DNA of 64,000 bases from Phycisphaerales bacterium. GTDB taxonomy: Bacteria; Planctomycetota; Phycisphaerae; Phycisphaerales; UBA1924. The number at the start of each line of letters is the position of its first letter. Position 1 is the first letter of the stretch. The stretch lies in assembly GCA_020849615.1 (NCBI GenBank), contig JADLFW010000015.1, positions 1 through 64,000 on the forward strand. Reading direction: 5' to 3'. This document shows, in pieces, positions 1 to 64,000 of this stretch. Position numbers and translations under genes: made by a program. Under the pieces are notes generated by a model. The model did not search any database and was not told the origin of the DNA. It worked only from the letters and a program-made list of their open reading frames with translations.

Positions 1-3447
<3,447 letters not shown>

Positions 3448-3483
3448 TCAAGACTTGATCGGACTGATTTCGGTTGAACTCAC

Positions 3484-3520
3484 ACAGGCCCATCCCGATG
3501 CGGGGTGGGCCTGTTTCGTT
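3484..3520 (+). terminator. Rho-independent terminator of rpoC
   Basis: A 13-bp stem (3484-3496 with 3502-3514, one G-T wobble) encloses a GATGC loop and is followed by TTCGTT. It sits just downstream of the rpoC stop codon and is read on the plus strand. Confidence 0.85.
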
Positions 3521-3526
3521 CCCGCA

Positions 3527-3568
3527 GCATTCGGGAGCCGGCAACCGGCATTCGGCAGCCGGCAGCCG
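3527..3568. repeat. Tandem 21-bp direct repeat (two copies)
   Basis: Two adjacent 21-bp units (3527-3547 and 3548-3568) both begin GCATTCGG and share the core AGCCGGCA. They differ at two positions. They lie between the rpoC terminator and the next gene. No function is evident. Confidence 0.6.
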
Positions 3569-3588
3569 GGTTGTGTGGAGTGATCGGA

Positions 3589-3834
3589 TCAGGCCCGGAT
3601 GGGCTTGGACTCGCGGGTCAGGCGGCGGTAGCTCTCGGAGCCGATGACGGGCAGCTCGGTGAGCCCCGTGCGGACCATGAGGCGGATGTAGGGCATGCAG
3701 AGGCCGCACGCCGAGCCGCAGCCGAGTTCATCGGCCATGCGCTCGACGGGGATGCCCGCCTTCTGCGCGGCCTGCTTCAGGTCGCAGAAGAGCACATTCC
3801 GGCAGCAGCAGCGATCGACGCGGGACTCTTCCAT
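3589..3834 (-). CDS. BFD-like [2Fe-2S]-binding protein
   Basis: This is an 81-residue protein with the spacing of a bacterioferritin-associated-ferredoxin-like [2Fe-2S] domain. An N-terminal Cys cluster (RCCCRNVLFCDL, about residues 8-19) and a later CGSACGLC (about residues 39-46) can supply four ligands, separated by a helix (QAAQKAGIPVERMADEL). BFD-like domains pass electrons or iron in storage and assembly systems, but the partner here is unknown. It lies downstream of the riboswitch-controlled surface operon, separated by about 160 nt with an inverted repeat, so it is probably a separate unit. Start ATG at 3834. Confidence 0.75.
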   Translation of the reverse strand: MEESRVDRCCCRNVLFCDLKQAAQKAGIPVERMADELGCGSACGLCMPYIRLMVRTGLTELPVIGSESYRRLTRESKPIRA

Positions 3835-3878
3835 GGTCTATGGCTCACCAGTCCGGGTGGACCCGATTGGGGCTCAGC

Positions 3879-3917
3879 GGGCCATCCTGACGCGAGATGC
3901 TAGCGGATGGATGGCCC
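3879..3917. repeat. 9-bp inverted repeat between pseudopilin and BFD-like gene
   Basis: GGGCCATCC (3879-3887) and GGATGGCCC (3909-3917) are perfect inverted copies 21 nt apart. They could form a hairpin in the transcript leaving the pseudopilin gene. There is no T-tract, so a terminator role is uncertain. Confidence 0.4.
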
Positions 3918-3998
3918 GTCTGAAGAGAGGAGGATCCCCTAGAAAATCCGGGGATGGCGGGGGGGGGGAGGGTGCCCGGCCGGCGGGCGGGCCCGGCG

Positions 3999-4841
3999 TC
4001 ACTTCCACGAGGCCCAGTCGGGGACGTAGTGGGGGTCGTTGGTGGTGCCGACGGAGCCGATGAACTCATCGAGGATGATGCCATCAACGCGGTAGGAGAC
4101 GGTATGGGCGCTGCCGTCGGCCCGGGCCGAGATGACCAGGCCCGGCGCGTTGCTGCGCCGGTTGTGGCGGAACGCGGTGGTGGGGGAGGGATTGAGCGCC
4201 CACGTGCCGGCGGTGCGGCCCGAGAACAGGAACGGCGGGTCGAGCAGGGCGCAGTTGGCCCGGCCGCCGCCCGGGAGCAATGCATCGGCGAAGACGAAGA
4301 GATCGGTGGGGCGCTGGATCTCAAGGACGCGCTTCCACGAGCGGAACCCGATGAACTGGGCCCAGCCCGGCGTCTTGGAGGGGCTGAGGTAATAGCCGTT
4401 GTAGCCGTAGGTGCTGGTCGGCGCTGGGAAGGGTCCCTGCGGGCGGTAGGAACCCCACGGCTGGGAGGGGCACTCGAAGACGGAGCGGGCCCGGAGCTGG
4501 GCGTCGAGGTAGGGCGCGATGAACCCGCGTTCGTGGTCGGGCGGCGTGGTGCGGGTGCCGTGCGAGCCCCACCAGAAGATCTGCTCGCCATCCTCGGGGA
4601 TGTCGGGGGGCTCGAAGTAGGCCAGCGGCATGGCGCGGTCCTTGTAGTCGTTGGCGTAAAGGTGCCACGCGGTGACGAGCTGGCGCTGGTTGGAGGCGCA
4701 GACGGCCATCCGGGCGGCGCCGCGGGCCCGGCTGAGCGCGGGCAGGAGGATGGCGATCAGAGCGGCGATGATGGCGATGACCACCAGCAGCTCGATGAGC
4801 GTGAAGGCGGCGTGCCGGGCTGGCGCGTGACCCCGCTTCAC
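3999..4841 (-). CDS. Type II secretion/type IV pilin-like protein (pseudopilin)
   Basis: The 280-residue protein starts with GTG at 4841, overlapping the TGA of the upstream gene as GTGA, which implies translational coupling. A short basic leader is followed by the prepilin signature [20 protein letters not shown] (about residues 12-31), with the conserved Glu five residues into the mature protein after a likely peptidase cleavage site. The globular part is the planctomycete large-pseudopilin type, with cysteines (about residues 48 and 120) and an HNRR..ARADGS segment near the C-terminus resembling the H-Xn-DG tail of DUF1559-like proteins. It is the third gene of the riboswitch-controlled operon. 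The role is unknown; assembly into a pseudopilus or surface display is inferred from the family. Confidence 0.85.
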
Positions 4842-6418
4842 GGGCGACCACCCTTCATGTCCTCGATCTCCCCACGTCGCAGCTCGGCTTCGAGGGCCGA
4901 CTGATCGGCCAGTGTAACCGCGCCGTCCTGGTTTACATCACGATTTCCCCTGCCCTGGCCCCAGGCGTACAGGTCATCCACATCCACGCGGTGGTCGCCG
5001 TTGACATCAAAGTCGGGAGGCGGCGGGCCGAAGGCGATAAGGCCCGCCGCCCCGACCGTGTACAGGTTGGCATCCGCGAGGGCGGGGGTGGACCCCCCGC
5101 CGATGATGTGCTGCATGATGAAGCCGGAGGTGCCGGGCGGCTTGTCGAGGTCGATCTGGTAGAGGTCGGTGCAAGGGGCGGCGACATCGGAACTGGCGGG
5201 GATAGTTCCCACGAACAGGGTTCGGCCGGCCCCTCCCAGCCCGGGGGCGGCGGCGGGCTGGTGGGTCCAGCCGCCGAGGGGGGTGACATCACCGGAGTCC
5301 CACACCCGAACGGCGGAGGAGCCCAGGTCGCGATAGAGCTGGATGGAGCGTCGGGAGCCGAAGCCGCTGATGCCGGTCGAGACGGCGATGCGGTTGTCGG
5401 CGACGGGGATGGGTGTGGAGGAGGTCCGGTTGCAGTCGACGGACCAGACGAGCTGGCCATCGTCGGCCCGGACCTTGACGAGGTTGCCCGAGTTGATGCC
5501 GGCGAAGTAGGCGTAGGAGGCGGCGTAGATGAACTGCTCGGACCCGGATCCGGCGACGCAGAGGCCGCCGAAGAAGCCTTCGGGCTTGGGATTCTCGAAG
5601 ACCCAGGATGGAAACGGGGCGGAGGTGGTGTCGGCGGGAAAGGCCAGGATCAGGCCCGGCGCGAAGCTGAACTCGCCGACGGAGGTGACGAAAACGGTGG
5701 GTTGGCCGAAGGTGTTGCGGGCGTAGGCGGGGGTGTTGCCCGAAGTGGCGCCGATGGGGGTGGACCAGACGATCTCGCCGGGGTTGTAGGGATTGACGGG
5801 GATGCGTCGGGGGTCGGCGTTGATGCAGTAGAGCCGTCCGGAGATGCCGAAGCCGTCGAAGTCGGTGATGAAGACGCGGTTGGTGAGGGGGAGATCGGAG
5901 GTGACAAGGGGCGAGGCGTTGACGACCTCGCGATCGAGCTCGGTCTGCCAGCGCGGCTGGCCCGTGAAGAGGTCAACGGCGGTGATGAAGCGGCCCGTCG
6001 CGGCGATGACGGTGTTGTTGAGCGTGTCGATGGCGGGGGTGGACCAGGAGCTCAGCGAGGGGGTGGGGATTGGTGCGGCCCAGCGGAGGGCGGCGGTGCG
6101 GCGGTCAACGGCGAAGAGGCGGAACTGGGGTGAGCCGGAGATGACAACCGAGCCGACCGCGATGGCGAAGTCGCGCGAGCAGACGACGCCGGCCTGGCCG
6201 ACAAAGGTGATGGCCCGGCCCGCGGCGTCGGTGGAGCGGGTCCACGCGGGGACGGTGAGCGGGGCGGGGAGGGTGGCGGAGACCGAGACCCGGGCCGCGG
6301 AACCGGCGAACTGTGTCCACTCGTGCTGGGCCAGGGCGTTCTGCGCGAAAACGGCGGCGAGGGCCGCGAAGAGGCCCGTACGGAGCGCCCCGCCGGTCCG
6401 GGCGTGGGGCCGCGCCAT
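4838..6418 (-). CDS. Secreted PQQ-like beta-propeller protein with C-terminal type I dockerin
   Basis: The 526-residue protein uses the ATG at 6418, which gives a clean signal peptide ([18 protein letters not shown]). An in-frame TTG at 6568 would add 50 residues with no SD. The body has repeated blade-like segments typical of PQQ-like/WD-type propellers ([44 protein letters not shown]). The C-terminus carries two dockerin calcium-binding repeats, [13 protein letters not shown] and [12 protein letters not shown]. Dockerins of this kind are common in planctomycete secreted proteins without any cellulosome. It is the second gene of the cobalamin-riboswitch operon, between the PEP-CTERM-like protein and the pseudopilin. 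A B12-binding propeller role like Bacteroidetes BtuG is a hypothesis only. Confidence 0.85.
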
Positions 6419-6564
6419 CGCGGCCGGGCCACCCCCGGCTCCCTCTAGCCGGCGGAGCGCCCCGTACGGAATCCCCAAGGTGATGAACCGGGCGAATCTC
6501 ACAAGCCGCGGGGCCGGTCTTTCGACTGGCCCGCGACACTCTCTCCCTCCCTGCGGGGGAGGAA

Positions 6565-7398
6565 TCAAAACACACGCCGCCGGGAACGCACGGCGGCGGC
6601 TATGAACAGCAGGACCGGCGCGGGGCTCGCCGGGACCGGGCTGACGTCCGCGAACGCATCGATCTCGAACTTGCCGGGCGGCCCGGCGGGCTTCGAGACG
6701 CGGACGAAGGAAATGGAAGAAAGGCTCGCGGCGGCGAGATCCACCCCGGCCCCGCCGCCGGAGCCGCTGTAACCGGCGACGATGTCAACGAACGTCAGGC
6801 CGGTTGGATCGAAAGACGGATCGACGGGCCTGGTGAAATCGGAGTTCACGAGGCCCGGCGTCGTCGAGTACGGATCGGTGAGGTCGGAGTAGCCCAGCGT
6901 GGGGAAGGCCCCATCGGGGTTGATGAGCGGGATGGTGCGCCAGTCGAGGCCATCGGCGCTGACCTCGATGAGGCCCGTCTCGGCGCCGAGCGGCCCGGCC
7001 GTGCCGGTGGGGAAGGCCAGGTCGGTGTAGAAGGCGTTGCCGAAGACCAGGAGATCAACGCCGAAGGGGTTGAGCGGGTCATTGGTGACGGGCTCATTGA
7101 AGCGGATGGTGAGCGAGCCGCCCGCGCCGATGGAGACGATCTCGCCGGGGTCGAAGGGCGGGCTGAAGGGTGTCACGGCGGCGGGGAAGCCGAAGACGAC
7201 GCCGCTGAAGCGGGTGGGCTGGCCGATCGCCGCGGCGGGGTCGGGGTAGACAGGCGAGCCGCCGATGCCGGGCGTGAAATCGACGACGGCGTCGGCCCAG
7301 GGATCGGCCGCGCGGGCCGGGGTGTTCAAGCCGGGGAGGCCCGTCAAAAGGGCGAGGGCGGGCACGAGAAAGACGGAGGAGCGGAACGAACGAAACAC
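6565..7398 (-). CDS. Exported PEP-CTERM-like surface protein, cobalamin-riboswitch controlled
   Basis: The 277-residue protein starts at GTG 7398, which has a strong GGAGGG Shine-Dalgarno 7 nt upstream; a longer upstream frame lacks one. It has a signal peptide (VFLVPALALLTGL...ARA), a mature domain rich in beta-strand with PAAAIGQPTR, VSIGAGGSLTIRFNEPV and GVDLLVFGNAFYTD, then SADGLDWRTIP. The C-terminus is tripartite: PVPASPAP, a hydrophobic stretch, then RSRRR, like PEP-CTERM sorting tails but without the Glu. The LGxxGxxxxxFxxPVxN...GxDFxVxGN pattern resembles, from memory, B12-regulated surface proteins of Bacteroidetes. It is the first gene after the riboswitch and probably leads a three-gene operon. 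Ligand and exact family are unproven. Confidence 0.8.
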   Translation of the reverse strand: MFRSFRSSVFLVPALALLTGLPGLNTPARAADPWADAVVDFTPGIGGSPVYPDPAAAIGQPTRFSGVVFGFPAAVTPFSPPFDPGEIVSIGAGGSLTIRFNEPVTNDPLNPFGVDLLVFGNAFYTDLAFPTGTAGPLGAETGLIEVSADGLDWRTIPLINPDGAFPTLGYSDLTDPYSTTPGLVNSDFTRPVDPSFDPTGLTFVDIVAGYSGSGGGAGVDLAAASLSSISFVRVSKPAGPPGKFEIDAFADVSPVPASPAPVLLFIAAAVRSRRRVF

Positions 7399-7410
7399 AC
7401 CGGACTCCCT

Positions 7411-7428
7411 CCGCGGCGAAAGCCGCGG
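7411..7428 (-). promoter_or_regulatory. Hairpin abutting the Shine-Dalgarno of the riboswitch operon
   Basis: CCGCGGC (7411-7417) and GCCGCGG (7422-7428) form a perfect 7-bp stem with a 4-nt loop. Read on the minus strand, the 3' arm runs straight into the AGGGAG ribosome-binding site for the GTG at 7398, sharing its first bases. It is a plausible translational expression platform for the riboswitch, but alternative pairing has not been modelled. Confidence 0.5.
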
Positions 7429-7615
7429 CGTTGCATCCCGAGCGCGCGGGACGGCCCTGCGGACACACATCGGCGCTTCGCGGGGGGAGTGGATTGGACG
7501 GTGAGAGGTCGCGCGGCAAGGCTCGCAGCGACGTCGCCGACCGCCCCTTTTCCCGGATCGGATCCGGGACCGCGAGGGCCGCCAAGCTGCCGGCCCGCAT
7601 ACGGCGGGACGGCGT

Positions 7616-7800
7616 CATCGGCAGGTCTTCCGGCTTGGGGCTCGGCGAATCCGCCTTCCCGGGATCGGCGCGTCGCGTGGACGGGCGTCTTCCAGTGGCT
7701 CGGGGATCACTCCCCGTTGGATTCGCTTCAGCACCCCTTACGGCGGCGCGTCCGCGGTGGAATGGACCTCTCGCGAGGTCGGCACCACACTTCCCTTTTC
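7616..7800 (-). ncRNA. Cobalamin (vitamin B12) riboswitch
   Basis: Read on the minus strand, the conserved aptamer boxes occur in order. GGGAAG is near 7797-7791. A GGTGCTGAAGCGAATCC segment follows, then GAGCCACTGG around 7701-7692. A central GGGAAGGCGG comes next, and the B12-box-like tail GCCGGAAGACCTGCC ends at 7620. An extra GACCTC-GCGA-GAGGTC hairpin lies in a variable arm. The element sits between a likely promoter (7848-7875) and the GTG start at 7398, so it should control the PEP-CTERM-like, propeller and pseudopilin genes. The family normally represses expression when cobalamin is abundant. Exact ends of P1 are uncertain. Confidence 0.88.
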
Positions 7801-7803
7801 AGC

Positions 7804-7831
7804 CCCGGCCGGGCGGAGAGCCCGCCGGGGC
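7804..7831 (-). promoter_or_regulatory. Leader hairpin 5' of the cobalamin riboswitch
   Basis: CCCCGGC-CGGGC and GCCCG-CCGGGG arms surround GGAGA, with one bulged base. In the minus-strand transcript this hairpin lies at the very 5' end of the leader, just before the aptamer. It may be a protective or insulating stem. Confidence 0.4.
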
Positions 7832-7847
7832 ACCGATAACCGCGATC

Positions 7848-7875
7848 AGAATACCGCGCGGGGCCGCGATGTCAA
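7848..7875 (-). promoter_or_regulatory. Sigma70-like promoter for the riboswitch operon
   Basis: A perfect -35 hexamer TTGACA (7875-7870) and a -10-like TATTCT (7853-7848) are spaced by 16 nt on the minus strand. A start near 7841 would place the leader hairpin and riboswitch at the 5' end of the RNA. The -10 matches 4 of 6 consensus bases. Confidence 0.55.
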
Positions 7876-7953
7876 TACCCTGCCCGTGGTGGATATCGCG
7901 GCGGCCCGGGTGTTCGGGCGGTGAACGTGACCTGTAGGCGGGAGGAACGGGAG

Positions 7954-8763
7954 ATGGCCGAGCAGGAACTGCGCATCGAGCCGGGCCGGAAGGTTGAACT
8001 GTCGGAGTACGACCCCGGGTGCACGCGGTGGTTCAAGGACAAGGCCGATGGGGAGGAGCGGCTGGCGGAGGATGTCGCGCGGATCGCAGAGATGCAGTAC
8101 ACGATGTGGGCGGAGAACAAGCACGCGCTGCTGGTGGTGCTGCAGGGGATGGACACGAGCGGGAAGGATGGCGTGGTGCGGCACGTGTTCAGCGGGGTGA
8201 ACCCGCAGGGCGTGCGGGTGATCAGCTTCAAGAAGCCCTCGGAGAACGAGGCGGACCACGACTTCCTGTGGCGGATCCACGCGGCGGTGCCGGCGCGCGG
8301 AGAGATCGGGGTCTTCAACCGCTCACACTACGAGGATGTGCTGATCACGCGGGTGCACGGGTGGATCACGCCCGAGGTGTGCGAGGCCCGGTGCGGGCAG
8401 ATCAACATGTTCGAGAAGGTGCTGCGCAACGGGCACCTGACGATCCTGAAGTTCTTCCTGCACATCAGCAAGGAGGAGCAGAGGGAGCGGCTGGAGTCGC
8501 GGCTGAGCGACCCGAAGAAGAACTGGAAGTTCCAGCCCGGCGACCTGGAGGAGCGCAAGCTGTGGAAGGAGTACATGAAGGCGTACGAGTACGCGCTCTC
8601 GACCTGCTCGACCGCGCACTCGCCGTGGCACATCATCCCATCGGACAAGAAGTGGGCCCGCAACGCGCTGGTGGCGCGGGTGGTGCGGGAGACGATGGAG
8701 GGGATGAAGCTGAAGTGGCCGAGGGTGAAGATCGACCTGGAGAAGGTGAAGGTGCCGGATTGA
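7954..8763 (+). CDS. ppk2: Polyphosphate kinase 2 family protein
   Basis: The 269-residue enzyme belongs to the PPK2/PvdS-like family that transfers phosphate between polyphosphate and nucleotides. The Walker A motif GMDTSGKDG is at residues 65-73 and the family's second motif appears as GVFNRSHYEDVLITRVHG. A later KKNWKFQPGDLEER and KAYEYALSTCSTAHSPWHIIPSD are also family-typical. ATG 7954 is preferred over the in-frame GTG at 7921 because GGAGG lies 8 nt upstream. Length fits a single-domain (class I-type) PPK2; whether AMP or ADP is the main acceptor cannot be told here. It is transcribed divergently from the riboswitch operon. Confidence 0.92.
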   Translation: MAEQELRIEPGRKVELSEYDPGCTRWFKDKADGEERLAEDVARIAEMQYTMWAENKHALLVVLQGMDTSGKDGVVRHVFSGVNPQGVRVISFKKPSENEADHDFLWRIHAAVPARGEIGVFNRSHYEDVLITRVHGWITPEVCEARCGQINMFEKVLRNGHLTILKFFLHISKEEQRERLESRLSDPKKNWKFQPGDLEERKLWKEYMKAYEYALSTCSTAHSPWHIIPSDKKWARNALVARVVRETMEGMKLKWPRVKIDLEKVKVPD

Positions 8764-8788
8764 ACGGGGGCAGCGCGTTCACACGACA

Positions 8789-9355
8789 TCATTCCGCCAC
8801 CGGCGGCGGAAGCAGCGGCCATGGCGAGCCGCATTCCGGACAGGCGGCAGGGCTGATCTTGGGCCCGCCCGCGGAGAGTTCGCCGAAAGGGTCGGGAAGC
8901 TCGCGGAGCGGATACCGGCAATCGGGGCAGCAGCCTTGCGCGAGTGCTGCCGTCAGCTTCATGGTGCGGCTCAGGCCGAGGATGCGTCGGCACCAAACGA
9001 TCGGCACGGCGAAGAGCATCCAGAGACCGGCGATGCCATGAAACTGATTGTCGACCAGCATTCTGTGAAATCGCGCAAGGTCCTCATCACGAAGAACCCG
9101 GCGCGCTAAGTTCGACCATTGCTCCGCTCGGCGGGTGAAATCATCGCGGAGAGAATCGATAGCCTGCTTGACGGATTGGGGATCGGCGGATCCTGACCTC
9201 TGAAGGCGCAATAGCTCGTCGTACGGGCCGGTCCTGACCCTGCGGCGGCGCCCGTCCGCCTCAACGGTAAGACCCTGAAAATCTGAACCGAATGCGCTGA
9301 AGGGGACCAGAAGTTCATCCCAGAGGCTCAATCGCGCGGATGCAGCGTTGTCCAT
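8789..9355 (-). CDS. Hypothetical membrane protein with C-terminal zinc ribbon
   Basis: This 188-residue protein has a polar helical N-terminal half. One hydrophobic segment (IAGLWMLFAVPIVWCRRIL, about residues 107-125) follows. The C-terminal domain has paired CPDC and CPEC motifs that form a treble-clef or zinc-ribbon-like site. Such short membrane plus ribbon proteins are frequent in planctomycetes and have no assigned function. It lies 9 nt downstream of the asparaginase-family gene, so the two are likely co-transcribed. Confidence 0.65.
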   Translation of the reverse strand: MDNAASARLSLWDELLVPFSAFGSDFQGLTVEADGRRRRVRTGPYDELLRLQRSGSADPQSVKQAIDSLRDDFTRRAEQWSNLARRVLRDEDLARFHRMLVDNQFHGIAGLWMLFAVPIVWCRRILGLSRTMKLTAALAQGCCPDCRYPLRELPDPFGELSAGGPKISPAACPECGSPWPLLPPPVAE

Positions 9356-9364
9356 CGTGACCGC

Positions 9365-10420
9365 TCACTTCGCGAACAGGAACGCGTTGGGCAGGACCTT
9401 GTTCTCCCGCCCGTCGTACACGATGTGCGTGTAGCCCTCGTGCATGCTGGCGCACCCCGTCAGCCCATCCTTGCGCAGGGCGTAGAGCGTGACGTTGAAC
9501 GCGGGGTGGCCGTTGGCGTTGAGCAGCCGCTTTTCGCGGGTGCGGTCCGCGATCTTCTTGAGCACCTTCAGGCAGGCCTCCTGGGGGTGCAGGCCCGACT
9601 CCATGAAGTTGACAACGCTGGAGGCGCCGCAGCACTGGAGGACGGCCTCACCCCGGCCCGTCGAGCCGGCGGAGCCGATGTCGTTGTCGCAGTAGAGCCC
9701 CGCGCCGACGATGGGGGAATCGCCGACGCGGCCCGCGATCTTGTAGGAGAGCCCCGAGGTGCTGGTGACGGCGGCGAGGTTGCCGCGGGCATCGAGCCCG
9801 GACATGTGGATGGTGCCGGTGGTGTGGGGGATGCGCTCGCCGTTGGGTTTGGCGCGTTTCACGGGTTCGGGAGTGAGCGGGGGGGTGTGCTGATCGCCGA
9901 TGGCGCCGGCCCAGAGGGCCTTGCCGAAGTCGCTGGTCTGCTCCTGGTCCCCGAGCCACGCATCCTTCGGGCTGAGGTTGGCCTTCCAGGCGAGCCACGC
10001 GGCCCGGGCCTTGGGGGTCAGCAGGTCTTCCTGCTTGAAGCCCAGGGCGCGGGCGAACTTGGTGGCCCCCTCGCCGACGAGCAGGGCGTGGTCGGTGCGG
10101 CGGAGGACCTCGAGGGCCAGGGCCGAGACGTGGCGGAAGCCGCGGACGCCGGCGACCGCGCCGGCCCGGTGGCTGGGCCCGTCCATCACGGCGGCGTCGA
10201 GTTCGACCTCGCCATCTTCGTTGGGGAGGCCGCCGTAGCCGACGGACATCTCCTCGGGGTCATCCTCGATGAGCTGGATGCCATCGACGATGGCGGGGAG
10301 GAGTTCAGCACCCTCCGCGATGCCCTGGGCGGCGCGGGCCGTCGCGGCCAGGCCGTTCCAGGAGCAGATCAGGATGGGGCGGAGGGGACTGGGGGCAACA
10401 GAAGCCGGGCCGTTGGGCAT
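9365..10420 (-). CDS. N4-(beta-N-acetylglucosaminyl)-asparaginase / isoaspartyl peptidase family (Ntn hydrolase)
   Basis: The 351-residue precursor belongs to the asparaginase-2 (T2) family. It autocleaves before a catalytic Thr, here T203 in TTGTIHMSGLD. The downstream AAVTSTSGLSYKIAGRVGDSP and GAGLYCDNDIGSAGSTGRGE motifs match the substrate-binding region of glycosylasparaginases. The N-terminal alpha-subunit contains SVGYGGLPNEDGEVELDAAVMDG, also typical. It may remove GlcNAc-Asn linkages or repair isoAsp peptides; sequence alone does not decide. No clear signal peptide is visible at this start. Confidence 0.9.
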   Translation of the reverse strand: MPNGPASVAPSPLRPILICSWNGLAATARAAQGIAEGAELLPAIVDGIQLIEDDPEEMSVGYGGLPNEDGEVELDAAVMDGPSHRAGAVAGVRGFRHVSALALEVLRRTDHALLVGEGATKFARALGFKQEDLLTPKARAAWLAWKANLSPKDAWLGDQEQTSDFGKALWAGAIGDQHTPPLTPEPVKRAKPNGERIPHTTGTIHMSGLDARGNLAAVTSTSGLSYKIAGRVGDSPIVGAGLYCDNDIGSAGSTGRGEAVLQCCGASSVVNFMESGLHPQEACLKVLKKIADRTREKRLLNANGHPAFNVTLYALRKDGLTGCASMHEGYTHIVYDGRENKVLPNAFLFAK

Positions 10421-10497
10421 GCGGACAGTGTCGCAGGCCCGGCCGCGGTTGTCACCTCGGGGGCGGGGCCCACGAAACTATGGGAGCACGGGCCCGT

Positions 10498-10992
10498 TCA
10501 CCGCCCGGGCGCGAAGGGGAGGGCATCGCGAAAGAGCGAGTTGGCGAGGCGGCGGGTGTCATCGACGAGGGCATCGGTCTCGCGGCGGATGCGGTCATCG
10601 ACGAGCATGACGTGTCCGGCGCCGACATCGGCGGCGATCGGGCCGGTGCCGGGCCCGGTGGTGTGCGGGGCCTGCCACGGGCGGGCGATGAAGAGCATGA
10701 GCGAGGTCGCGGCGACGGTGAGCGAGGTGAGCAGGGGCCAGAGGGGGGCGCGGGCCGGAGCGGCGGAGCGTGCCGCGGTCTCGGCGATGATGGTCAGGGT
10801 GCGGTGGCGCAGCTCGGGTGAGGGGGAGGCGAGGGGCGCGTGGTCGGAGAGCTCGCGGTCGATCGTGTCGAGCGTGCGCGCGTGCCGGGCCAGGGATTCG
10901 GAGCGGTCGAGCTTGGCCCGCAGCGCGGGCGGAGGCTCACGGCCATCATCATGCAGGCGCGACAGGCGCCAGCGGGCGAAGAAGTTGTTCAT
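10498..10992 (-). CDS. Putative anti-sigma or sigma-associated membrane protein
   Basis: The 164-residue protein starts at ATG 10992. It overlaps the sigma gene stop as ATGA and has GGAGG 7 nt upstream. The N-terminal cytoplasmic part is helical and charged (NNFFARWRLSRLHDD). A single membrane segment (PLLTSLTVAATSLMLFI) follows, then an outer segment of about 65 residues. This layout and tight coupling to an ECF sigma factor suggest an anti-sigma factor. No zinc-type HxxxCxxC anti-sigma motif is present, so the assignment rests on context. Confidence 0.6.
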   Translation of the reverse strand: MNNFFARWRLSRLHDDGREPPPALRAKLDRSESLARHARTLDTIDRELSDHAPLASPSPELRHRTLTIIAETAARSAAPARAPLWPLLTSLTVAATSLMLFIARPWQAPHTTGPGTGPIAADVGAGHVMLVDDRIRRETDALVDDTRRLANSLFRDALPFAPGR

Positions 10993-11729
10993 CGGGTACC
11001 TCCGGCGGCGAGGCCGGCGGGCTCGGCCGTGACAGGACTGGCGGGGCAGACGGGGATATCGCCGTCGGCCTGCAAGTGCTTGGCAAGGGTCTCGCGAGCC
11101 CGGAAAAGGGAGACACGGATTCCGACCTGGGACTTGCCCAGGATGTACGCAATTTCCTGGATGCTGAGGCCATCGACGTAGCGGAGCCACAGGGCCGTGT
11201 TCTGATCGGCGCTGAGGGTGCGCTGCGCGAGGGCCCAGAGCCGCCCGCGCTGCTCGGCCCGGTGCATGGCGCCCGAGGGGTCGGGCGTGCGCCGGGCCTC
11301 GACTTCGTAGAGCACGCCCGCGCGGGTCCGGGCCGCGGAGCGCATGTGGCTGGAGGCGAGGCGCGAGCCGATCGTGAAGAGCCACGTCGAGAAACGCCAC
11401 TTGGGGGTGTATCGGTGGATGTTCTTCCAGGCCCGGATGAAAGTTTCCTGGGTGAGGTCCTCGGCATCGGCGGCGGTGCCGACGCGGCGGAGGAGGAAGT
11501 TGAAGAGGCGGACCTCGAAGCGGGTCACGAGTTCCGAGAAGCAGATGAAGGAGCCGCCCTGGGCGCGGACCGCGAGCTCCTCGGGCGTGAGGTCCGAGCG
11601 GGGGCGGTCATCGTTCTGCCGGGCGCTGCTCATGCGTTCCCGCGGGAGGGAGATTTCCAGGTCGGGTCTCGGCGCACACTCCCCGGAGATGCGCGCCGGG
11701 GTCCAGACTGGCACATTCAGGGTATTCAT
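10989..11729 (-). CDS. ECF-type RNA polymerase sigma factor
   Basis: The 246-residue protein carries sigma region 2 (FNFLLRRVGTAADAEDLTQETFIRAWKNIHRY, in two parts) with the -10-binding helix. Region 4 (LSADQNTALWLRYVDGLSIQEIAYILGKS) has a helix-turn-helix. The start at 11729 overlaps the upstream stop (ATGA), implying coupling; an alternative ATG at 11633 would remove 32 residues that look unstructured. It sits between a secreted protein gene and a putative anti-sigma gene. The three are one operon, so the sigma factor probably responds to an envelope signal. Confidence 0.93.
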   Translation of the reverse strand: MNTLNVPVWTPARISGECAPRPDLEISLPRERMSSARQNDDRPRSDLTPEELAVRAQGGSFICFSELVTRFEVRLFNFLLRRVGTAADAEDLTQETFIRAWKNIHRYTPKWRFSTWLFTIGSRLASSHMRSAARTRAGVLYEVEARRTPDPSGAMHRAEQRGRLWALAQRTLSADQNTALWLRYVDGLSIQEIAYILGKSQVGIRVSLFRARETLAKHLQADGDIPVCPASPVTAEPAGLAAGGTR

Positions 11730-12829
11730 GGGCTGCGGAACAGGTCGGCGAGGGCGGGCGGGGCCGGGGGCGCGGGGGTCGTGCCGCCGCCGGAGCCTTC
11801 CTTGACGGTGGATTTGCGGGACTGCAGGGCCAATCCGATCGATTCGGCGTTCCAGCGGCCGCGAGCGGTGACGGTCGTGCCCGAGGTGCTGAAGCCGATG
11901 GCATCGAGGAGCTTGCGGGCCTCGGTCCAGGAGGGGTCATCCTTGGTGATCTGCTTGCCCACCGCGATGGCGCCGCGGAGGACCTCGGAGAGCTTGGTGG
12001 CCTCATCGAAGCTGCGGGTCTTGATCGTGATGTCGATGCAGCAGTCGGTCTGGCCCGGCGATGAGGTGCTGGGGGCCTCGCCGATGTTGAGGGTGAAGTC
12101 GTCGGCGAGCTGCCCGAGCGCCGAGTCGGCCGAGGCGGAACCGAAGAGTCCGGCGACATCATCGGCGGCGATGAAGAGCATGGAGCCTTCGGGTGGGAGC
12201 GTGGCCATGACCGAATCGGCGAGGTTCGACAGGCTGGGTGCGCGGCCCGCCTGGACCTCGAGGGCCTGCGCGGTGGTGAACTGGTTGCCGGAAAAGATCA
12301 GGACGCGGTCATCCTCGCCGGTGCCTTCGGCGACGTAGCCGAAGCGCTTCCAGTCATCTCGGGACCAGGCCTCGAGCGACCAGGTGCCGGAGGTGATGGA
12401 CTGGATGAGGATGTCGGGCTGGCGCATGCGGGCGATGGCGGCGTCGAGCGCGGGCGTGGCCCGGATGAGGCGGATGCGTTCATCCGGCTGGCCGCGGAGG
12501 CCGTAGACGGTGACGCTCTTGAGATCGGTGAGCGGGTCGAAGCCGGTCTGGCGGTAGACGGCATCGAGCGGGCCGAGATCGACCTTGTCGCGGTTGGCCA
12601 GGAGGAAGCGGCCGATGGTCGAGCGCATGGCGGCCTCGACATCGAAGTGGATGACCCACGAGGCCTTCTCATCGACCCATTCGCGGTTGAGCGGCCCGGC
12701 CCAGCCGACTGCGGCGTGCGCGGCCCGGCATTCGGGCTCGACAGGGCCCGGGAACGGGCTAGTCGCGAGGAGGGCCGGGGTGAGCCAGATCCCGGCGAGG
12801 GTCCACGCGGTCCGTGCGGTGAGGTGCAT
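11726..12829 (-). CDS. Secreted protein of unknown function upstream of ECF sigma factor
   Basis: The 367-residue protein has a signal peptide (TAWTLAGIWLTPALLA). ATG 12829 with AGGAG 8 nt upstream is preferred; a GTG just before it is also possible. The mature protein has no family I recognise. It looks like a periplasmic alpha/beta domain (VIHFDVEAAMRSTIGRFLL, SVTVYGLRG, MLFIAADDVAGLFG) and ends in a Gly/Pro-rich tail. Two adjacent Cys (DCCID) are present. It is the first gene of the sigma operon, with stop and start overlapping. Confidence 0.7.
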   Translation of the reverse strand: MHLTARTAWTLAGIWLTPALLATSPFPGPVEPECRAAHAAVGWAGPLNREWVDEKASWVIHFDVEAAMRSTIGRFLLANRDKVDLGPLDAVYRQTGFDPLTDLKSVTVYGLRGQPDERIRLIRATPALDAAIARMRQPDILIQSITSGTWSLEAWSRDDWKRFGYVAEGTGEDDRVLIFSGNQFTTAQALEVQAGRAPSLSNLADSVMATLPPEGSMLFIAADDVAGLFGSASADSALGQLADDFTLNIGEAPSTSSPGQTDCCIDITIKTRSFDEATKLSEVLRGAIAVGKQITKDDPSWTEARKLLDAIGFSTSGTTVTARGRWNAESIGLALQSRKSTVKEGSGGGTTPAPPAPPALADLFRSP

Positions 12830-13012
12830 CACGAAAGCTCCTGGTCGGATTGCCGGGACTCGGCGTTCCGCTGCCTCGGGCTGCGGGCGGCCCGCCGGGC
12901 CGCGGGATCATTGGCCACCCGGTTGTACGGGCCGGGGGCGGGGCTGTTACGAAGGGGTCCAAGACTGGGGCGATCACCCCGAACCCCCGACCAGACTCCG
13001 GAAATCCGCGGC

Positions 13013-15079
13013 TCAGGAGGCGAGAGTCAGGTCTTCCATCTGCCACTGGCCGCCCGGGATCCACCAGTAGCGGAGGACGTGGGCATCGGAGGCTTGGCGG
13101 CCCATGAGGCTGATGGAGCCATCCGCGGCAGCGAGACCGCGGAGGGAGCCGGCCGGCAGCTTGGCGCCGGCGACGAGGTCGGAGATGGGGGAGATCGACC
13201 AGTCGGTCAGGCCCGGCGCCCACCAGTAGATCATGAGCTTGCCGTCGTTATCGAGCCCGGCGATGTTCAGCCCGCCCCACGGGGTGACGTAGCTGGCCAT
13301 GCTGATGCCCTTCAGGGCCGGGCCGCTGAACTGGTCCGACAGGTTGTTGGTGAGCCAGTCGCCGCCGAAGGACGGGACCCACCAGGTGACGGTGACCTTG
13401 CCGGAGGGGTCGGCGCCGGCGAGGTTGATGCCGCCCCACGAGGTGAGGTAGACAGTGAGGCCGCCGGAAATAGCGGGGGCGCCGGTGATGGCGGAGAGGT
13501 CATCGGTGCGCCACTGCGCCAGGCCCGGCGCCCACCAGACGACGTGGATGCGGCCCGCGGCGTCGAGGCCGGCGATGTTCTGGCCGTTCCACTCGGTGAC
13601 GTAAGAAGCGAGGTTGCCGGTGAAGGCGGGGGTGGCGAGGCCCTGGGGCGTCAGGTGGTCGCGGGAGAGATCGACGAATGACCAGCTGAAGCGGGAGGCC
13701 TGGCCGTCGAAGGGGAGCTGCTGGTAGAGGACGATGTGGCCCGCGCTGTCGCGGCCCGCGATCTTGACGGTGTTCTCGCGGTCGGTGAAGACGGTGATGT
13801 CGGAGGTGATGATGGCGCTGCCGGCGATGGACTCGGTGAGGTTGGTGAGCTCCCAGGAGCCGTCGGCCCGCTCCTGGCGGAAGAGCAGGAGGCCGATGGG
13901 CGCGGGGGCGGCGGCGTAGGTGTTGCCATCCTTGGGGTCGGTCCAGCTGGTGACCTGCTTGGTGAGCAGCGGCCCGCCCAGCCAGGCGTGGAGGTCGGTG
14001 GCCTTCCAGGCGCCGGCGGAATCCTGCTGGAAGACGAGCGGGCGGCCGAAGGGGTCGAGTGTGGTGATGGTGATGGTGGCGGGGGCCTGGGGGCTTTCGG
14101 GGCGGTAGGAGCCGGAGACGACGGCGCCGACGGCGGCCCGGCCGTCGGCGGCGGGGGAGCCCGTGATCTCGGAGGCCTTGGCATCGAGTTTCACGTTGAC
14201 ATCGGCGATGGTAACCGAGTTGACGGTCTTGGTCCGGCCCGTCTTCATGTTGGTGAAGACGACCCGGTAGGTGCCGGGGTTGAGGGCGATCTGGTAGTTG
14301 CCCGCGGCGTCGGTGGTGTAGGTGCCCTTGGGGGTGGAGGTGGGGAGCGCGGTTGAGGTGAAGACATCGATGCGGACCTGGTCGAGGCCCTCATCGATGT
14401 CGTAGAAGTTGTTCGAGTTGGCATCGTCGAAGGCGACGCCGAGGAGATAGACCTTCGGGTTGAAACCCTGGTATCCGAAGAGCTGGGTGTAGTAGCTGAC
14501 ATAGCGGGTGCCGGCATCGCTGGGCGGGAAGTAGAAGCCCGCGCCGAACTCGTCGTAGTGGAACTCTTCATCGAACGTGTCGTGCAGGGAAAGGACGTTC
14601 TTGCGGTGGCCCAGCGACTTGAGCCAGGCGATGTGGGCGGCCTCGACGGTGGGGTAGCCGGCGGCGATGTTCTCACCGGCGGAGACCGAGTAGCCCTGGG
14701 CGACCGCGCGGTCGGTTGGGTCGAGCCCATCGGGGTTGACGTGGTCGAAGAACGCCCGGTCGGCCATGTCCCTGCTGCCCAGCCGGGCCGCCTTGGTCAG
14801 GGCCTCGTTGAGGGCGAGGGGTTCCTGAGGAACCAGGTGCGTCAGTTCGGCCTCGGTGAGGCCCTCGGTGAGATCGACGGCGTAGCGCTGGGACTCGGCC
14901 TGCGGGTTGGCCCGGGCGCGGTTGACGAGTTCGAGGAGGAACACCTCATCGCTGGACCAGGAGAAGGAGAGGAGGGTGCGGGGCTCGAGGGGATCGAAGA
15001 ACGGGCCCGGCGTGTTTGGCCGGCCGGGTGGGTTGTTCGGCGTTGCGGCCCGGACGAGACGGGCCAGAGCGGCGAGCAT
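13013..15079 (-). CDS. LEPR-xLL surface protein with CAP/SCP domain, SdrD-like Ig domain and lectin-like repeats
   Basis: The 688-residue protein starts at ATG 15079 (GGAG upstream). Residues about 24-34 read FDPLEPRTLLS, the planctomycete LEPR-xLL surface signature. A CAP (PR-1/SCP) domain follows (ELVNRARANPQAE, FDHVNPDGLDPTDRA, YSVSAGENIAAGY, AWLKSLGHRKN). Next comes an SdrD/Cna-B-like domain (FDDANSNNFYDIDEGL, DAAGNYQIALNPGTYRVVF). The C-terminal half holds about six repeats with GGINLAGAD.SGKVTVTWWVP-type blades that resemble tachylectin/PLL propellers. CAP domains in bacteria are often extracellular; the repeats suggest glycan binding. No neighbour shares its operon. Confidence 0.88.
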   Translation of the reverse strand: MLAALARLVRAATPNNPPGRPNTPGPFFDPLEPRTLLSFSWSSDEVFLLELVNRARANPQAESQRYAVDLTEGLTEAELTHLVPQEPLALNEALTKAARLGSRDMADRAFFDHVNPDGLDPTDRAVAQGYSVSAGENIAAGYPTVEAAHIAWLKSLGHRKNVLSLHDTFDEEFHYDEFGAGFYFPPSDAGTRYVSYYTQLFGYQGFNPKVYLLGVAFDDANSNNFYDIDEGLDQVRIDVFTSTALPTSTPKGTYTTDAAGNYQIALNPGTYRVVFTNMKTGRTKTVNSVTIADVNVKLDAKASEITGSPAADGRAAVGAVVSGSYRPESPQAPATITITTLDPFGRPLVFQQDSAGAWKATDLHAWLGGPLLTKQVTSWTDPKDGNTYAAAPAPIGLLLFRQERADGSWELTNLTESIAGSAIITSDITVFTDRENTVKIAGRDSAGHIVLYQQLPFDGQASRFSWSFVDLSRDHLTPQGLATPAFTGNLASYVTEWNGQNIAGLDAAGRIHVVWWAPGLAQWRTDDLSAITGAPAISGGLTVYLTSWGGINLAGADPSGKVTVTWWVPSFGGDWLTNNLSDQFSGPALKGISMASYVTPWGGLNIAGLDNDGKLMIYWWAPGLTDWSISPISDLVAGAKLPAGSLRGLAAADGSISLMGRQASDAHVLRYWWIPGGQWQMEDLTLAS

Positions 15080-15186
15080 GACTCCACTCCCCGGGCCCGG
15101 CGCGCAGCAGGCCCGATACTGACTTCGAACGCTCAAGAACAGTAGATGAGGGGCCGGGCCCGGGTTCGTGCGCGGGGGGTCGGTTT

Positions 15187-16275
15187 CTAGGGGATAACCG
15201 GCCCGGGAGGGGGTGGGGTCAGGTCGGAGAAGCGGGGGGCGCTTTTGAGGATGCGGAAGTTGGTGCGGTAGCAGTAGGGGCAGGTGATGGCCTGCCGGGT
15301 CGGGAGCGGGCGGAGATCGAAGCGGCAGTAGACGCACCGGCCCGGGCGGCGGAGGAGGCGGCGGAGGAAGGACCAGGTGGGGAGGGCCCAGAGGGCGAGG
15401 AGGAGGGACCAGAGGGGGACGTGAATTTTCCAGCCCCATTCGCCGCTGCTGTCCCAGCTGAAGGTTGGCCATCTCCATCCCATCCATGGGAACCGGGCCG
15501 CCCAGCGATTGAAATCCGCGGAATCGTAATGCCAAGCTTCATCGCTCGAAGAGTGCCTGACGTCGCTCCACAGGAAGAGGCCGCCATTCGATGCGATGAA
15601 GTCCAGCGCATGCTCGTTCAGTTCGTAGCGGTTCCATTGAACCCACTCGGCCCAGCGCCACAGCGAAGTCCGGTTGTGCGTGAGCACCATGCCGGCAAAC
15701 AGAGCCAGCGTGGCGATCCATGTGGTAGCGCGGAAGAACGGAGTCCACTTCGGAGCTCGTCTCGAGCTCTGCGCGTCGACGACTACCGCGGGTGCGCGAC
15801 GTTCAACTGCGGCACCGCATTCTGGACAGAATCGCGACTCATCCGGCAGTCCCTGCATGTCGTACCCGCACGAACGGCAGATATTCCCTTTGCGAACCAC
15901 GTCGAAGCGGCGGGCGAGGATCCATGCGATGGCGATCGGGGGAACCGGTATCCAGAGCGGGAGCGACCACGAGAAAGCGTTACGCGGAGGCAGGAACCAC
16001 CAGTAGCGCGGGAGGTGGGGCTCATTGCCTTGCACAACCACGCGCCAGTCTTCCGCTTCCCAAGGGGTACGAACGGCGATCCCGGTGGACAGGATGATGC
16101 CGGGCCCGGTTTCGACGTGATGTTGCACCCCGGCGATTGTGGGCAACGACACCCCCAGGCCAATGAAGCAACTTCCCAGCCAAGTGGCGATCGCAACGAA
16201 AAACAGCACCTTGAGCGCACGCCGGATCATCCGGATGCGAGGTGCGTGTCGCGCGTTGTGGGAGGGGCCGGGCAT
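15187..16275 (-). CDS. Membrane protein with two zinc ribbons, function unknown
   Basis: This 362-residue protein alternates hydrophobic segments (VLFFVAIATWLGSCFIGLGV, PIAIAWILARR, TWIATLALFAGMVL, WSLLLALWALPTW) with two CxxC pairs. These are CRSCGYDMQGLP..CPECG near residue 135 and CVYCRFDLRPLP..CPYC near residue 320. The CGYDLRGLP-type ribbon is widespread in planctomycete membrane proteins of unknown role. The start may be ATG 16275 or ATG 16230 (RMIRRALK). Confidence 0.65.
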   Translation of the reverse strand: MPGPSHNARHAPRIRMIRRALKVLFFVAIATWLGSCFIGLGVSLPTIAGVQHHVETGPGIILSTGIAVRTPWEAEDWRVVVQGNEPHLPRYWWFLPPRNAFSWSLPLWIPVPPIAIAWILARRFDVVRKGNICRSCGYDMQGLPDESRFCPECGAAVERRAPAVVVDAQSSRRAPKWTPFFRATTWIATLALFAGMVLTHNRTSLWRWAEWVQWNRYELNEHALDFIASNGGLFLWSDVRHSSSDEAWHYDSADFNRWAARFPWMGWRWPTFSWDSSGEWGWKIHVPLWSLLLALWALPTWSFLRRLLRRPGRCVYCRFDLRPLPTRQAITCPYCYRTNFRILKSAPRFSDLTPPPPGPVIP

Positions 16276-16340
16276 GGCATGAACCTGTGTTCAGCCTACC
16301 GCGCCCGAAGACGGAGGCCAGCGGGATTGGGCCGGTTGCG

Positions 16341-16402
16341 CCGCTCCCTCACGGTCGCGGCCCGGGCGTCCGTGGTTGTGGCCCGCTCCCTCACGGTCGC
16401 GG
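16341..16402. repeat. Pair of 20-bp direct repeats
   Basis: CCGCTCCCTCACGGTCGCGG occurs at 16341-16360 and again, identical, at 16383-16402, in the noncoding stretch between a zinc-ribbon gene and the MoxR gene. It lies next to a palindrome at 16411-16433. From memory, very similar words recur in noncoding DNA of other planctomycetes. Confidence 0.75.
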
Positions 16403-16410
16403 TTCGGAAG

Positions 16411-16433
16411 GACACCGGCTGGAAGCCGGTGTC
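16411..16433. repeat. Palindromic dispersed repeat (10-bp arms)
   Basis: GACACCGGCT (16411-16420), GGA spacer, AGCCGGTGTC (16424-16433) is a perfect inverted repeat. Its translation gives the TGWKPV peptide seen in many spurious planctomycete ORFs, which marks it as a dispersed genomic repeat rather than coding sequence. Confidence 0.7.
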
Positions 16434-16527
16434 ACTGAGGATGCGGGGGTCGGCGGCTTTGGGACAGGCCCGGGCCTGCGTTCGGATACGATGCAGCCGC
16501 CCGCCCGTCCAGCACAAAGGACCGACC

Positions 16528-17640
16528 TTGGCCGAAACGACCGCCGCGTTGAAGGATCCGCAGACCCCCGAGGAAGTGCTCGCCGCCGCGGCCCGGTTCC
16601 GCGAGGATTTCGCCAAGGTGCGCGACCAGGTGTCCCGGGTCATGGTGGGGCAGACCGAGATCATCGAGAACGTGCTGATCTGCCTGTTCGTGGGCGGGCA
16701 CGTGCTGCTGGAGGGGGTGCCCGGCATCGGCAAGACGCTGCTGGTGCGGACGCTGGCCCGGGCGCTGGATTTGAGCTTCTCACGGATCCAGTTCACGCCC
16801 GACCTGATGCCGGCGGATATCTCGGGCACCACGGTGGTGCTGGAGGTGGACTCCGAGGGTGGGCGGCGGGAGCGGGTGTTCCGGTTCCAGCCCGGCCCGG
16901 TGTTCGCGCAGATTCTGCTGGCGGATGAGATCAACCGGGCGACACCCAAGACGCAGTCGGCGTTGCTGGAGGCGATGCAGGAGCGGAGCGTGACGGTGGG
17001 GGGGACGACGCACGCGCTGCCCAGCCCGTTCCTGGTGATGGCGACGCAGAACCCGATCGAGCAGGAGGGGACGTACCCGCTGCCCGAAGCGCAGCTCGAC
17101 CGGTTCTTCTTCAAGCTGCTGGTGGGTGTCGCGAAGCGGGCCGAGATGGCGGAGATCCTGAACCGTACGACGGGCGGGGTGGATGCGGAGGTCCGGCCCG
17201 CGCTGAATGCAGCGCAGGTGCTGGCGCACCAGCGGCTGATCCGGCGGGTGGCGATCGCGCCGTACATCCAGGACTACGCGGTGCGGATGGTGCTGGCGAC
17301 GCACCCGGGCGGGGAAGGATTGGATGGCGGCCGGGACGGCCGCCCCACCGTTGAGAAGGGAGAGGGCGGCGCCGCCGAGAAGTTCTCGACGCCGATGGTG
17401 GACAAGTTCGTGCGTCTGGGCGCTTCACCCCGCGCTGCGCAGGCGCTGGTGCTGGCGGCCAAGTGCCGGGCCTTGCTCGACGGGCGGGCCGCGGTCGCGA
17501 CCGATGACATCCGCCGCACCGCGCTGCCCGCGCTGCGGCACCGGCTGATCCTGAACTTCGAATCCCACGCCGAGGGGGTGACGGCGGATGCGATCGTGCA
17601 GAACATCGTGCAGACCTTGCCGCTGGAAGCGGGGGTCTGA
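16528..17640 (+). CDS. MoxR-family AAA+ ATPase
   Basis: The 370-residue ATPase probably starts at TTG 16528, with AAAGGA 7-8 nt upstream; no ATG fits better. Walker A is GVPGIGKT and Walker B with sensor is LLADEINRATPKTQSALLEAMQE. Next come the MATQNPIEQEGTYPLPEAQLDRF block and an AAA lid (ALRHRLILNFESHAEGV). MoxR proteins act as chaperone-like ATPases that activate or insert cofactors into VWA-domain partners. The usual DUF58 partner is not adjacent. A VWA/BatA protein lies 3.4 kb away on the other strand. A lipoprotein gene follows 34 nt downstream. Confidence 0.93.
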   Translation: MAETTAALKDPQTPEEVLAAAARFREDFAKVRDQVSRVMVGQTEIIENVLICLFVGGHVLLEGVPGIGKTLLVRTLARALDLSFSRIQFTPDLMPADISGTTVVLEVDSEGGRRERVFRFQPGPVFAQILLADEINRATPKTQSALLEAMQERSVTVGGTTHALPSPFLVMATQNPIEQEGTYPLPEAQLDRFFFKLLVGVAKRAEMAEILNRTTGGVDAEVRPALNAAQVLAHQRLIRRVAIAPYIQDYAVRMVLATHPGGEGLDGGRDGRPTVEKGEGGAAEKFSTPMVDKFVRLGASPRAAQALVLAAKCRALLDGRAAVATDDIRRTALPALRHRLILNFESHAEGVTADAIVQNIVQTLPLEAGV

Positions 17641-17674
17641 GGAAGGCACGGAGGCACTGAGGAAAGCCGGGGCG

Positions 17675-19540
17675 ATGGTGGCTGCCGATACGAGTTCTGC
17701 TCGATGGATGCGCCCGCGGGCCATCGCGGTGGTCGCCGTGTGCGCCGGGATGCTGGGCGCGGGTTGTGGCGGTGCGGCGGAGCGGCCCGTGAAGCTGCTG
17801 GATTCTCCCGCGGCCCGGGCCGGGGCGGTGGCGCAGGGGCGCGAGATCCTGCCGGTCGCGGCGCGGGTGGATGTGATCACCGGGGTGCGATCGGTGGTGG
17901 CGGTGACGATCGGCCCGGAGGTGGACACGAAGCAGCCGGTGGTGGTGAAGCTGGATGACGGGCGATCCCCGCCCGCGCTGCTGAGGCGCATCGAGATCAC
18001 CCCGGAGGTGGATATCGGTTCGTGGGCGCCGCCGGCGGGGGTGTGGCGAGTGCTGGGCCCGGCCGACGTACAGCGCGAGGGTGCGGCCGTCGTGTGGGTG
18101 CTGGCGGTGGACCTGCCGCCCGATGGGCTGGGACAGGGACTGTGGGTGAACGGGAAGCGCTGGGAGCTGAACTGGGCGGCGTCACCCGAGATGCTGGCGG
18201 CCCAGCACCCGGAACTGCGTTGGGAGAGCCCGGTGAAGCCGGAGGCGCGGGCCTCGCCGATGCTGGCGAAACTCGTCGAGCCCGATCGCCTCAGCCCGGC
18301 GAGGCGGTGGCGGTACCGATTGGCGATGGATGGGCTGAGATCGTTGACGGGTCGCGAGGCGTCGATCGTGGATGCGACGAGCGCGGGGACGGCGTTCGAG
18401 GATCCGCTGCTGGAATCGCTGGCCGAGGAGACCGATGCGCGGTGGGCGGCGGCGCTGGCGAACCTGCGGCTGACGAACCCGGATGTGGCCCGGCGCCTGG
18501 CGGCCCGGCTGGCGCTGGTGGTTGAGTTCACGGGTGCGCTGGGCCGGCGGGATGGCTCGGCGATCCATGCGCCGGCATGGGTGGCGGATCAGGATGACCT
18601 GGAGCGGCTCGTGTCGGACCTGCTGGACCCGAATCTGCCGGCCAAGCGGCGGGCCGCGCGGGCGTCGGCGTGGCTGGAGGCCCAGGCGCCCGGGGTGGGG
18701 TGGGTGGTGGATGATGCGCGGGCGGGGGATGCGGTGAGCGGGGCCTCGCTCTCGACGGTGGGGATCGCGAACCTGACCGAGGTCTCGACGCTGGGGTGGG
18801 TGGCGCTCGACCGGGCCTCGCAGGCGCCGGGAATGACGCCGGTGGGCGCCGCGGCGGCCCGGGCGTTCACGCTGCCGGGCGAGCGGGCCGCGACGGCGGC
18901 CGCCTACGCGGAGGCGCAGCACAAGCTCACGTTCCACGCGGGCTCGTGGAAGAGCGCGGGGACGGTGATGTCGGGCCGGTTGGGTGTGATGCCTCCGGGG
19001 CTCACCATCGGCCCGCTGCTTCCCGACTGGACGATGGCCGACTGGGCCGGTGCATCGAAGCGGCCGATGGTGGTGGAGGCGGAGTGGGCGACGGCGGCGA
19101 TGCTGTTCAAGGGCCCGCCGCCGGTGGGGACGGCGGCCGGGGCGCGGGGCTCGGCGGACGGGCCCGCGCTTTCGGGATGGACGCTGTACATCGAGTGCCG
19201 CCGGCCCGTCGGGGGCGTGGAAGGCCCGCAGGAGTTCATCCGCGTGTGGCTGGGCCCGACGGGGCGGTCGCGGCTGGTCGTGCGGGCCGGGCCCGAGGAT
19301 GCGGAAGGAACTTCGCCCGGGGTGCACGTGGTGCGCGAGGCGGGGCGGTGGGCGCTGCGGTTCGACATCCCGGGGTCGTGCATCGAGCCGGATGGCACGC
19401 TGCGGCTCGGCCTCGAGCGCGGCGATGCGCGGGGGGTGCACAGCGCCTGGCCGCGGCGGATGCTGCCGTGGCAGAGCGAGCCGGGCCGGCTCGCGATCGA
19501 CACCGGCGCGTGGTCGGGGATCTCCGCCGAGCGCGAGTGA
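17675..19540 (+). CDS. Lipoprotein of unknown function
   Basis: The 621-residue protein starts at ATG 17675 (GAGGAAA upstream). It has a lipoprotein signal peptide ending in a clear lipobox, GMLGAGCGG (Cys about residue 32). The long exported part has no family I can name. It contains helical segments (RRLAARLALVVEFTGALGRRD, LERLVSDLLDPNLPAKRRAARASAWLEAQ) and a C-terminal beta-rich region (LSGWTLYIECRRPVGG, SRLVVRAGPEDA, LRFDIPGSCIEPDGTLRLGLE). The position right after a MoxR gene suggests a co-transcribed envelope role. Confidence 0.7.
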   Translation: MVAADTSSARWMRPRAIAVVAVCAGMLGAGCGGAAERPVKLLDSPAARAGAVAQGREILPVAARVDVITGVRSVVAVTIGPEVDTKQPVVVKLDDGRSPPALLRRIEITPEVDIGSWAPPAGVWRVLGPADVQREGAAVVWVLAVDLPPDGLGQGLWVNGKRWELNWAASPEMLAAQHPELRWESPVKPEARASPMLAKLVEPDRLSPARRWRYRLAMDGLRSLTGREASIVDATSAGTAFEDPLLESLAEETDARWAAALANLRLTNPDVARRLAARLALVVEFTGALGRRDGSAIHAPAWVADQDDLERLVSDLLDPNLPAKRRAARASAWLEAQAPGVGWVVDDARAGDAVSGASLSTVGIANLTEVSTLGWVALDRASQAPGMTPVGAAAARAFTLPGERAATAAAYAEAQHKLTFHAGSWKSAGTVMSGRLGVMPPGLTIGPLLPDWTMADWAGASKRPMVVEAEWATAAMLFKGPPPVGTAAGARGSADGPALSGWTLYIECRRPVGGVEGPQEFIRVWLGPTGRSRLVVRAGPEDAEGTSPGVHVVREAGRWALRFDIPGSCIEPDGTLRLGLERGDARGVHSAWPRRMLPWQSEPGRLAIDTGAWSGISAERE

Positions 19541-19541
19541 T

Positions 19542-20963
19542 TCAGCCCGGCGGCTTTGCCGGCGCGAGGTCCATGGCGTTGACCATCAGCTTCCACAGGT
19601 CGATGTTGTCGATGAGCTCGGGCAGCTCCTCCGCGCCGGGGCCCGCCGCGGTGACCTCGACGAGGTCCGCCGTGTGGTTGGGGCTCATGAAGGAGACGCC
19701 CAGGGTGTTGGCGAGCAGCCCGCCCAGCACGCAGGCCGGGCTGTTCAACTCCGCGAACGCCGAGACCCGCTTGCCGGCGTAGGAGGCCAGCAGCATGCTC
19801 ATTTCATCGTCCGCGAGGGTGATGCCGGTGGCTTCGCGGACAGATTCGTGCAGGCGGTCCGCGAACTGGTCCTTTGGGGTCTTCGCCAGCCGGGCGTTCA
19901 TCCACTCGAACGAATGCTTCAGGTTCGCCAGGCGCGGGAAGGCCTCCTCGCCGCGGCGCGTGTAGAGGGTGAATCCGGGGTTGGCGTTGCCGTGGTCCGA
20001 GGTGAGGATGAGCAGCGTGTCATCCCGCCCGTCGATGAACTCGACGGCGGCGCCGACCGCCTCATCAAAGGCGAGCTGGTCGAAGAGCATCGCGCCCGCG
20101 TCGTTGTCGTGAGCGCCGTGGTCGATGCGCCCGCCCTCGATCTGCATCACGAACCCGTCGGGTGATGCCGAGAGCCGGGCCAGCGCGGCGCGGGTCATCT
20201 CGGCGAGCGTGGGCTCGGTCTCGGGGCGGTCGAGGGCGTAGGACATGTGCGACTTGTGGAACAGCCCCAGCAGCGGCCCGGCCGCGGGCGCCGCGAGCAT
20301 CGCCGCGCGGTCGCGGACCACGGTGTACGAAGCGTGATTCGCGATCAGCTCGTCGGGGAAGTACTTGGCGCCGCCGCCCAGGGCCACATCAAAGCCGCGC
20401 TCGAGCATCTGCGCTGCGATCGGGCCCTCCGCATCGCGGCGGGGGCAGTTGACGATGAAACTGGCGGGCGTCGCGTGCGTGACCCGCGCCGTGGTGACCA
20501 CCCCTGTCGCCTTTCCCTGCTGCCGGGCCTGGACCAGGATGGGCACGGGCTGGCGGCCATCGGGCGTCCAGTTGAGCTGCTCGTTGTTGCAGTGCTCACC
20601 GCATCCCCACGCGGCGCCGCCCGCGGCCGAGTCGGTGACGATCGAGTCGGCCGAGTGCGTCGTCGCCGAGGCCCGCCGGACCCCGGGACGCTTCCACAGC
20701 CGGGCCCAGTGGGAATCGTGGCCCAGCTGCCGGGCCGAGTACGTCTGCGCCAGCGCCAGTGTCCCCGAGCTCATGCCGTCGGAGACCATGAAGATGATGT
20801 TGCGGGCCTTGGGCGCAACGCGGTGGATCGGGCGCGGGCGGATCACCGCGTGCGCGGGCCCTCCCAGCCCGGCGGCGATGGCGGAGGCTGCCCCCACCTG
20901 CAGGAAGCTGCGGCGGTCAATCGGCGGCGCGGCGAACCGGGCGGGGTCGGAGGGGGCGGGCAT
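19542..20963 (-). CDS. Alkaline phosphatase (Tat-exported)
   Basis: The 473-residue enzyme hydrolyses phosphomonoesters in the periplasm. It has a twin-arginine signal (DRRSFLQVGAASAIAAGLGG). The first metal-site motif is NIIFMVSDGMS, the nucleophile motif is SIVTDSAAGGAA (Ser attacked by phosphate), and IEGGRIDHGAHDNDAG and ILTSDHGNANPG supply the Zn and Mg ligands. The preferred start is ATG 20963, with GTG 20969 as an alternative. It lies 26 nt downstream of the BatA-like gene and converges with the lipoprotein gene. No Pho-box was identified. Confidence 0.93.
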   Translation of the reverse strand: MPAPSDPARFAAPPIDRRSFLQVGAASAIAAGLGGPAHAVIRPRPIHRVAPKARNIIFMVSDGMSSGTLALAQTYSARQLGHDSHWARLWKRPGVRRASATTHSADSIVTDSAAGGAAWGCGEHCNNEQLNWTPDGRQPVPILVQARQQGKATGVVTTARVTHATPASFIVNCPRRDAEGPIAAQMLERGFDVALGGGAKYFPDELIANHASYTVVRDRAAMLAAPAAGPLLGLFHKSHMSYALDRPETEPTLAEMTRAALARLSASPDGFVMQIEGGRIDHGAHDNDAGAMLFDQLAFDEAVGAAVEFIDGRDDTLLILTSDHGNANPGFTLYTRRGEEAFPRLANLKHSFEWMNARLAKTPKDQFADRLHESVREATGITLADDEMSMLLASYAGKRVSAFAELNSPACVLGGLLANTLGVSFMSPNHTADLVEVTAAGPGAEELPELIDNIDLWKLMVNAMDLAPAKPPG

Positions 20964-20989
20964 GGCCACAGTTTAGGGTCGGCGGCCCG

Positions 20990-23035
20990 TCAGACCCGCA
21001 TGCGGAATGCGTAAAGAAACCACTCAATCACCAGCAGGGCGGCCGCCGCCGCGATGAACCAGGGCCAAACCTCTCGGGATGATTGTTCGGCGGCGTAGGG
21101 ACGGACGGGCCGGCCCGAGATTTCCATCGCCGGTTCCACCCGCAGGCCGGACTCGGTCTCATCCAGGAGATTGATGCAGACCAGGCCCTGAGGCCCGGCG
21201 GGCGCGCCCTCGATTCGGTAAACCCCCGCGCGCTCGATCCGACCAACGGAGAACTCATCTCCCGGTGACAGGCCCGGCGGAACGTCTACCGATAGCGTCG
21301 CCGGGCCCGTCAGTGCAAGACGGGCCGGCGGCCCGGCGGGGAGCGGGATCCGGGCCGCGGCGGCGGTGGTGAACGCGCGGCCCGCCGAGGCCTCGCCCTG
21401 AAGCGTCAGGTAGTCGATGGCCGAGGCCAGGAACACCGTGTAGCCGGGCTGGAGCGGCCAGGTCGATTCTGCGGGGTCGAAGGCCAGCACCAGGTGCCGG
21501 GCCCGGCCTGACTCGAGCAGCGCGATGAGCGGGCCCGCGCTGCCGCGGGCGATCTCGGTGAACCCGGCAGCGCCGGCTTCCGGGCTGGTGTAGGTGAGCG
21601 TGGATGGGTGGGCGACAATGACGGTGTCGGGGGCGACGCCCCGCATGACCGGGTGGTTCCGGTCCCAGCTCAGGAAGTAGGTGGCCGACCTCGCATCGGG
21701 GGTAGGAATCAGAGTGAGGCCCGGGATGGGCGGGCCCGCGCCCATCGACAGCGAAGCAATGGGCGGAATGCGGCGCGGCGTCACGCGGTCGAAGATCACA
21801 AGGTCGAACGCGCCGAGATCCGCCGGGCTGGCGGCGTCAAAGTCGCCCGCGCCGAGCTTGCGCAGCGCGGCGAGCCGCATTTCCGCGAGATTGTCCTCCA
21901 GCAGCGAGCCGGAAGCGAGATCTGCATCGGGAACGACCAGCAGCACACGCGGTCGGGCCGCCGCGTTGACAACCATGGCCGCCGCATTGTCCGCTTCGAG
22001 CACATCGGAATCGTCGATCGTCAGCGCGATGAGCGCGGATTCGCCCGTCTGCACCTCGAACGAGGCCGTCGCCTGCCCGAACTGGAGCGGGCCCCCCGGG
22101 TTGTCGGCGGGCGGCTGCGCGCCCGGCACGACCACGGGCCTGCGGGCGATGACCTGCGCGTTCGCCGAGAGGGCGAGCCCGGCGGAGCGCGGCTGGGCCG
22201 AGGCGTTCTGGATCCGCGCGAAGACACGCAGGATCGCGGGGTTGTCGTAATCCCGCCGGGCGGCCAGCGCGACGATGCCGAGGTTCGCGTGGCCGTCGGG
22301 TGTGCGGCCGGCGGCTGACGGGGCATCGGCATCGGCCGGGCCGATCGGGATGTAGCGGATGGGTGCGGCCAGGCCCGGCAATGGAGCGCCGCCGGCGAAG
22401 GAGCCATCCGAGAGGATGATGACGGGCGGGGGCTCCGGCCCGTCCTGGTCATCGGAGGCCGCGGAGGAGGTCATCGCGTCGATCAGGCGCAGCGCGGCGG
22501 CGAGGTCGCCGGGCTGGTCTGTGGGGGTGAGCTCATCGAGGGCGAGCCGCAGCCGGCCCGGATCCGTGGTGAAGCCGGTCAGGTCGCGCGGCTCGGAGGC
22601 GAAGGCGACGATCGCCGCCGATCTGGGCCCGCCGCCGGCGAAGAGATCATCGAGCAGCCGCCGGGCCCGCGCCTTGGCCTCGTCGAGGCGGGACCGCGTC
22701 TCCGCGCCCGTGATGACATCCCGGGCCGACATCGAAGCGGAGCGGTCAATCAGGATGATCACGCGTGGAGCGGACAGCCCGGGGACGGGGATGGCGGGCC
22801 GGCCGGCGGCCGTGATGAGCAACCCGAGGATGACCAGGTGCAGCAGCAGCAGCCACGAGGGGCGCAGCCAGCGGAAGGGAATGTTGACCTGCAGCTCTCG
22901 GAGCGCCTGGGCCCACAGGTACGTGGCGCTGACCCGGACCGGGCGCCGGCGGAGCTTGAGCAGGTAGAAGGCGAGCAGCACCGGCAGCGTGAGGCCGGCG
23001 GCGAGGAGCGCCGCGGTCGGGGCCAGCAGGGTCAT
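20990..23035 (-). CDS. BatA-like membrane protein with von Willebrand factor A domain
   Basis: The 681-residue protein begins with the BatA N-terminal two-helix region (LLAAGLTLPVLLAFYLLKLRRRPV, then WLLLLHLVILGLLITAAGRP). A VWA domain follows with the MIDAS motif DRSASM (about residue 96). A long extracytoplasmic part comes next, and a last membrane helix (WPWFIAAAAALLVIEWFLYAF) closes the protein. Such proteins work with MoxR ATPases in envelope maintenance. ATG 23035 overlaps the rlmE stop (ATGA), so it is coupled to rlmE. Confidence 0.88.
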   Translation of the reverse strand: MTLLAPTAALLAAGLTLPVLLAFYLLKLRRRPVRVSATYLWAQALRELQVNIPFRWLRPSWLLLLHLVILGLLITAAGRPAIPVPGLSAPRVIILIDRSASMSARDVITGAETRSRLDEAKARARRLLDDLFAGGGPRSAAIVAFASEPRDLTGFTTDPGRLRLALDELTPTDQPGDLAAALRLIDAMTSSAASDDQDGPEPPPVIILSDGSFAGGAPLPGLAAPIRYIPIGPADADAPSAAGRTPDGHANLGIVALAARRDYDNPAILRVFARIQNASAQPRSAGLALSANAQVIARRPVVVPGAQPPADNPGGPLQFGQATASFEVQTGESALIALTIDDSDVLEADNAAAMVVNAAARPRVLLVVPDADLASGSLLEDNLAEMRLAALRKLGAGDFDAASPADLGAFDLVIFDRVTPRRIPPIASLSMGAGPPIPGLTLIPTPDARSATYFLSWDRNHPVMRGVAPDTVIVAHPSTLTYTSPEAGAAGFTEIARGSAGPLIALLESGRARHLVLAFDPAESTWPLQPGYTVFLASAIDYLTLQGEASAGRAFTTAAAARIPLPAGPPARLALTGPATLSVDVPPGLSPGDEFSVGRIERAGVYRIEGAPAGPQGLVCINLLDETESGLRVEPAMEISGRPVRPYAAEQSSREVWPWFIAAAAALLVIEWFLYAFRMRV

Positions 23036-23625
23036 GCCGGTTTATAGCCTTTGGCGACGATGTAAATCTCGCGGGAGACATCGCGGGTGGCCTCGGGCTT
23101 GAGGCCCTTGACTTCTCGGAACAGCGACTGCGTGTCCTTCAGCAGCGCCGGGTACTCGGAGCCCTCGAAGACCTTCATCGCCAGATTCCCGCCCCGGCGC
23201 AGGAGCGGCGGGAGGATCTCCAGCACGCGGCGGCATAGCCGGGCCGAGAGCAGGTCATCGCCGTGGCCCGACGTGTTGGGCGCCATGTCCGACAGCACCA
23301 GGTCGAACGCACGGCCCGAAAGGTCAAGGAGCGCCTTGGGATCGACCTTGAAGACATCGGCGACGATCGTCCGGACGTTCTCGGGAAAGGAGTGGGTGAC
23401 GGGCTGGAGGTCGATGCCCACCGCGATGCCGCGCGGGCCGATGATCGGCGCGACCACCTGGAGCCAGCTTCCGGGCGCGCAACCCAGGTCCAGCACGGCG
23501 TTGCCGGGGTTGATGAGCTTGCGCCGGTCGTTGATCTCGATGAGCTTGTACGCCGATCGCGCAACGTAGCCCTCGGCCTTGGCCTGCTTGAAGAAGCGGT
23601 CGTGGAGCTTTCGGGGTTGGGGCAT
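23032..23625 (-). CDS. rlmE: 23S rRNA (uridine-2'-O) methyltransferase
   Basis: The 197-residue protein is FtsJ/RrmJ-like and should methylate U2552 of 23S rRNA in the ribosomal A loop. ATG 23625 (MPQPRKLHDRFFKQAK) matches the family start. The SAM-binding motif is VLDLGCAPGSW. The K-D-K-E tetrad is visible as SAYKL, LSDMAPN, LAMKVFEG and REIYIVA. Length is normal. It lies 56 nt downstream of iscX and overlaps the BatA-like gene. Confidence 0.96.
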   Translation of the reverse strand: MPQPRKLHDRFFKQAKAEGYVARSAYKLIEINDRRKLINPGNAVLDLGCAPGSWLQVVAPIIGPRGIAVGIDLQPVTHSFPENVRTIVADVFKVDPKALLDLSGRAFDLVLSDMAPNTSGHGDDLLSARLCRRVLEILPPLLRRGGNLAMKVFEGSEYPALLKDTQSLFREVKGLKPEATRDVSREIYIVAKGYKPA

Positions 23626-23681
23626 AGCGGTGAAGGAAGGCACGAAGGGATGAAGGCACCAGGGCACCGGGGCGGGGAGTG

Positions 23682-23912
23682 TCAGTCGTCCTCGTCCTCG
23701 AGATCCTCCTTCTCTTCGATCCACCGGGCCTGGATCGTCTCGAGGATCTTCTCGTTGACGGGATGGCCCGGCTCCTCGTGGAAGCCGGGGAGGGATTGCA
23801 CGAGCGCGCGCAGTTCCGTGAACCGCACCGCGAAGGGGTCGCGATCGGGGTACCGCCGGGCCAGGTGCTCGGCGATGAGATCAACTTCGAGCCAGCCGAA
23901 GATCTCGGGCAT
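23682..23912 (-). CDS. iscX: Fe-S cluster assembly protein IscX
   Basis: The 76-residue acidic protein starts at ATG 23912 and matches IscX (YfhJ) end to end: FGWLEVDLIAEHLARRYPD, DPFAVRFTELRALVQSLPGF, NEKILETIQARWIEE. IscX binds iron and the cysteine desulfurase IscS and tunes the rate of ISC assembly. In gammaproteobacteria it follows fdx; here it follows fdx by one intervening gene. The C-terminus (EEKEDLEDEDD) is extra acidic. Confidence 0.9.
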   Translation of the reverse strand: MPEIFGWLEVDLIAEHLARRYPDRDPFAVRFTELRALVQSLPGFHEEPGHPVNEKILETIQARWIEEKEDLEDEDD

Positions 23913-23953
23913 GCGGGATAGTAAGCGCGGGGATGGCCCGGGCGGCCGGCACT

Positions 23954-25072
23954 CTACTCGCCGGGCGGGATCGAGATGGGCATCACCGGCTTGCCCTCGC
24001 GGGTGAAGAAATCGGGAGGCAGATCCGCATTGATGACGCATCCGATGAACGCCTTGTCGAGCGATGTGGCCCGCTCATCCTCGAACCATGCTTGCCAGCC
24101 GTCGGGGATCCGCAGCCCTTCGACCTCGGCGAAGGTCGTGAATCGCCGTTCCACAGCGCCGAGTGTGCCCTTGGGGCCCCAGTCGTGGTGCCGAACACCC
24201 AGCAGGTACCCGGAATCCGGCTCGATGATGAGCTCGGTCGTGGTGGAGTCGAAGTGGACCGCCACCAGCTCGCCCTTGTTTTCTCGCGCCGGGCCGAGGT
24301 GGCAGGCGATGAAGTCGGGCCGGGCCCGTGAACGGAAGATCACCGGAACCTGCCGGGACATCTGGCGCGCGAAGATCGTCCGCTGCTGCGGATGCATCGA
24401 ACGCGCACCGCCCGATTCGATGAAGAACGCATCGCCGGGCGTGAGCGTCTTGGTCCAGCTGCTGCTATCCCACCGGTAATCCGTGCGGATCGCGTCGGGG
24501 AGCCGAAGCGTTGTGGTTTCAATGGTCAGGTGCTTCTCGCCGCGGTCTTCAACACGCATTTCCTCCCGGTACTCGATGGTTGTGACCGCATCCAGCCGGG
24601 CCGGCCCGCCCATCCACGTCAGGCACTTGTCGAAGAGCTCGCGGCCCCGCGCCATCTGCTCGGGAGTTCCGGTGGGCGCCGGGTCGGACAGCGGCTCGAG
24701 CACCGCGGGCGGATTCTTCAGGAAGGCGGCCCGGCAACCGTCGGAGGCGAAGATGTAGATCTTGCCGTCGTGCACCGCGTAGCGGTCGGGGTCGGCGCAA
24801 CCGCTCAGGCCGCCCATGCGGGCGCACGCGCCGCCGAGCTGGATCTCGTACAGAGCCGGGTCGGCTTTGAATGCATCACGCGATTCGGCGGTGGCGAACC
24901 GGTACTCGAAGTTGCCGTGCCTGACGCTGAACTCTTCCAGGCCGGGCTTTTCGAGGTTCTGCGTCACCAGGATCACGGGATCCATCGCAAAGGTGCCCAT
25001 CACCGGCTCATTACCAGCCCGGCACCGGCAGCACAGCGCACAGAGCAGGACGATCGTGGCGGTCCGGAACAT
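23954..25072 (-). CDS. Exported YHS-domain protein
   Basis: The 372-residue protein has an N-terminal signal peptide with several Cys (TIVLLCALCCRCRAG). A YHS-like domain follows (EEFSVRHGNFEYRFATAESRDAF...DPALY, about residues 46-75). It has nearby cysteines (GGACARMGGLSGC) and a second similar strand-helix (DGKIYIFASDGCRAAFLKNP). YHS domains often bind metals in periplasmic or membrane proteins. The C-terminal 240 residues are beta-rich like outer-membrane lipoprotein carriers (LolA-type fold) but are not assigned. It sits between fdx and iscX, so an iron or Fe-S link is possible. Confidence 0.7.
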   Translation of the reverse strand: MFRTATIVLLCALCCRCRAGNEPVMGTFAMDPVILVTQNLEKPGLEEFSVRHGNFEYRFATAESRDAFKADPALYEIQLGGACARMGGLSGCADPDRYAVHDGKIYIFASDGCRAAFLKNPPAVLEPLSDPAPTGTPEQMARGRELFDKCLTWMGGPARLDAVTTIEYREEMRVEDRGEKHLTIETTTLRLPDAIRTDYRWDSSSWTKTLTPGDAFFIESGGARSMHPQQRTIFARQMSRQVPVIFRSRARPDFIACHLGPARENKGELVAVHFDSTTTELIIEPDSGYLLGVRHHDWGPKGTLGAVERRFTTFAEVEGLRIPDGWQAWFEDERATSLDKAFIGCVINADLPPDFFTREGKPVMPISIPPGE

Positions 25073-25172
25073 GGCGGGCTCCTGGTCAGCGCGCTGGGCG
25101 CTGCCGAGCGGACAACGTACCGGTCTTTGAATGATCGTTCAAGTCCGAACCGCGGGAATTTGGGGGGTACCC

Positions 25173-25571
25173 CTAGTGGGGGGCTTCCTTCACCGCGTTG
25201 CGGTTCCAGGCGGGGACTCGGACGACGATCGGGCCCTTGCCGGTGATCTCGCACTGGCAGGCCAGGCGGGAGTTGCGCTGCAGGCCCGGCGCTTCCTCGA
25301 CGCGGTCATCCTCGGCCTCGGTCGCCTCGGTGAGATCCTTCATTCCCTGCTCGATGTAGATATGGCAGGTGGAGCACGCGCAGACACCGCCGCAGGCGTG
25401 CTCGATGTTGATCCCGTTCTCCATCGCCACTTCGAGCAGATGGCAGCCTTTGGGCACGACCAGGTCGCGCTCGGGGGTGTCGGAGCCGGTCAGGCCCTCG
25501 GGGTCCTCGAGAATGAACTTCACCGGCACAACCGGTGGATCGTTGAGATGGTCGGAATGGCGAATGGACAC
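25173..25571 (-). CDS. fdx: ISC-type [2Fe-2S] ferredoxin
   Basis: The 132-residue ferredoxin has the adrenodoxin/ISC ligand pattern CGGVCACSTCH with the last Cys in LACQCEI. The GINIEHACGG and EEDDRVEEA segments are family-typical. It provides electrons for Fe-S assembly and other mitochondrial-type ISC reactions. A short N-terminal extension (MSIRHSDHLNDPP) is added. It heads the fdx-YHS-iscX-rlmE-batA-phosphatase run on the minus strand. Confidence 0.94.
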   Translation of the reverse strand: MSIRHSDHLNDPPVVPVKFILEDPEGLTGSDTPERDLVVPKGCHLLEVAMENGINIEHACGGVCACSTCHIYIEQGMKDLTEATEAEDDRVEEAPGLQRNSRLACQCEITGKGPIVVRVPAWNRNAVKEAPH

Positions 25572-25686
25572 GAAGACCTCCGGGGGCGACTTAGACGCGT
25601 TCCACTATAGGGAAGCGGGATGGGCCATCGTCGGCCCGGACCGGGCCAAACCCGTCGGAGCCGCTGGCATCCTATCTTTGCGGTCC

Positions 25687-26559
25687 ATGACCGCCATGTC
25701 CGCCATGACCCCCCCGGACGTCCCGGGTCACGATCCCTCATCCCAACAGGATCCGATCGACATTTCGGTGGTGGCCCCGGCCCACAACGAGGAGGAGAAC
25801 ATCTCCGCCCTCGTCGGCGAGGTGGAGGCCGCGCTGCGGCCGACGGGCCTGCGCTTCGAAATGGTGGTCGTGGATGACGGCTCGACCGATGGCACCCGGG
25901 CCCGGCTGCTGGCTCAGATGCTCACCCGGCCGTGGCTGCGGTGTGTAGCGATGACCAACACCCCGCCCGGGAAGGGCAACGGACAATCAGCGGCGTTCCA
26001 CGCGGGCTTCCGGGCCGCGCGGGGCCGCCTCGTCGCCGTGCTCGATGCCGACCTCCAGAACGATCCGGCGGACCTTCCCGCGATGCTCGACCTGCTGCGG
26101 CGTGAGAAGGCCGACATGGTGCAGGGCGACCGTTCGCACGCCCGCCAAGACAACTTCATCCGGCGCATCGGCTCGGTCGTGGGGCGCAAGTTCCGGCTCT
26201 GGCTCCTGGGCGACACCATCCGGGACACGGGGTGTTCGCTGCGGCTCATGCGGCGGGAGATCGCCATCGCCCTGCCGCTGGAGTTCAAGGGGATGCACCG
26301 GTTCATCCCCGCGACCGCCCGGCACCTGGGGTTCAGGGTGGTCGAGATGCCCGTGCGGCACCGCCCGCGGGTGGCGGGGGAAACCAAGTACGGGCTGGGG
26401 ATCACCAAGCGGGCGATTCCCGGGTTGATCGACCTGCTGGCCGTGCGCTACATGCGCAACCGGCGGCGACCGGTGACAAGCACCGAGGTGGCGCCGCCCC
26501 ACGCCGGGCCCGGCTCCGAACGCACGCCGGCCCGGGCGGCCGAAGGGGTGGGGGCGTGA
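25687..26559 (+). CDS. Family 2 glycosyltransferase (dolichyl-phosphate mannose synthase-like)
   Basis: The 290-residue enzyme has the GT-A fold motifs ISVVAPAHNEEENI, VVDDGSTDGTRA and VLDADLQNDPADLP (metal-binding DxD). A C-terminal RHRPRVAGETKYGLG loop follows, typical of undecaprenyl- or dolichyl-phosphate hexose synthases such as ArnC/DPM1. No C-terminal membrane helices are present. Several ATGs are in frame; 25687 is the first. The stop overlaps the next gene as GTGA, and that partner is a lipid-A-disaccharide-synthase N-terminal-type membrane protein. The two probably act together on a lipid-linked sugar. Confidence 0.9.
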   Translation: MTAMSAMTPPDVPGHDPSSQQDPIDISVVAPAHNEEENISALVGEVEAALRPTGLRFEMVVVDDGSTDGTRARLLAQMLTRPWLRCVAMTNTPPGKGNGQSAAFHAGFRAARGRLVAVLDADLQNDPADLPAMLDLLRREKADMVQGDRSHARQDNFIRRIGSVVGRKFRLWLLGDTIRDTGCSLRLMRREIAIALPLEFKGMHRFIPATARHLGFRVVEMPVRHRPRVAGETKYGLGITKRAIPGLIDLLAVRYMRNRRRPVTSTEVAPPHAGPGSERTPARAAEGVGA

Positions 26560-27191
26560 AGAAACGGATGAAGTGGGAGCCGGCGGCGGCCATGGTCGCC
26601 GTGTTGCTGGTTGGTGTGCTGCTGGTCATGCGGCCGTGGGATTCGCGGCTGTATGACACGCGGCCCGGCGCGACACTCACCGAGTTGCAGGCGGTTGGGG
26701 GGCGGGGCGTCGTAGAGACGGTGGTGGACCCCGGGACGGGGGATGCGACGTTCCGCGTGATGATGCGCGATGGCTATGTGTCGCCCGTCATGGGCCCGGC
26801 CGAGTTCCGTGAGGTCTTCGGAGAGAAGGCGTACCGCGGTGCGCTCTCCATGCGGGCGAGCAGGGTCTTCAAGCTGCTCAACATCACCTCGTGGGCCTCG
26901 GTGGCGTGGGTGGTGATGGGGCTGGCGGGGCAGCTCGCTTTCTCGGGCCGGATGCTCCTGCAGTGGTTTCTGAGCGAGAAGCGCGGGCAGAGCGTCGTGC
27001 CGGAGGTCTTCTGGTGGCTCAGCCTCGCCGGTGGTGCGATGCTGTTCGCGTATTTCGTCTGGCGCAGGGACCTGGTAGCCGTCCTGGGGCAAACATCGGG
27101 CCTGGTGATCTACGCGCGGAATCTGCGCCTGATCGGCAAGCACAAGCGGCGGGCGGCCCGGGCGGGCCAGGCGGCGGAGTCAGTCGGCTGA
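26556..27191 (+). CDS. LAB_N (lipid-A-disaccharide synthase N-terminal domain) membrane protein
   Basis: The 211-residue protein starts at GTG 26556, coupled to the glycosyltransferase. A first helix (AAAMVAVLLVGVLLVM) is followed by a small periplasmic part. The LAB_N module comes next: LAFSGRMLLQWFLSEKRGQSVVPEVFW, LSLAGGAMLFAYFVWRRDLVAVLGQ and VIYARNLRLI. LAB_N proteins are three-helix membrane proteins found beside ArnC-type transferases. They are thought to help flip or present lipid-linked sugars. Confidence 0.85.
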   Translation: MKKRMKWEPAAAMVAVLLVGVLLVMRPWDSRLYDTRPGATLTELQAVGGRGVVETVVDPGTGDATFRVMMRDGYVSPVMGPAEFREVFGEKAYRGALSMRASRVFKLLNITSWASVAWVVMGLAGQLAFSGRMLLQWFLSEKRGQSVVPEVFWWLSLAGGAMLFAYFVWRRDLVAVLGQTSGLVIYARNLRLIGKHKRRAARAGQAAESVG

Positions 27192-27287
27192 ATCTGGTAC
27201 AAGATGCGGCTCTCAGGGGTATGAAGTGCGGATGGTCCATCCGGGTTGTTGGCCCGGCCCGGGAGTTGCATTCACATTGGGGAAGGC

Positions 27288-27902
27288 ATGCGCGTCTACC
27301 TCGACAACCGGGACATGGGTGTGGCGGCGGGGACCCTGGCGGACGGGCTGAAGGCCGGAGTCGCAGCGGCTGAAGCCGGGGGGCGGGTCGTCATCGAGAT
27401 GAAGGCCGACGGGGCCGAGATCGGGGATGCCGAGCTGTCTCGGGCGGAGGAGCCGACGACGATCCAGGAGCTGCATCTGGTGTCAGCGGATGCCCGGACC
27501 CTGGTGCGCGTAACGCTTTATGACGCCGCGGATGCCCTGGGAGAGGCCAAGGCGAGGCAGGATGCGGCCTCGGAGCTGATCCAGGCGGGCGACACCCAGA
27601 AGGCGCTCGATCACCTGCAGGAAGCGCTGGGGCTGTGGCAGCTGGTTCGGGGGACGGTCGACAAGAGCGCGGAGCTGCTTTCGCTGCGGCTCGACCAGAC
27701 GGTTGTAAAGGGTGCGGATGGCGCCGAGCTGCGCCTGGCCGAAGAGGCTGATGCGCTCAAAGTCTCGCTGGGAGAGATCAAGAGTGCGCTGGAGAGCCAG
27801 GACTGGTCGGCGTTGTCCGATGCACTCTCCTACGACATGGACCGCCGCGCGGCCACGTGGCAGCGCCTGCTGCGGGCGCTGGGAGATCACATCGCCCGCT
27901 GA
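27288..27902 (+). CDS. Hypothetical cytoplasmic protein, coiled-coil rich
   Basis: The 204-residue protein starts at ATG 27288 (GGGGAAGG upstream). It has a short beta N-terminus (MRVYLDNRDMGVAAGTL) and then mostly amphipathic helices (ELIQAGDTQKALDHLQEAL, ALKVSLGEIKSALESQDW, SDALSYDMDRRAATWQRL). There is no signal peptide and no recognised family. It probably forms an operon with the next gene 37 nt downstream. Confidence 0.6.
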   Translation: MRVYLDNRDMGVAAGTLADGLKAGVAAAEAGGRVVIEMKADGAEIGDAELSRAEEPTTIQELHLVSADARTLVRVTLYDAADALGEAKARQDAASELIQAGDTQKALDHLQEALGLWQLVRGTVDKSAELLSLRLDQTVVKGADGAELRLAEEADALKVSLGEIKSALESQDWSALSDALSYDMDRRAATWQRLLRALGDHIAR

Positions 27903-27939
27903 GCGTGTGCGTGTATTGGGGGAGGGAGAGCATCAAGCC

Positions 27940-28701
27940 GTGAGCCCCGGGGCGGGATCCCATCCGATCGACGAACTCATGGAACGGGCCAGCACTGCGC
28001 TGGTCCGGACGGATTACTTCGGCGCTGAACGGGCCTGCCTCAGGGCGTTGCTCAAGGCCGTGGCGGCCGCGGACTGGGAACGGGCCGCGCGGGTGTGCAT
28101 GCCGCTGCAGGAAGCCCGCCGGCAGAAGCGGATGCTGGCGATCGACGCGACCGGGCCCGGCGGCGCGCGCCTGGTCTCGCGGGCCGAGCCGGTGACCGCG
28201 AAGACCGGGCCCGGGTGCTGGCTCTTCCAGCCCCCGCTGGTGGCGCTCGATGCGAGGCGCTTCCGCGAGGCGGCGGATCAGCGCGAGATCCCGGTCTTCG
28301 TGATGACGCGCGAGCCGATGACCCGGGCCGGCGAATGGCCCGTCGTGGCGGTGGTGGGGCAGTTGTCGGTCCGCGTGCGCATCGCGCCGCCGCCGGGCGT
28401 CAGGCCCGCGCCGGGCGGGATGAGCGCTGCCCACCCCACGGGGGATGAGGTCGCCGGGCCCGTCCCGATCGAGTGGTTCACGGCGGCCGCCGAGGCGCTG
28501 GGCGATTCGGCGATTGCTCGGCTGAACCCCGAGGATCCGGCCGCCCACCGCGCGCTCGACTGCATCGACTTCCTCGATGCGTTCCCGGATCACGAGAAGC
28601 TGCACCAGCGGCTCGAGATCGAGTGCCGCCGGGCCGCGTCGGAGCCGCCGCCGGTGATGCTGCGCCGCCGCCCGTCCGTGCAGGATGCGTATGCGTTCTG
28701 A
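27940..28701 (+). CDS. Hypothetical protein with TPR-like helices
   Basis: The frame begins at GTG 27940 with a GGAGGGAG purine run about 12 nt upstream; a TTG at 27916 is an alternative. The N-terminal part looks TPR-like (YFGAERACLRALLKAVAAADWERAARVC). A middle beta-rich region follows (WLFQPPLVALDARRF, VFVMTREPMTRAGEWPVVAVV) and the end is helical (LDAFPDHEKLHQRLEIECRR). No family is recognised. Strong codon bias and the operon position support it as real. Confidence 0.6.
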   Translation: MSPGAGSHPIDELMERASTALVRTDYFGAERACLRALLKAVAAADWERAARVCMPLQEARRQKRMLAIDATGPGGARLVSRAEPVTAKTGPGCWLFQPPLVALDARRFREAADQREIPVFVMTREPMTRAGEWPVVAVVGQLSVRVRIAPPPGVRPAPGGMSAAHPTGDEVAGPVPIEWFTAAAEALGDSAIARLNPEDPAAHRALDCIDFLDAFPDHEKLHQRLEIECRRAASEPPPVMLRRRPSVQDAYAF

Positions 28702-28734
28702 GGGCGACGCGGGGCGGGCCGATGTCTGCGCATG

Positions 28735-28761
28735 AAAACGCCGCGACGTCGGGCCGCGGCG
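28735..28761 (-). terminator. Terminator downstream of the glycine-zipper lipoprotein gene
   Basis: CGCCGCG (28739-28745) and CGCGGCG (28755-28761) form a stem. Read on the minus strand it is followed by TTTTC. It lies 26 nt past the stop of the gene at 28788-29057. Confidence 0.65.
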
Positions 28762-28787
28762 CTGCCCGTTCCAGAACCTGATCGTGC

Positions 28788-29057
28788 TCAGAAGTCGTTG
28801 TCGCGCGAGCGGCGCTCGTTCTGATCGCCGACGAAAAGGCCGCCGAGGCCGCCGGCGATCGCGCCGATGGCCGCGCCCTTGCCCATGTCGCCGTAGAGAC
28901 TGCCGATGCCCATGCCCGCCAGAGCGCCCAACGCTGCGCCGGAAAAAGCGCCCTCACCCGCGTTGTCGCACCCCGAGCTGCCCGCCATGAAGGCCGTGCC
29001 GATCACCGCCGCCGAAGCGAGGTTCAAGAGCCGGGCCCGTCCGACGAAAGTGCGCAT
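28788..29057 (-). CDS. Small glycine-zipper lipoprotein
   Basis: The 89-residue protein starts at ATG 29057, with GGAGGAG 6 nt upstream. It has a lipoprotein signal with lipobox AGSSGC (Cys about residue 30). The mature part is a glycine-zipper 2TM-type stretch (ALGALAGMGIGSLYG, AAIGAIAGGLGGLFVG), ending in a charged tail (NERRSRDNDF). Such proteins oligomerise in the outer membrane. It has its own terminator and no operon partner. Confidence 0.8.
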   Translation of the reverse strand: MRTFVGRARLLNLASAAVIGTAFMAGSSGCDNAGEGAFSGAALGALAGMGIGSLYGDMGKGAAIGAIAGGLGGLFVGDQNERRSRDNDF

Positions 29058-29321
29058 CGCCCACTCCTCCATCCTGATCGGGCCGGGCCTGCCCGTGTTT
29101 CTCCGCGGGCGGCCCCGGGCCCGTTTGAAGCTTGTTCCGGGGAACTCTACGCGGGAGGCACCCCGCGGGTTACGCGGGGCGTGCGTACAAGTCCCCGGCG
29201 ACCGTGCGTGCACCGCTCGTCAGCATGCCGCCGAGTCCTGTTGCTGATATTGGACGCATGGCGTCGCCGCCGGTTCCCTGGCGGCCGTTCGTCGGCGGTG
29301 GCGAACGCGTTCCGAACGCCA

Positions 29322-30041
29322 TCAGTTCCAGCTGCAGCCCTTGGGCCAGTCTTCGGGGCGCTGGGCCGCGGCCCGGCGGATGAGGTCCCCGAGCCGGTCG
29401 AGTTCGGACTCGATGAGGCGGGCCCGGATGTGAACATCGCCCTCCGCGAGCAGCCGATAGCGGAGCTGCTGGTCGCTCAGCATGGTGAACGAGACGAGCT
29501 CGAGCAGCGCCGTGGTGGGGACTTCATCCTTCTGGATGTACTCGAGGATCGGGGCCGACGCCTTCATGCGGGTCAGCGGCCCGTCGGACAGGGCCCGGTC
29601 GAGGTAGTCGCGGACCTCCTGCAGCTGCTCGGGCTCGATGTCATCGATACCCACGGGGGCCAGGATCGCCGCGCGGAAGAGACGGTCATCGGAGGGCGGC
29701 AGCTCGCGGACGATCCGGGCGCGGCACACACCCTGGAGCCACAGGTTGTAACGGCCGTCGGCGAGCGATTCGTGATGGCAGATGTGGCCGACGCAGACGG
29801 CCGGGCGGATGGGCGGGCGGCCGTGGTACTCCTGCTTCCAGCGGTCGCCCTGGAAGACGGCCATGGCGATCTGGCCCGGGCCATCCAGAGCGCGGGCCAC
29901 CATCTCGCGGTAGCGAGGCTCGAAGATATGCAGGGGCAGGACCTGCTGGGGCAGCAGGGTGACCGAGTCGAGCGGGAACAGCGGCATGGGCTTGCCGAAG
30001 TTCACGTGGACGGCGTTGTCCTGGACTTCATCCTCGGACAT
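29322..30041 (-). CDS. LON substrate-binding domain protein
   Basis: The 239-residue protein is a stand-alone N-terminal LON domain. It has PLFPLDSVTLLPQQVLPLHIFEPRYREM, then GHICHHESLADGRYNLWLQGVCRARI, and a C-terminal helical bundle. It lacks the AAA+ and protease parts of Lon. Such proteins may present substrates or act as sensors. ATG 30041 (MSEDEVQDN) is preferred to ATG 30077 because it starts nearer the domain. Confidence 0.85.
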   Translation of the reverse strand: MSEDEVQDNAVHVNFGKPMPLFPLDSVTLLPQQVLPLHIFEPRYREMVARALDGPGQIAMAVFQGDRWKQEYHGRPPIRPAVCVGHICHHESLADGRYNLWLQGVCRARIVRELPPSDDRLFRAAILAPVGIDDIEPEQLQEVRDYLDRALSDGPLTRMKASAPILEYIQKDEVPTTALLELVSFTMLSDQQLRYRLLAEGDVHIRARLIESELDRLGDLIRRAAAQRPEDWPKGCSWN

Positions 30042-30162
30042 GCCCTTATGGTAAAGGGCCACGGGGCCAATTGCCAAATGGCAAATAATGCCGTTCGGAT
30101 GCCTGCGGCAACGAAATGCTCGTGGCCTGCCGGCTGCCTTCAGTCGCCACTTGGCCCGTTAT

Positions 30163-31170
30163 CTACGCGAGCGGATCGGGCCGGTAGAGCTTCGTGTCCA
30201 GGGCCCACTGGCGCTCGGTGAAGTTGCCGCCCATCTCGAAGGCGCCCGGGCGATCAGGCCGGGCCGCGCCCAGCGCGATGGTGGTCTTGGCATCCAGGTT
30301 GTCGAGCATGGCGACCAGGATCGCCTCGGGAGTCGAGGGCACCTTCGCGGCGCCGTACTCGGGGAGCGTGTGATGGGAGAGGATGATGTGCTGGAGGACG
30401 AGCACCGCGCCCGGCGGCAGGCGCTGGCCCGTCTCGTGCATGACCTGCTGGGCCTTGTCGTGGAGCATGATGGCGCCCTCGACGATGTGGCCGATGAGCT
30501 CGCCGCGGTCGGTGTAGCCGAAGGCGCGGTCGAAGACGAGCTCGCGGGTCTTGCCGAGATCGTGCAGGAACAGGCCCATCATCACGATGTCGCGGTTGAT
30601 CTTGGGGTAGAGGGGGCAGACGCGGTCGGCGAGGTGGAGGAGGTTGAGGGTGTGCTCGAGGAGGCCGCCGAGGTAGGCGTGGTGCATGCTCTTGGCGGCG
30701 GGGCACTGCCGGAAGGCGTCCATCAGCATCTGGTCGTTGAGGTAGACCTGCGCGAGCGCGCGGATGGCGGGGTGCTCGAGGGTGTCGAGCAGGGCCGTGA
30801 GCTCGGCGAACATCTCATCGGCGGGGCGCTTGGAGCAGGGGAGCAGCTCACGCATCTGCTCGGGCGTGGGCTCGATGGGCTCGACGGTGTGGATGATGAG
30901 CTGGAGCTCGCCCTGGTAGGCCTGGGTCTCCCCTTCGATGTAGACGAAGCCGTCGGTGGGGAGGCGGCGGAAGACCGACTCCTCGATGGACCACATCCGC
31001 CCCGGCACCTCTCCGGTGCGGTCCTGGATGAGGCAGCGGAGGTAGGGCTTGTCGTTGCGGGTGCGGCCCAGCTGGGCATTGCAGATGGAGAAGGCGCCCT
31101 CGATGCGTTCGGAGGGGCGGAAGTCGGCGATGTAGCGGCGTTCGGAGGTCATTCTGGGCATGCTCGACAT
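30163..31170 (-). CDS. YhaM-like 3'-5' exoribonuclease (OB-fold plus HD domain)
   Basis: The 335-residue protein has an N-terminal OB-fold nucleic-acid binding domain (NDKPYLRCLIQDRTGEVPGRMW). An HD phosphohydrolase domain follows with AKSMHHAYLGGLLEHT and the metal motif GLFLHDLGKTREL, then HHTLPEYGAAKVPSTPEA. This order matches Firmicute YhaM, which trims RNA ends. Full length for the family. Translation from ATG 31170 or 31152. Confidence 0.88.
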   Translation of the reverse strand: MSSMPRMTSERRYIADFRPSERIEGAFSICNAQLGRTRNDKPYLRCLIQDRTGEVPGRMWSIEESVFRRLPTDGFVYIEGETQAYQGELQLIIHTVEPIEPTPEQMRELLPCSKRPADEMFAELTALLDTLEHPAIRALAQVYLNDQMLMDAFRQCPAAKSMHHAYLGGLLEHTLNLLHLADRVCPLYPKINRDIVMMGLFLHDLGKTRELVFDRAFGYTDRGELIGHIVEGAIMLHDKAQQVMHETGQRLPPGAVLVLQHIILSHHTLPEYGAAKVPSTPEAILVAMLDNLDAKTTIALGAARPDRPGAFEMGGNFTERQWALDTKLYRPDPLA

Positions 31171-31244
31171 GGCGATCCTTGTGGAAGTGGCACCGGCCCG
31201 GCCGCGACCGGGACAGATGATAGCGGAACGCGCGGGGGTTTCGC

Positions 31245-32015
31245 TCAGGCCGCGAAGTCGGGCCCGGTGTCGATGAGCGGCTCCTGGCGGAGATCCGACT
31301 CGATGAGCCCGTCGGCGAGCCGGACGACGCGCTGGCAGCGCTTGGCGACGACGGGGTCGTGCGTGACCATGATGATGGTCATGCCTTCCTCGTGGAGCTT
31401 CTGGAAGACGCGGAGGATGGCCCGTCCCGTCGCGGAGTCGAGGTTGCCGGTGGGCTCATCGGCCATGAGCACGACGGGGCGGGTGACCAGGGCCCGGGCG
31501 ATGGCGACGCGCTGCTGCTGCCCGCCCGACAGCTCGCGTGGGCGGTGGTCGGCGCGGTTGCTCAGGCCCACCAGCTCCAGCGCCTCGCGGGCCCGCTCGC
31601 GGCGGAGCGAGCGGTGCTTGCCCTGGTAGAACAGGGGGACCTCGACGTTCTCCTCGACGGTGAGCTCCGGGATGAGATTGAAGGCCTGGAAGATGAAGCC
31701 GATCTTCTCGCCGCGGTAGTGCGAGACCTCCTCATCAGTCATGGCGCTGACGTCGAGGTTGTCGAGGAAGTAGTTGCCCATCGTGGGGCGGTCGAGGCAG
31801 CCCAGCACGTTCATGAGGGTCGATTTGCCCGAGCCCGACGCCCCCATGATCGCGGTGTACTCGCCGCGGCTGATGACGAGGTCGATGCCGCGGAGGGCTT
31901 CCACCATGATGGAGCCGTCAGGCTTGTAGTAGATCTTCTTGAGGGCGCGCAGATCGGCGACGGGCCGGGCCTCGGCGGCGGGCGGGGCGGCGGTGGCGGG
32001 CGAGAGAGCGGTCAT
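31245..32015 (-). CDS. MacB/LolD-type ABC transporter ATP-binding protein
   Basis: The 256-residue ATPase has Walker A GASGSGKS, Q-loop FIFQAFNLIPELTV, signature LSGGQQQRVAIARAL, Walker B VVLMADEPTGNLD and switch His in VTHD. The family drives lipoprotein release or macrolide/peptide export with a separate permease. No permease gene is adjacent. The start at ATG 32015 is preferred over the upstream ATG at 32084. Confidence 0.92.
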   Translation of the reverse strand: MTALSPATAAPPAAEARPVADLRALKKIYYKPDGSIMVEALRGIDLVISRGEYTAIMGASGSGKSTLMNVLGCLDRPTMGNYFLDNLDVSAMTDEEVSHYRGEKIGFIFQAFNLIPELTVEENVEVPLFYQGKHRSLRRERAREALELVGLSNRADHRPRELSGGQQQRVAIARALVTRPVVLMADEPTGNLDSATGRAILRVFQKLHEEGMTIIMVTHDPVVAKRCQRVVRLADGLIESDLRQEPLIDTGPDFAA

Positions 32016-32104
32016 CGGGGTCGTGTACCTCTCACGGGCCCGGCGGTTACGGCCGAACGCGGTTTTGCAGCGCCGGATCGCCACGGTCGCGGGGGTCCGG
32101 GGGC

Positions 32105-32455
32105 TCAGCCGCCGGCGTCGTCGAGCTGCAGCCCGGCCAGGGCGGTCATCGGGTCGGGCGCGAAGCGGAAGACCTTGTCCAGCCCGGTGACCATCATGAC
32201 CGACCAGACCTCATCAGAGACCGAGCAGACCCGCATCTGGCGCTTGCACTCGGCCAGGCGCTTGCGGAGGCGGAGGAGCTGGGCCAGGTTGGAGGAGTTC
32301 ACGTAGGTCACCTGGCCGAAGTTCAGCACCAGGTGAGGGACCTTGTCCTCGGGCGAATCCAGCAGGCGCTGGATGATCGAGGCCAGCTCATCGGAGAGAG
32401 CGGGCTCATCGGCCAGGTCGGCGATCACGATGTTGTCGGACCAGTCAGTGGCCAT
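32105..32455 (-). CDS. STAS-domain anti-sigma factor antagonist-like protein
   Basis: The 116-residue protein has a single STAS fold (HLVLNFGQVTYVNSSNLAQLLRLRKRL) with Ser in the NSSN loop, the usual phosphorylated site. The C-terminal DKVFRFAPDPMTALAGL helix is typical. It may bind an anti-sigma kinase, but no RsbW/SpoIIAB kinase gene is adjacent. It is downstream of gyrA by 63 nt. Confidence 0.88.
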   Translation of the reverse strand: MATDWSDNIVIADLADEPALSDELASIIQRLLDSPEDKVPHLVLNFGQVTYVNSSNLAQLLRLRKRLAECKRQMRVCSVSDEVWSVMMVTGLDKVFRFAPDPMTALAGLQLDDAGG

Positions 32456-32518
32456 GCGGTGAGCCAGTGTAGCAGTTCGGGAGCGGTTCTACGCGGGATG
32501 GGGCGGGCCGGTTCGGCC

Positions 32519-35320
32519 TCAGAACGCCGCGGGATCGCCCGGCCCGGCCGGTTCGGAGGGTGATGCGGGCTCTGAAGGCTCGGCGCCGGGCCCGGGCACA
32601 TCCGGCCCGGCATCGACGCGGGCCGCGGAGATGACCGCGTCGCCCTCGTTGAGGGCGGCGACCCGTACCCCCTGTGTCCCCCGGCCGATGGTGCTGATGG
32701 AGGAGGCCGGCATGCGGACGAGCAGGCCGCCGCGGGTGATGACGACGACGCTGTCGGTGTCTCCGACGCCGAGGGCGGCGACGGAGCGTCCGTTGCGCTC
32801 GTTGGTCTTGATGTCGGCCCGGCCCTTGCCGCCGCGCGACTGGGAGTACATCTTCCCCGACTCGGGCTGGACGCGGTACTCATCGACGAAGGTGCGCTTG
32901 CCGTAGCCGTGCTCGGTGATGGTGAGGAGGCAGAGGGCGGGGTCGATGGTCTGGAGGTCACCCTGGGGGTCGGGCGCCATGTTGATGGCGACGACGCCGA
33001 TGACCTCATCGCCTTCCTCGAGCTCGATGCCCTTGACGCCGGCGGCGGAGCGGCCCATCAGGCGGACATCCTGCTCGTTGAAGCGGATGGCCATGCCCGA
33101 GGCGGTCGCCAGCAGCAGGTCGTCGTTGCCGTCGGTGACGGTAACGTCGAGGAGGTGGTCGCCTTCCTTGAGGCCCACGGCGATCAGGCCCGACTTGTTG
33201 ACGTTGCGGTAGTCCTTGAGCGGCGTGCGCTTCACGATGCCGCCGCGCGAGACGAACGTGAGGTAGTCGCTGCCCTCTTCGAAGTTCTTGACCGCCAGGT
33301 AAGCGCAGGTGCGCTCGCCCTCGCGGAGGTCGAGGAGGTTGACCATGGCGCGGCCCTTGCTGGTGCGCGACATCTCGGGGATCTCGTAGACCTTGATCTT
33401 GAAGACCCGGCCCGTGTCGGTGAAGCAGAGCAGGTCGTCGTGGGTGCCGGCGACGAAGAGGTGCTCGATGAAGTCGTCGTCCTTGGCGTCGCTGGCCCGG
33501 ATGCCCTTGCCGCCGCGGTTCTGTTCGCGGTACGTGTCGAGCGGGACGCGCTTGGCGTACCCCGCGTGCGAGATCGTGAGCGCGACATCCTCGACGGGGA
33601 TGAGCGCGGCGATGTCGATGTCGGTCTCGGATTCCTCGATCCGGGTGAGCCGCGGCGAGTTGAACCTCGCCCGCATCTCCTCGCAGTCGGCCTTGATCAT
33701 GTCGAGGACGATCTGGGCCGAGCCCAGGATCTTCTCGTAGCCCTCGATCTCCTCGACCAGGGCGCGGTAGTCGGCGGTGAGGCGCTCGATCTCGAGCCCG
33801 ACGAGCTGGATGAGGCGCATGGCGCCGATGGTCTCGGCCTGGATGCGGGTGAGCACCGTTCCGCCGGCGGCGTCGGCGGCCCGGACGCGGGCGATGAGGC
33901 GCTCGGGGAGGCTGCTGGCGTGCGGGTGCTCGGGCGGGATACGGAAGCGCCGCTCCATGAGCTTGCGGATGGCCTCCTCGCGGGTCTTGGATCCGCGGAT
34001 GATCCGGATCACCTCGTCGATGTCGCAGACGGCGTAGATCATGCCCTCCAGCACGTGGGCCCGCTTCTTGGCCTCGCGGAGGAGGTGGGCGGTCCGGCGC
34101 CGGATGACATCCTGGCGGTGGTGGATGTAGCAGTCGATGAGCTCGCGGAGCGCGAGCGTGCGCGGCTGGCGGTTGACCAGCGCGATGTTCATGATGCTGA
34201 AGGTGTCCTGAAGCTGCGTGAACTCGAAGAGCTGGTTCTCGACGACGCGGGGGTCGGCGCCTCGCTTCAGCTCCAGCACGATCCGCGTCTGGGCCTCGCG
34301 GCCCGATTCATCGCGGACATCGGAGACATCCTGGATGCGGTCCTCCTCGACGGCCTCGGCGATGCGCTTGACGAGGGGATCCTGCGCGAGGTTGTAGGGG
34401 ATCTGGTCGATCACGATCTGCTGGCGTTCGCTCTTGGAGCCCTCGCCGCCCAGCGGCTCGATGTGGCAGACCCCGCGGACGGAGACCTTCCCGCGACCCG
34501 TCGCGTAGGCATCCACGATGCCGCGCCGGCCCATCACCGTGCCGCCGGTGGGGAAATCCGGGCCTTTGATGCCGTGCCGAACGACCCTGCCCTCGCCATC
34601 CACGGCGTCGGTCATGAGCTCGGCGAGCGAAATCGCGGGGTTCTCGATCACGCGGATGATGGCGTCGAAGACCTCGGTCGGGTTCTGCGGCGGGAGGCTG
34701 GTCGCCATGCCCACGGCGATGCCGATGCCGCCGTTGATGAGCAGGTTGGGGAAGCGCCCCGGCAGCACCATCGGCTCTAAGAGCCGGTCGTCGTAGTTGG
34801 GCTGGAAATCGACCGTCTCGAGCTTGATGTCGGCCAGCATGTCCACCGCGGCGTGGGTCATCCGGGCCTCGGTGTACCGCATCGCCGCCGGCGGGTCGCC
34901 GTTGAGCGAGCCGAAGTTGCCCTGCGGATCGATCAGCGGGACGCGCATCCGCCACTTCTGGGCCAGGCCCACCAGCGTCGGGTAGATGACCGATTCGCCG
35001 TGCGGGTGGTAGTCGCCCGAGGTGTTGCCCGCGATCTTGGCGCACTTGAGGTGCTTCTTGCCGGGGCGCAGGTTCAGGTCGTTCATCGCGACCAGGATGC
35101 GCCGCTGGCTGGGCTTGAGCCCATCGCGGACATCGGGCAGGGCCCGGTCCATGATCGTCGACATCGCGTACGTGAGGTAGCTGTCCTGGAGCTCGCGCTG
35201 GATGTCGAGATCCTGGATCTGCTGCATCACCGGGGCGGCGCCGGGCGCCCCCGCGCCATCACTGTCGTCCGGTTGTTGTCCGGAATTGTCGTGCGTGCCG
35301 GGCGTGTCCTGATCGGGCAT
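32519..35320 (-). CDS. gyrA: DNA gyrase subunit A
   Basis: The 933-residue breakage-reunion subunit of gyrase has the catalytic Tyr149 in PPAAMRYTEARMTHAA. The N-terminal DRALPDVRDGLKPSQRRIL and HPHGESVIYPTLVGLAQ sit in the quinolone-determining region. The last 350 residues hold six GyrA C-terminal pinwheel repeats (e.g. EMSRTSKGRAMVNLL, EDVRLMGRSAAGVKGIEL). The Gln-rich SQSRGGKGRADIKTNERNG motif resembles the GyrA-box region, which supports GyrA over ParC. Both ends carry acidic or Pro-rich extensions (DNSGQQPDD; GPGAEPSEPASPSEPAGPGD). Confidence 0.96.
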   Translation of the reverse strand: MPDQDTPGTHDNSGQQPDDSDGAGAPGAAPVMQQIQDLDIQRELQDSYLTYAMSTIMDRALPDVRDGLKPSQRRILVAMNDLNLRPGKKHLKCAKIAGNTSGDYHPHGESVIYPTLVGLAQKWRMRVPLIDPQGNFGSLNGDPPAAMRYTEARMTHAAVDMLADIKLETVDFQPNYDDRLLEPMVLPGRFPNLLINGGIGIAVGMATSLPPQNPTEVFDAIIRVIENPAISLAELMTDAVDGEGRVVRHGIKGPDFPTGGTVMGRRGIVDAYATGRGKVSVRGVCHIEPLGGEGSKSERQQIVIDQIPYNLAQDPLVKRIAEAVEEDRIQDVSDVRDESGREAQTRIVLELKRGADPRVVENQLFEFTQLQDTFSIMNIALVNRQPRTLALRELIDCYIHHRQDVIRRRTAHLLREAKKRAHVLEGMIYAVCDIDEVIRIIRGSKTREEAIRKLMERRFRIPPEHPHASSLPERLIARVRAADAAGGTVLTRIQAETIGAMRLIQLVGLEIERLTADYRALVEEIEGYEKILGSAQIVLDMIKADCEEMRARFNSPRLTRIEESETDIDIAALIPVEDVALTISHAGYAKRVPLDTYREQNRGGKGIRASDAKDDDFIEHLFVAGTHDDLLCFTDTGRVFKIKVYEIPEMSRTSKGRAMVNLLDLREGERTCAYLAVKNFEEGSDYLTFVSRGGIVKRTPLKDYRNVNKSGLIAVGLKEGDHLLDVTVTDGNDDLLLATASGMAIRFNEQDVRLMGRSAAGVKGIELEEGDEVIGVVAINMAPDPQGDLQTIDPALCLLTITEHGYGKRTFVDEYRVQPESGKMYSQSRGGKGRADIKTNERNGRSVAALGVGDTDSVVVITRGGLLVRMPASSISTIGRGTQGVRVAALNEGDAVISAARVDAGPDVPGPGAEPSEPASPSEPAGPGDPAAF

Positions 35321-35447
35321 CCGTGCGGGCTCCGTAGGGTCGAATCGGGCCGGGATTCGGCCGCAAGATCATAGGGGCCTCCGCCCTCTCCTGCCGGGCC
35401 GGGCGGGCCGAATTCGCTTCTTCTTCAGCACGGTTTCGGCCATGATT

Positions 35448-37379
35448 TCAAGGGCTCTTTGGTGATCCGGCCGGCGCGGGCTCCGGGGCCTCCGCGGCCC
35501 GTCCGCTGCGGGCCTCCAGCGCCTCCAGCGTCTCCACCACCATCAGCAGCGCCATCGCCGTCGCCTCGGGCGGCTGGCGCTGGTCCCACAGCGCCGAGCG
35601 GATGCCCCACATCGCCCGTGATGGGTCCTGATACATGAATCCCGTTGCTTCATCCGCGGCGAGCTGCCGCGTGAACCGCAGCGCAGCGAGCACGCGGGAC
35701 AGCTCCCGGGGCAGCTCGCGGTCCTCGGTCAGCGAACGCTCCCCCAGCATCGTCGCGGCAAACGCCAAGGGACGCAGGCTCACGGCCGTCGGCAGCGGGT
35801 TGGTGGAGGCCGTGAAGACGATGCCGCCGACAAGGTCCGGCCCGTCCGCGCCGCAGTCCGCGGCCGTCAGCTGGTGCTTCCAGATCTGCTCGCGCATCTC
35901 CCGCAGCGCCGGGCCCGACTTCACCTCGCCATCCCCCCGCGCCCTCGTCAGCGCGAGCTCGGCCCAGCCCAGCCACGGCATCTGGCTGGGCAGCTGGCCC
36001 GGCGATGTGTCCCGGAAGATGCGGCGCACCAGGGCATCCGCGCCCGCGATGTCACCCGCCGCCCGCGTGAACTCGGCCCGCCGGCTCCTCGCCCAGGCCA
36101 CGATCGCCCGCTCTCCCGCCGGCACGCCGTCGAACTGCCGGGCCGCATCATCACCCGCCGCCTCGATGTACGAATCAAACGCCACAGCGCGATCGAATCG
36201 CTCGGCGCCGCCGCGGCGGGCGAGCATCACCGGCTCGCACAGCGCCGCCGTAGCCGCGGAAGCATCCCTCTTGTCCAGGTGGCTCGCCGCGATGCTGCGC
36301 AGCAGTCCATCGATCAGCTCATCGATCGACTTCCGGGCCTCCGTACCGGGCGCGACCCGCGCGCCGCCGCGCTCGAGGTATCGCTGCAACGCCAACGCCA
36401 CCAGCGCCCTTTCGATCGAGCTCGCCGTCAGCGGCTCGTACTTCCCCTGCGCGGGCCAGGCTGTTCCCAGCAGCCCCAGCGGCTCATCGCCGGGCCACTT
36501 CCGCCCCAGCAGGTGATGCGCCAGGCCGTCCGCGAACGCGGAGAGCATCTCTGAGTCGATCTCCGATGCCGGCACGACCTTCCCGCCGCGGAACAGGAAC
36601 ATCGGCGGCCGTCCCGGGCCCGTCTGCGCCAGGTGCGTCACCTTGAACCGGTACAGCGTCAGCCCGTGCTTCTTTGAGACGGCCGCCGGCTGGCTGTCGG
36701 CCGCCGCCCGGATCGCCAGGGTCGGATCGCCCGTCACCTGCGCGATCGCCGCGGCCAGCGCATCACCCGGGCCCGAGTTGCTCGCCAGCATCGTCGCGGG
36801 AAAGACCGCCGCCACCCGTTCACCCTGCCGGGCCGCGACTCCCTCGAGCCCGACCTGCACCTCCAGATCGACCTGGTCGTAGAGCCGCGGCGCGTACGGG
36901 ATCAGCGGGCCGGCAAGCTCCAGGCTGATGCATAGCCGCTGCCGGGCCTCCGCCATCGCCTCTTCTCGCAGCGCATCTTTCTCGATCGGCATGCGAAGGG
37001 CCGCCTCGTCGACCGCCGACCTGACAGCCCGGGCCAGCGCGGCCGTATCGCCGCCGGCGTCGACACCCCGACCGACGATCTGCCCGGCCAGACGCAGCGT
37101 GATCCCCGCGCCGGCCAGCGACTCGGCGCCGGCGTTCTGGGGGACAGCCCCCTGCCGGATCCAGGGCTCCACGATCGAGTAGATCGCCATGGCCCGGTCC
37201 GGCGCGGGCGGGGCCGAGGGATCGGCAAGCCGCTCGGCGGCGAGCGGCGTGGGGTTGGCCGGGCCCGGCGGGCGGGGCTGGCCGAGCACGGGCCCGCCCG
37301 CCAGCACGAGCATCGCCGCGAAAGCCGGGCCCGGGAATCGCGGCCGTGGCGTCCACGCTGTGGCCCGGCGGCAACGCAC
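35448..37379 (-). CDS. Large exported protein of unknown function
   Basis: The frame codes about 640 residues. The start is uncertain: GTG 37379 would place a signal-like hydrophobic stretch (GPAFAAMLVLAGGPVLGQ) near the N-terminus. The rest has no family I recognise. It contains IYSIVEPWIRQGAVPQ, LARAVRSAVDEAALRMPIEKDALREEAMAEA, and helical repeats resembling TPR or armadillo arrays. The end is rich in Ala/Glu/Pro. It has no close operon partner. GC codon bias supports it as real. Confidence 0.6.
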   Translation of the reverse strand: MRCRRATAWTPRPRFPGPAFAAMLVLAGGPVLGQPRPPGPANPTPLAAERLADPSAPPAPDRAMAIYSIVEPWIRQGAVPQNAGAESLAGAGITLRLAGQIVGRGVDAGGDTAALARAVRSAVDEAALRMPIEKDALREEAMAEARQRLCISLELAGPLIPYAPRLYDQVDLEVQVGLEGVAARQGERVAAVFPATMLASNSGPGDALAAAIAQVTGDPTLAIRAAADSQPAAVSKKHGLTLYRFKVTHLAQTGPGRPPMFLFRGGKVVPASEIDSEMLSAFADGLAHHLLGRKWPGDEPLGLLGTAWPAQGKYEPLTASSIERALVALALQRYLERGGARVAPGTEARKSIDELIDGLLRSIAASHLDKRDASAATAALCEPVMLARRGGAERFDRAVAFDSYIEAAGDDAARQFDGVPAGERAIVAWARSRRAEFTRAAGDIAGADALVRRIFRDTSPGQLPSQMPWLGWAELALTRARGDGEVKSGPALREMREQIWKHQLTAADCGADGPDLVGGIVFTASTNPLPTAVSLRPLAFAATMLGERSLTEDRELPRELSRVLAALRFTRQLAADEATGFMYQDPSRAMWGIRSALWDQRQPPEATAMALLMVVETLEALEARSGRAAEAPEPAPAGSPKSP

Positions 37380-37542
37380 GTGGTGTTCCGGCAACACGCA
37401 GGCCCGGCTGTGGCGGCCATCGTCCGGGAATACCGTGACTTCCGCGCCGGCGGGCCGGTTGGCACACCCGGGCCAGGGCGTGGTTCGGCGGTTGCACTCC
37501 GCAGTGGTGTCCGCAACAAACCAAGACACGAAGGGGCGCAGC

Positions 37543-37620
37543 ATGGGCCTTGTGAAGATCACTGAGCACCATCGGAAGATCGCCATTCTTTTCCTCCTCA
37601 GCTTCGTCGCCCTCTGCTGA
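37543..37620 (+). CDS. Candidate small membrane peptide (25 aa)
   Basis: ATG 37543 has GAAGGGG about 6 nt upstream and encodes a 25-residue peptide: a basic start (MGLVKITEHHRK) and a hydrophobic tail (IAILFLLSFVALC). A plus-strand terminator lies 87 nt after the stop, with no other plus-strand gene between. It could instead be a leader peptide or chance. Antisense to the 5' end of the minus-strand gene region. Confidence 0.4.
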   Translation: MGLVKITEHHRKIAILFLLSFVALC

Positions 37621-37706
37621 GCGGAACAGTATCGACGCCCCGCCGGGCCGACGGGCCCCGGGCGTCCATGAGGGGCTCCGACCCCGCGCGAGGGAGAGAG
37701 AGCGGG

Positions 37707-37738
37707 CCCCCGGCATCACGCCGGGGGTTCTGTTGTTT
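37707..37738 (+). terminator. Rho-independent terminator downstream of the small plus-strand ORF
   Basis: CCCCCGGC (37707-37714) and GCCGGGGG (37720-37727) form an 8-bp stem with ATCAC loop, followed by TTCTGTTGTTT. It reads on the plus strand, away from the terminator of rpsA, which faces it. Confidence 0.75.
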
Positions 37739-37761
37739 GGCGGCCGCACCACCGGGGGTTG

Positions 37762-37795
37762 CAAAGAAAAAGCCCGGGCCATGGCGGCCCGGGCT
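37762..37795 (-). terminator. Rho-independent terminator of rpsA
   Basis: AGCCCGGGCC (37771-37780) and GGCCCGGGCT (37786-37795) form a 10-bp stem. On the minus strand it ends in TTTTTCTTT. It is 22 nt after the rpsA stop codon. Confidence 0.88.
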
Positions 37796-37817
37796 CGTGT
37801 GTTGAGCGGGAAGGGCT

Positions 37818-39602
37818 TTACGAGAAGCGGATCTTGTCGGAGCCCATGGCCTCGTGCTCATCCATGCCGCCGCGCGTCGGGGCATCGGGCCCGCGGCGCC
37901 GCGGGGAGTCCCCTTCGCCGCCGCCGCTGCCCGCAGCGCCGGACGAGTCGCCCCACTGGGCCCGCTTGAGCGACAGGCCGATCTTCCGCTCGGCCCGGTC
38001 GACGCGGAGGATCTTGACATCCACCTCATCGCCCGACTTGACCACATCCTGCGGGTTCTCGACCTTGTGGTCGGCCAGCTCGGAGATGTGCAGCAGGCCC
38101 TCGAGCTCGGGCTCGAGCTCGACGAACACGCCGAAGTTGGTGATCTTGGTCACCGTGCCGCGGACGACCATGCCGGGCTTGTAGTGCTCGGGGATCGCCG
38201 TGAGCCACGGATCCTCGGTCAGCTGCTTCACGCCCAGGCTGACGCGCTGCTTCTCGCGGTCCACCTCGAGCACCACGCACTTGACGCTGTCGCCCTTCTT
38301 GACGATCTCGTTGGGGTGCGTGACCTTCTTGGTCCACGACATATCCGAGATGTGCAGCAGCCCGTCGATGCCTGGCTCGATCTCGACGAAGGCGCCGTAG
38401 TTGGCCAGGTTCCGCACCTTGCCCTCGATGATCGTCCCGGGCGGGTACTTCTCGCTGACCAGCTCCCAGGGATTGACCTCGGTCTGCTTCATGCCGAGGC
38501 TTATCTCCTGCTTGTCCTTGTTGATCTCCAGGACAACGACATCCACCTCGTCGTTGACGTTGACCATCTCGGACGGGTGGTTGACGCGGCGGGTCCAGGA
38601 CATCTCGGAGATGTGCACCAGGCCCTCAATCCCATCCTCCAGCCGCACGAACGCGCCGTAGGACATGATGTTGACGACCTTGCCCCGGACGCGAGATCCG
38701 ACCGGGTACTTCTTCTCGATCTCGGCCCACGGGGAGGCCTCGCGCTGCTTCAGGCCCAGCGCGATCTTCTCCTTCTCGCGGTCGATGTTCAGGACCTTGA
38801 CCTCGACCTTCTGGTCGATCTTGAGCATCTCGCTGGGGTGGTTGATCCGGCCCCACGACATGTCGGTGATGTGCAGCAGCCCGTCGATGCCGCCCAGGTC
38901 CACGAACGCGCCGAAGTCGGCGATGTTCTTGACCGTGCCGGTGACGACATCGCCTTCCTTGAGGGTCTCGAGCAGGCGCTTCTTGGCGGCGTCGCGCTCC
39001 TCCTCGATGAGCTTGCGCCGCGAGATCACGATGTTGCGGCGCTCCGAGTCGATCTTCAGGATGGTCGCCCGGATCTTGCGGCCGATGTAGTCGCCGATCT
39101 CGCCGGGCCGGCGGATGTCCACCTGGCTCGCCGGCAGGAAGACCGGCACGCCGATGTCGACGAGCAGGCCGCCCTTGATCTTGCGGGTCACCATGCCCTC
39201 GACCACCTGGCCCTCGCGGGTGGTGTCCATGATCCGCTGCCAGCTCAGCTGGCGGTCGGCCTTGCGCTTGCTGAGCTGCACCAGCCCGCCATCGCCCTCG
39301 AGCGTCTCGAGCAGCACATCGATCATGTCGCCGGGCTTGGGCTCGTTGCCCTCGAACTCTTCCTTGGGGATCAGCCCCTCGGACTTCAGCCCGACCTCGA
39401 CGACGATGTCATCACCGGCCATGCCGATGACCTTGCCCTTGATGAGCTTGCCGGGCGTCAGGTCGGCGATCTGCTCGCCCATCAGCGAGTCCATGTACGT
39501 CTCGTCGGCTGTTCCGACCTTCGAGCCGTAGGCCTCGCGCAGCATGGCGGCGGCCTCATCATCCGCAATCCGAAGGGAAGCGATCAACGATTCATCAATC
39601 AT
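37818..39602 (-). CDS. rpsA: 30S ribosomal protein S1
   Basis: The 594-residue protein contains six S1 RNA-binding repeats, e.g. GKLIKGKVIGMAGDDIVVEVGLKSEG, then VVEGMVTRKIKGGLLVDIG, VVTGTVKNIADFGAFVDLGG, and three more ending near residue 540. S1 brings mRNA to the 30S subunit. ATG 39602 has AAGGAA about 8 nt upstream. A Gly/Pro-rich tail (SGAAGSGGGEGDSPRRRG) ends the protein. A strong terminator follows. The upstream noncoding region is long and structured. Confidence 0.95.
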   Translation of the reverse strand: MIDESLIASLRIADDEAAAMLREAYGSKVGTADETYMDSLMGEQIADLTPGKLIKGKVIGMAGDDIVVEVGLKSEGLIPKEEFEGNEPKPGDMIDVLLETLEGDGGLVQLSKRKADRQLSWQRIMDTTREGQVVEGMVTRKIKGGLLVDIGVPVFLPASQVDIRRPGEIGDYIGRKIRATILKIDSERRNIVISRRKLIEEERDAAKKRLLETLKEGDVVTGTVKNIADFGAFVDLGGIDGLLHITDMSWGRINHPSEMLKIDQKVEVKVLNIDREKEKIALGLKQREASPWAEIEKKYPVGSRVRGKVVNIMSYGAFVRLEDGIEGLVHISEMSWTRRVNHPSEMVNVNDEVDVVVLEINKDKQEISLGMKQTEVNPWELVSEKYPPGTIIEGKVRNLANYGAFVEIEPGIDGLLHISDMSWTKKVTHPNEIVKKGDSVKCVVLEVDREKQRVSLGVKQLTEDPWLTAIPEHYKPGMVVRGTVTKITNFGVFVELEPELEGLLHISELADHKVENPQDVVKSGDEVDVKILRVDRAERKIGLSLKRAQWGDSSGAAGSGGGEGDSPRRRGPDAPTRGGMDEHEAMGSDKIRFS

Positions 39603-39914
39603 TCTGGTTCCTTCCGGCCGGGCCCGGCGGCCCGTCCGCTCGCGCGCCCTCCCGCCGGGGTCGGCGCGGGCCGGAGCCCGCACGTCGGGAAGAACAGCGC
39701 CGAGGCCCGGCGGCGCTCTTGTGAAGCCCGCAGGACCTGCCCCATCAGGGCGGTAGTCCGGGCCCGGCTTCCAGGAAGCCCGGCCCGGCGGTGTGTTTCA
39801 GGGTCCGCCCCCGCGAAGAGCGAGGGAAAACGGAATCGGCCGACCCACCGCGGAGAAGGGTAGCAGCCCGGGGTGATCGGGAAAAGGGGAATGTTGGGGA
39901 GGGGGGAGCGGGGG
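39603..39914. other. Noncoding upstream region of rpsA
   Basis: About 310 bp upstream of rpsA holds no credible gene in any frame. It is very GC rich with GC-palindromic runs but shows no clear promoter. It may include the rpsA leader, where S1 autoregulation would act. Confidence 0.4.
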
Positions 39915-39963
39915 GTTGTGCCACCGAGATCGAAGCCGGTATCGGGTTCGATCTCGGTGCAAC
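39915..39963. repeat. Long hairpin (13-bp perfect arms)
   Basis: CACCGAGATCGAA (39922-39934) and TTCGATCTCGGTG (39947-39959) are perfect inverted copies around a 12-nt loop. GTTG and CAAC outside them can extend the stem across a 3-nt bulge. It may be a REP-like element of the adjacent mobile island or part of an rpsA leader. Confidence 0.6.
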
Positions 39964-39988
39964 CCACCGTCTGAGAGCGACCCGTGCC

Positions 39989-40017
39989 GGGATGTGTAGC
40001 GGGGCTACACGTATCCC
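39989..40017. repeat. Second hairpin near the TnpA_REP fragment
   Basis: GTGTAGC (39994-40000), GGG loop, GCTACAC (40004-40010) is a perfect stem. Flanking GGGAT and ATCCC extend it across a GT bulge. Its 3' arm overlaps the stop codon of the broken transposase fragment. Confidence 0.55.
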
Positions 40018-40158
40018 CTCCAGCGATCCGAGGACCCGGCCGGGCCGGGCGGTGGATCGCACGGACACTCTTCCTGAGGTGCACCCATCCACCAGCGGAC
40101 GCTCGACCACCGCCAATCCTCCGACTTCGCGACGAGTCCACGCTTCACCGGCTGGGTG
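40005..40158 (-). pseudogene. C-terminal fragment of a TnpA_REP (Y1) transposase
   Basis: On the minus strand the frame reads PVKRGLVAKSEDWRWSSVRWW and ends at TAG (40005-40007). This is the conserved C-terminal block of REP-associated tyrosine transposases (normally NPVRAGLV..PEDWRWSS). Upstream of the Pro-Val the homology stops exactly where a 9-bp tandem repeat array begins. The gene is therefore broken and lacks the HUH and Tyr motifs. Confidence 0.7.
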
Positions 40159-40188
40159 GCATGGGTGGCATGGGTGGCATGGGTGGCT
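40154..40188. repeat. 9-bp tandem repeat GGGTGGCAT (three copies plus partial)
   Basis: GGGTGGCAT repeats at 40154-40162, 40163-40171 and 40172-40180, followed by GGGTGGCT. The word recurs at 40189 next to the REP hairpin. It separates the broken transposase fragment from the intact one. Confidence 0.85.
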
Positions 40189-40221
40189 GGGTGGCATGGG
40201 CAAGCCGCCTTGGGCTTGCCC
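40189..40221. repeat. Left REP-like element of the TnpA_REP unit
   Basis: GGGTGGCATGGGCAA (40189-40203) is repeated inverted at 40837-40851. The overlapping hairpin GGGCAAGCC-loop-GGCTTGCCC (40198-40221) has perfect 9-bp arms. It sits 18 nt before the transposase start, as expected for the substrate of a REP-associated Y1 transposase. Confidence 0.75.
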
Positions 40222-40239
40222 GTGCGTTAGACTCGCGCT

Positions 40240-40800
40240 GTGCAGTTGCCCGATGGCCGAGTGCGCAAGAAGCGAGTATCAAGCAGCGCGGATGTCGCGC
40301 ACGAGCTGACCTTCTCGTGCTATCGCCGGCTCAAGTTGCTGAATCACAATCGGACGCGCATCTGGCTTCTGGAAGCGATCGATCGGGCCCGCCAGTTGCA
40401 TGACTTTGCGTTGTGGGCCTATGTCATCATGCCTGATCACGCTCATGTGCTGATCTATCCGCGAGCGGCGGGTTATTCGATCGCCCATATTCTGAAGTCC
40501 ATGAAGCAGCCCGTAGCAAGGCGGGCCGTCGACCATCTCCGCGTGACCGCGCCGCATCATCTTGAACGTCTCAGGGTGACGCGTCCGAACGGGCGGGTCG
40601 AGCATCGCTTCTGGCAACAGGGCGGCGGCTATGACCGCGACCTGTGGTCTCCGGAAGCGATATCCAACTCGATCAACTACATCCACAACAACCCTGTCCG
40701 GGCCGGACTGGTCAAACAGCCCGAAGAGTGGCGCTGGTCGAGCCGAGGTTGGTACTCGCGTCTGCCCGATGCTCCGATCGAGCTGGACCTTCGACGCTGA
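40240..40800 (+). CDS. REP-associated tyrosine transposase (Y1/HUH superfamily)
   Basis: The 186-residue enzyme is IS200-like. The HUH metal motif is MPDHAHVL. The catalytic Tyr lies in SINYIHNNPVRAGLV, followed by PEEWRWSSRGWY, the block also seen in the broken copy upstream. GTG 40240 is used as start. It is flanked on both sides by REP-like hairpins and an inverted 15-bp repeat. Such domesticated transposases are thought to cut and move REP/BIME sequences. Complete length suggests activity. Confidence 0.93.
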   Translation: MQLPDGRVRKKRVSSSADVAHELTFSCYRRLKLLNHNRTRIWLLEAIDRARQLHDFALWAYVIMPDHAHVLIYPRAAGYSIAHILKSMKQPVARRAVDHLRVTAPHHLERLRVTRPNGRVEHRFWQQGGGYDRDLWSPEAISNSINYIHNNPVRAGLVKQPEEWRWSSRGWYSRLPDAPIELDLRR

Positions 40801-40818
40801 CGCGCAGGGGAACCGCAC

Positions 40819-40851
40819 GGGCAACGCGAAAACGCGTTGCCCATGCCACCC
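40819..40851. repeat. Right REP-like element of the TnpA_REP unit
   Basis: GGGCAACGCG (40819-40828), AAAA loop, CGCGTTGCCC (40833-40842) is a perfect 10-bp hairpin. TTGCCCATGCCACCC (40837-40851) is the inverted copy of the left 15-bp repeat. Confidence 0.75.
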
Positions 40852-40868
40852 CTGCTTCCATGTTGGCC

Positions 40869-40904
40869 GGGCCACCCGCCGGGCCACCCGCCGGGCCACC
40901 CGCC
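40869..40904. repeat. 12-bp tandem repeat GGGCCACCCGCC (three copies)
   Basis: Three perfect units at 40869-40880, 40881-40892 and 40893-40904 sit between the right REP element and an integrase fragment. Their complement contains GGGTGGC-like words, as in the left array. Confidence 0.8.
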
Positions 40905-40912
40905 GCCGCAGC

Positions 40913-40996
40913 CCGAACCTGAACGCCTACGCCAAGCGCTTCGTGCGCTCGGTCAAGGAAGAGTGCCTCACCAAGATCATCCCCATCGGGGAGCCG
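40913..40996 (+). pseudogene. Fragment of an IS3/rve-type integrase
   Basis: About 28 residues in frame read NLNAYAKRFVRSVKEECL and then TKIIPIGE. This matches the block with the catalytic Glu of rve-type (DDE) integrases in IS3-like elements. Nothing else of the gene is present on either side, so it is a small relic inside the mobile island. Confidence 0.65.
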
Positions 40997-41046
40997 CGTG
41001 TGCGATCCAGTGACCATCCCATCCACCGTGGCCGCAGGCAAAGACA

Positions 41047-42102
41047 TCAGCGACTTACTAGCCATCCACCAAATCCCGTCTCTTCAAGTCTCAGAACTGT
41101 CCCGGTCGTATCCCAAATAGCCAAATCTCCGATCGCTCCCGGCATTGATGTACTTGACTCCAACCTGCCGAAGGCATATTCCGCATGTGGCGACACTGAC
41201 GCGATATTGCCCAAGCAAGGAATCATGGTATCTTTAAACAACATCGTGTCCGAATCAATATCTAATCGCGCTCGAACCAGAAGTTTATTGCCTTCTGAAT
41301 CTATTCGCCATGCGACAACTTCGTCACCTTCTTGAGTAAACGGAACTGGCAACCAACTATGCTCCAGTTGGCGCCAAGTTCCTTTGGACAGCGACAACAG
41401 TATTGAGGAGCGACGAAGGTTAGAAATACCCGTTGTATTATTTTTTTCAAAACTAGCTCCAGTGATCATCACGTGATCATCGCCAACAAATACACCTCCG
41501 CAGCCGTCTCCAGCGGACATGGATTCGAACGGAATCACAATTGATTTATGCGCGTCGACTAAAATGCCCTGACTTATTCTCGCGACTATTAACGACCCAT
41601 CAAAGCCCACATACCAACCACTATCGCACACGCAAATTGGCCTTGCGTGTGCGGGGATGTCTACCCAAAGCCGATCTCTGATGTCGTACAGCTTGACGAC
41701 TCCTGTATCTAAATCGATTGTTCTTATAAATCGAGATGACAAAAACGATACTTGAGTCCTGGCAGCTACTTGGAATAGCTTGTCAGGGTCCGATTCCAAC
41801 CAGTTTTTGATATAGTAATAACAAACAACATCTCCGATTCTCTTTGTTGAAACTAGAACACTGCTTGCGTTTGGCGCGACCACAACTGCGGCGACAGTCT
41901 CGTGAATTCTCTCGAGTTTGCTACGAAACTCCTTGCCCATGCGTACAAGCGTCTCGTCATTGCGAAGACTGATTATTTCTCCGTGTCCAGAAATTGCTAC
42001 GTCTTGTACGCCATGAGAGGAATGCTGCAATGAAAACGAAAGCGCTGACGAGACATGACAGGCAAGCAAGATCGCCGCAGGCATACTCCATCGCAACATC
42101 AT
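41047..42102 (-). CDS. AT-rich secreted protein, propeller-like
   Basis: The 351-residue protein starts at ATG 42102 with AGGAG 7 nt upstream. It has a signal peptide (SMPAAILLACHVSSALS). The mature part contains regularly spaced strands (VQDVAISGHGEIISLRN, AAVVVAPNASSVLVSTK, SLIVARISQGILVD, GVFVGDDHVMITGA) that suggest a WD40-like propeller. Base composition is clearly lower in GC than every neighbour, with A/T-ending codons, which points to recent acquisition. Family unknown. Confidence 0.75.
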   Translation of the reverse strand: MMLRWSMPAAILLACHVSSALSFSLQHSSHGVQDVAISGHGEIISLRNDETLVRMGKEFRSKLERIHETVAAVVVAPNASSVLVSTKRIGDVVCYYYIKNWLESDPDKLFQVAARTQVSFLSSRFIRTIDLDTGVVKLYDIRDRLWVDIPAHARPICVCDSGWYVGFDGSLIVARISQGILVDAHKSIVIPFESMSAGDGCGGVFVGDDHVMITGASFEKNNTTGISNLRRSSILLSLSKGTWRQLEHSWLPVPFTQEGDEVVAWRIDSEGNKLLVRARLDIDSDTMLFKDTMIPCLGNIASVSPHAEYAFGRLESSTSMPGAIGDLAIWDTTGTVLRLEETGFGGWLVSR

Positions 42103-42352
42103 TGCCGTACTCCTCTTAGTCATGTGCCCAACTCAAACACGCACTGTCTGGATCTATCATGGGATCACCCCAACCGGGTGCCCTATGGCTCGGATCGGTC
42201 AGTGGCAAGACCGGCGGCATGGCGAGATGGCACCGCTGCATTATCGTGCTAAGCAATGTGTTGGAATTGTTATGATAGCCTCCGTACCCAATGCAACAAT
42301 CTAATTTGTTCATTTCACGCTTAACGCATTCCCAGGCCGATGTGCTGCTCGG
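42103..42352. other. AT-rich noncoding region
   Basis: This 250-bp stretch has lower GC than its surroundings and holds no convincing gene. It probably carries the promoter of the AT-rich secreted gene on the minus strand and the 3' flank of the transposase remnant. Confidence 0.4.
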
Positions 42353-42840
42353 CTAATTTCTGCCGTTTTGGGGGGAGGAATGGGTGGACGTAATCGGGGG
42401 TCTCCAGATAGTGAGTTCGCCCAGCTCGACGAGAGCGGAGCGGATGGCGGCGCGATCGACGCTCGATCGCCGGCCCGCCGGGAGTGCCGGGCCCGGGCCA
42501 CCGGCCCGGGCCGCTGAAGCAAGCTGACGTTCCATCCACGCCCGGGCGAGGGCCTCGCGGTGCTGAAGCACGGTTCCGAGGAAGAGCGCGCGGCGATCCA
42601 CACTGATGACCGGACGGGCCGCCCAGCGCTGCTCGGGCGTCGGGCCACGCACGCCCCAAGGCCGGTTGAGGGTGTTGCCGCAGCGGCGGGCCGCCTCGAT
42701 GTCGTCGCTCCAACCCCCACTCTTCCATCCGGCGCTCCCATCACGCCCCTCCATCCCGCACGCCGCGAGGTGCGCCGCCCGGGTCTTGAAGGCCCCCCCG
42801 CCGGCCTCGACGCTGCCATTGTACCGGGAGGCCGCGGAAT
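42353..42840 (-). pseudogene. C-terminal remnant of a planctomycete-type DDE transposase
   Basis: The minus-strand frame reads RYNGSVEAGGGAFKTRAAHL (about 42826-42767), then WSDDIEAARRCGNTLNRPWG, VRGPTPEQRWAARPVIS and DRAAIRSALVELGEL. From memory these match the order YNGSCEAGIGSLKTR..HG..W..DD.EAAR...N..RPWG..GPTPDE.W of transposases common in planctomycetes. The first half, with the two catalytic Asp, is missing. A frameshift near the end (before 42400) disrupts the C-terminus. Confidence 0.6.
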
Positions 42841-42903
42841 CTCGGAAGGCTCTGCCGCGACCGCCGAAGCGGCGGTCACGAGCACAGCGCGCGGACCCGC
42901 GCC

Positions 42904-43275
42904 TTAGCTCCCCGCCAGCTTCACCAAGATGTCCGCGAGGTGGTGGTCGAACGCCCCTCGCGGCAGCACCTCATCCGCGCCCGCTTCCCGGGCCCGCTGC
43001 ATCAGGTCCTTGGCGACGTGCGGCGCGAAGGCCAGCGTCCGGATCGCCCGTTCCTTCTCCCCCGCCCCCGCCCCGCGCCCGCGCAGCCGGGCCAGCATCG
43101 CCAGCGCCTCCTCCGGCTTCTCCAGATCCGCGATGAAAGCGATTACGGGGGAATCCGCCAGCCGGGCCTCCAGCATCTCGACCGTGCGCACGGGCCGGGC
43201 CGCCAGCCCCAGGTCCTCGGCCATCGCCTTGATCTTGGTCGCCCACACCAGGTCGGAAGCCAGGTAGAGAATCAC
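42904..43275 (-). CDS. Pseudo-receiver (CheY-like) domain protein
   Basis: The 123-residue protein probably starts at GTG 43275 (VILYLASDLVWATKIKAMAED). The alternating strand-helix pattern (VIAFIADLEKPEEALAMLARL, IRTLAFAPHVAKDLMQRAREAGADEVLPRG) is that of a response-regulator receiver. The phospho-acceptor loop reads FIADLEKPE; whether its Asp works as in a classic receiver is unclear. No kinase gene is adjacent. Function unknown. Confidence 0.55.
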   Translation of the reverse strand: MILYLASDLVWATKIKAMAEDLGLAARPVRTVEMLEARLADSPVIAFIADLEKPEEALAMLARLRGRGAGAGEKERAIRTLAFAPHVAKDLMQRAREAGADEVLPRGAFDHHLADILVKLAGS

Positions 43276-43511
43276 GCCGAAGTGTAGTGGCGACAGGGAC
43301 AAATGACGCCGGGCCAGCGCTGTTCCCCGGCCCGGCGGGGAAAGCCCCCCGAACGTGCCGAGGCACCGGAAAAGCCCATCCAAAGGGTCGAATCAGGCCC
43401 GGCGCGACCTACCATGTCGGTTCCCCAGGGCGAGCGAACCCAGGGCTGTGAATGAGACCGGTTCCGTGTTGCCCGGTCGACTTACCCATCACTCAAGCGT
43501 GAGGCTCAGCG

Positions 43512-44879
43512 ATGACGACGATGACGCGACCCGATCAAAAAGCCGCCGCCCCCGCCCCCGCCCCGGCCACCAGCAACCACATTTTCCGCGAGGTGGGGCT
43601 CCCCGAGGACCCCAACAACCTCTACAGCCAGACGGTGGGGAGCATGCTCCACGGCGCTGAGGTGATGGGCCTGCCCCATTATCTCCGGCTGATCCTGGCC
43701 CAGCCCAAGAACGAGATCATGGTCCATTTCCCGGTGAAGATGGATGACGGCTCGTTCCGCCTGTTCAAGGGCTACCGCGTCCAGCACAACAACGCCCTGG
43801 GCCCGTACAAGGGCGGGCTGCGCTTCCACCACGATGTTCATTTAGACGATGTCAAGAGCCTGGCCTTCCTGATGACCATGAAGTGCTCGCTGGTGGGGGT
43901 GCCCTACGGCGGCGGCAAGGGTGGCATCAAGGTTGACCCCCGCAAGCACTCGGCGACGGAGATGGAGCGCATCGTGCGGCGCTTCACCACCGCGATCGCT
44001 CACCAGATCGGCCCGGACTATGACATCCCGGCCCCCGATGTCGGCAGCAACTCCCAGCACATGGCCTGGATCGCCGACACCTACACGTTCCTCTCAGAGA
44101 TCGGCGGCAGCAACCCGACCGCGACCGTGACCGGCAAGCCCATCGAGTACGGCGGGTCGCTGGGCCGCGAGAAGGCGACGGGCCAGGGCGTCGTCGACAC
44201 CCTCTGCGAGATGCTCCCCGAGCTCAAGCTCGAGCCCAAGCAGTGCACCTTCAGCGTGCTGGGCTTCGGCAACGTGGGCTCGTGGTCGGGCAAGATCTTC
44301 CAGGACAAGGGCGCCAAGCTCGTCACCGTCGGCGACCACACCGGCTTCATCAAGAACGACAAGGGCATCGACGCCCACGACCTGGCCGTGTACGTCAACA
44401 AGCCCAAGAGCGAGGGCGGCACGGGCGGCATCGCCGGCTACCCCAAGGCCGAGAAGATCACCAAGGAAGAGTTCTACAAGCACAAGGTCGAGGTGTTCAT
44501 CCCTGCGGCCCTGGAGCAGATGATCCAGGAGCCCGAGGCCGAGATGCTCAACTGCAAGGTCGTCGCCGAGGGCGCCAACGCCCCGACGACCCCGGCCGGC
44601 GAGCGCGTCCTGCAGCGCCGCGGCATCGAGGTTCTGCCCGCCATCCTGTGCAACGCGGGCGGCGTCACCGTCTCCTACTTCGAGTGGGTCCAGAACAAGA
44701 CCTTCAAGTCCTGGGACCTCGAGCGCGTCGATGGCGAGCTCAAGAAGCACATGATCGCCGCCGCGGGCCGCACGCGCGATGCCCGCCGCAAGTACAAGTG
44801 CGACCTCCGCACCGCCGCCTACATCGGCGCCCTGGAGCGGCTCCAGAAGGCCTACGAGGTCCGCGGGATCTTCCCGTAA
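43512..44879 (+). CDS. gdhA: Glutamate dehydrogenase family protein
   Basis: The 455-residue enzyme interconverts glutamate and 2-oxoglutarate with ammonia. The N-terminal domain has PYKGGLRFHHDVHLDDVKSLA and VPYGGGKGGIKVDP (catalytic Lys), then PDYDIPAPDVGS. The Rossmann half has VLGFGNVGSW and a GANAPTTPAGERVL block. ATG 43512 has GAGG about 9 nt upstream. A strong terminator follows, so it is a single-gene unit. Coenzyme preference cannot be read with certainty. Confidence 0.93.
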   Translation: MTTMTRPDQKAAAPAPAPATSNHIFREVGLPEDPNNLYSQTVGSMLHGAEVMGLPHYLRLILAQPKNEIMVHFPVKMDDGSFRLFKGYRVQHNNALGPYKGGLRFHHDVHLDDVKSLAFLMTMKCSLVGVPYGGGKGGIKVDPRKHSATEMERIVRRFTTAIAHQIGPDYDIPAPDVGSNSQHMAWIADTYTFLSEIGGSNPTATVTGKPIEYGGSLGREKATGQGVVDTLCEMLPELKLEPKQCTFSVLGFGNVGSWSGKIFQDKGAKLVTVGDHTGFIKNDKGIDAHDLAVYVNKPKSEGGTGGIAGYPKAEKITKEEFYKHKVEVFIPAALEQMIQEPEAEMLNCKVVAEGANAPTTPAGERVLQRRGIEVLPAILCNAGGVTVSYFEWVQNKTFKSWDLERVDGELKKHMIAAAGRTRDARRKYKCDLRTAAYIGALERLQKAYEVRGIFP

Positions 44880-44916
44880 GTAGAAGTGGCGAAGTGACGG
44901 AGTGACGAAGTTCAAG

Positions 44917-44945
44917 GCCCCGGGCGAAGTGCCCGGGGCTTTTTG
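44917..44945 (+). terminator. Rho-independent terminator of gdhA
   Basis: GCCCCGGGC (44917-44925), GAAGT loop, GCCCGGGGC (44931-44939), then TTTTTGC. A strong terminator 38 nt after the stop. Confidence 0.9.
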
Positions 44946-45095
44946 CTTGGGGCCGTTCGCGGGAAGCCGGCGGAAGACCGGGCGGGATCCCGCTTGACCG
45001 TGCCATCGGCGCGGCTCATGCTGCGCTTGGTTGCTTGCACCCAGGGCCGGGGCGGGCCACGGGCGAGGCCCGGCAATCCAAGAAGGAGCGCAGTC

Positions 45096-46217
45096 ATGAA
45101 CAGGTCATCGCGCTGGGGGCTGGCGGCGCTGCTGCTGGCCGGGGCGGCGGGGGTGTTGCGCGCCCAGGAGACGGGCCCGGCCCCGCCCCTGGCCACGCCC
45201 CCGGCGGCCGTGGTCGACCAAGCCGCGGCCGATCGATTCAAGGCGGCGGGCCGCGAGGCCGCGATCACCGTGGCGCCGACGCGGATGGCGGGGCGCTCTT
45301 TCCCGCAGGTCGGCGAGGTCATCGCGGTGATGCTCGAGCGCAGCGGAATGACCGACCTCGAGACCTCGGAAGAAGCGTTCGCCCCGCCGCCCGGCGCTGA
45401 CCTCGCGGCCACCGCCGCCGCACTGGGCGAGTTCATCCGCGATCACCCCGCGACTACCGAATACCTGCTCTTCACCGAGTTCGCCCTCACGCGCCGCGAG
45501 GGCATCGCCGAAGTGCGGGCCATCGTCGTGGGCGCGCAGGGCGAGGTGGTCTGGATGGACCGGCAGGTGAGGGGCGATGCTGACTTCGAGCGCATCAAGC
45601 CGGAAGAGCCCATGGATTGCTGCGTGCTCGTCGTCGATCGTCTGCGGCCCGTGCTGGCCCTCGATGAGATGCGGGATGAAGGTGACCGGATCGGCAAGAT
45701 CGAGGCGTGCTGGCGGGCCCGGACCGGCGTGCCCGACCGGGCCGAGCGGGCCGCGATCGAGGAGCGCGGGGCGGCCTTCCGCAAGGCCGCCGCCGACGCC
45801 ACGTTGATGGTCTTCCCCGCGCACGCGGGCGACGCCTTCAGCACCGAGAGTGCCGCTTCGATCGCGTCCATGATCAACGAGCGGAAGCTGGCCCGGGCGA
45901 CCGCGGCGGACGCCGGGCCGCGCTTCGAAATCCCCGGGGATTCCAACGAGCAGAAGGTGCTGTGGGCGATGGCCCGCGCCTTCAGCGATTACATCCGGAT
46001 GAACCCCCCCGGCACCGACTACGCAATGTTCACCGACTACCTGATGGGGCCCGGGGTGGTCGGCGGGGTGCACTTCGCGATCTGCAACCGCCAGGGGGAG
46101 CTGGTGGTGGTGGACTTCCAGAACAGCCACTGGCCCGACTTCCAGTCGGTCAACCCCAGGTCGCGTGAAGACTGCGACAGACTGGTGCTGAAGCGGCTGG
46201 AGGGGTATTGCCGGTAG
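45096..46217 (+). CDS. Exported protein of unknown function
   Basis: The 373-residue protein starts at ATG 45096 with AAGGAG about 9 nt upstream. It has a signal peptide (WGLAALLLAGAAGVLRAQ). The mature protein is built of two similar halves: EYLLFTEFALTRREGIAEVRAIVV..GEVVWMDRQV and DYAMFTDYLMGPGVVGGVHFAICNRQGELVVVDFQ. These look like a tandem alpha/beta duplication. The tail is CDRLVLKRLEGYCR. No family recognised. Confidence 0.7.
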   Translation: MNRSSRWGLAALLLAGAAGVLRAQETGPAPPLATPPAAVVDQAAADRFKAAGREAAITVAPTRMAGRSFPQVGEVIAVMLERSGMTDLETSEEAFAPPPGADLAATAAALGEFIRDHPATTEYLLFTEFALTRREGIAEVRAIVVGAQGEVVWMDRQVRGDADFERIKPEEPMDCCVLVVDRLRPVLALDEMRDEGDRIGKIEACWRARTGVPDRAERAAIEERGAAFRKAAADATLMVFPAHAGDAFSTESAASIASMINERKLARATAADAGPRFEIPGDSNEQKVLWAMARAFSDYIRMNPPGTDYAMFTDYLMGPGVVGGVHFAICNRQGELVVVDFQNSHWPDFQSVNPRSREDCDRLVLKRLEGYCR

Positions 46218-46269
46218 CGCCAAGGCGGAGGATCTCGAGGCAGCGGAGCAACGCGGCGCGAAGTGGGAG

Positions 46270-46302
46270 CCCCGGCCCCCGCCGATCAGGCCGGGGGTGT
46301 TT
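46270..46302 (+). terminator. Probable terminator after 45096 gene
   Basis: CCCCGGCC (46270-46277) and GGCCGGGG (46289-46296) with an 11-nt loop, then GTGTTT. The tail is weak. Confidence 0.5.
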
Positions 46303-46372
46303 CACGGCCTGAAACTCCGGGGCAGTCCGCGGCGAAGGAGGTGAGGAACCTTGCCGGAGATATTCTGCCGCC

Positions 46373-47641
46373 GTGCTGACGCATCTTCCAGACACCGCCG
46401 CTTCACAGCCGGGCCTCGGGCGGGCGCGGCTGCTCGCAGGCGTCGGGCTCGTTCAGGTCAACCGCCTTACCCTCCGGGCCGGCCTGCGTACCCGGCGTGA
46501 TGGCTGGCGGCGGGCCGCCGGGCTGGTGCTCCGCGGTGAACGTTCCTGTTTCGTGCTCTCATCCTTCGGCCTCGACAGCGGCGCCTCGGGCCCGCGGCAC
46601 GACGTCGAGCGGCATTTCGCCGAGCGCCTGCACCAGTTCCTGCTGGGCGACAGTGCATCGCACATCCAGATCCGGAAGGCCGCCGAGGAAGACCGGGCCG
46701 AGCGATGCGCGGGCCCGGCTTACACACTCGGCTTTGAGCCGTGGGCAGACGGGCCCGCGCGGTTTTGCCCGCCTCGCGACTGGACAGGGACGATCGCACA
46801 CCCGGCCGATCTCGGCGCTGATCGCGCGGCGCTCTTCAACGCCGTGGCCCGCCTTTTCGCGTCGGGCCGGGCTGACCTTTGGCTGCGGATCAACCACGTC
46901 GGCGCCGACGGTGTGCCCATGCAGGAGTTGCTGGCCCGGCTGGAGGCCGCGTGGGGTGTGGATGCGGATGTGCGGTATCCGGCCCGGGCCGAATTCGCGG
47001 CGTTCGAAGCGCCGCGTCCGTGCGCGGATGTCAGCGAGGTGCAGGCATTCATCGACTTTGCGCCGCTCATCGAATGGCGCAAGCGGCGGAACGCCAGCCT
47101 CCCGGAGCCGCTGACTTTCTCGGCGGCGCTGATCTGGGCGCTGGCCCGGCGGCCCGAGTTCGAGGGGCTGCGGATCGGAACGACGGTCGAGGTTGAGGCT
47201 GTCGATGGGCTCGGGCGGGGGGTGGGGGTGGTCGTGACCCGCCCGGCGGAATACGCGAGGCGAGCGGAGGGCTTGGCCGCCTACGCGCGGGACTTCAACC
47301 GCGGTGTCGAGCTCGCGCGGCGGCGGGCGAGCTCATCGTGCGCCACGCTGGATGCGGCGGCGCTTCTTTCGCCGCGCTCGGCCCGGGGGCTGCTGCGGTA
47401 CGCGCTCGATCATGACCCGCGGGCCTTCGGCGACATGGCGGTCAGCATCATCAAGGATGCCAAGGTCTTCGGGGCTCCCATCGCCGAGACGGGCCACAAC
47501 CGAGGGTTCATCGCGGTGGGCAGCGCCGGGCTGCCGACCCGCGATGGGGGCAAGGTCGGCTGCATCACGGTCAAGGGCCGGGCCGAGGTGATCCGTGAAT
47601 ATCCGGCGATAATCCGCGAAGCGGTGGGGGCGGTGGAGTAG
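46373..47641 (+). CDS. CAT-fold acyltransferase/condensation-domain-like protein
   Basis: The 422-residue protein has NHVGADGVPM near residue 177, a match to the HHxxxDG-type catalytic motif of chloramphenicol acetyltransferase and 2-oxoacid dehydrogenase acyltransferases, with H-V-G-A-D-G. The C-terminal SAGLPTRDGGKVGCITVKGRAEV resembles the DFG-containing end of these folds. It has no lipoyl or carrier domain. It starts at GTG 46373. Substrate unknown. Confidence 0.65.
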   Translation: MLTHLPDTAASQPGLGRARLLAGVGLVQVNRLTLRAGLRTRRDGWRRAAGLVLRGERSCFVLSSFGLDSGASGPRHDVERHFAERLHQFLLGDSASHIQIRKAAEEDRAERCAGPAYTLGFEPWADGPARFCPPRDWTGTIAHPADLGADRAALFNAVARLFASGRADLWLRINHVGADGVPMQELLARLEAAWGVDADVRYPARAEFAAFEAPRPCADVSEVQAFIDFAPLIEWRKRRNASLPEPLTFSAALIWALARRPEFEGLRIGTTVEVEAVDGLGRGVGVVVTRPAEYARRAEGLAAYARDFNRGVELARRRASSSCATLDAAALLSPRSARGLLRYALDHDPRAFGDMAVSIIKDAKVFGAPIAETGHNRGFIAVGSAGLPTRDGGKVGCITVKGRAEVIREYPAIIREAVGAVE

Positions 47642-47666
47642 CGGGCGAGAGTCGTATACTTCGGCG

Positions 47667-47909
47667 ATGGAGCGACTGCGAACCGCCAAGAGGCCCGCGC
47701 CCGATCCGCACCAGATCGAGGTTGTTGACTGGGCGGTTATCGCGACGCTTGGGTCCACGTCCGGCTCGCAACGCGTCGCGATGGGGTTCGATTTGCTCGA
47801 TTTCGCCCGGGATGTCATTGCCATGGGTGTCCGTCATCAGCATCCTGACTGGGATGCGCCGCAAGTGGCCCATGAAGTAGCGAAGAGGCTGGCCCGTGAC
47901 GCCGCGTGA
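47667..47909 (+). CDS. Small hypothetical protein
   Basis: The 80-residue protein (RTAKRPAPDPHQIEVVDWAVIA, LGFDLLDFARDVIAMGVRHQ, HEVAKRLARD) is charged and helical. No SD is clear. The stretch just downstream resembles the C-terminal end of a nucleotidyltransferase-like protein, so this gene may be the first partner of a decayed two-gene unit. The assignment is uncertain. Confidence 0.45.
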   Translation: MERLRTAKRPAPDPHQIEVVDWAVIATLGSTSGSQRVAMGFDLLDFARDVIAMGVRHQHPDWDAPQVAHEVAKRLARDAA

Positions 47910-47933
47910 AGCCACGGCGATGTTTGTCACCGT

Positions 47934-48059
47934 GCTATCGCCGGGATGCTCCGGGCCCAGGGGCCGGCGATCGATCGCGCGTACATCGATCTATGTGCTG
48001 ACCGTTTCGATGTGGCCCACCACTGGAGAGCGGTGCAAGAGCGGGCGGATATGAAGTGA
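47934..48059 (+). pseudogene. Possible C-terminal fragment of a nucleotidyltransferase-like protein
   Basis: The frame AIAGMLRAQGPAIDRAYIDL and then CADRFDVAHHWRAVQERADMK ends at TGA 48057-48059. The pattern of xxVLRxQGxxLDRAYLxxWAxxLGVxxLxxR is, from memory, the tail of planctomycete nucleotidyltransferase-like proteins. No N-terminal half is present. It may instead be noise. Confidence 0.3.
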
Positions 48060-48156
48060 TGAGGCTCCGGACGGCTTCGGGGAGGCGGGTACCGACCTCC
48101 GTTGCGGATGCAGTCCGCCATTGGTTTCAGTGCCGGCACCCTGATTCATTCTGGCT

Positions 48157-48969
48157 TCACGGATAATCCTGTCTCGTCGGCCGCACCAGGATGTCGCTCA
48201 CGTGCACCCCCGCGGGTTGGCCCGCGATGAACGAGACCATTCGGGCGATGTCCGCCGGCTCCAGCACCGGGCCGATGCGCTCCCACACACCCTCGATCCA
48301 CTTGGGGTCGTAGCCCGCGACGCCCTGGAACTCGCTCCGCACGAACGCCGGCTCGATCAGCGTCACGCGGATCCCCTTCGGGCCCAGTTCGCGCCGGGCC
48401 CCCTCCACCAGCCCGTGCACGCCGAACTTGGTGGCGCCGTACATCGAGGAGAATGGACTGACATTGCGGCCCACCGTCGAGCCGATCACGATGATGTCGC
48501 GCGGGCTCTTCAGCCAGGCGCCCTTCTGGTTGATCTCAGCATCGGGGACCACCTTGAGCATCCGCAGCCCCGCGGCCCGGATCAGCCGGGCCGCCCCCAG
48601 CAGGTTCGTCCGCACCATCTCTTCCCACTGCGCGGTGTCGGAGGTCATGACCGAGCCGTTGAGCCCGCGCCCGGCGTTCACCACAACCAGGTCCGCATCG
48701 CGGTGGCCCGCGCCGAACGTGTGCCGGGCCACATCCAGCATCCGCTCGATCACCGATTCCGATGACGCATCGCCCGCGACCGCCGTGATGTCCTCCGGGC
48801 CCAGCTCGCCGATCAGCTCGTGCAGCCGGGCCTCGCGCCGTGCGTTCAGCACCGTCGGCCCGCCGTGCGACACGATCTCCCGCGCGATCGCCTCGCCGAT
48901 CCCGGCCGAAGCGCCAGTCACCACCGCGATCCGGTTCTTCAGCAGCGTCGATTTCAAAGGAGTCTGCAT
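48157..48969 (-). CDS. Short-chain dehydrogenase/reductase
   Basis: The 270-residue oxidoreductase has the classical SDR signature GASAGIGEA at the N-terminus, NAGRGLNGSV for NNAG, Ser in IVIGSTVGRN, and the catalytic YGATK. The C-terminal PAFVRSEFQGVAGYDPKW and VSDILVRPTRQDYP fit the family. NAD(P) preference and substrate are not clear; ARREARLHELI after the second strand hints at NADP. It has a terminator upstream, so it is its own transcription unit. Confidence 0.9.
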   Translation of the reverse strand: MQTPLKSTLLKNRIAVVTGASAGIGEAIAREIVSHGGPTVLNARREARLHELIGELGPEDITAVAGDASSESVIERMLDVARHTFGAGHRDADLVVVNAGRGLNGSVMTSDTAQWEEMVRTNLLGAARLIRAAGLRMLKVVPDAEINQKGAWLKSPRDIIVIGSTVGRNVSPFSSMYGATKFGVHGLVEGARRELGPKGIRVTLIEPAFVRSEFQGVAGYDPKWIEGVWERIGPVLEPADIARMVSFIAGQPAGVHVSDILVRPTRQDYP

Positions 48970-48998
48970 GCCCCAGCGTAGGGCCGGGCCGCAGCCAC

Positions 48999-49028
48999 GA
49001 AAACACCCGCGCGGGGCCCGCGCGGGTG
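48999..49028 (-). terminator. Terminator of the ECF sigma cassette
   Basis: CACCCGCGCGGG (49004-49015) and CCCGCGCGGGTG (49017-49028) form a perfect palindrome with 12-bp arms. On the minus strand it is followed by TTTTC. It lies just past the end of the gene at 49061. Confidence 0.8.
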
Positions 49029-49060
49029 GGAAAACCGAATCTCGGGCACTTTGGGGTGGT

Positions 49061-49570
49061 TTACTTCTTCTCGGGGGCCGCGGGCTTGACGGGTTCCGTG
49101 ACTTTGGCGGGCTCGGGCGGGTAGGTCACGCTGGCTCCGCCGTCGATCGGCACCATCTGGATGACCCGGCCATCCTCGAGTTGGAGCTCACCCTTCTGGA
49201 TCGGCCCGGAGGGCATGCCCTCAAGGCGGACCGTGGTCTGCTGCTCACCTTCGATCTGCTCGATCTGGATGTCGCCTTCCACCTCGAAGCGGTTGCCATC
49301 GGCATCCTCGGCGTAGCCCGTGAACCGCTGCGTGATCAGGGTGGTCGTTGCGGCGGTGATCGCCGTGCCGCCCAGCAGCAGCAGCAGCCCGCCGATCAAC
49401 AGCTTCCGCTTCGTGGTCCGCTTTCCAACCGACTCGTTCATGATGTAATCCTCAATCCTGGGGTTTCGTTCCGGCCCGGGCCACGCCCGGGCGCCAAGCA
49501 ACTCCAGCGCGCTGTTCACGATGTCGTCCGGGCCCGGGCCCGTTCGATGCTTCTCATGCCTGTGAGTCAT
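49061..49570 (-). CDS. Putative anti-sigma-like membrane protein of second ECF cassette
   Basis: The 169-residue protein starts at ATG 49570 with GGAGG 6 nt upstream, and overlaps the sigma stop by 17 nt. After a short cytoplasmic part (THRHEKHRTGPGPDDIVNSALELLG) comes one membrane helix (LLIGGLLLLLGGTAITAATT). A small beta-rich extracytoplasmic domain follows (NRFEVEGDIQIEQIEGEQQTT, RVIQMVPIDGG), then a Pro/Lys tail. Layout and coupling suggest an anti-sigma factor, with no known domain. Confidence 0.6.
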   Translation of the reverse strand: MTHRHEKHRTGPGPDDIVNSALELLGARAWPGPERNPRIEDYIMNESVGKRTTKRKLLIGGLLLLLGGTAITAATTTLITQRFTGYAEDADGNRFEVEGDIQIEQIEGEQQTTVRLEGMPSGPIQKGELQLEDGRVIQMVPIDGGASVTYPPEPAKVTEPVKPAAPEKK

Positions 49571-50225
49571 GGGTGTACCTCCTCCGCTCCAGCTCTCGAC
49601 GCAGCGCTTCCCGCGCCCGCGACAGTCTTGATTTCACGGTCCCGGCCCGGCAGTCCAGCACCAGCGCGACCTGCTCGACCCCCAGGTGCTCGAGGTGGTG
49701 CAGGGCCAGCACATCCTGCCACTTCGCCGGCAGGGCCAGGAAGGCCTGCTGCACCACCCTCAATCGGTCCGCATCCGCGCGGGCCTGGGGGGCGGTCGCT
49801 TCTTCGGGCGCGGGCCCGGTCACGCCGGCCCGGCGTCCGTTCCGCCGGGCCCATCGGTGCGCCTCGTTGGTGGCGATCCGCAGCAGCCACGACTTCAGCG
49901 GCAGGCCGCGCGATTCGTACCGCCCGATCGACCGCATCGCCCTGATGAAGGTCTCGGCGGCGAGGTCTTCCGCCGTGTGCTCATCCCCGAGGCGGCGGAA
50001 GAGATAGCGCACGACGCCGGGGTAGTAGGCCCGATAGATCGCGGCGAAGGCGCGTGGCTCCGCCTTGGCCCGGGCCACGATCTGCGCTTCCATGTCAGGA
50101 TTCCAGGCCGCGTCATCGCTCTGCGCCGTCGGCCCGGCCACTCGGGAAGCTTGCAGGACCTGTTGCAGCCCGGCGTGGAGAGAGAGGTTCGAGGCGTCGT
50201 CGCTCACATCCCTAGAACACCACAT
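49554..50225 (-). CDS. ECF-type RNA polymerase sigma factor (second)
   Basis: The 223-residue protein has region 2 (YRAYYPGVVRYLFRRLGDEH, AEDLAAETFIRAMRSIGRYE) and region 4 (LPAKWQDVLALHHLEHLGVE, VALVLDCRAGTVKSRLSRAR). The start is either ATG 50225 or GTG 50207. It shares a divergent 66-nt gap with endonuclease IV on the other strand. The product acts with the overlapping downstream membrane protein. Confidence 0.9.
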   Translation of the reverse strand: MWCSRDVSDDASNLSLHAGLQQVLQASRVAGPTAQSDDAAWNPDMEAQIVARAKAEPRAFAAIYRAYYPGVVRYLFRRLGDEHTAEDLAAETFIRAMRSIGRYESRGLPLKSWLLRIATNEAHRWARRNGRRAGVTGPAPEEATAPQARADADRLRVVQQAFLALPAKWQDVLALHHLEHLGVEQVALVLDCRAGTVKSRLSRAREALRRELERRRYTHDSQA

Positions 50226-50291
50226 CCCCGATCTTGGTTCCATCTTTTTCGCGTGTCTGATGCCCCCCTTGTTTCGGCTACACTCGCTCGC

Positions 50292-51320
50292 ATGTTCGGC
50301 TCGCACCTCTCCATCGCCGGCTCCATGGTCAACGCCCTTCACGAGGGGGAGAAGCTGGGCCTGGATACGGTCCAGGTGTTCACCAAGAACCAGCAGCAGT
50401 GGAAGGCCAAACCGCTGGATGAAGGCATGGTCCGCGAATGGCGGGCCGAGATCGCCCGGTTGGGCTGGGACCGCGGCGGGCCCGGCGATGCCAAGGGCGG
50501 CGGCGGCCGGACGGTCTCGCACGCCTCTTACCTGATCAATCTCGCCAGCCCGGACAAGGAGCTCTGGCGGAAGTCGGTGGACCTGATGCGGGATGAGATC
50601 GAGCGCTGCGAGCAGCTGGGGATCCCCTTCCTCGTTCACCACCCGGGTTCATTTACGACCTCGTGTCTGGATGATGGCTGCGCCCGTATCGCGGATGCGT
50701 ACGAGGAGCTCTTCCGCTCGACCGCGGGGTACGCGACCGTGTCGTGCCTGGAGGACACCGTCGGCTCGGGGCGGAACCTGGGCGGGCCGTTCGAGGAGCT
50801 GGCCCGGCTGCGAGAGCTGATCATCGAACGCACGGGCCGCCCCGAGCGAATCGGCTTCTGCCTGGATACCTGCCACATGCACGCCGCGGGATATGACCTG
50901 AGCAACCGGGCCCGGGCCAGGGAGGCCCTGGATGCCTTCGACGCCATCGCCGGGCTGCGGCACGTCAAGGCCATGCACATCAACGACTCCAAGGGCGCTG
51001 CCGGGAGCCACCTGGACCGGCACATGCATATCGGCGAGGGGACCATCGGCGGGGGGACGACACCCAAACAGCTCCGGGCCAGCGGCTTCGCCGAGGTCAT
51101 CAACCGGCCCGAGCTGGCCGCCCTCCCCCTCATTCTGGAGACCCCGAAGGGTGAAACTGGATCGGGGACCCCCTTCGACACGATCAATCTGGAGCGACTC
51201 CGCGGCCTGATCGAGTCCCCCAAGGCGGCCTCGAAGCCGTCCCGGGCCGAACCGCCGCCCGCCCGCGAGCGTCGTAAGGTTCGGTCCCCGGCCCGGGCCA
51301 AGGCCCGCCGCAGCCGATGA
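50292..51320 (+). CDS. nfo: Endonuclease IV (AP endonuclease)
   Basis: The 342-residue enzyme cleaves DNA at abasic sites. Metal-ligand motifs are in order: FGSHLSIAGS, VHHPGSF, SCLEDTVGSG, FCLDTCHMHAAGYD, MHINDSKGAAGSHLDRHMHIGEG. The family length is about 280; the last 50 or so residues here are an added Lys/Arg/Pro tail (SKPSRAEPPPARERRKVRSP, ending ARAKARRSR). ATG 50292 matches the family start. Confidence 0.95.
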   Translation: MFGSHLSIAGSMVNALHEGEKLGLDTVQVFTKNQQQWKAKPLDEGMVREWRAEIARLGWDRGGPGDAKGGGGRTVSHASYLINLASPDKELWRKSVDLMRDEIERCEQLGIPFLVHHPGSFTTSCLDDGCARIADAYEELFRSTAGYATVSCLEDTVGSGRNLGGPFEELARLRELIIERTGRPERIGFCLDTCHMHAAGYDLSNRARAREALDAFDAIAGLRHVKAMHINDSKGAAGSHLDRHMHIGEGTIGGGTTPKQLRASGFAEVINRPELAALPLILETPKGETGSGTPFDTINLERLRGLIESPKAASKPSRAEPPPARERRKVRSPARAKARRSR

Positions 51321-51339
51321 GTCGGAAGGAAATCCGCTG

Positions 51340-52374
51340 ATGCGCTACTTGTTCGCCCAACTCAACTCCCGCCGGGCCGGCATCGCCGCCCTCGTTTCCG
51401 TCGCCGGGCTGGCCGGGTGCGGCGACTGGTACCGCACCAAGCCCGCCGCCGAGGCCCGCCCGCCCGCCGCCGTCGAGAAGAAGGCTCCCGAGCAACTGGC
51501 CGAGGACTCGATCGACCGGGCCAAGGTGTTGAAGGAGCAGGGCTTGGCCCAGCAGGCCCTGGTGGAGTTCGAGCGGGCGATCGAATCCAACCCGCGGCTG
51601 ACGGTGGCGTACCTGGGCGCCGGCGACATCTACCGTGAACGGGGGGATTACAACGCCGCCGAGAGCCGCTACGCCAAGGCCGCTGAGATCGAGCCCTCCA
51701 ACTTCGATGCGCAGTATCTGCACGGGCTGACGCTGCAGCTGCTCGAGCGGGTGACCGAGTCGATCCGGGCGTACCTCCGGGCCCTGTCGATCCGGCCCGA
51801 CGATTTCAACGCCAACCTGAACCTCGCGACCGCGTACCTCCAGGTGAACGAGCCGACGCAGGCGCTGCCGTACGCCCAGCGGGCGGTGCGGATCGACAGC
51901 CAGAGCGCCGCGGCCCGGACCAACCTGGGCGCCGTCTATTCCGCCCTGTCGCGGCACGACGAGGCGATCGTGGAGTACCAGCAGGCGGCCGAGCTCACCG
52001 AGCTGTCTGCGCCGCTGCTCCTGAACCTCGCCGACAGTCTCCAGAAGGTCGGGCGGTACGCCGAGGCGGTGAACACGCTGAAGCAGCTCATCCGCACCGA
52101 GCCCTCCGCCAACGCCTACGAGCGGCTCGGCGCTGCCCTCTTCCGCTCCAAGGAGTACGACGAGGCGCTGGTGAACTTCCGCAAGGCGGTCGAGATCGAT
52201 GCCAACCACTTCCCCGCGCTCAACGGCATCGGCGTCTGCCAGCTCAACCGCTGGGTGTGGAGTGATCAGAAGGATGAGGCCGCGCACGATGAAGCGATGC
52301 GGGTTCTGCGCCGATCGCTCCAGATCGAGCCCCGCCAGCCCAAGATCATGGAGCTGGTGAGCCGGTACAAGTAA
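51340..52374 (+). CDS. TPR-repeat lipoprotein
   Basis: The 344-residue protein has a lipoprotein signal with lipobox GLAGCGDW (Cys about residue 27). About seven TPR repeats follow (AKVLKEQGLAQQALVEFERA, AYLGAGDIYRERGDYNAAES, ARTNLGAVYSALSRHDEAIV, AYERLGAALFRSKEYDEALV). It is likely an envelope scaffold. It lies 19 nt after nfo, so co-transcription is possible. ATG 51340 has GGAAGG upstream. Confidence 0.88.
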   Translation: MRYLFAQLNSRRAGIAALVSVAGLAGCGDWYRTKPAAEARPPAAVEKKAPEQLAEDSIDRAKVLKEQGLAQQALVEFERAIESNPRLTVAYLGAGDIYRERGDYNAAESRYAKAAEIEPSNFDAQYLHGLTLQLLERVTESIRAYLRALSIRPDDFNANLNLATAYLQVNEPTQALPYAQRAVRIDSQSAAARTNLGAVYSALSRHDEAIVEYQQAAELTELSAPLLLNLADSLQKVGRYAEAVNTLKQLIRTEPSANAYERLGAALFRSKEYDEALVNFRKAVEIDANHFPALNGIGVCQLNRWVWSDQKDEAAHDEAMRVLRRSLQIEPRQPKIMELVSRYK

Positions 52375-52387
52375 CAGGGTGACGATC

Positions 52388-53113
52388 ATGGTGAACTCGC
52401 TCTTGACGGAGCTGGCGTGCCGCGCTGTGCGGTCTGCGGCCATCTGCGGGATCTCCGTGCTGCTGTGCATCGGCTCAGCAACTGCTTCAATGTCCACCAC
52501 GTCACCGTCAGAGCCGGAGCCCGATGCGAGGATGGCGCGAACGATTGCATGGTTGAAAGAGTGGGACATTACCGCTTCTCAGGGGATGAGCCGCGCCACC
52601 GAAAGTCGCCGGTCGGCGGCCGCAGCCTTTTCCCGCGCGGACTGGGCCGCTAGGTCTCCAGGGTCGCCGGACGAGCTACGCGACGCGATTGTGCACATCC
52701 TCACATGGCAGCGATATCGTGTCGACTGCACGCCGCAGGCTCTTGTCGCTCTGCAACTGTGCGGCAAACCGCAAGATGCAGATCTCGTCGTCAGCTTCTT
52801 TGACAGCGAGAACTACTGGAACAAGGTGTGCGCAGCTGAGACCATCTGCGTCCTGTGGAGTGAAGAGGCGACAAGCGCCACGTTGCATCTCGCGGAGTTT
52901 GATGACAGCGACAACGTCCGGAGCCAAGCGTGCCACACGCTGCTCCAACTGTGCAAGCGAGTGCCGGACGACGCACTTGCCGAGACGAAACCGCGATTGA
53001 GTGACCCACACCGAGCTCAGGTGCTTGAAGTGCTCGGACGCATGTCAGTGAATGACCGCAATAAGGCCGTGCGTTCGTTCCTGCTCGACTCGCTGAAGCA
53101 CGTTGACGACTAG
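52388..53113 (+). CDS. Exported HEAT-repeat-like protein
   Basis: The 241-residue protein has a signal peptide (SAAICGISVLLCIGSATAS). Helical repeats follow like HEAT/armadillo (CTPQALVALQLCGKPQDADLV, NYWNKVCAAETICVLWSEEA, SDNVRSQACHTLLQLCKRV). Several Cys are present. GC is a little lower than the region, so acquisition is possible. ATG 52388 is preferred; a GTG 9 nt earlier is an alternative. Confidence 0.7.
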   Translation: MVNSLLTELACRAVRSAAICGISVLLCIGSATASMSTTSPSEPEPDARMARTIAWLKEWDITASQGMSRATESRRSAAAAFSRADWAARSPGSPDELRDAIVHILTWQRYRVDCTPQALVALQLCGKPQDADLVVSFFDSENYWNKVCAAETICVLWSEEATSATLHLAEFDDSDNVRSQACHTLLQLCKRVPDDALAETKPRLSDPHRAQVLEVLGRMSVNDRNKAVRSFLLDSLKHVDD

Positions 53114-53280
53114 AAAGATCAGCCGGTGGCCGCGATCGTTCACGGATCGTGCCCGTGATCGCCGTTTCGGCGGTCGCGGCATCCACGATTCACACCCCGA
53201 CCGACCTCGAAGACTCGGCGGTCGGGGGCACGACTCCTCCGCGGGCCTCGGTGGCACCCCCGGGGGGGGCGGGCGATTTC

Positions 53281-56001
53281 TCAGCGCTTCGGGTTCCCCT
53301 CCGCGTCGTACTCGACAGGCTGGGGCAGGCCCAGATCCTTGATCTGCTCGAGGATCACGGCCTTGTCGCCGACCAGCACCAGCACGCCGCGGTCGATCGG
53401 CAGCGCGGTCCTGGCGAGGGTATTGAGGTCCGACGCCGTAGCCTTCGACATCGCCTCCATGTCGCGGCTCACGGTGTCGAAGGGCAGATCGCTGGTGACC
53501 AGCTCCGCCGCGGCGCCCAGCATGCCCGAGAGCCCCTGGAAGCCCCGCACCGTCGAGTTCCGCAGCGTCTCGCTCGCCTTGACAGCTTCCTGCTCCGAGA
53601 CATCGCCGCCGCGCAGGCGGTCAAACTCCTTCATGAACTCCTTGAGCGAGGCCCCGGTAGTGTCGGCCTTCACGCTCGCGCCGGCGGTGAAGGTGCCCAC
53701 GGAGATGTCCATCGCGTAGCCGGACCGGGCCCCGTAGGTGTACCCCTTGTCCTCGCGGAGGTTCTGGTTGAGGCGGCTGGTGAAGCTCCCGCCCAGCAGC
53801 GTGTTGAGCAACTCGCGGTCCACACGCGAACGGTCGGCGTATTTCACGCCCGGGGCGCGGAAGCCGATCATCGTCTGCGTGGCGCCGGGCCGGTCCACGA
53901 CCGCAACCAGCAGTGAATCATGCTTCACGGCCTTCCACTCGGCCTTCCCCGCGGCCCGCGCGGCGCCGCCCGACCACCCGCCCAGCGTCCGGTCGACCAG
54001 TTGCCTGGCTTCCTCGGCCGTGATGTCCCCGGCGATCAGCAGCGTGCTCGTCGCGGGGGTCAGGAGCTCGCCGTACGCATCCCGGGCCGCCTCCAGCGTG
54101 AAGCCGACGACGGAGGATGGAGTTCCATCGACGGGCCAGGCGTACGGATGGTCATCGCCGAAGAGAAGGCGGTTGCCCACCGTCGCCGAGATCGCGCCCG
54201 GCACCTCAAGCTGCTGCTTGAGCCCCTCGATCCGCAGCGATTTCACCCGCTCCCATTCCTTGGCATCAAACCGCGGGCGGCGCACGGCGTCGGCGAACAG
54301 CCCGGCGCCCTTGTCGAGGTTCCGCTTCAGGATGGTCATCGAGAGACTGATCGTCTCGTGGTCTGCGCCGGAGTTGAACGTGCCGCCGATCGTCTGCACG
54401 GCGTCCTCGAACGCCAGGGCATCGAGGTCGCCCGCGCCCTCGCCGAGCATCTCCGCCGCCAGCGAGGCCAGGCCCGGCTGCCCGGGCTTGTCGAGCGCTC
54501 CGCCGGGCCGGGAGATCAGCCGCATCGCGACCAGGGGCAGCTCGGGGCGTGTCCACACGTGGACCTTCAGCCCGTTGTCGGCCGTGAACGACTGCGCCAG
54601 CGGCAGCGTGAACAGGCCCGGGTCGGCATCGGCCGGGCGGGTGTCGCGCGCCGAGGCGGCCCGCTGCGGCTTCTCCGGCAGCACGCGGATGATCACCCGG
54701 GAATCGGGCCTCAGGGTCCGGGCCGACCACTCGCGCACGCCCGCAGGCGTCGCCGCGCGGAAGCGCTCCAGATCCCGCTTGAAGCCGTCGGGCTCGCCCC
54801 AGTAGTACTCGTACTCGTTGAGCATGTCCGCCTTGCGCTCGATGCGCTGCAGGCTGGTGAGCGTCGCCAGCTCGATCGAGGCCTTGTGGCGCTCCAGCTC
54901 CTCGGACGTCGGCCCGTCCTTCACGAACCGGGCCAGCTCCTCATCCATGATGCGCTCGACCTTGTCGAGATCGGCGTCGGGCCGCGTGTAGGCCGCGACC
55001 TGGAAGATCCCGTCGAGGGGGTAGCCCTGCTGCGATGCGGAGACCTCCGCCGCGAGCTTCTCGTCGATCACCAGGCGCCTGTACAGCCGCGAGGATTTGC
55101 CGCCGGCCAGCACATCGGAGGCGAGCTGCATCTCCGCATCGCCATCGCCGAACGCGACGGGGCTGTGGTAGCTGAACTCCACACGGGGCTGGCTCACCTT
55201 GTCGATCGAGGTGAAACGCCGGATCGATTCCAGTTTCACAGGGATCGGGGCCGCGGGCCGGGCGTACTTGCGGGCCACGGGCTGCCCGGCGGGGAGATCC
55301 CCGAACAGCTCGGCCACCATCGGCTTGATGAGCCCGGGATCGAAATCGCCCGCGATGACGAGCGAGGCGTTCGACGGGACGTAGAACGTCGCGAAGAAGT
55401 CCTTGACGTTGGCGACGTTGGCGGCTTCGAGGTCCTGGTGCGTGCCGATGACGCCGTAGTAGTAGGGGTGCGTCGGCTCGTAGAGCAGCTTGAAGACCAT
55501 CTCCCCGGCCTTGCCGTAGGGCGCGTTCTCGACGGTCTGCCGCAGTTCGTTGCGGACGACATCCCGCTGCTTGTCGAGCTTCTCCTGGCTCATGTTCTGG
55601 CCCATGTCCTCGAGCCGGTCGGCGTCGAGCCACAGGAGCGTGGGGAGCAGCTTGGATGGGCCCCACGAGAAGTAGTTGGTGCGGTGCAGGTCGGTCGAGG
55701 CGTTGTTGGCCCCGCCGCCCGACTCCATCAGGACATCGAACTGGTTGCCGGGCACTCGCTGCGTGCCCATGAACATCAGGTGCTCAAACAGGTGCGCGAA
55801 ACCCGAGCGGCCCGGCGGCTCATCCTGGGCGCCGACGCGGTACCAGATGTTGATCGTCGCCACCGGGAGCGAGTGATCCTCGTGCAGGATGACGGTCATC
55901 CCGTTGGGGAGCGAGTACTTTTCGTACGCGACCTGCTGGGCCCGCGCGGGCCCGGCGATCAAGAGGAGCGTGAACAGGGCGGCGGTCACAGCGCAGCGCA
56001 T
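53281..56001 (-). CDS. M16-family zinc metallopeptidase
   Basis: The 906-residue exported protease starts at ATG 56001 (GGAG upstream) with signal peptide (VTAALFTLLLIAGPARAQ). The inverted zinc motif HLFEH is at residues 70-74, with the third ligand region in RNELRQTVEN. Two M16 core halves are fused (second half begins near AADNGLKVHVWTRPELPLVAMR), and the C-half lacks HxxEH, typical of pitrilysin-like proteins. It degrades peptides in the periplasm. Confidence 0.93.
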   Translation of the reverse strand: MRCAVTAALFTLLLIAGPARAQQVAYEKYSLPNGMTVILHEDHSLPVATINIWYRVGAQDEPPGRSGFAHLFEHLMFMGTQRVPGNQFDVLMESGGGANNASTDLHRTNYFSWGPSKLLPTLLWLDADRLEDMGQNMSQEKLDKQRDVVRNELRQTVENAPYGKAGEMVFKLLYEPTHPYYYGVIGTHQDLEAANVANVKDFFATFYVPSNASLVIAGDFDPGLIKPMVAELFGDLPAGQPVARKYARPAAPIPVKLESIRRFTSIDKVSQPRVEFSYHSPVAFGDGDAEMQLASDVLAGGKSSRLYRRLVIDEKLAAEVSASQQGYPLDGIFQVAAYTRPDADLDKVERIMDEELARFVKDGPTSEELERHKASIELATLTSLQRIERKADMLNEYEYYWGEPDGFKRDLERFRAATPAGVREWSARTLRPDSRVIIRVLPEKPQRAASARDTRPADADPGLFTLPLAQSFTADNGLKVHVWTRPELPLVAMRLISRPGGALDKPGQPGLASLAAEMLGEGAGDLDALAFEDAVQTIGGTFNSGADHETISLSMTILKRNLDKGAGLFADAVRRPRFDAKEWERVKSLRIEGLKQQLEVPGAISATVGNRLLFGDDHPYAWPVDGTPSSVVGFTLEAARDAYGELLTPATSTLLIAGDITAEEARQLVDRTLGGWSGGAARAAGKAEWKAVKHDSLLVAVVDRPGATQTMIGFRAPGVKYADRSRVDRELLNTLLGGSFTSRLNQNLREDKGYTYGARSGYAMDISVGTFTAGASVKADTTGASLKEFMKEFDRLRGGDVSEQEAVKASETLRNSTVRGFQGLSGMLGAAAELVTSDLPFDTVSRDMEAMSKATASDLNTLARTALPIDRGVLVLVGDKAVILEQIKDLGLPQPVEYDAEGNPKR

Positions 56002-56662
56002 GCGGAATCTCCGGGGATTGGTTCGGCAAGCGTAGACGATCACGCCCGGCCGCGGTCCGGGACCTTCCGCACGCTCAAGGGCGGAAAAACCGGATGCTGA
56101 ACTGAGTGTTGGCCCCGCGAAAGGCTCCCGGGACGGGGAGGACGCCGCGGGTGGTCGCGTCATCCACCCCGCCCCAGGGAACACACATGCGGCCTGTGAG
56201 CGCCGCGAGCGGCGGCCCGTAAAGCAGCGTCATGCGGGTCGCCCCGCCGATGACGCGCTGGAGTGTTCTCGCGAGCGACCGGAGTTGTGGCCGGTCATCT
56301 CACGCGATCAACGCCCACGTCGCCGGACCCCGGTCGTCGCCCATCATCCCCACCGGACGGCAACGCGGATCGCTCGGCCGGGCCGGATTCCCGCGGCGTG
56401 GCGTCAAGACAAACATACGATAAACGGAAGAATGAGGCTGTCAAGCCTATGACCTTTGGAATGGGATGGGACTTTGCCCTATTTCAAGTGATCTACCTCC
56501 CTTGATTCGTCGCATATCGTTCGGGTAGATTTGTACGCAGGTAATCCACAAACATGCACATCGGGGCGATCTGAGAGACATTGATGTGAAGGGGGCCGAC
56601 GCAAGGGCCGGGTGTTCATCCCAGAGCCCGACATTGACTCACACTCGTGAAGGGGTCGGAAC
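56002..56662. other. Intergenic region between M16 peptidase and Lrp-like gene (661 bp)
   Basis: The region between two divergent genes holds no credible gene. The half nearer the regulator is AT-rich. It includes TTGATT and TAGATT spaced by 18 nt (near 56502-56531) as a possible promoter and an inverted pair ATCTACC (56491-56497) / GGTAGAT (56524-56530), a candidate operator. Nothing else is recognised. Confidence 0.4.
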
Positions 56663-57181
56663 ATGCCACGCACCAGCGATCTACGCAATCGGATCATCAC
56701 CAAGGTTTTTGAGGAGCCCACGATCTCCCGCCACGATCTGGCCCGGGTTCTGGGGGTGAAGTACTCATCGGTTCAGAAGCACCTTGCGCAGCTGGCCCGG
56801 ACCGGCGAGGTGGTCCCCGGGTTTGTCGTCCGCGAGAGCAGCCTGCTCAAGCGGCAGAAGTTCTGGATCTTCGTCGAGACCCGGTTCACGCCCCCCGAGG
56901 CCAGCACCGACGAGAAGCAGAAGGTCGTGCCCTACCAGCAGGAACTCTGCCGCACCATCGTCGACGCCGTGCTGAAGAAGCCCTGGTCGGACACCATCAG
57001 CTACGGCGGCATCCAGATCATGCTGGGCGGCAGCGCCGACCTGGTGCTGACGCTCTACACCAACGACGCCGCGTCGATCTCGCGCTTCGTCACGGACTTC
57101 CTCCGCACCAGGCCCTCGATCGTGCGGACGAGCACCGCGTGGGCGGCGGTCGATCCGTCCGACTCGGCCCGCCCCGGGTAA
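56663..57181 (+). CDS. Winged-helix (Lrp/AsnC-like) transcriptional regulator
   Basis: The 172-residue protein has a winged HTH (ISRHDLARVLGVKYSSVQKHL, then AQLARTGEVVPGFVV) and a C-terminal alpha/beta domain (KFWIFVETRF, SYGGIQIMLGGSADLVLTLY) like Lrp/AsnC RAM-type sensors. GAAGGGG lies upstream of ATG 56663. The fatty-acid transporter gene starts 10 nt downstream, so it may regulate that gene. Confidence 0.8.
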   Translation: MPRTSDLRNRIITKVFEEPTISRHDLARVLGVKYSSVQKHLAQLARTGEVVPGFVVRESSLLKRQKFWIFVETRFTPPEASTDEKQKVVPYQQELCRTIVDAVLKKPWSDTISYGGIQIMLGGSADLVLTLYTNDAASISRFVTDFLRTRPSIVRTSTAWAAVDPSDSARPG

Positions 57182-57191
57182 TCTGCGGGCC

Positions 57192-58622
57192 ATGATCTCC
57201 CGCCTGGGCCTGGTGATCTCGCGTCTCTTTGCGCGCTTCACCCCCGACCCCTTCGTCATCGCGGTGCTGCTGACCGCGCTCACCGCGATCCTCGCCTTCG
57301 CGTTTGGCCCGTTCCCGGGCGCCGGGCCGGGCCCGGCGCCGCTCGACTCGAAGCTCCTCATCCTGCTCGACGCGTGGCGGGCGGGCGATGGTCTGTGGAA
57401 ACTGCTCGCGTTCTCCATGCAGATGTGTTTCGTGCTGGTGACGGGGCACGCCCTCGCGGCCAGCCGCCCGGTGGGCTCTCTGTTGCGGGCGCTGGCGGGG
57501 CTTCCGCGTTCGACCGCTTCCGGCGCTGCGGTGACCGCGCTGGCCGGGTGCCTGTTCTCCTTCGTGAACTGGGGGCTGGGGCTGATCGCGGGCGCGATCG
57601 TGGCCCGGGAAGTCGGCCGCTCGCTGTCCCGCCGCGGCGTCCGGGCCCACTACCCGCTGATCGCGGCGGCGAGTTTCGCGGGATTCATGGTCTGGCACGG
57701 CGGCCTGTCGGGGTCCGCGCCCCTCTCCATGACCTCAGCCGCCTCGATGGCCAAGGTGCTGCCGCCATCCACGATCTCCGCGCTCGACAGCGCCGGGCTG
57801 GGGGCGGGTGTCCCGCTGACGTTCACCACGTTCTCGATGATCAACCTCGCGGTGACGCTCGGGCTGCTGGCGCTCATTCCCGCCTCCGCAGCGCTGCTGG
57901 CGCCGCGGCAGGCGCAGGACTGCGCGCCCATCGATGAGCTCGCGCCCGAGGTGCTCCGAGCCGCCGCCGCCGAGGAGCCGGCCCCCGCGGCCCGGCGGTC
58001 CCCCGCGGAGTGGCTCGACACTTCGCGGTTCATCTCCGTGCTGCTGGCGGTGCCCCTGCTGGCCGCTGTGGCCCGGTTCGGCATCGCGCAGGACCTCCGC
58101 CGGTTCGGCCTCGACGAGGTGAACACCACGATGTTCGCGCTGGGGCTGCTCTTCCACGGCTCGCCCCGCTCGTATCTGGCCGCCGTCGAGGATGGGGCCC
58201 GCGGCTGCGGGGGCATCATCACGCAGTTCCCGCTCTACGCGGGGATCATGGCGCTGATGGTCGCATCGGGGCTCGACGATCTGCTCGCCTCGTTCCTGAC
58301 CGAGCACGCCACCGCCCGCACGCTGCCGATGTACACCTACTTCACCGCCTGCATCGTGAACTTCTTCATCCCCTCGGGCGGGGGCCAGTGGGCGGTGCAG
58401 GGCCCGGTCGCATTGGAGGCGGGCCTGGCCCTGGGAGTGCACCCGGGCAAGATCGTGCTGGCCGTCGCCTACGGCGACCAGGTCACCAACATGCTCCAGC
58501 CCTTCTGGGCCCTGCCGCTGCTGGCGATCACCGGGGTCCGGGCCCGGACGATCGTCGGGTACTCATCGCTGCTGATGGTGGTGGGGGGGCTGTGGATCGC
58601 GATGTGCCTGCTGATCCTCTGA
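57192..58622 (+). CDS. atoE: Short-chain fatty acid transporter (AtoE family)
   Basis: The 476-residue membrane protein matches the short-chain fatty acid transporter family. Signatures are KLLAFSMQMCFVLVTGHALA, FVNWGLGLIAGAIVAREVG, YPLIAAASFAGFMVWHGGLS and FFIPSGGGQWAVQGP. It should import acetoacetate or butyrate-like acids. It is co-transcribed with the upstream regulator. A 23-residue cytoplasmic linker (EVLRAAAAEEPAPAARRSPA) sits in the middle. Confidence 0.9.
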   Translation: MISRLGLVISRLFARFTPDPFVIAVLLTALTAILAFAFGPFPGAGPGPAPLDSKLLILLDAWRAGDGLWKLLAFSMQMCFVLVTGHALAASRPVGSLLRALAGLPRSTASGAAVTALAGCLFSFVNWGLGLIAGAIVAREVGRSLSRRGVRAHYPLIAAASFAGFMVWHGGLSGSAPLSMTSAASMAKVLPPSTISALDSAGLGAGVPLTFTTFSMINLAVTLGLLALIPASAALLAPRQAQDCAPIDELAPEVLRAAAAEEPAPAARRSPAEWLDTSRFISVLLAVPLLAAVARFGIAQDLRRFGLDEVNTTMFALGLLFHGSPRSYLAAVEDGARGCGGIITQFPLYAGIMALMVASGLDDLLASFLTEHATARTLPMYTYFTACIVNFFIPSGGGQWAVQGPVALEAGLALGVHPGKIVLAVAYGDQVTNMLQPFWALPLLAITGVRARTIVGYSSLLMVVGGLWIAMCLLIL

Positions 58623-58662
58623 ATCCGGCGACGCCGGGCCACGGCCCGCTACGCTTGTGTCC

Positions 58663-59535
58663 ATGAGCACCGCGGCCCGCAAGACCGGCGTTCACCGCGC
58701 CAGGACCGAGACCAAGTCGGCCGAGTATGTCCTGGGCACCGACACCGACGAATCGGTGCGCCTGGGACTGCAGCACCGGCTGTGGTCGGCGGCCGCGCAC
58801 GAGATCTGGGAGACCGCCGGGCTGCAGCCCGGCATGACCGCGCTCGACCTGGGGTGCGGGCCCGGCTACGCCACGCTGGACATGGCGCAGATCGTCGGGC
58901 CGCGGGGCCGCGTCATCGGCGTGGATGAATCGGCGACATTCCTCAAGCAGCTCAACGATCAGGCCAAGGCGAGGCGCCTCGAGAACGTCGACCGCGTGCT
59001 GGGCGATGTGCAGAAGCTTGAGGAGGCGATGCCCAGATCGGATGCCTCGATCGACCTGGCGTACGCCCGCTGGGTCTTCTGCTTCCTGCCGCACCCGGAG
59101 TACGTCATCCGCGGGCTGCGGCGGCTGCTCAAGCCGGGCGGGCGGCTCGCGGTGCAGGACTATTTCAACTACGAGGCGATGACGATCGCGCCCAAGAACG
59201 CGGCCTTTTCCAAGGTGATCGCGGCGGTCGGCAAGAGTTGGCGGGCCCGGGGCGGCGATCCCGACATCATGGGTCGGCTGCCGGCGATGCTGGCGGCGGC
59301 GGGGTTCCGGATCGAGCACCTGCAGGCCCGGCAGCGGCTGGCCCGGCCCGGCAGCACGCTGTGGCACTGGCCCGAGAGCTTCTTCAGCAACTACGTGCCG
59401 CGGCTGGCTGAGTCGGGGTTCATCACCGAGGGGGATCGCGATGAGTTCACGGCGCTGTGGAAGTCAACCAGCGAGGATCCCAACGCGTTCATCATGCTGC
59501 CGGCGGTGTACGACCTGGTCGCGGTCCGGCCCTGA
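58663..59535 (+). CDS. Class I SAM-dependent methyltransferase
   Basis: The 290-residue enzyme has motif I LDLGCGPGYATLDMAQIVG and post-I VIGVDESATF. Motif IV is YARWVFCFLPHPEYV. The C-terminal YFNYEAMTIAPKNAAFSKVI and LQARQRLARPG are typical of UbiE-like proteins. It starts at ATG 58663. No operon partner explains its substrate. Confidence 0.9.
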   Translation: MSTAARKTGVHRARTETKSAEYVLGTDTDESVRLGLQHRLWSAAAHEIWETAGLQPGMTALDLGCGPGYATLDMAQIVGPRGRVIGVDESATFLKQLNDQAKARRLENVDRVLGDVQKLEEAMPRSDASIDLAYARWVFCFLPHPEYVIRGLRRLLKPGGRLAVQDYFNYEAMTIAPKNAAFSKVIAAVGKSWRARGGDPDIMGRLPAMLAAAGFRIEHLQARQRLARPGSTLWHWPESFFSNYVPRLAESGFITEGDRDEFTALWKSTSEDPNAFIMLPAVYDLVAVRP

Positions 59536-59540
59536 CTGAC

Positions 59541-61553
59541 CTACTGGTTCCCCGTACGCCGGCCCGTCAGGACGGTCTTGGTGGTCATCTCCTGGCCATC
59601 GCGTTTGTAGACGATCTCGACTTCATCGCCCGGGCTGTGGCCTGCCAGCAGCGGCATCCACGCCTCGACCGAGTCGAGGTCCTTGCCGTTCCAGCGGATC
59701 ATCAGGTCGCCCTTTTTCAGCCCGGCCGTGGCGGCGGGGGTGTCGGGGAAGACATCGCCGACCAGCACACCCTTTTCGGAGCCCGAATAGTCGCCGGGCG
59801 CGATGCCGAAGCGGACGCGCGAGCGGGTCGGGCCGGGGGCGGGCGAATCACCCTGCATCGCGGGCTGCGTCGATGCCGCCGATTCCGCGCCGCTGGGATA
59901 GGCCATCGCCTCCGGGCGCCGGGCCAGGTCGAGCGTCATGCGCTCCACGAGGTCGACCACGCGCGCCGCGCCGTCGTTGTTGATCAGGGCCGCAATATCG
60001 GTCGGCTTGTGGTACTCGGCGTGCAGGCCCGTGAAGAAGAACATGACGGGGATCTGCACCGCGTTGAACGAGGCGTGGTCGGACGGGCCGCCGCCGCCCG
60101 GCTTGGAGGCGATCTTCAGGCCCGAGGAGTCGAAGTAGGGCTTGACGAAGTCGGCGAGGCCCTCGCCGGTGCCGACGCCGCTGATCTCGATCTGCTCATC
60201 CTTCATCCGGCCCACCATGTCGAGGTTGAGCATGATGTAGGTCTTGTCCTTCGGCACCGACGGGTTGCGGACGTAGTGGCGCGAGCCGTTGAGGCCCGAC
60301 TCCTCGGCCGAGAACCCCAGGAAGAGGATCGAGCGGCGGGCCTGGTCGGGCGGGAGCTCGGCGTAGACCTTGCTGAGTCGGTCGGCGAGCACAAGCATCG
60401 CGGAGGTGCCCGAGGCGTTGTCATCGGCGCCGGGGTGCAGCTTGCCCTTGGGTGAGGCGTCCCGCGAGCCGAAATAGCCGTAGCCCACGTGGTCGTAGTG
60501 GGCGCCGATGATGATGTACTGGTCGGCGAGGTCTCCCGCGCCGGCGAGCACACCGCCGACGTTGTCGGTCATGATCGGCTGGCGTTCCACATCGGTCGCG
60601 AGCGTCACCTCGGTGTTGGGCAGGTCGATAATCTCGCCCGATGTGTCGGCGATCTTGCGCAGGTCCATCAGCGAGCGGCCCTGGGCATCGCCGGCCCGGA
60701 CCATGGCGTCGGCCGCCTCGACCGACATCATCACGACCGGCACTTTGCGGGCCTCGCGCCCGGGCCGGCTGCTCTCGATGGTCTCGAGCTTGCTGACGCG
60801 GTCGTCGTTGGCGCCGGGCGCGCAGACGAGGATCACCCCCGCCGCGCCGCGCTCGGTCGCCGCGATGATCTTGGGCTCCAGGGTCGCCGCGAAGGTCCAG
60901 GCGCTCCCGCCCCAGAGGCTCTGGCCGTTCTCATCCATGGGCTCAAACCGCATCACCAGCGCGATCTTGCCCTTCAGGTCGGTCCCCTCGGGGTAGCTGG
61001 TGTAGCCGTTCTCACCCTTGACGATCGAGTACCCGCAGAACGCGACCGGGCAGGTCACATCGCCATCGCCCGAGAAGCCCAGCGTGTTGAAGTCCGTCCC
61101 GCCCCGCAGCGACTTCTCCACGCCCCCCGCCGAGTACGCCACCTTTTCCATGGCGACCTTGAGGTTGGTCCCCATCTGGAACGGCTGGCGGTAGGTCGAT
61201 CCCGGCGTCGAGACTTCCGTCCCGTCGGCCGACTTGGTGACCATCGGGAACGCGGGCGTCAGCCCGAACTTGCGGAAGTTGAACTCGAGGTATTCGGCGG
61301 CCAGCACGTTGCCGCGCGTGCCGGGGGCCCGGCCTTCGAAGAACGGCTGGGCGAGCGTCACGTTGTGGCTCTTGAAGTCCGCCGCGTACGACGCGAGCAC
61401 CGCGGCATCCGCCGGCCTGGTCAGGGCATCACGGCCGGGCCCGGCCGCCAGGGCAGGCCCGCAGAGCGTGATCAGGGCCAGCAGGCCCGCGCGGGATACG
61501 AAGCCGGGCCCGCGCATGGACGGGCGGTTGAATACGACGGAGGGCATGGCCAT
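59541..61553 (-). CDS. M28 aminopeptidase with PA and PDZ domains
   Basis: The 670-residue exported enzyme has a signal peptide (GLLALITLCGPALAAG). A PA-like insert follows (GTDLKGKIALVMRFEP). The zinc peptidase motifs are GAHYDHVGYG, HPGADDNASG, LGFSAEESGLNGSR and MLNLDMVGR, and PSDHASFN supplies the last ligand. A C-terminal PDZ domain ends the protein (DTPAATAGLKKGDLMIRWNG). GAGGAAG is upstream of ATG 61553. It is a periplasmic or surface aminopeptidase. Confidence 0.93.
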   Translation of the reverse strand: MAMPSVVFNRPSMRGPGFVSRAGLLALITLCGPALAAGPGRDALTRPADAAVLASYAADFKSHNVTLAQPFFEGRAPGTRGNVLAAEYLEFNFRKFGLTPAFPMVTKSADGTEVSTPGSTYRQPFQMGTNLKVAMEKVAYSAGGVEKSLRGGTDFNTLGFSGDGDVTCPVAFCGYSIVKGENGYTSYPEGTDLKGKIALVMRFEPMDENGQSLWGGSAWTFAATLEPKIIAATERGAAGVILVCAPGANDDRVSKLETIESSRPGREARKVPVVMMSVEAADAMVRAGDAQGRSLMDLRKIADTSGEIIDLPNTEVTLATDVERQPIMTDNVGGVLAGAGDLADQYIIIGAHYDHVGYGYFGSRDASPKGKLHPGADDNASGTSAMLVLADRLSKVYAELPPDQARRSILFLGFSAEESGLNGSRHYVRNPSVPKDKTYIMLNLDMVGRMKDEQIEISGVGTGEGLADFVKPYFDSSGLKIASKPGGGGPSDHASFNAVQIPVMFFFTGLHAEYHKPTDIAALINNDGAARVVDLVERMTLDLARRPEAMAYPSGAESAASTQPAMQGDSPAPGPTRSRVRFGIAPGDYSGSEKGVLVGDVFPDTPAATAGLKKGDLMIRWNGKDLDSVEAWMPLLAGHSPGDEVEIVYKRDGQEMTTKTVLTGRRTGNQ

Positions 61554-61919
61554 GGGTCGATCTTCCTCGCAATGGGGGCAGAAATCCCCCGGGGATCAGG
61601 CAGTCTACACCGCGCCCCGGCTCGAAGTTACCCGGGGCAAAGACCCCGAACACTGGCGAACCGCCCTCCGAGCCGGGCCGAATCCGCTCGATGCGGTTCA
61701 TCGAAGCGAGTTCGGCCCGGTCTTCTTTCTCCCCAAGTCAGAATTCGGCCCCGATTCGTCCGGCCCGGGCCCGGCGGGCCTCGGGAGTCTTCACCTTCCC
61801 GGGGGCCACACCTACAGTTGGCGACCTGCGGGAAAGCCCGGGATCGGGGGCGAATGGGCGGCGTTTTCCGCCCCGCCGAGCCCACCGGGCCCGGCCCGCC
61901 CTGTTGCCGCCGGAGTCGT
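61554..61919. other. Intergenic region upstream of gcvP (366 bp)
   Basis: No gene or glycine riboswitch is visible. A small hairpin GGGCGG-CGTTTT-CCGCCC lies near 61856-61876. Confidence 0.4.

Positions 61920-64000
<2,081 letters not shown>

Follow-up and report, generated by a model that had tools for sequence, protein, structure and literature searches.

A predicted divergent member of the BtuH superfamily in a cobalamin riboswitch-controlled operon of Phycisphaerae

BtuH is the surface protein by which gut Bacteroides capture vitamin B12. Exported B12-locus proteins are likewise known from the BtuJ/DUF4465 family (IPR027828), which also occurs in Planctomycetes, the group to which Mucisphaera calidilacus belongs. 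DUF4465 proteins, including one from M. calidilacus, bind B12 (PMC13398666). The described B12 site of BtuH2 comprises Asn399 and Gln333, which touch the phosphate and ribose of the ligand, as well as His476, Tyr510, Trp511, and Trp577, to which corrin side groups are bound; the resemblance of the protein to other structures, e.g. the alginate lyase AlyQ, is described as modest, and BtuH is also found in a few Firmicutes (PMC8941943).

The window analyzed here is the complete stretch of 64,000 nucleotides that comprises positions 1-64,000 of contig JADLFW010000015.1 of Phycisphaerales bacterium GCA_020849615.1. The following features were assigned to a riboswitch and four genes on its minus strand:

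7603-7852, minus strand: cobalamin riboswitch aptamer RF00174 (cmscan, 72.3 bits, E 7.1e-16, full model 1-189; B12 box GCCACTG)
6565-7398, minus strand: gene 1, predicted secreted protein of the BtuH superfamily, 277 aa, GTG start, Shine-Dalgarno sequence GGAGGGAG at 7412-7405
7309-7398, minus strand: signal peptide region of gene 1, VFRSFRSSVFLVPALALLTGLPGLNTPARA, read from the translation; lipobox Cys absent
7030-7137, minus strand: core motif VSIGAGGSLTIRFNEPVTNDPLNPFGVDLLVFGNAF (quoted as VSIGAGGSLTIRFNEPV...FGVDLLVFGNAF), equivalent to SLGGFGGxxxxxFDHxxxN..xDFxVxGNAF of BtuH
7036-7038, minus strand: Asn codon (N of GNAF), aligned with the B12 phosphate contact Asn399 of BtuH2
6736-6765, minus strand: loop GSGGGAGVDL, by alignment equivalent to GSGGGDAFDI of the intermediate (bridge) family introduced below
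6568-6642, minus strand: C-terminal tail of PxP, hydrophobic helix, and arginine cluster, a PEP-CTERM-like sorting or anchor element read from the sequence; helix in the AF2 model
4838-6568, minus strand: gene 2, exported PQQ-repeat beta-propeller with a dockerin-like C-terminus (PF13360, E 9.5e-12)
3999-4841, minus strand: gene 3, pseudopilin with a prepilin N-terminus and a DUF1559-type domain (PF07963, 8e-7; PF07596, 6e-7)
3589-3834, minus strand: gene 4, BFD-like small Cys4 ([2Fe-2S]-type) protein, Cys pattern conserved in 11 sequences

The minus-strand ORF of gene 1 was confirmed. From an ATG, the same frame spans 6565-7470; the GTG at 7398-7396, six bases downstream of the Shine-Dalgarno sequence, is the likely start and was preferred because of this upstream motif and because the signal peptide follows directly. 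Behind the signal peptide, the product has a domain of about 220 residues, which is followed by the PxP-hydrophobic-Arg tail. The tails of relatives matched PEP-CTERM in four cases and Dockerin_1 in nine. Searches with the protein yielded no Pfam match (E<=1) and no NCBIfam match, and no paralogue was found in the home genome. Membership in DUF4465 (PF14717) was rejected, as 0 Pfam families were retrieved at E<=1; the window protein and BtuJ represent different families.

A member of the gene family was found in 44 of 61 genomes, including that of the window, with one copy each; a 45th row at E 0.006 was left out because it looked spurious. Two main types were distinguished, the window type, whose members share about 40-55% identity with the window protein, and a bridge type with shorter matches, comprising Phycisphaerae proteins intermediate between the window type and Bacteroides BtuH. 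Since no genome contained two matches in the family search, one type appears to take the place of the other.

When compared with the PDB, window-type sequences yielded chance matches only, both with phmmer of the single protein and with hmmsearch of the window-type profile A7. The bridge profile A2 matched two solved proteins exclusively, namely 8blw_B (BtuG1/BtuGH) at 3.9e-29 and 7biz_A (BtuH2) at 2.5e-21, and the profile A1 matched 8blw at 6e-5. Seven Bacteroidetes relatives from the genome collection matched 7biz at 7e-80 and are thus BtuH proteins. In hhalign comparisons, the E-values of which refer to single pairs of shallow alignments, window-type A7 was aligned with bridge A3 over the whole domain (99.5%, E 3.3e-22, 206 columns) and with Bacteroidetes BtuH A8 over 50 columns (95.4%, E 1.7e-8); an unrelated-family control gave 0.1%. 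Within the riboswitch loci, the bridge HMM retrieved window-type genes and the window HMM retrieved bridge-type genes, with most E-values at or below 1e-10, and in a class-wide search the gap was filled by intermediate scores. The initial annotation had noted a likeness to the pattern LGGxGG..VxFDHPVxN..GxDFxVxGN of B12-locus surface proteins; this is the motif of the C-terminal B12-binding domain of BtuH, and the profile comparisons bore out the kinship, directly as well as through the intermediates. Judged from its sequence, gene 1 is a divergent and distant member of the BtuH superfamily and not a BtuH orthologue, and its product is probably a cobamide-capture protein with a presumed role in uptake.

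The core motif was aligned to Bacteroidetes BtuH by hhalign and to 8blw_B by HMMER. Among 23 window-type sequences, G82, D84, G184, G185, and D189 are invariant, and F88, G89, and N90 are present in at least 90%. This near-invariance, together with the retention of the gene in 44 of 61 genomes, argues against a chance motif. The bridge type is characterized by the signature YSPAPGQF...SLGGFGGSITLxFD...GLDxIVFGNAFW...EISxDxNxNGLADDPWYLIPGSH, and conserved loops peculiar to the window type are FPTLGYxD, DFTRPVDP, and YxGSGGGxGxD. With the C-terminal domain of BtuH (7biz, 8blw; Bacteroides thetaiotaomicron), the window protein shares homology via intermediates, export, the same riboswitch class, and the GNAF core including the equivalent of Asn399. 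Unlike BtuH, it lacks PKD domains and a lipobox and carries a PEP-CTERM-like C-terminal tail, FPTLGYxD and DFTRPVDP replace the long middle region, and its operon does not contain BtuB.

The conservation of the putative B12 site was not uniform. The equivalent of Asn399, which was placed by our own count on printed alignments (chain position plus 100), is kept in 22 of 23 window-type sequences and in all 34 bridge and Bacteroidetes sequences. Of these 34, 31 have retained Gln333 (PAPGQF), which is missing in the window type. The corrin contacts His476, Tyr510, Trp511, and Trp577 are also not conserved in the window type, the respective loops being missing or unalignable. Because of these differences, B12 binding by the window protein may be weaker, different, or lost. 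A ligand pocket in the gene 1 protein is plausible, and we infer that the protein binds B12.

The AF2 model of the window protein had a mean pLDDT of 94 and a pTM of 0.88. Its Foldseek search against the PDB gave no match below 1e-3, BtuH2 was absent among the 50 matches listed, and galactose-binding/CBM32-type folds were common among the best matches. The bridge model (pLDDT 95) retrieved 8blw and 7biz at 1e-12 to 1e-14, with the next best match at 0.08; as this positive control found the two BtuH structures and nothing else significant, the search itself works. The CBM32 of AlyQ appeared weakly among the matches of the bridge model. The proposed structural relationship was thus recovered with the bridge family but not with the model of the window protein itself, so that the homology of the latter rests on sequence profiles and intermediates rather than on direct structural comparison.

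The riboswitch is located 204 nt upstream of gene 1 and is the only cobalamin riboswitch in the 4.57 Mb home genome. RF00174 was found upstream on the same strand, at a distance of 113-1726 nt, in 43 of the 44 family members, with locus L019 counted on a 27-bit match below the gathering score; the lone exception is at a contig end. It also precedes 12 of 13 further bridge genes, and bridge-type and BtuH genes of other phyla, Bacteroidetes included, are under RF00174 as well. Window-type, bridge-type, and Bacteroidetes BtuH genes all lie under cobalamin riboswitches. The genomes have roughly one riboswitch each; of the 61 riboswitches found, 43 belong to these family genes. Several of the remaining ones stand ahead of BtuH-like genes that had escaped the single-sequence search, and the one in L147 is followed by a 704-aa ORF coinciding with a TonB-receptor match of that genome. 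A split operon was observed in L152 (G013), where one riboswitch precedes a PQQ propeller and a pseudopilin and a sub-threshold riboswitch precedes a BtuH-like gene on another contig.

The region between aptamer and start codon showed no excess folding stability (z -0.06). The scan for terminator-like patterns, in which 0.3 would be expected by chance, gave a single one (7424-7403), which coincides in part with the Shine-Dalgarno sequence of gene 1. A hairpin, CCGCGG-CTTTCG-CCGCGG at 7411-7428, includes the first two G of this Shine-Dalgarno sequence, and it is possible that it serves as a translational expression platform of the riboswitch. A promoter-like TTGACA-16-TATTCT (7848-7875, minus strand; mean 0.0 in shuffled sequences) is present next to the 5' end of the riboswitch, although it shares positions with the beginning of the aptamer model.

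Gene 2 probably starts inside the ORF, near 6421. Its propeller accompanies gene 1 in 15 of 20 extended loci and is missing in the five of family f2. Beta-propellers are found beside BtuH-like genes in both phyla, the Bacteroidetes one being the lipoprotein BtuG and that of the window being of the PQQ/BamB type. Identification of gene 2 as BtuG was rejected by profile, the best solved relatives being BamB and PQQ alcohol dehydrogenases. The propellers of bridge loci have YncE as their sole, weak profile match, and they are not clearly related to the PQQ-type family (prob 5%).

Gene 3 overlaps gene 2 by 4 nt. The pseudopilin HMM matched 53 of 57 fetched riboswitch loci (window not counted), and a strict prepilin motif was present within 6 kb downstream of the riboswitch in 47 of 58 loci; with 58 such proteins encoded in the 4.57 Mb home genome, chance would place one in about 4% of single-strand stretches of 6 kb. 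By hand count, the riboswitch-linked pilin was the best match to that of the window among the paralogues of its genome in 37 of the 49 genomes with a best match listed. Gene 3 shares the prepilin N-terminus and the DUF1559-type domain with other planctomycete DUF1559/prepilin-like proteins but, unlike these, is the paralogue tied to a cobalamin riboswitch in nearly every genome; its type is a dedicated B12-regulated pseudopilin. A literature search found no paper on planctomycete B12 and pili or on riboswitch-pilin links. Across the Phycisphaerae loci L032-L051 and L138-L175, the riboswitch nearly always precedes one DUF1559-type pseudopilin, and in L140, L148, and L151 riboswitch and pseudopilin occur without a recognized BtuH-like gene.

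The HMM of gene 4 (A6) matched 26 of 58 loci, and profile libraries gave weak NirB-type matches only. The BFD-like gene stands at the operon end and is kept in both operon types. We know of no role of a BFD-like protein in B12 handling. Window-type loci of the home family have the order riboswitch, BtuH-like gene, PQQ propeller, pseudopilin, and often BFD-like gene. The f2 loci contain the pseudopilin and usually the BFD gene and lack the propeller, and in most bridge-type loci riboswitch, YncE-like propeller, BtuH-like gene, and pseudopilin follow each other, often with a BFD gene. In two related loci, the BtuH-like gene stands beside established components of B12 uptake. In L074 (Phycisphaerales bin470), a DUF4465 (BtuJ-like) gene at 4030-4923 follows the cobalamin riboswitch and precedes the BtuH-like gene, and this operon unites two B12-binding families. 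In L118 (Spirochaetales MAG, 2370-6239), a cobalamin riboswitch, a small exported protein, a BtuH-like gene, and a TonB-dependent receptor are arranged in a row. Elsewhere in the window and unrelated to the operon, 13013-15535 encodes a large exported protein that combines a CAP domain with SdrD-like and carboxypeptidase-regulatory-like repeats.

The host needs B12, as its genome encodes MetH and methylmalonyl-CoA mutase. CobS and a TonB receptor (PF00593) were not found in the home genome, each call being based on one HMM and a 92.6%-complete draft, and no TonB receptor was found in 32 of the 37 genomes of the home family, most compared genomes also being drafts; other families have TonB receptors. 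The home genome also encodes one Peripla_BP_2 protein, to which NCBIfam assigns no identity.

We consider it likely that gene 1 encodes an exported cobamide-binding protein of the BtuH superfamily and heads an operon for cobamide scavenging that is controlled by the riboswitch and apparently works without BtuB. When intracellular B12 is high, the riboswitch would lower expression of the operon; when B12 is scarce, the BtuH-like protein, the secreted beta-propeller, the pseudopilin, and the BFD-like protein would be made. The BtuH-like protein, at the cell envelope or surface, would bind the cobamide at its nucleotide-loop phosphate via the conserved Asn of GNA(F) and neighbouring loops, with the propeller as a putative BtuG-like partner. 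The pseudopilin may position or shift the binding proteins within the envelope, a role proposed because most of these genomes lack a TonB-dependent BtuB, and the BFD-like protein would belong to the induced set. More tentatively, Phycisphaerae could possess a TonB-independent route of cobamide acquisition, in which a BtuH-like binder and a propeller are delivered or moved by a dedicated pseudopilin that replaces the outer-membrane BtuB; we regard this as possible, but would not presume it.

The divergence of the binding site would also fit a BtuH-fold protein that does not bind B12 any more and has become a structural or adhesive envelope protein of the PEP-CTERM/dockerin type, the propeller or the pseudopilin being the real binder. 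The lost Gln333 and corrin contacts, the carbohydrate-binding-type folds retrieved by the protein's own model in place of BtuH2, and the anchor or dockerin tails agree with such a loss. However, it is the BtuH-like protein that is common to most riboswitch operons, while the propeller varies (PQQ versus YncE-like) and is missing in f2. Moreover, hardly any variation is seen in the phosphate-contact Asn and the glycine-rich loops, and the window and bridge types substitute for each other, with a single gene in each genome. We therefore judge loss of binding to be unlikely. A still smaller chance is assigned to convergence at the fold level, i.e. recurrence of GGxGG...GNAF strand motifs in galactose-binding-like beta-sandwiches without common ancestry with BtuH. 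Many top Foldseek matches of the window model are indeed such folds, and the direct A7-A8 alignment is confined to 50 columns, but continuous sequence intermediates join both ends over the full domain and the same riboswitch is found at both ends, which makes convergence very improbable.

Some cobalamin riboswitches govern B12-independent isozymes, and the riboswitch of the window might accordingly be thought to control a B12-independent substitute pathway instead of uptake. Yet no isozyme of a B12 enzyme is among the four products, three of which are exported and one of which is a small Fe-S-type protein, and related operons contain DUF4465 (L074) or a TonB receptor (L118). The latter operons favour uptake, and a substitute pathway is hardly to be expected.

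With this locus, the BtuH family of B12-capture proteins reaches beyond Bacteroidetes and a few Firmicutes into Phycisphaerae and, by way of the bridge proteins, into MAGs labelled Hydrogenedentota, Omnitrophota, Armatimonadetes, and Spirochaetales. The newly linked proteins carry no Pfam or NCBIfam name. The most novel part of the gene family is its conserved pairing with a pseudopilin in bacteria mostly without BtuB. Because a pseudopilin-centred cobalamin-riboswitch regulon has now been defined in bacteria that mostly lack TonB receptors, the passage of B12 across their outer membrane becomes directly testable.
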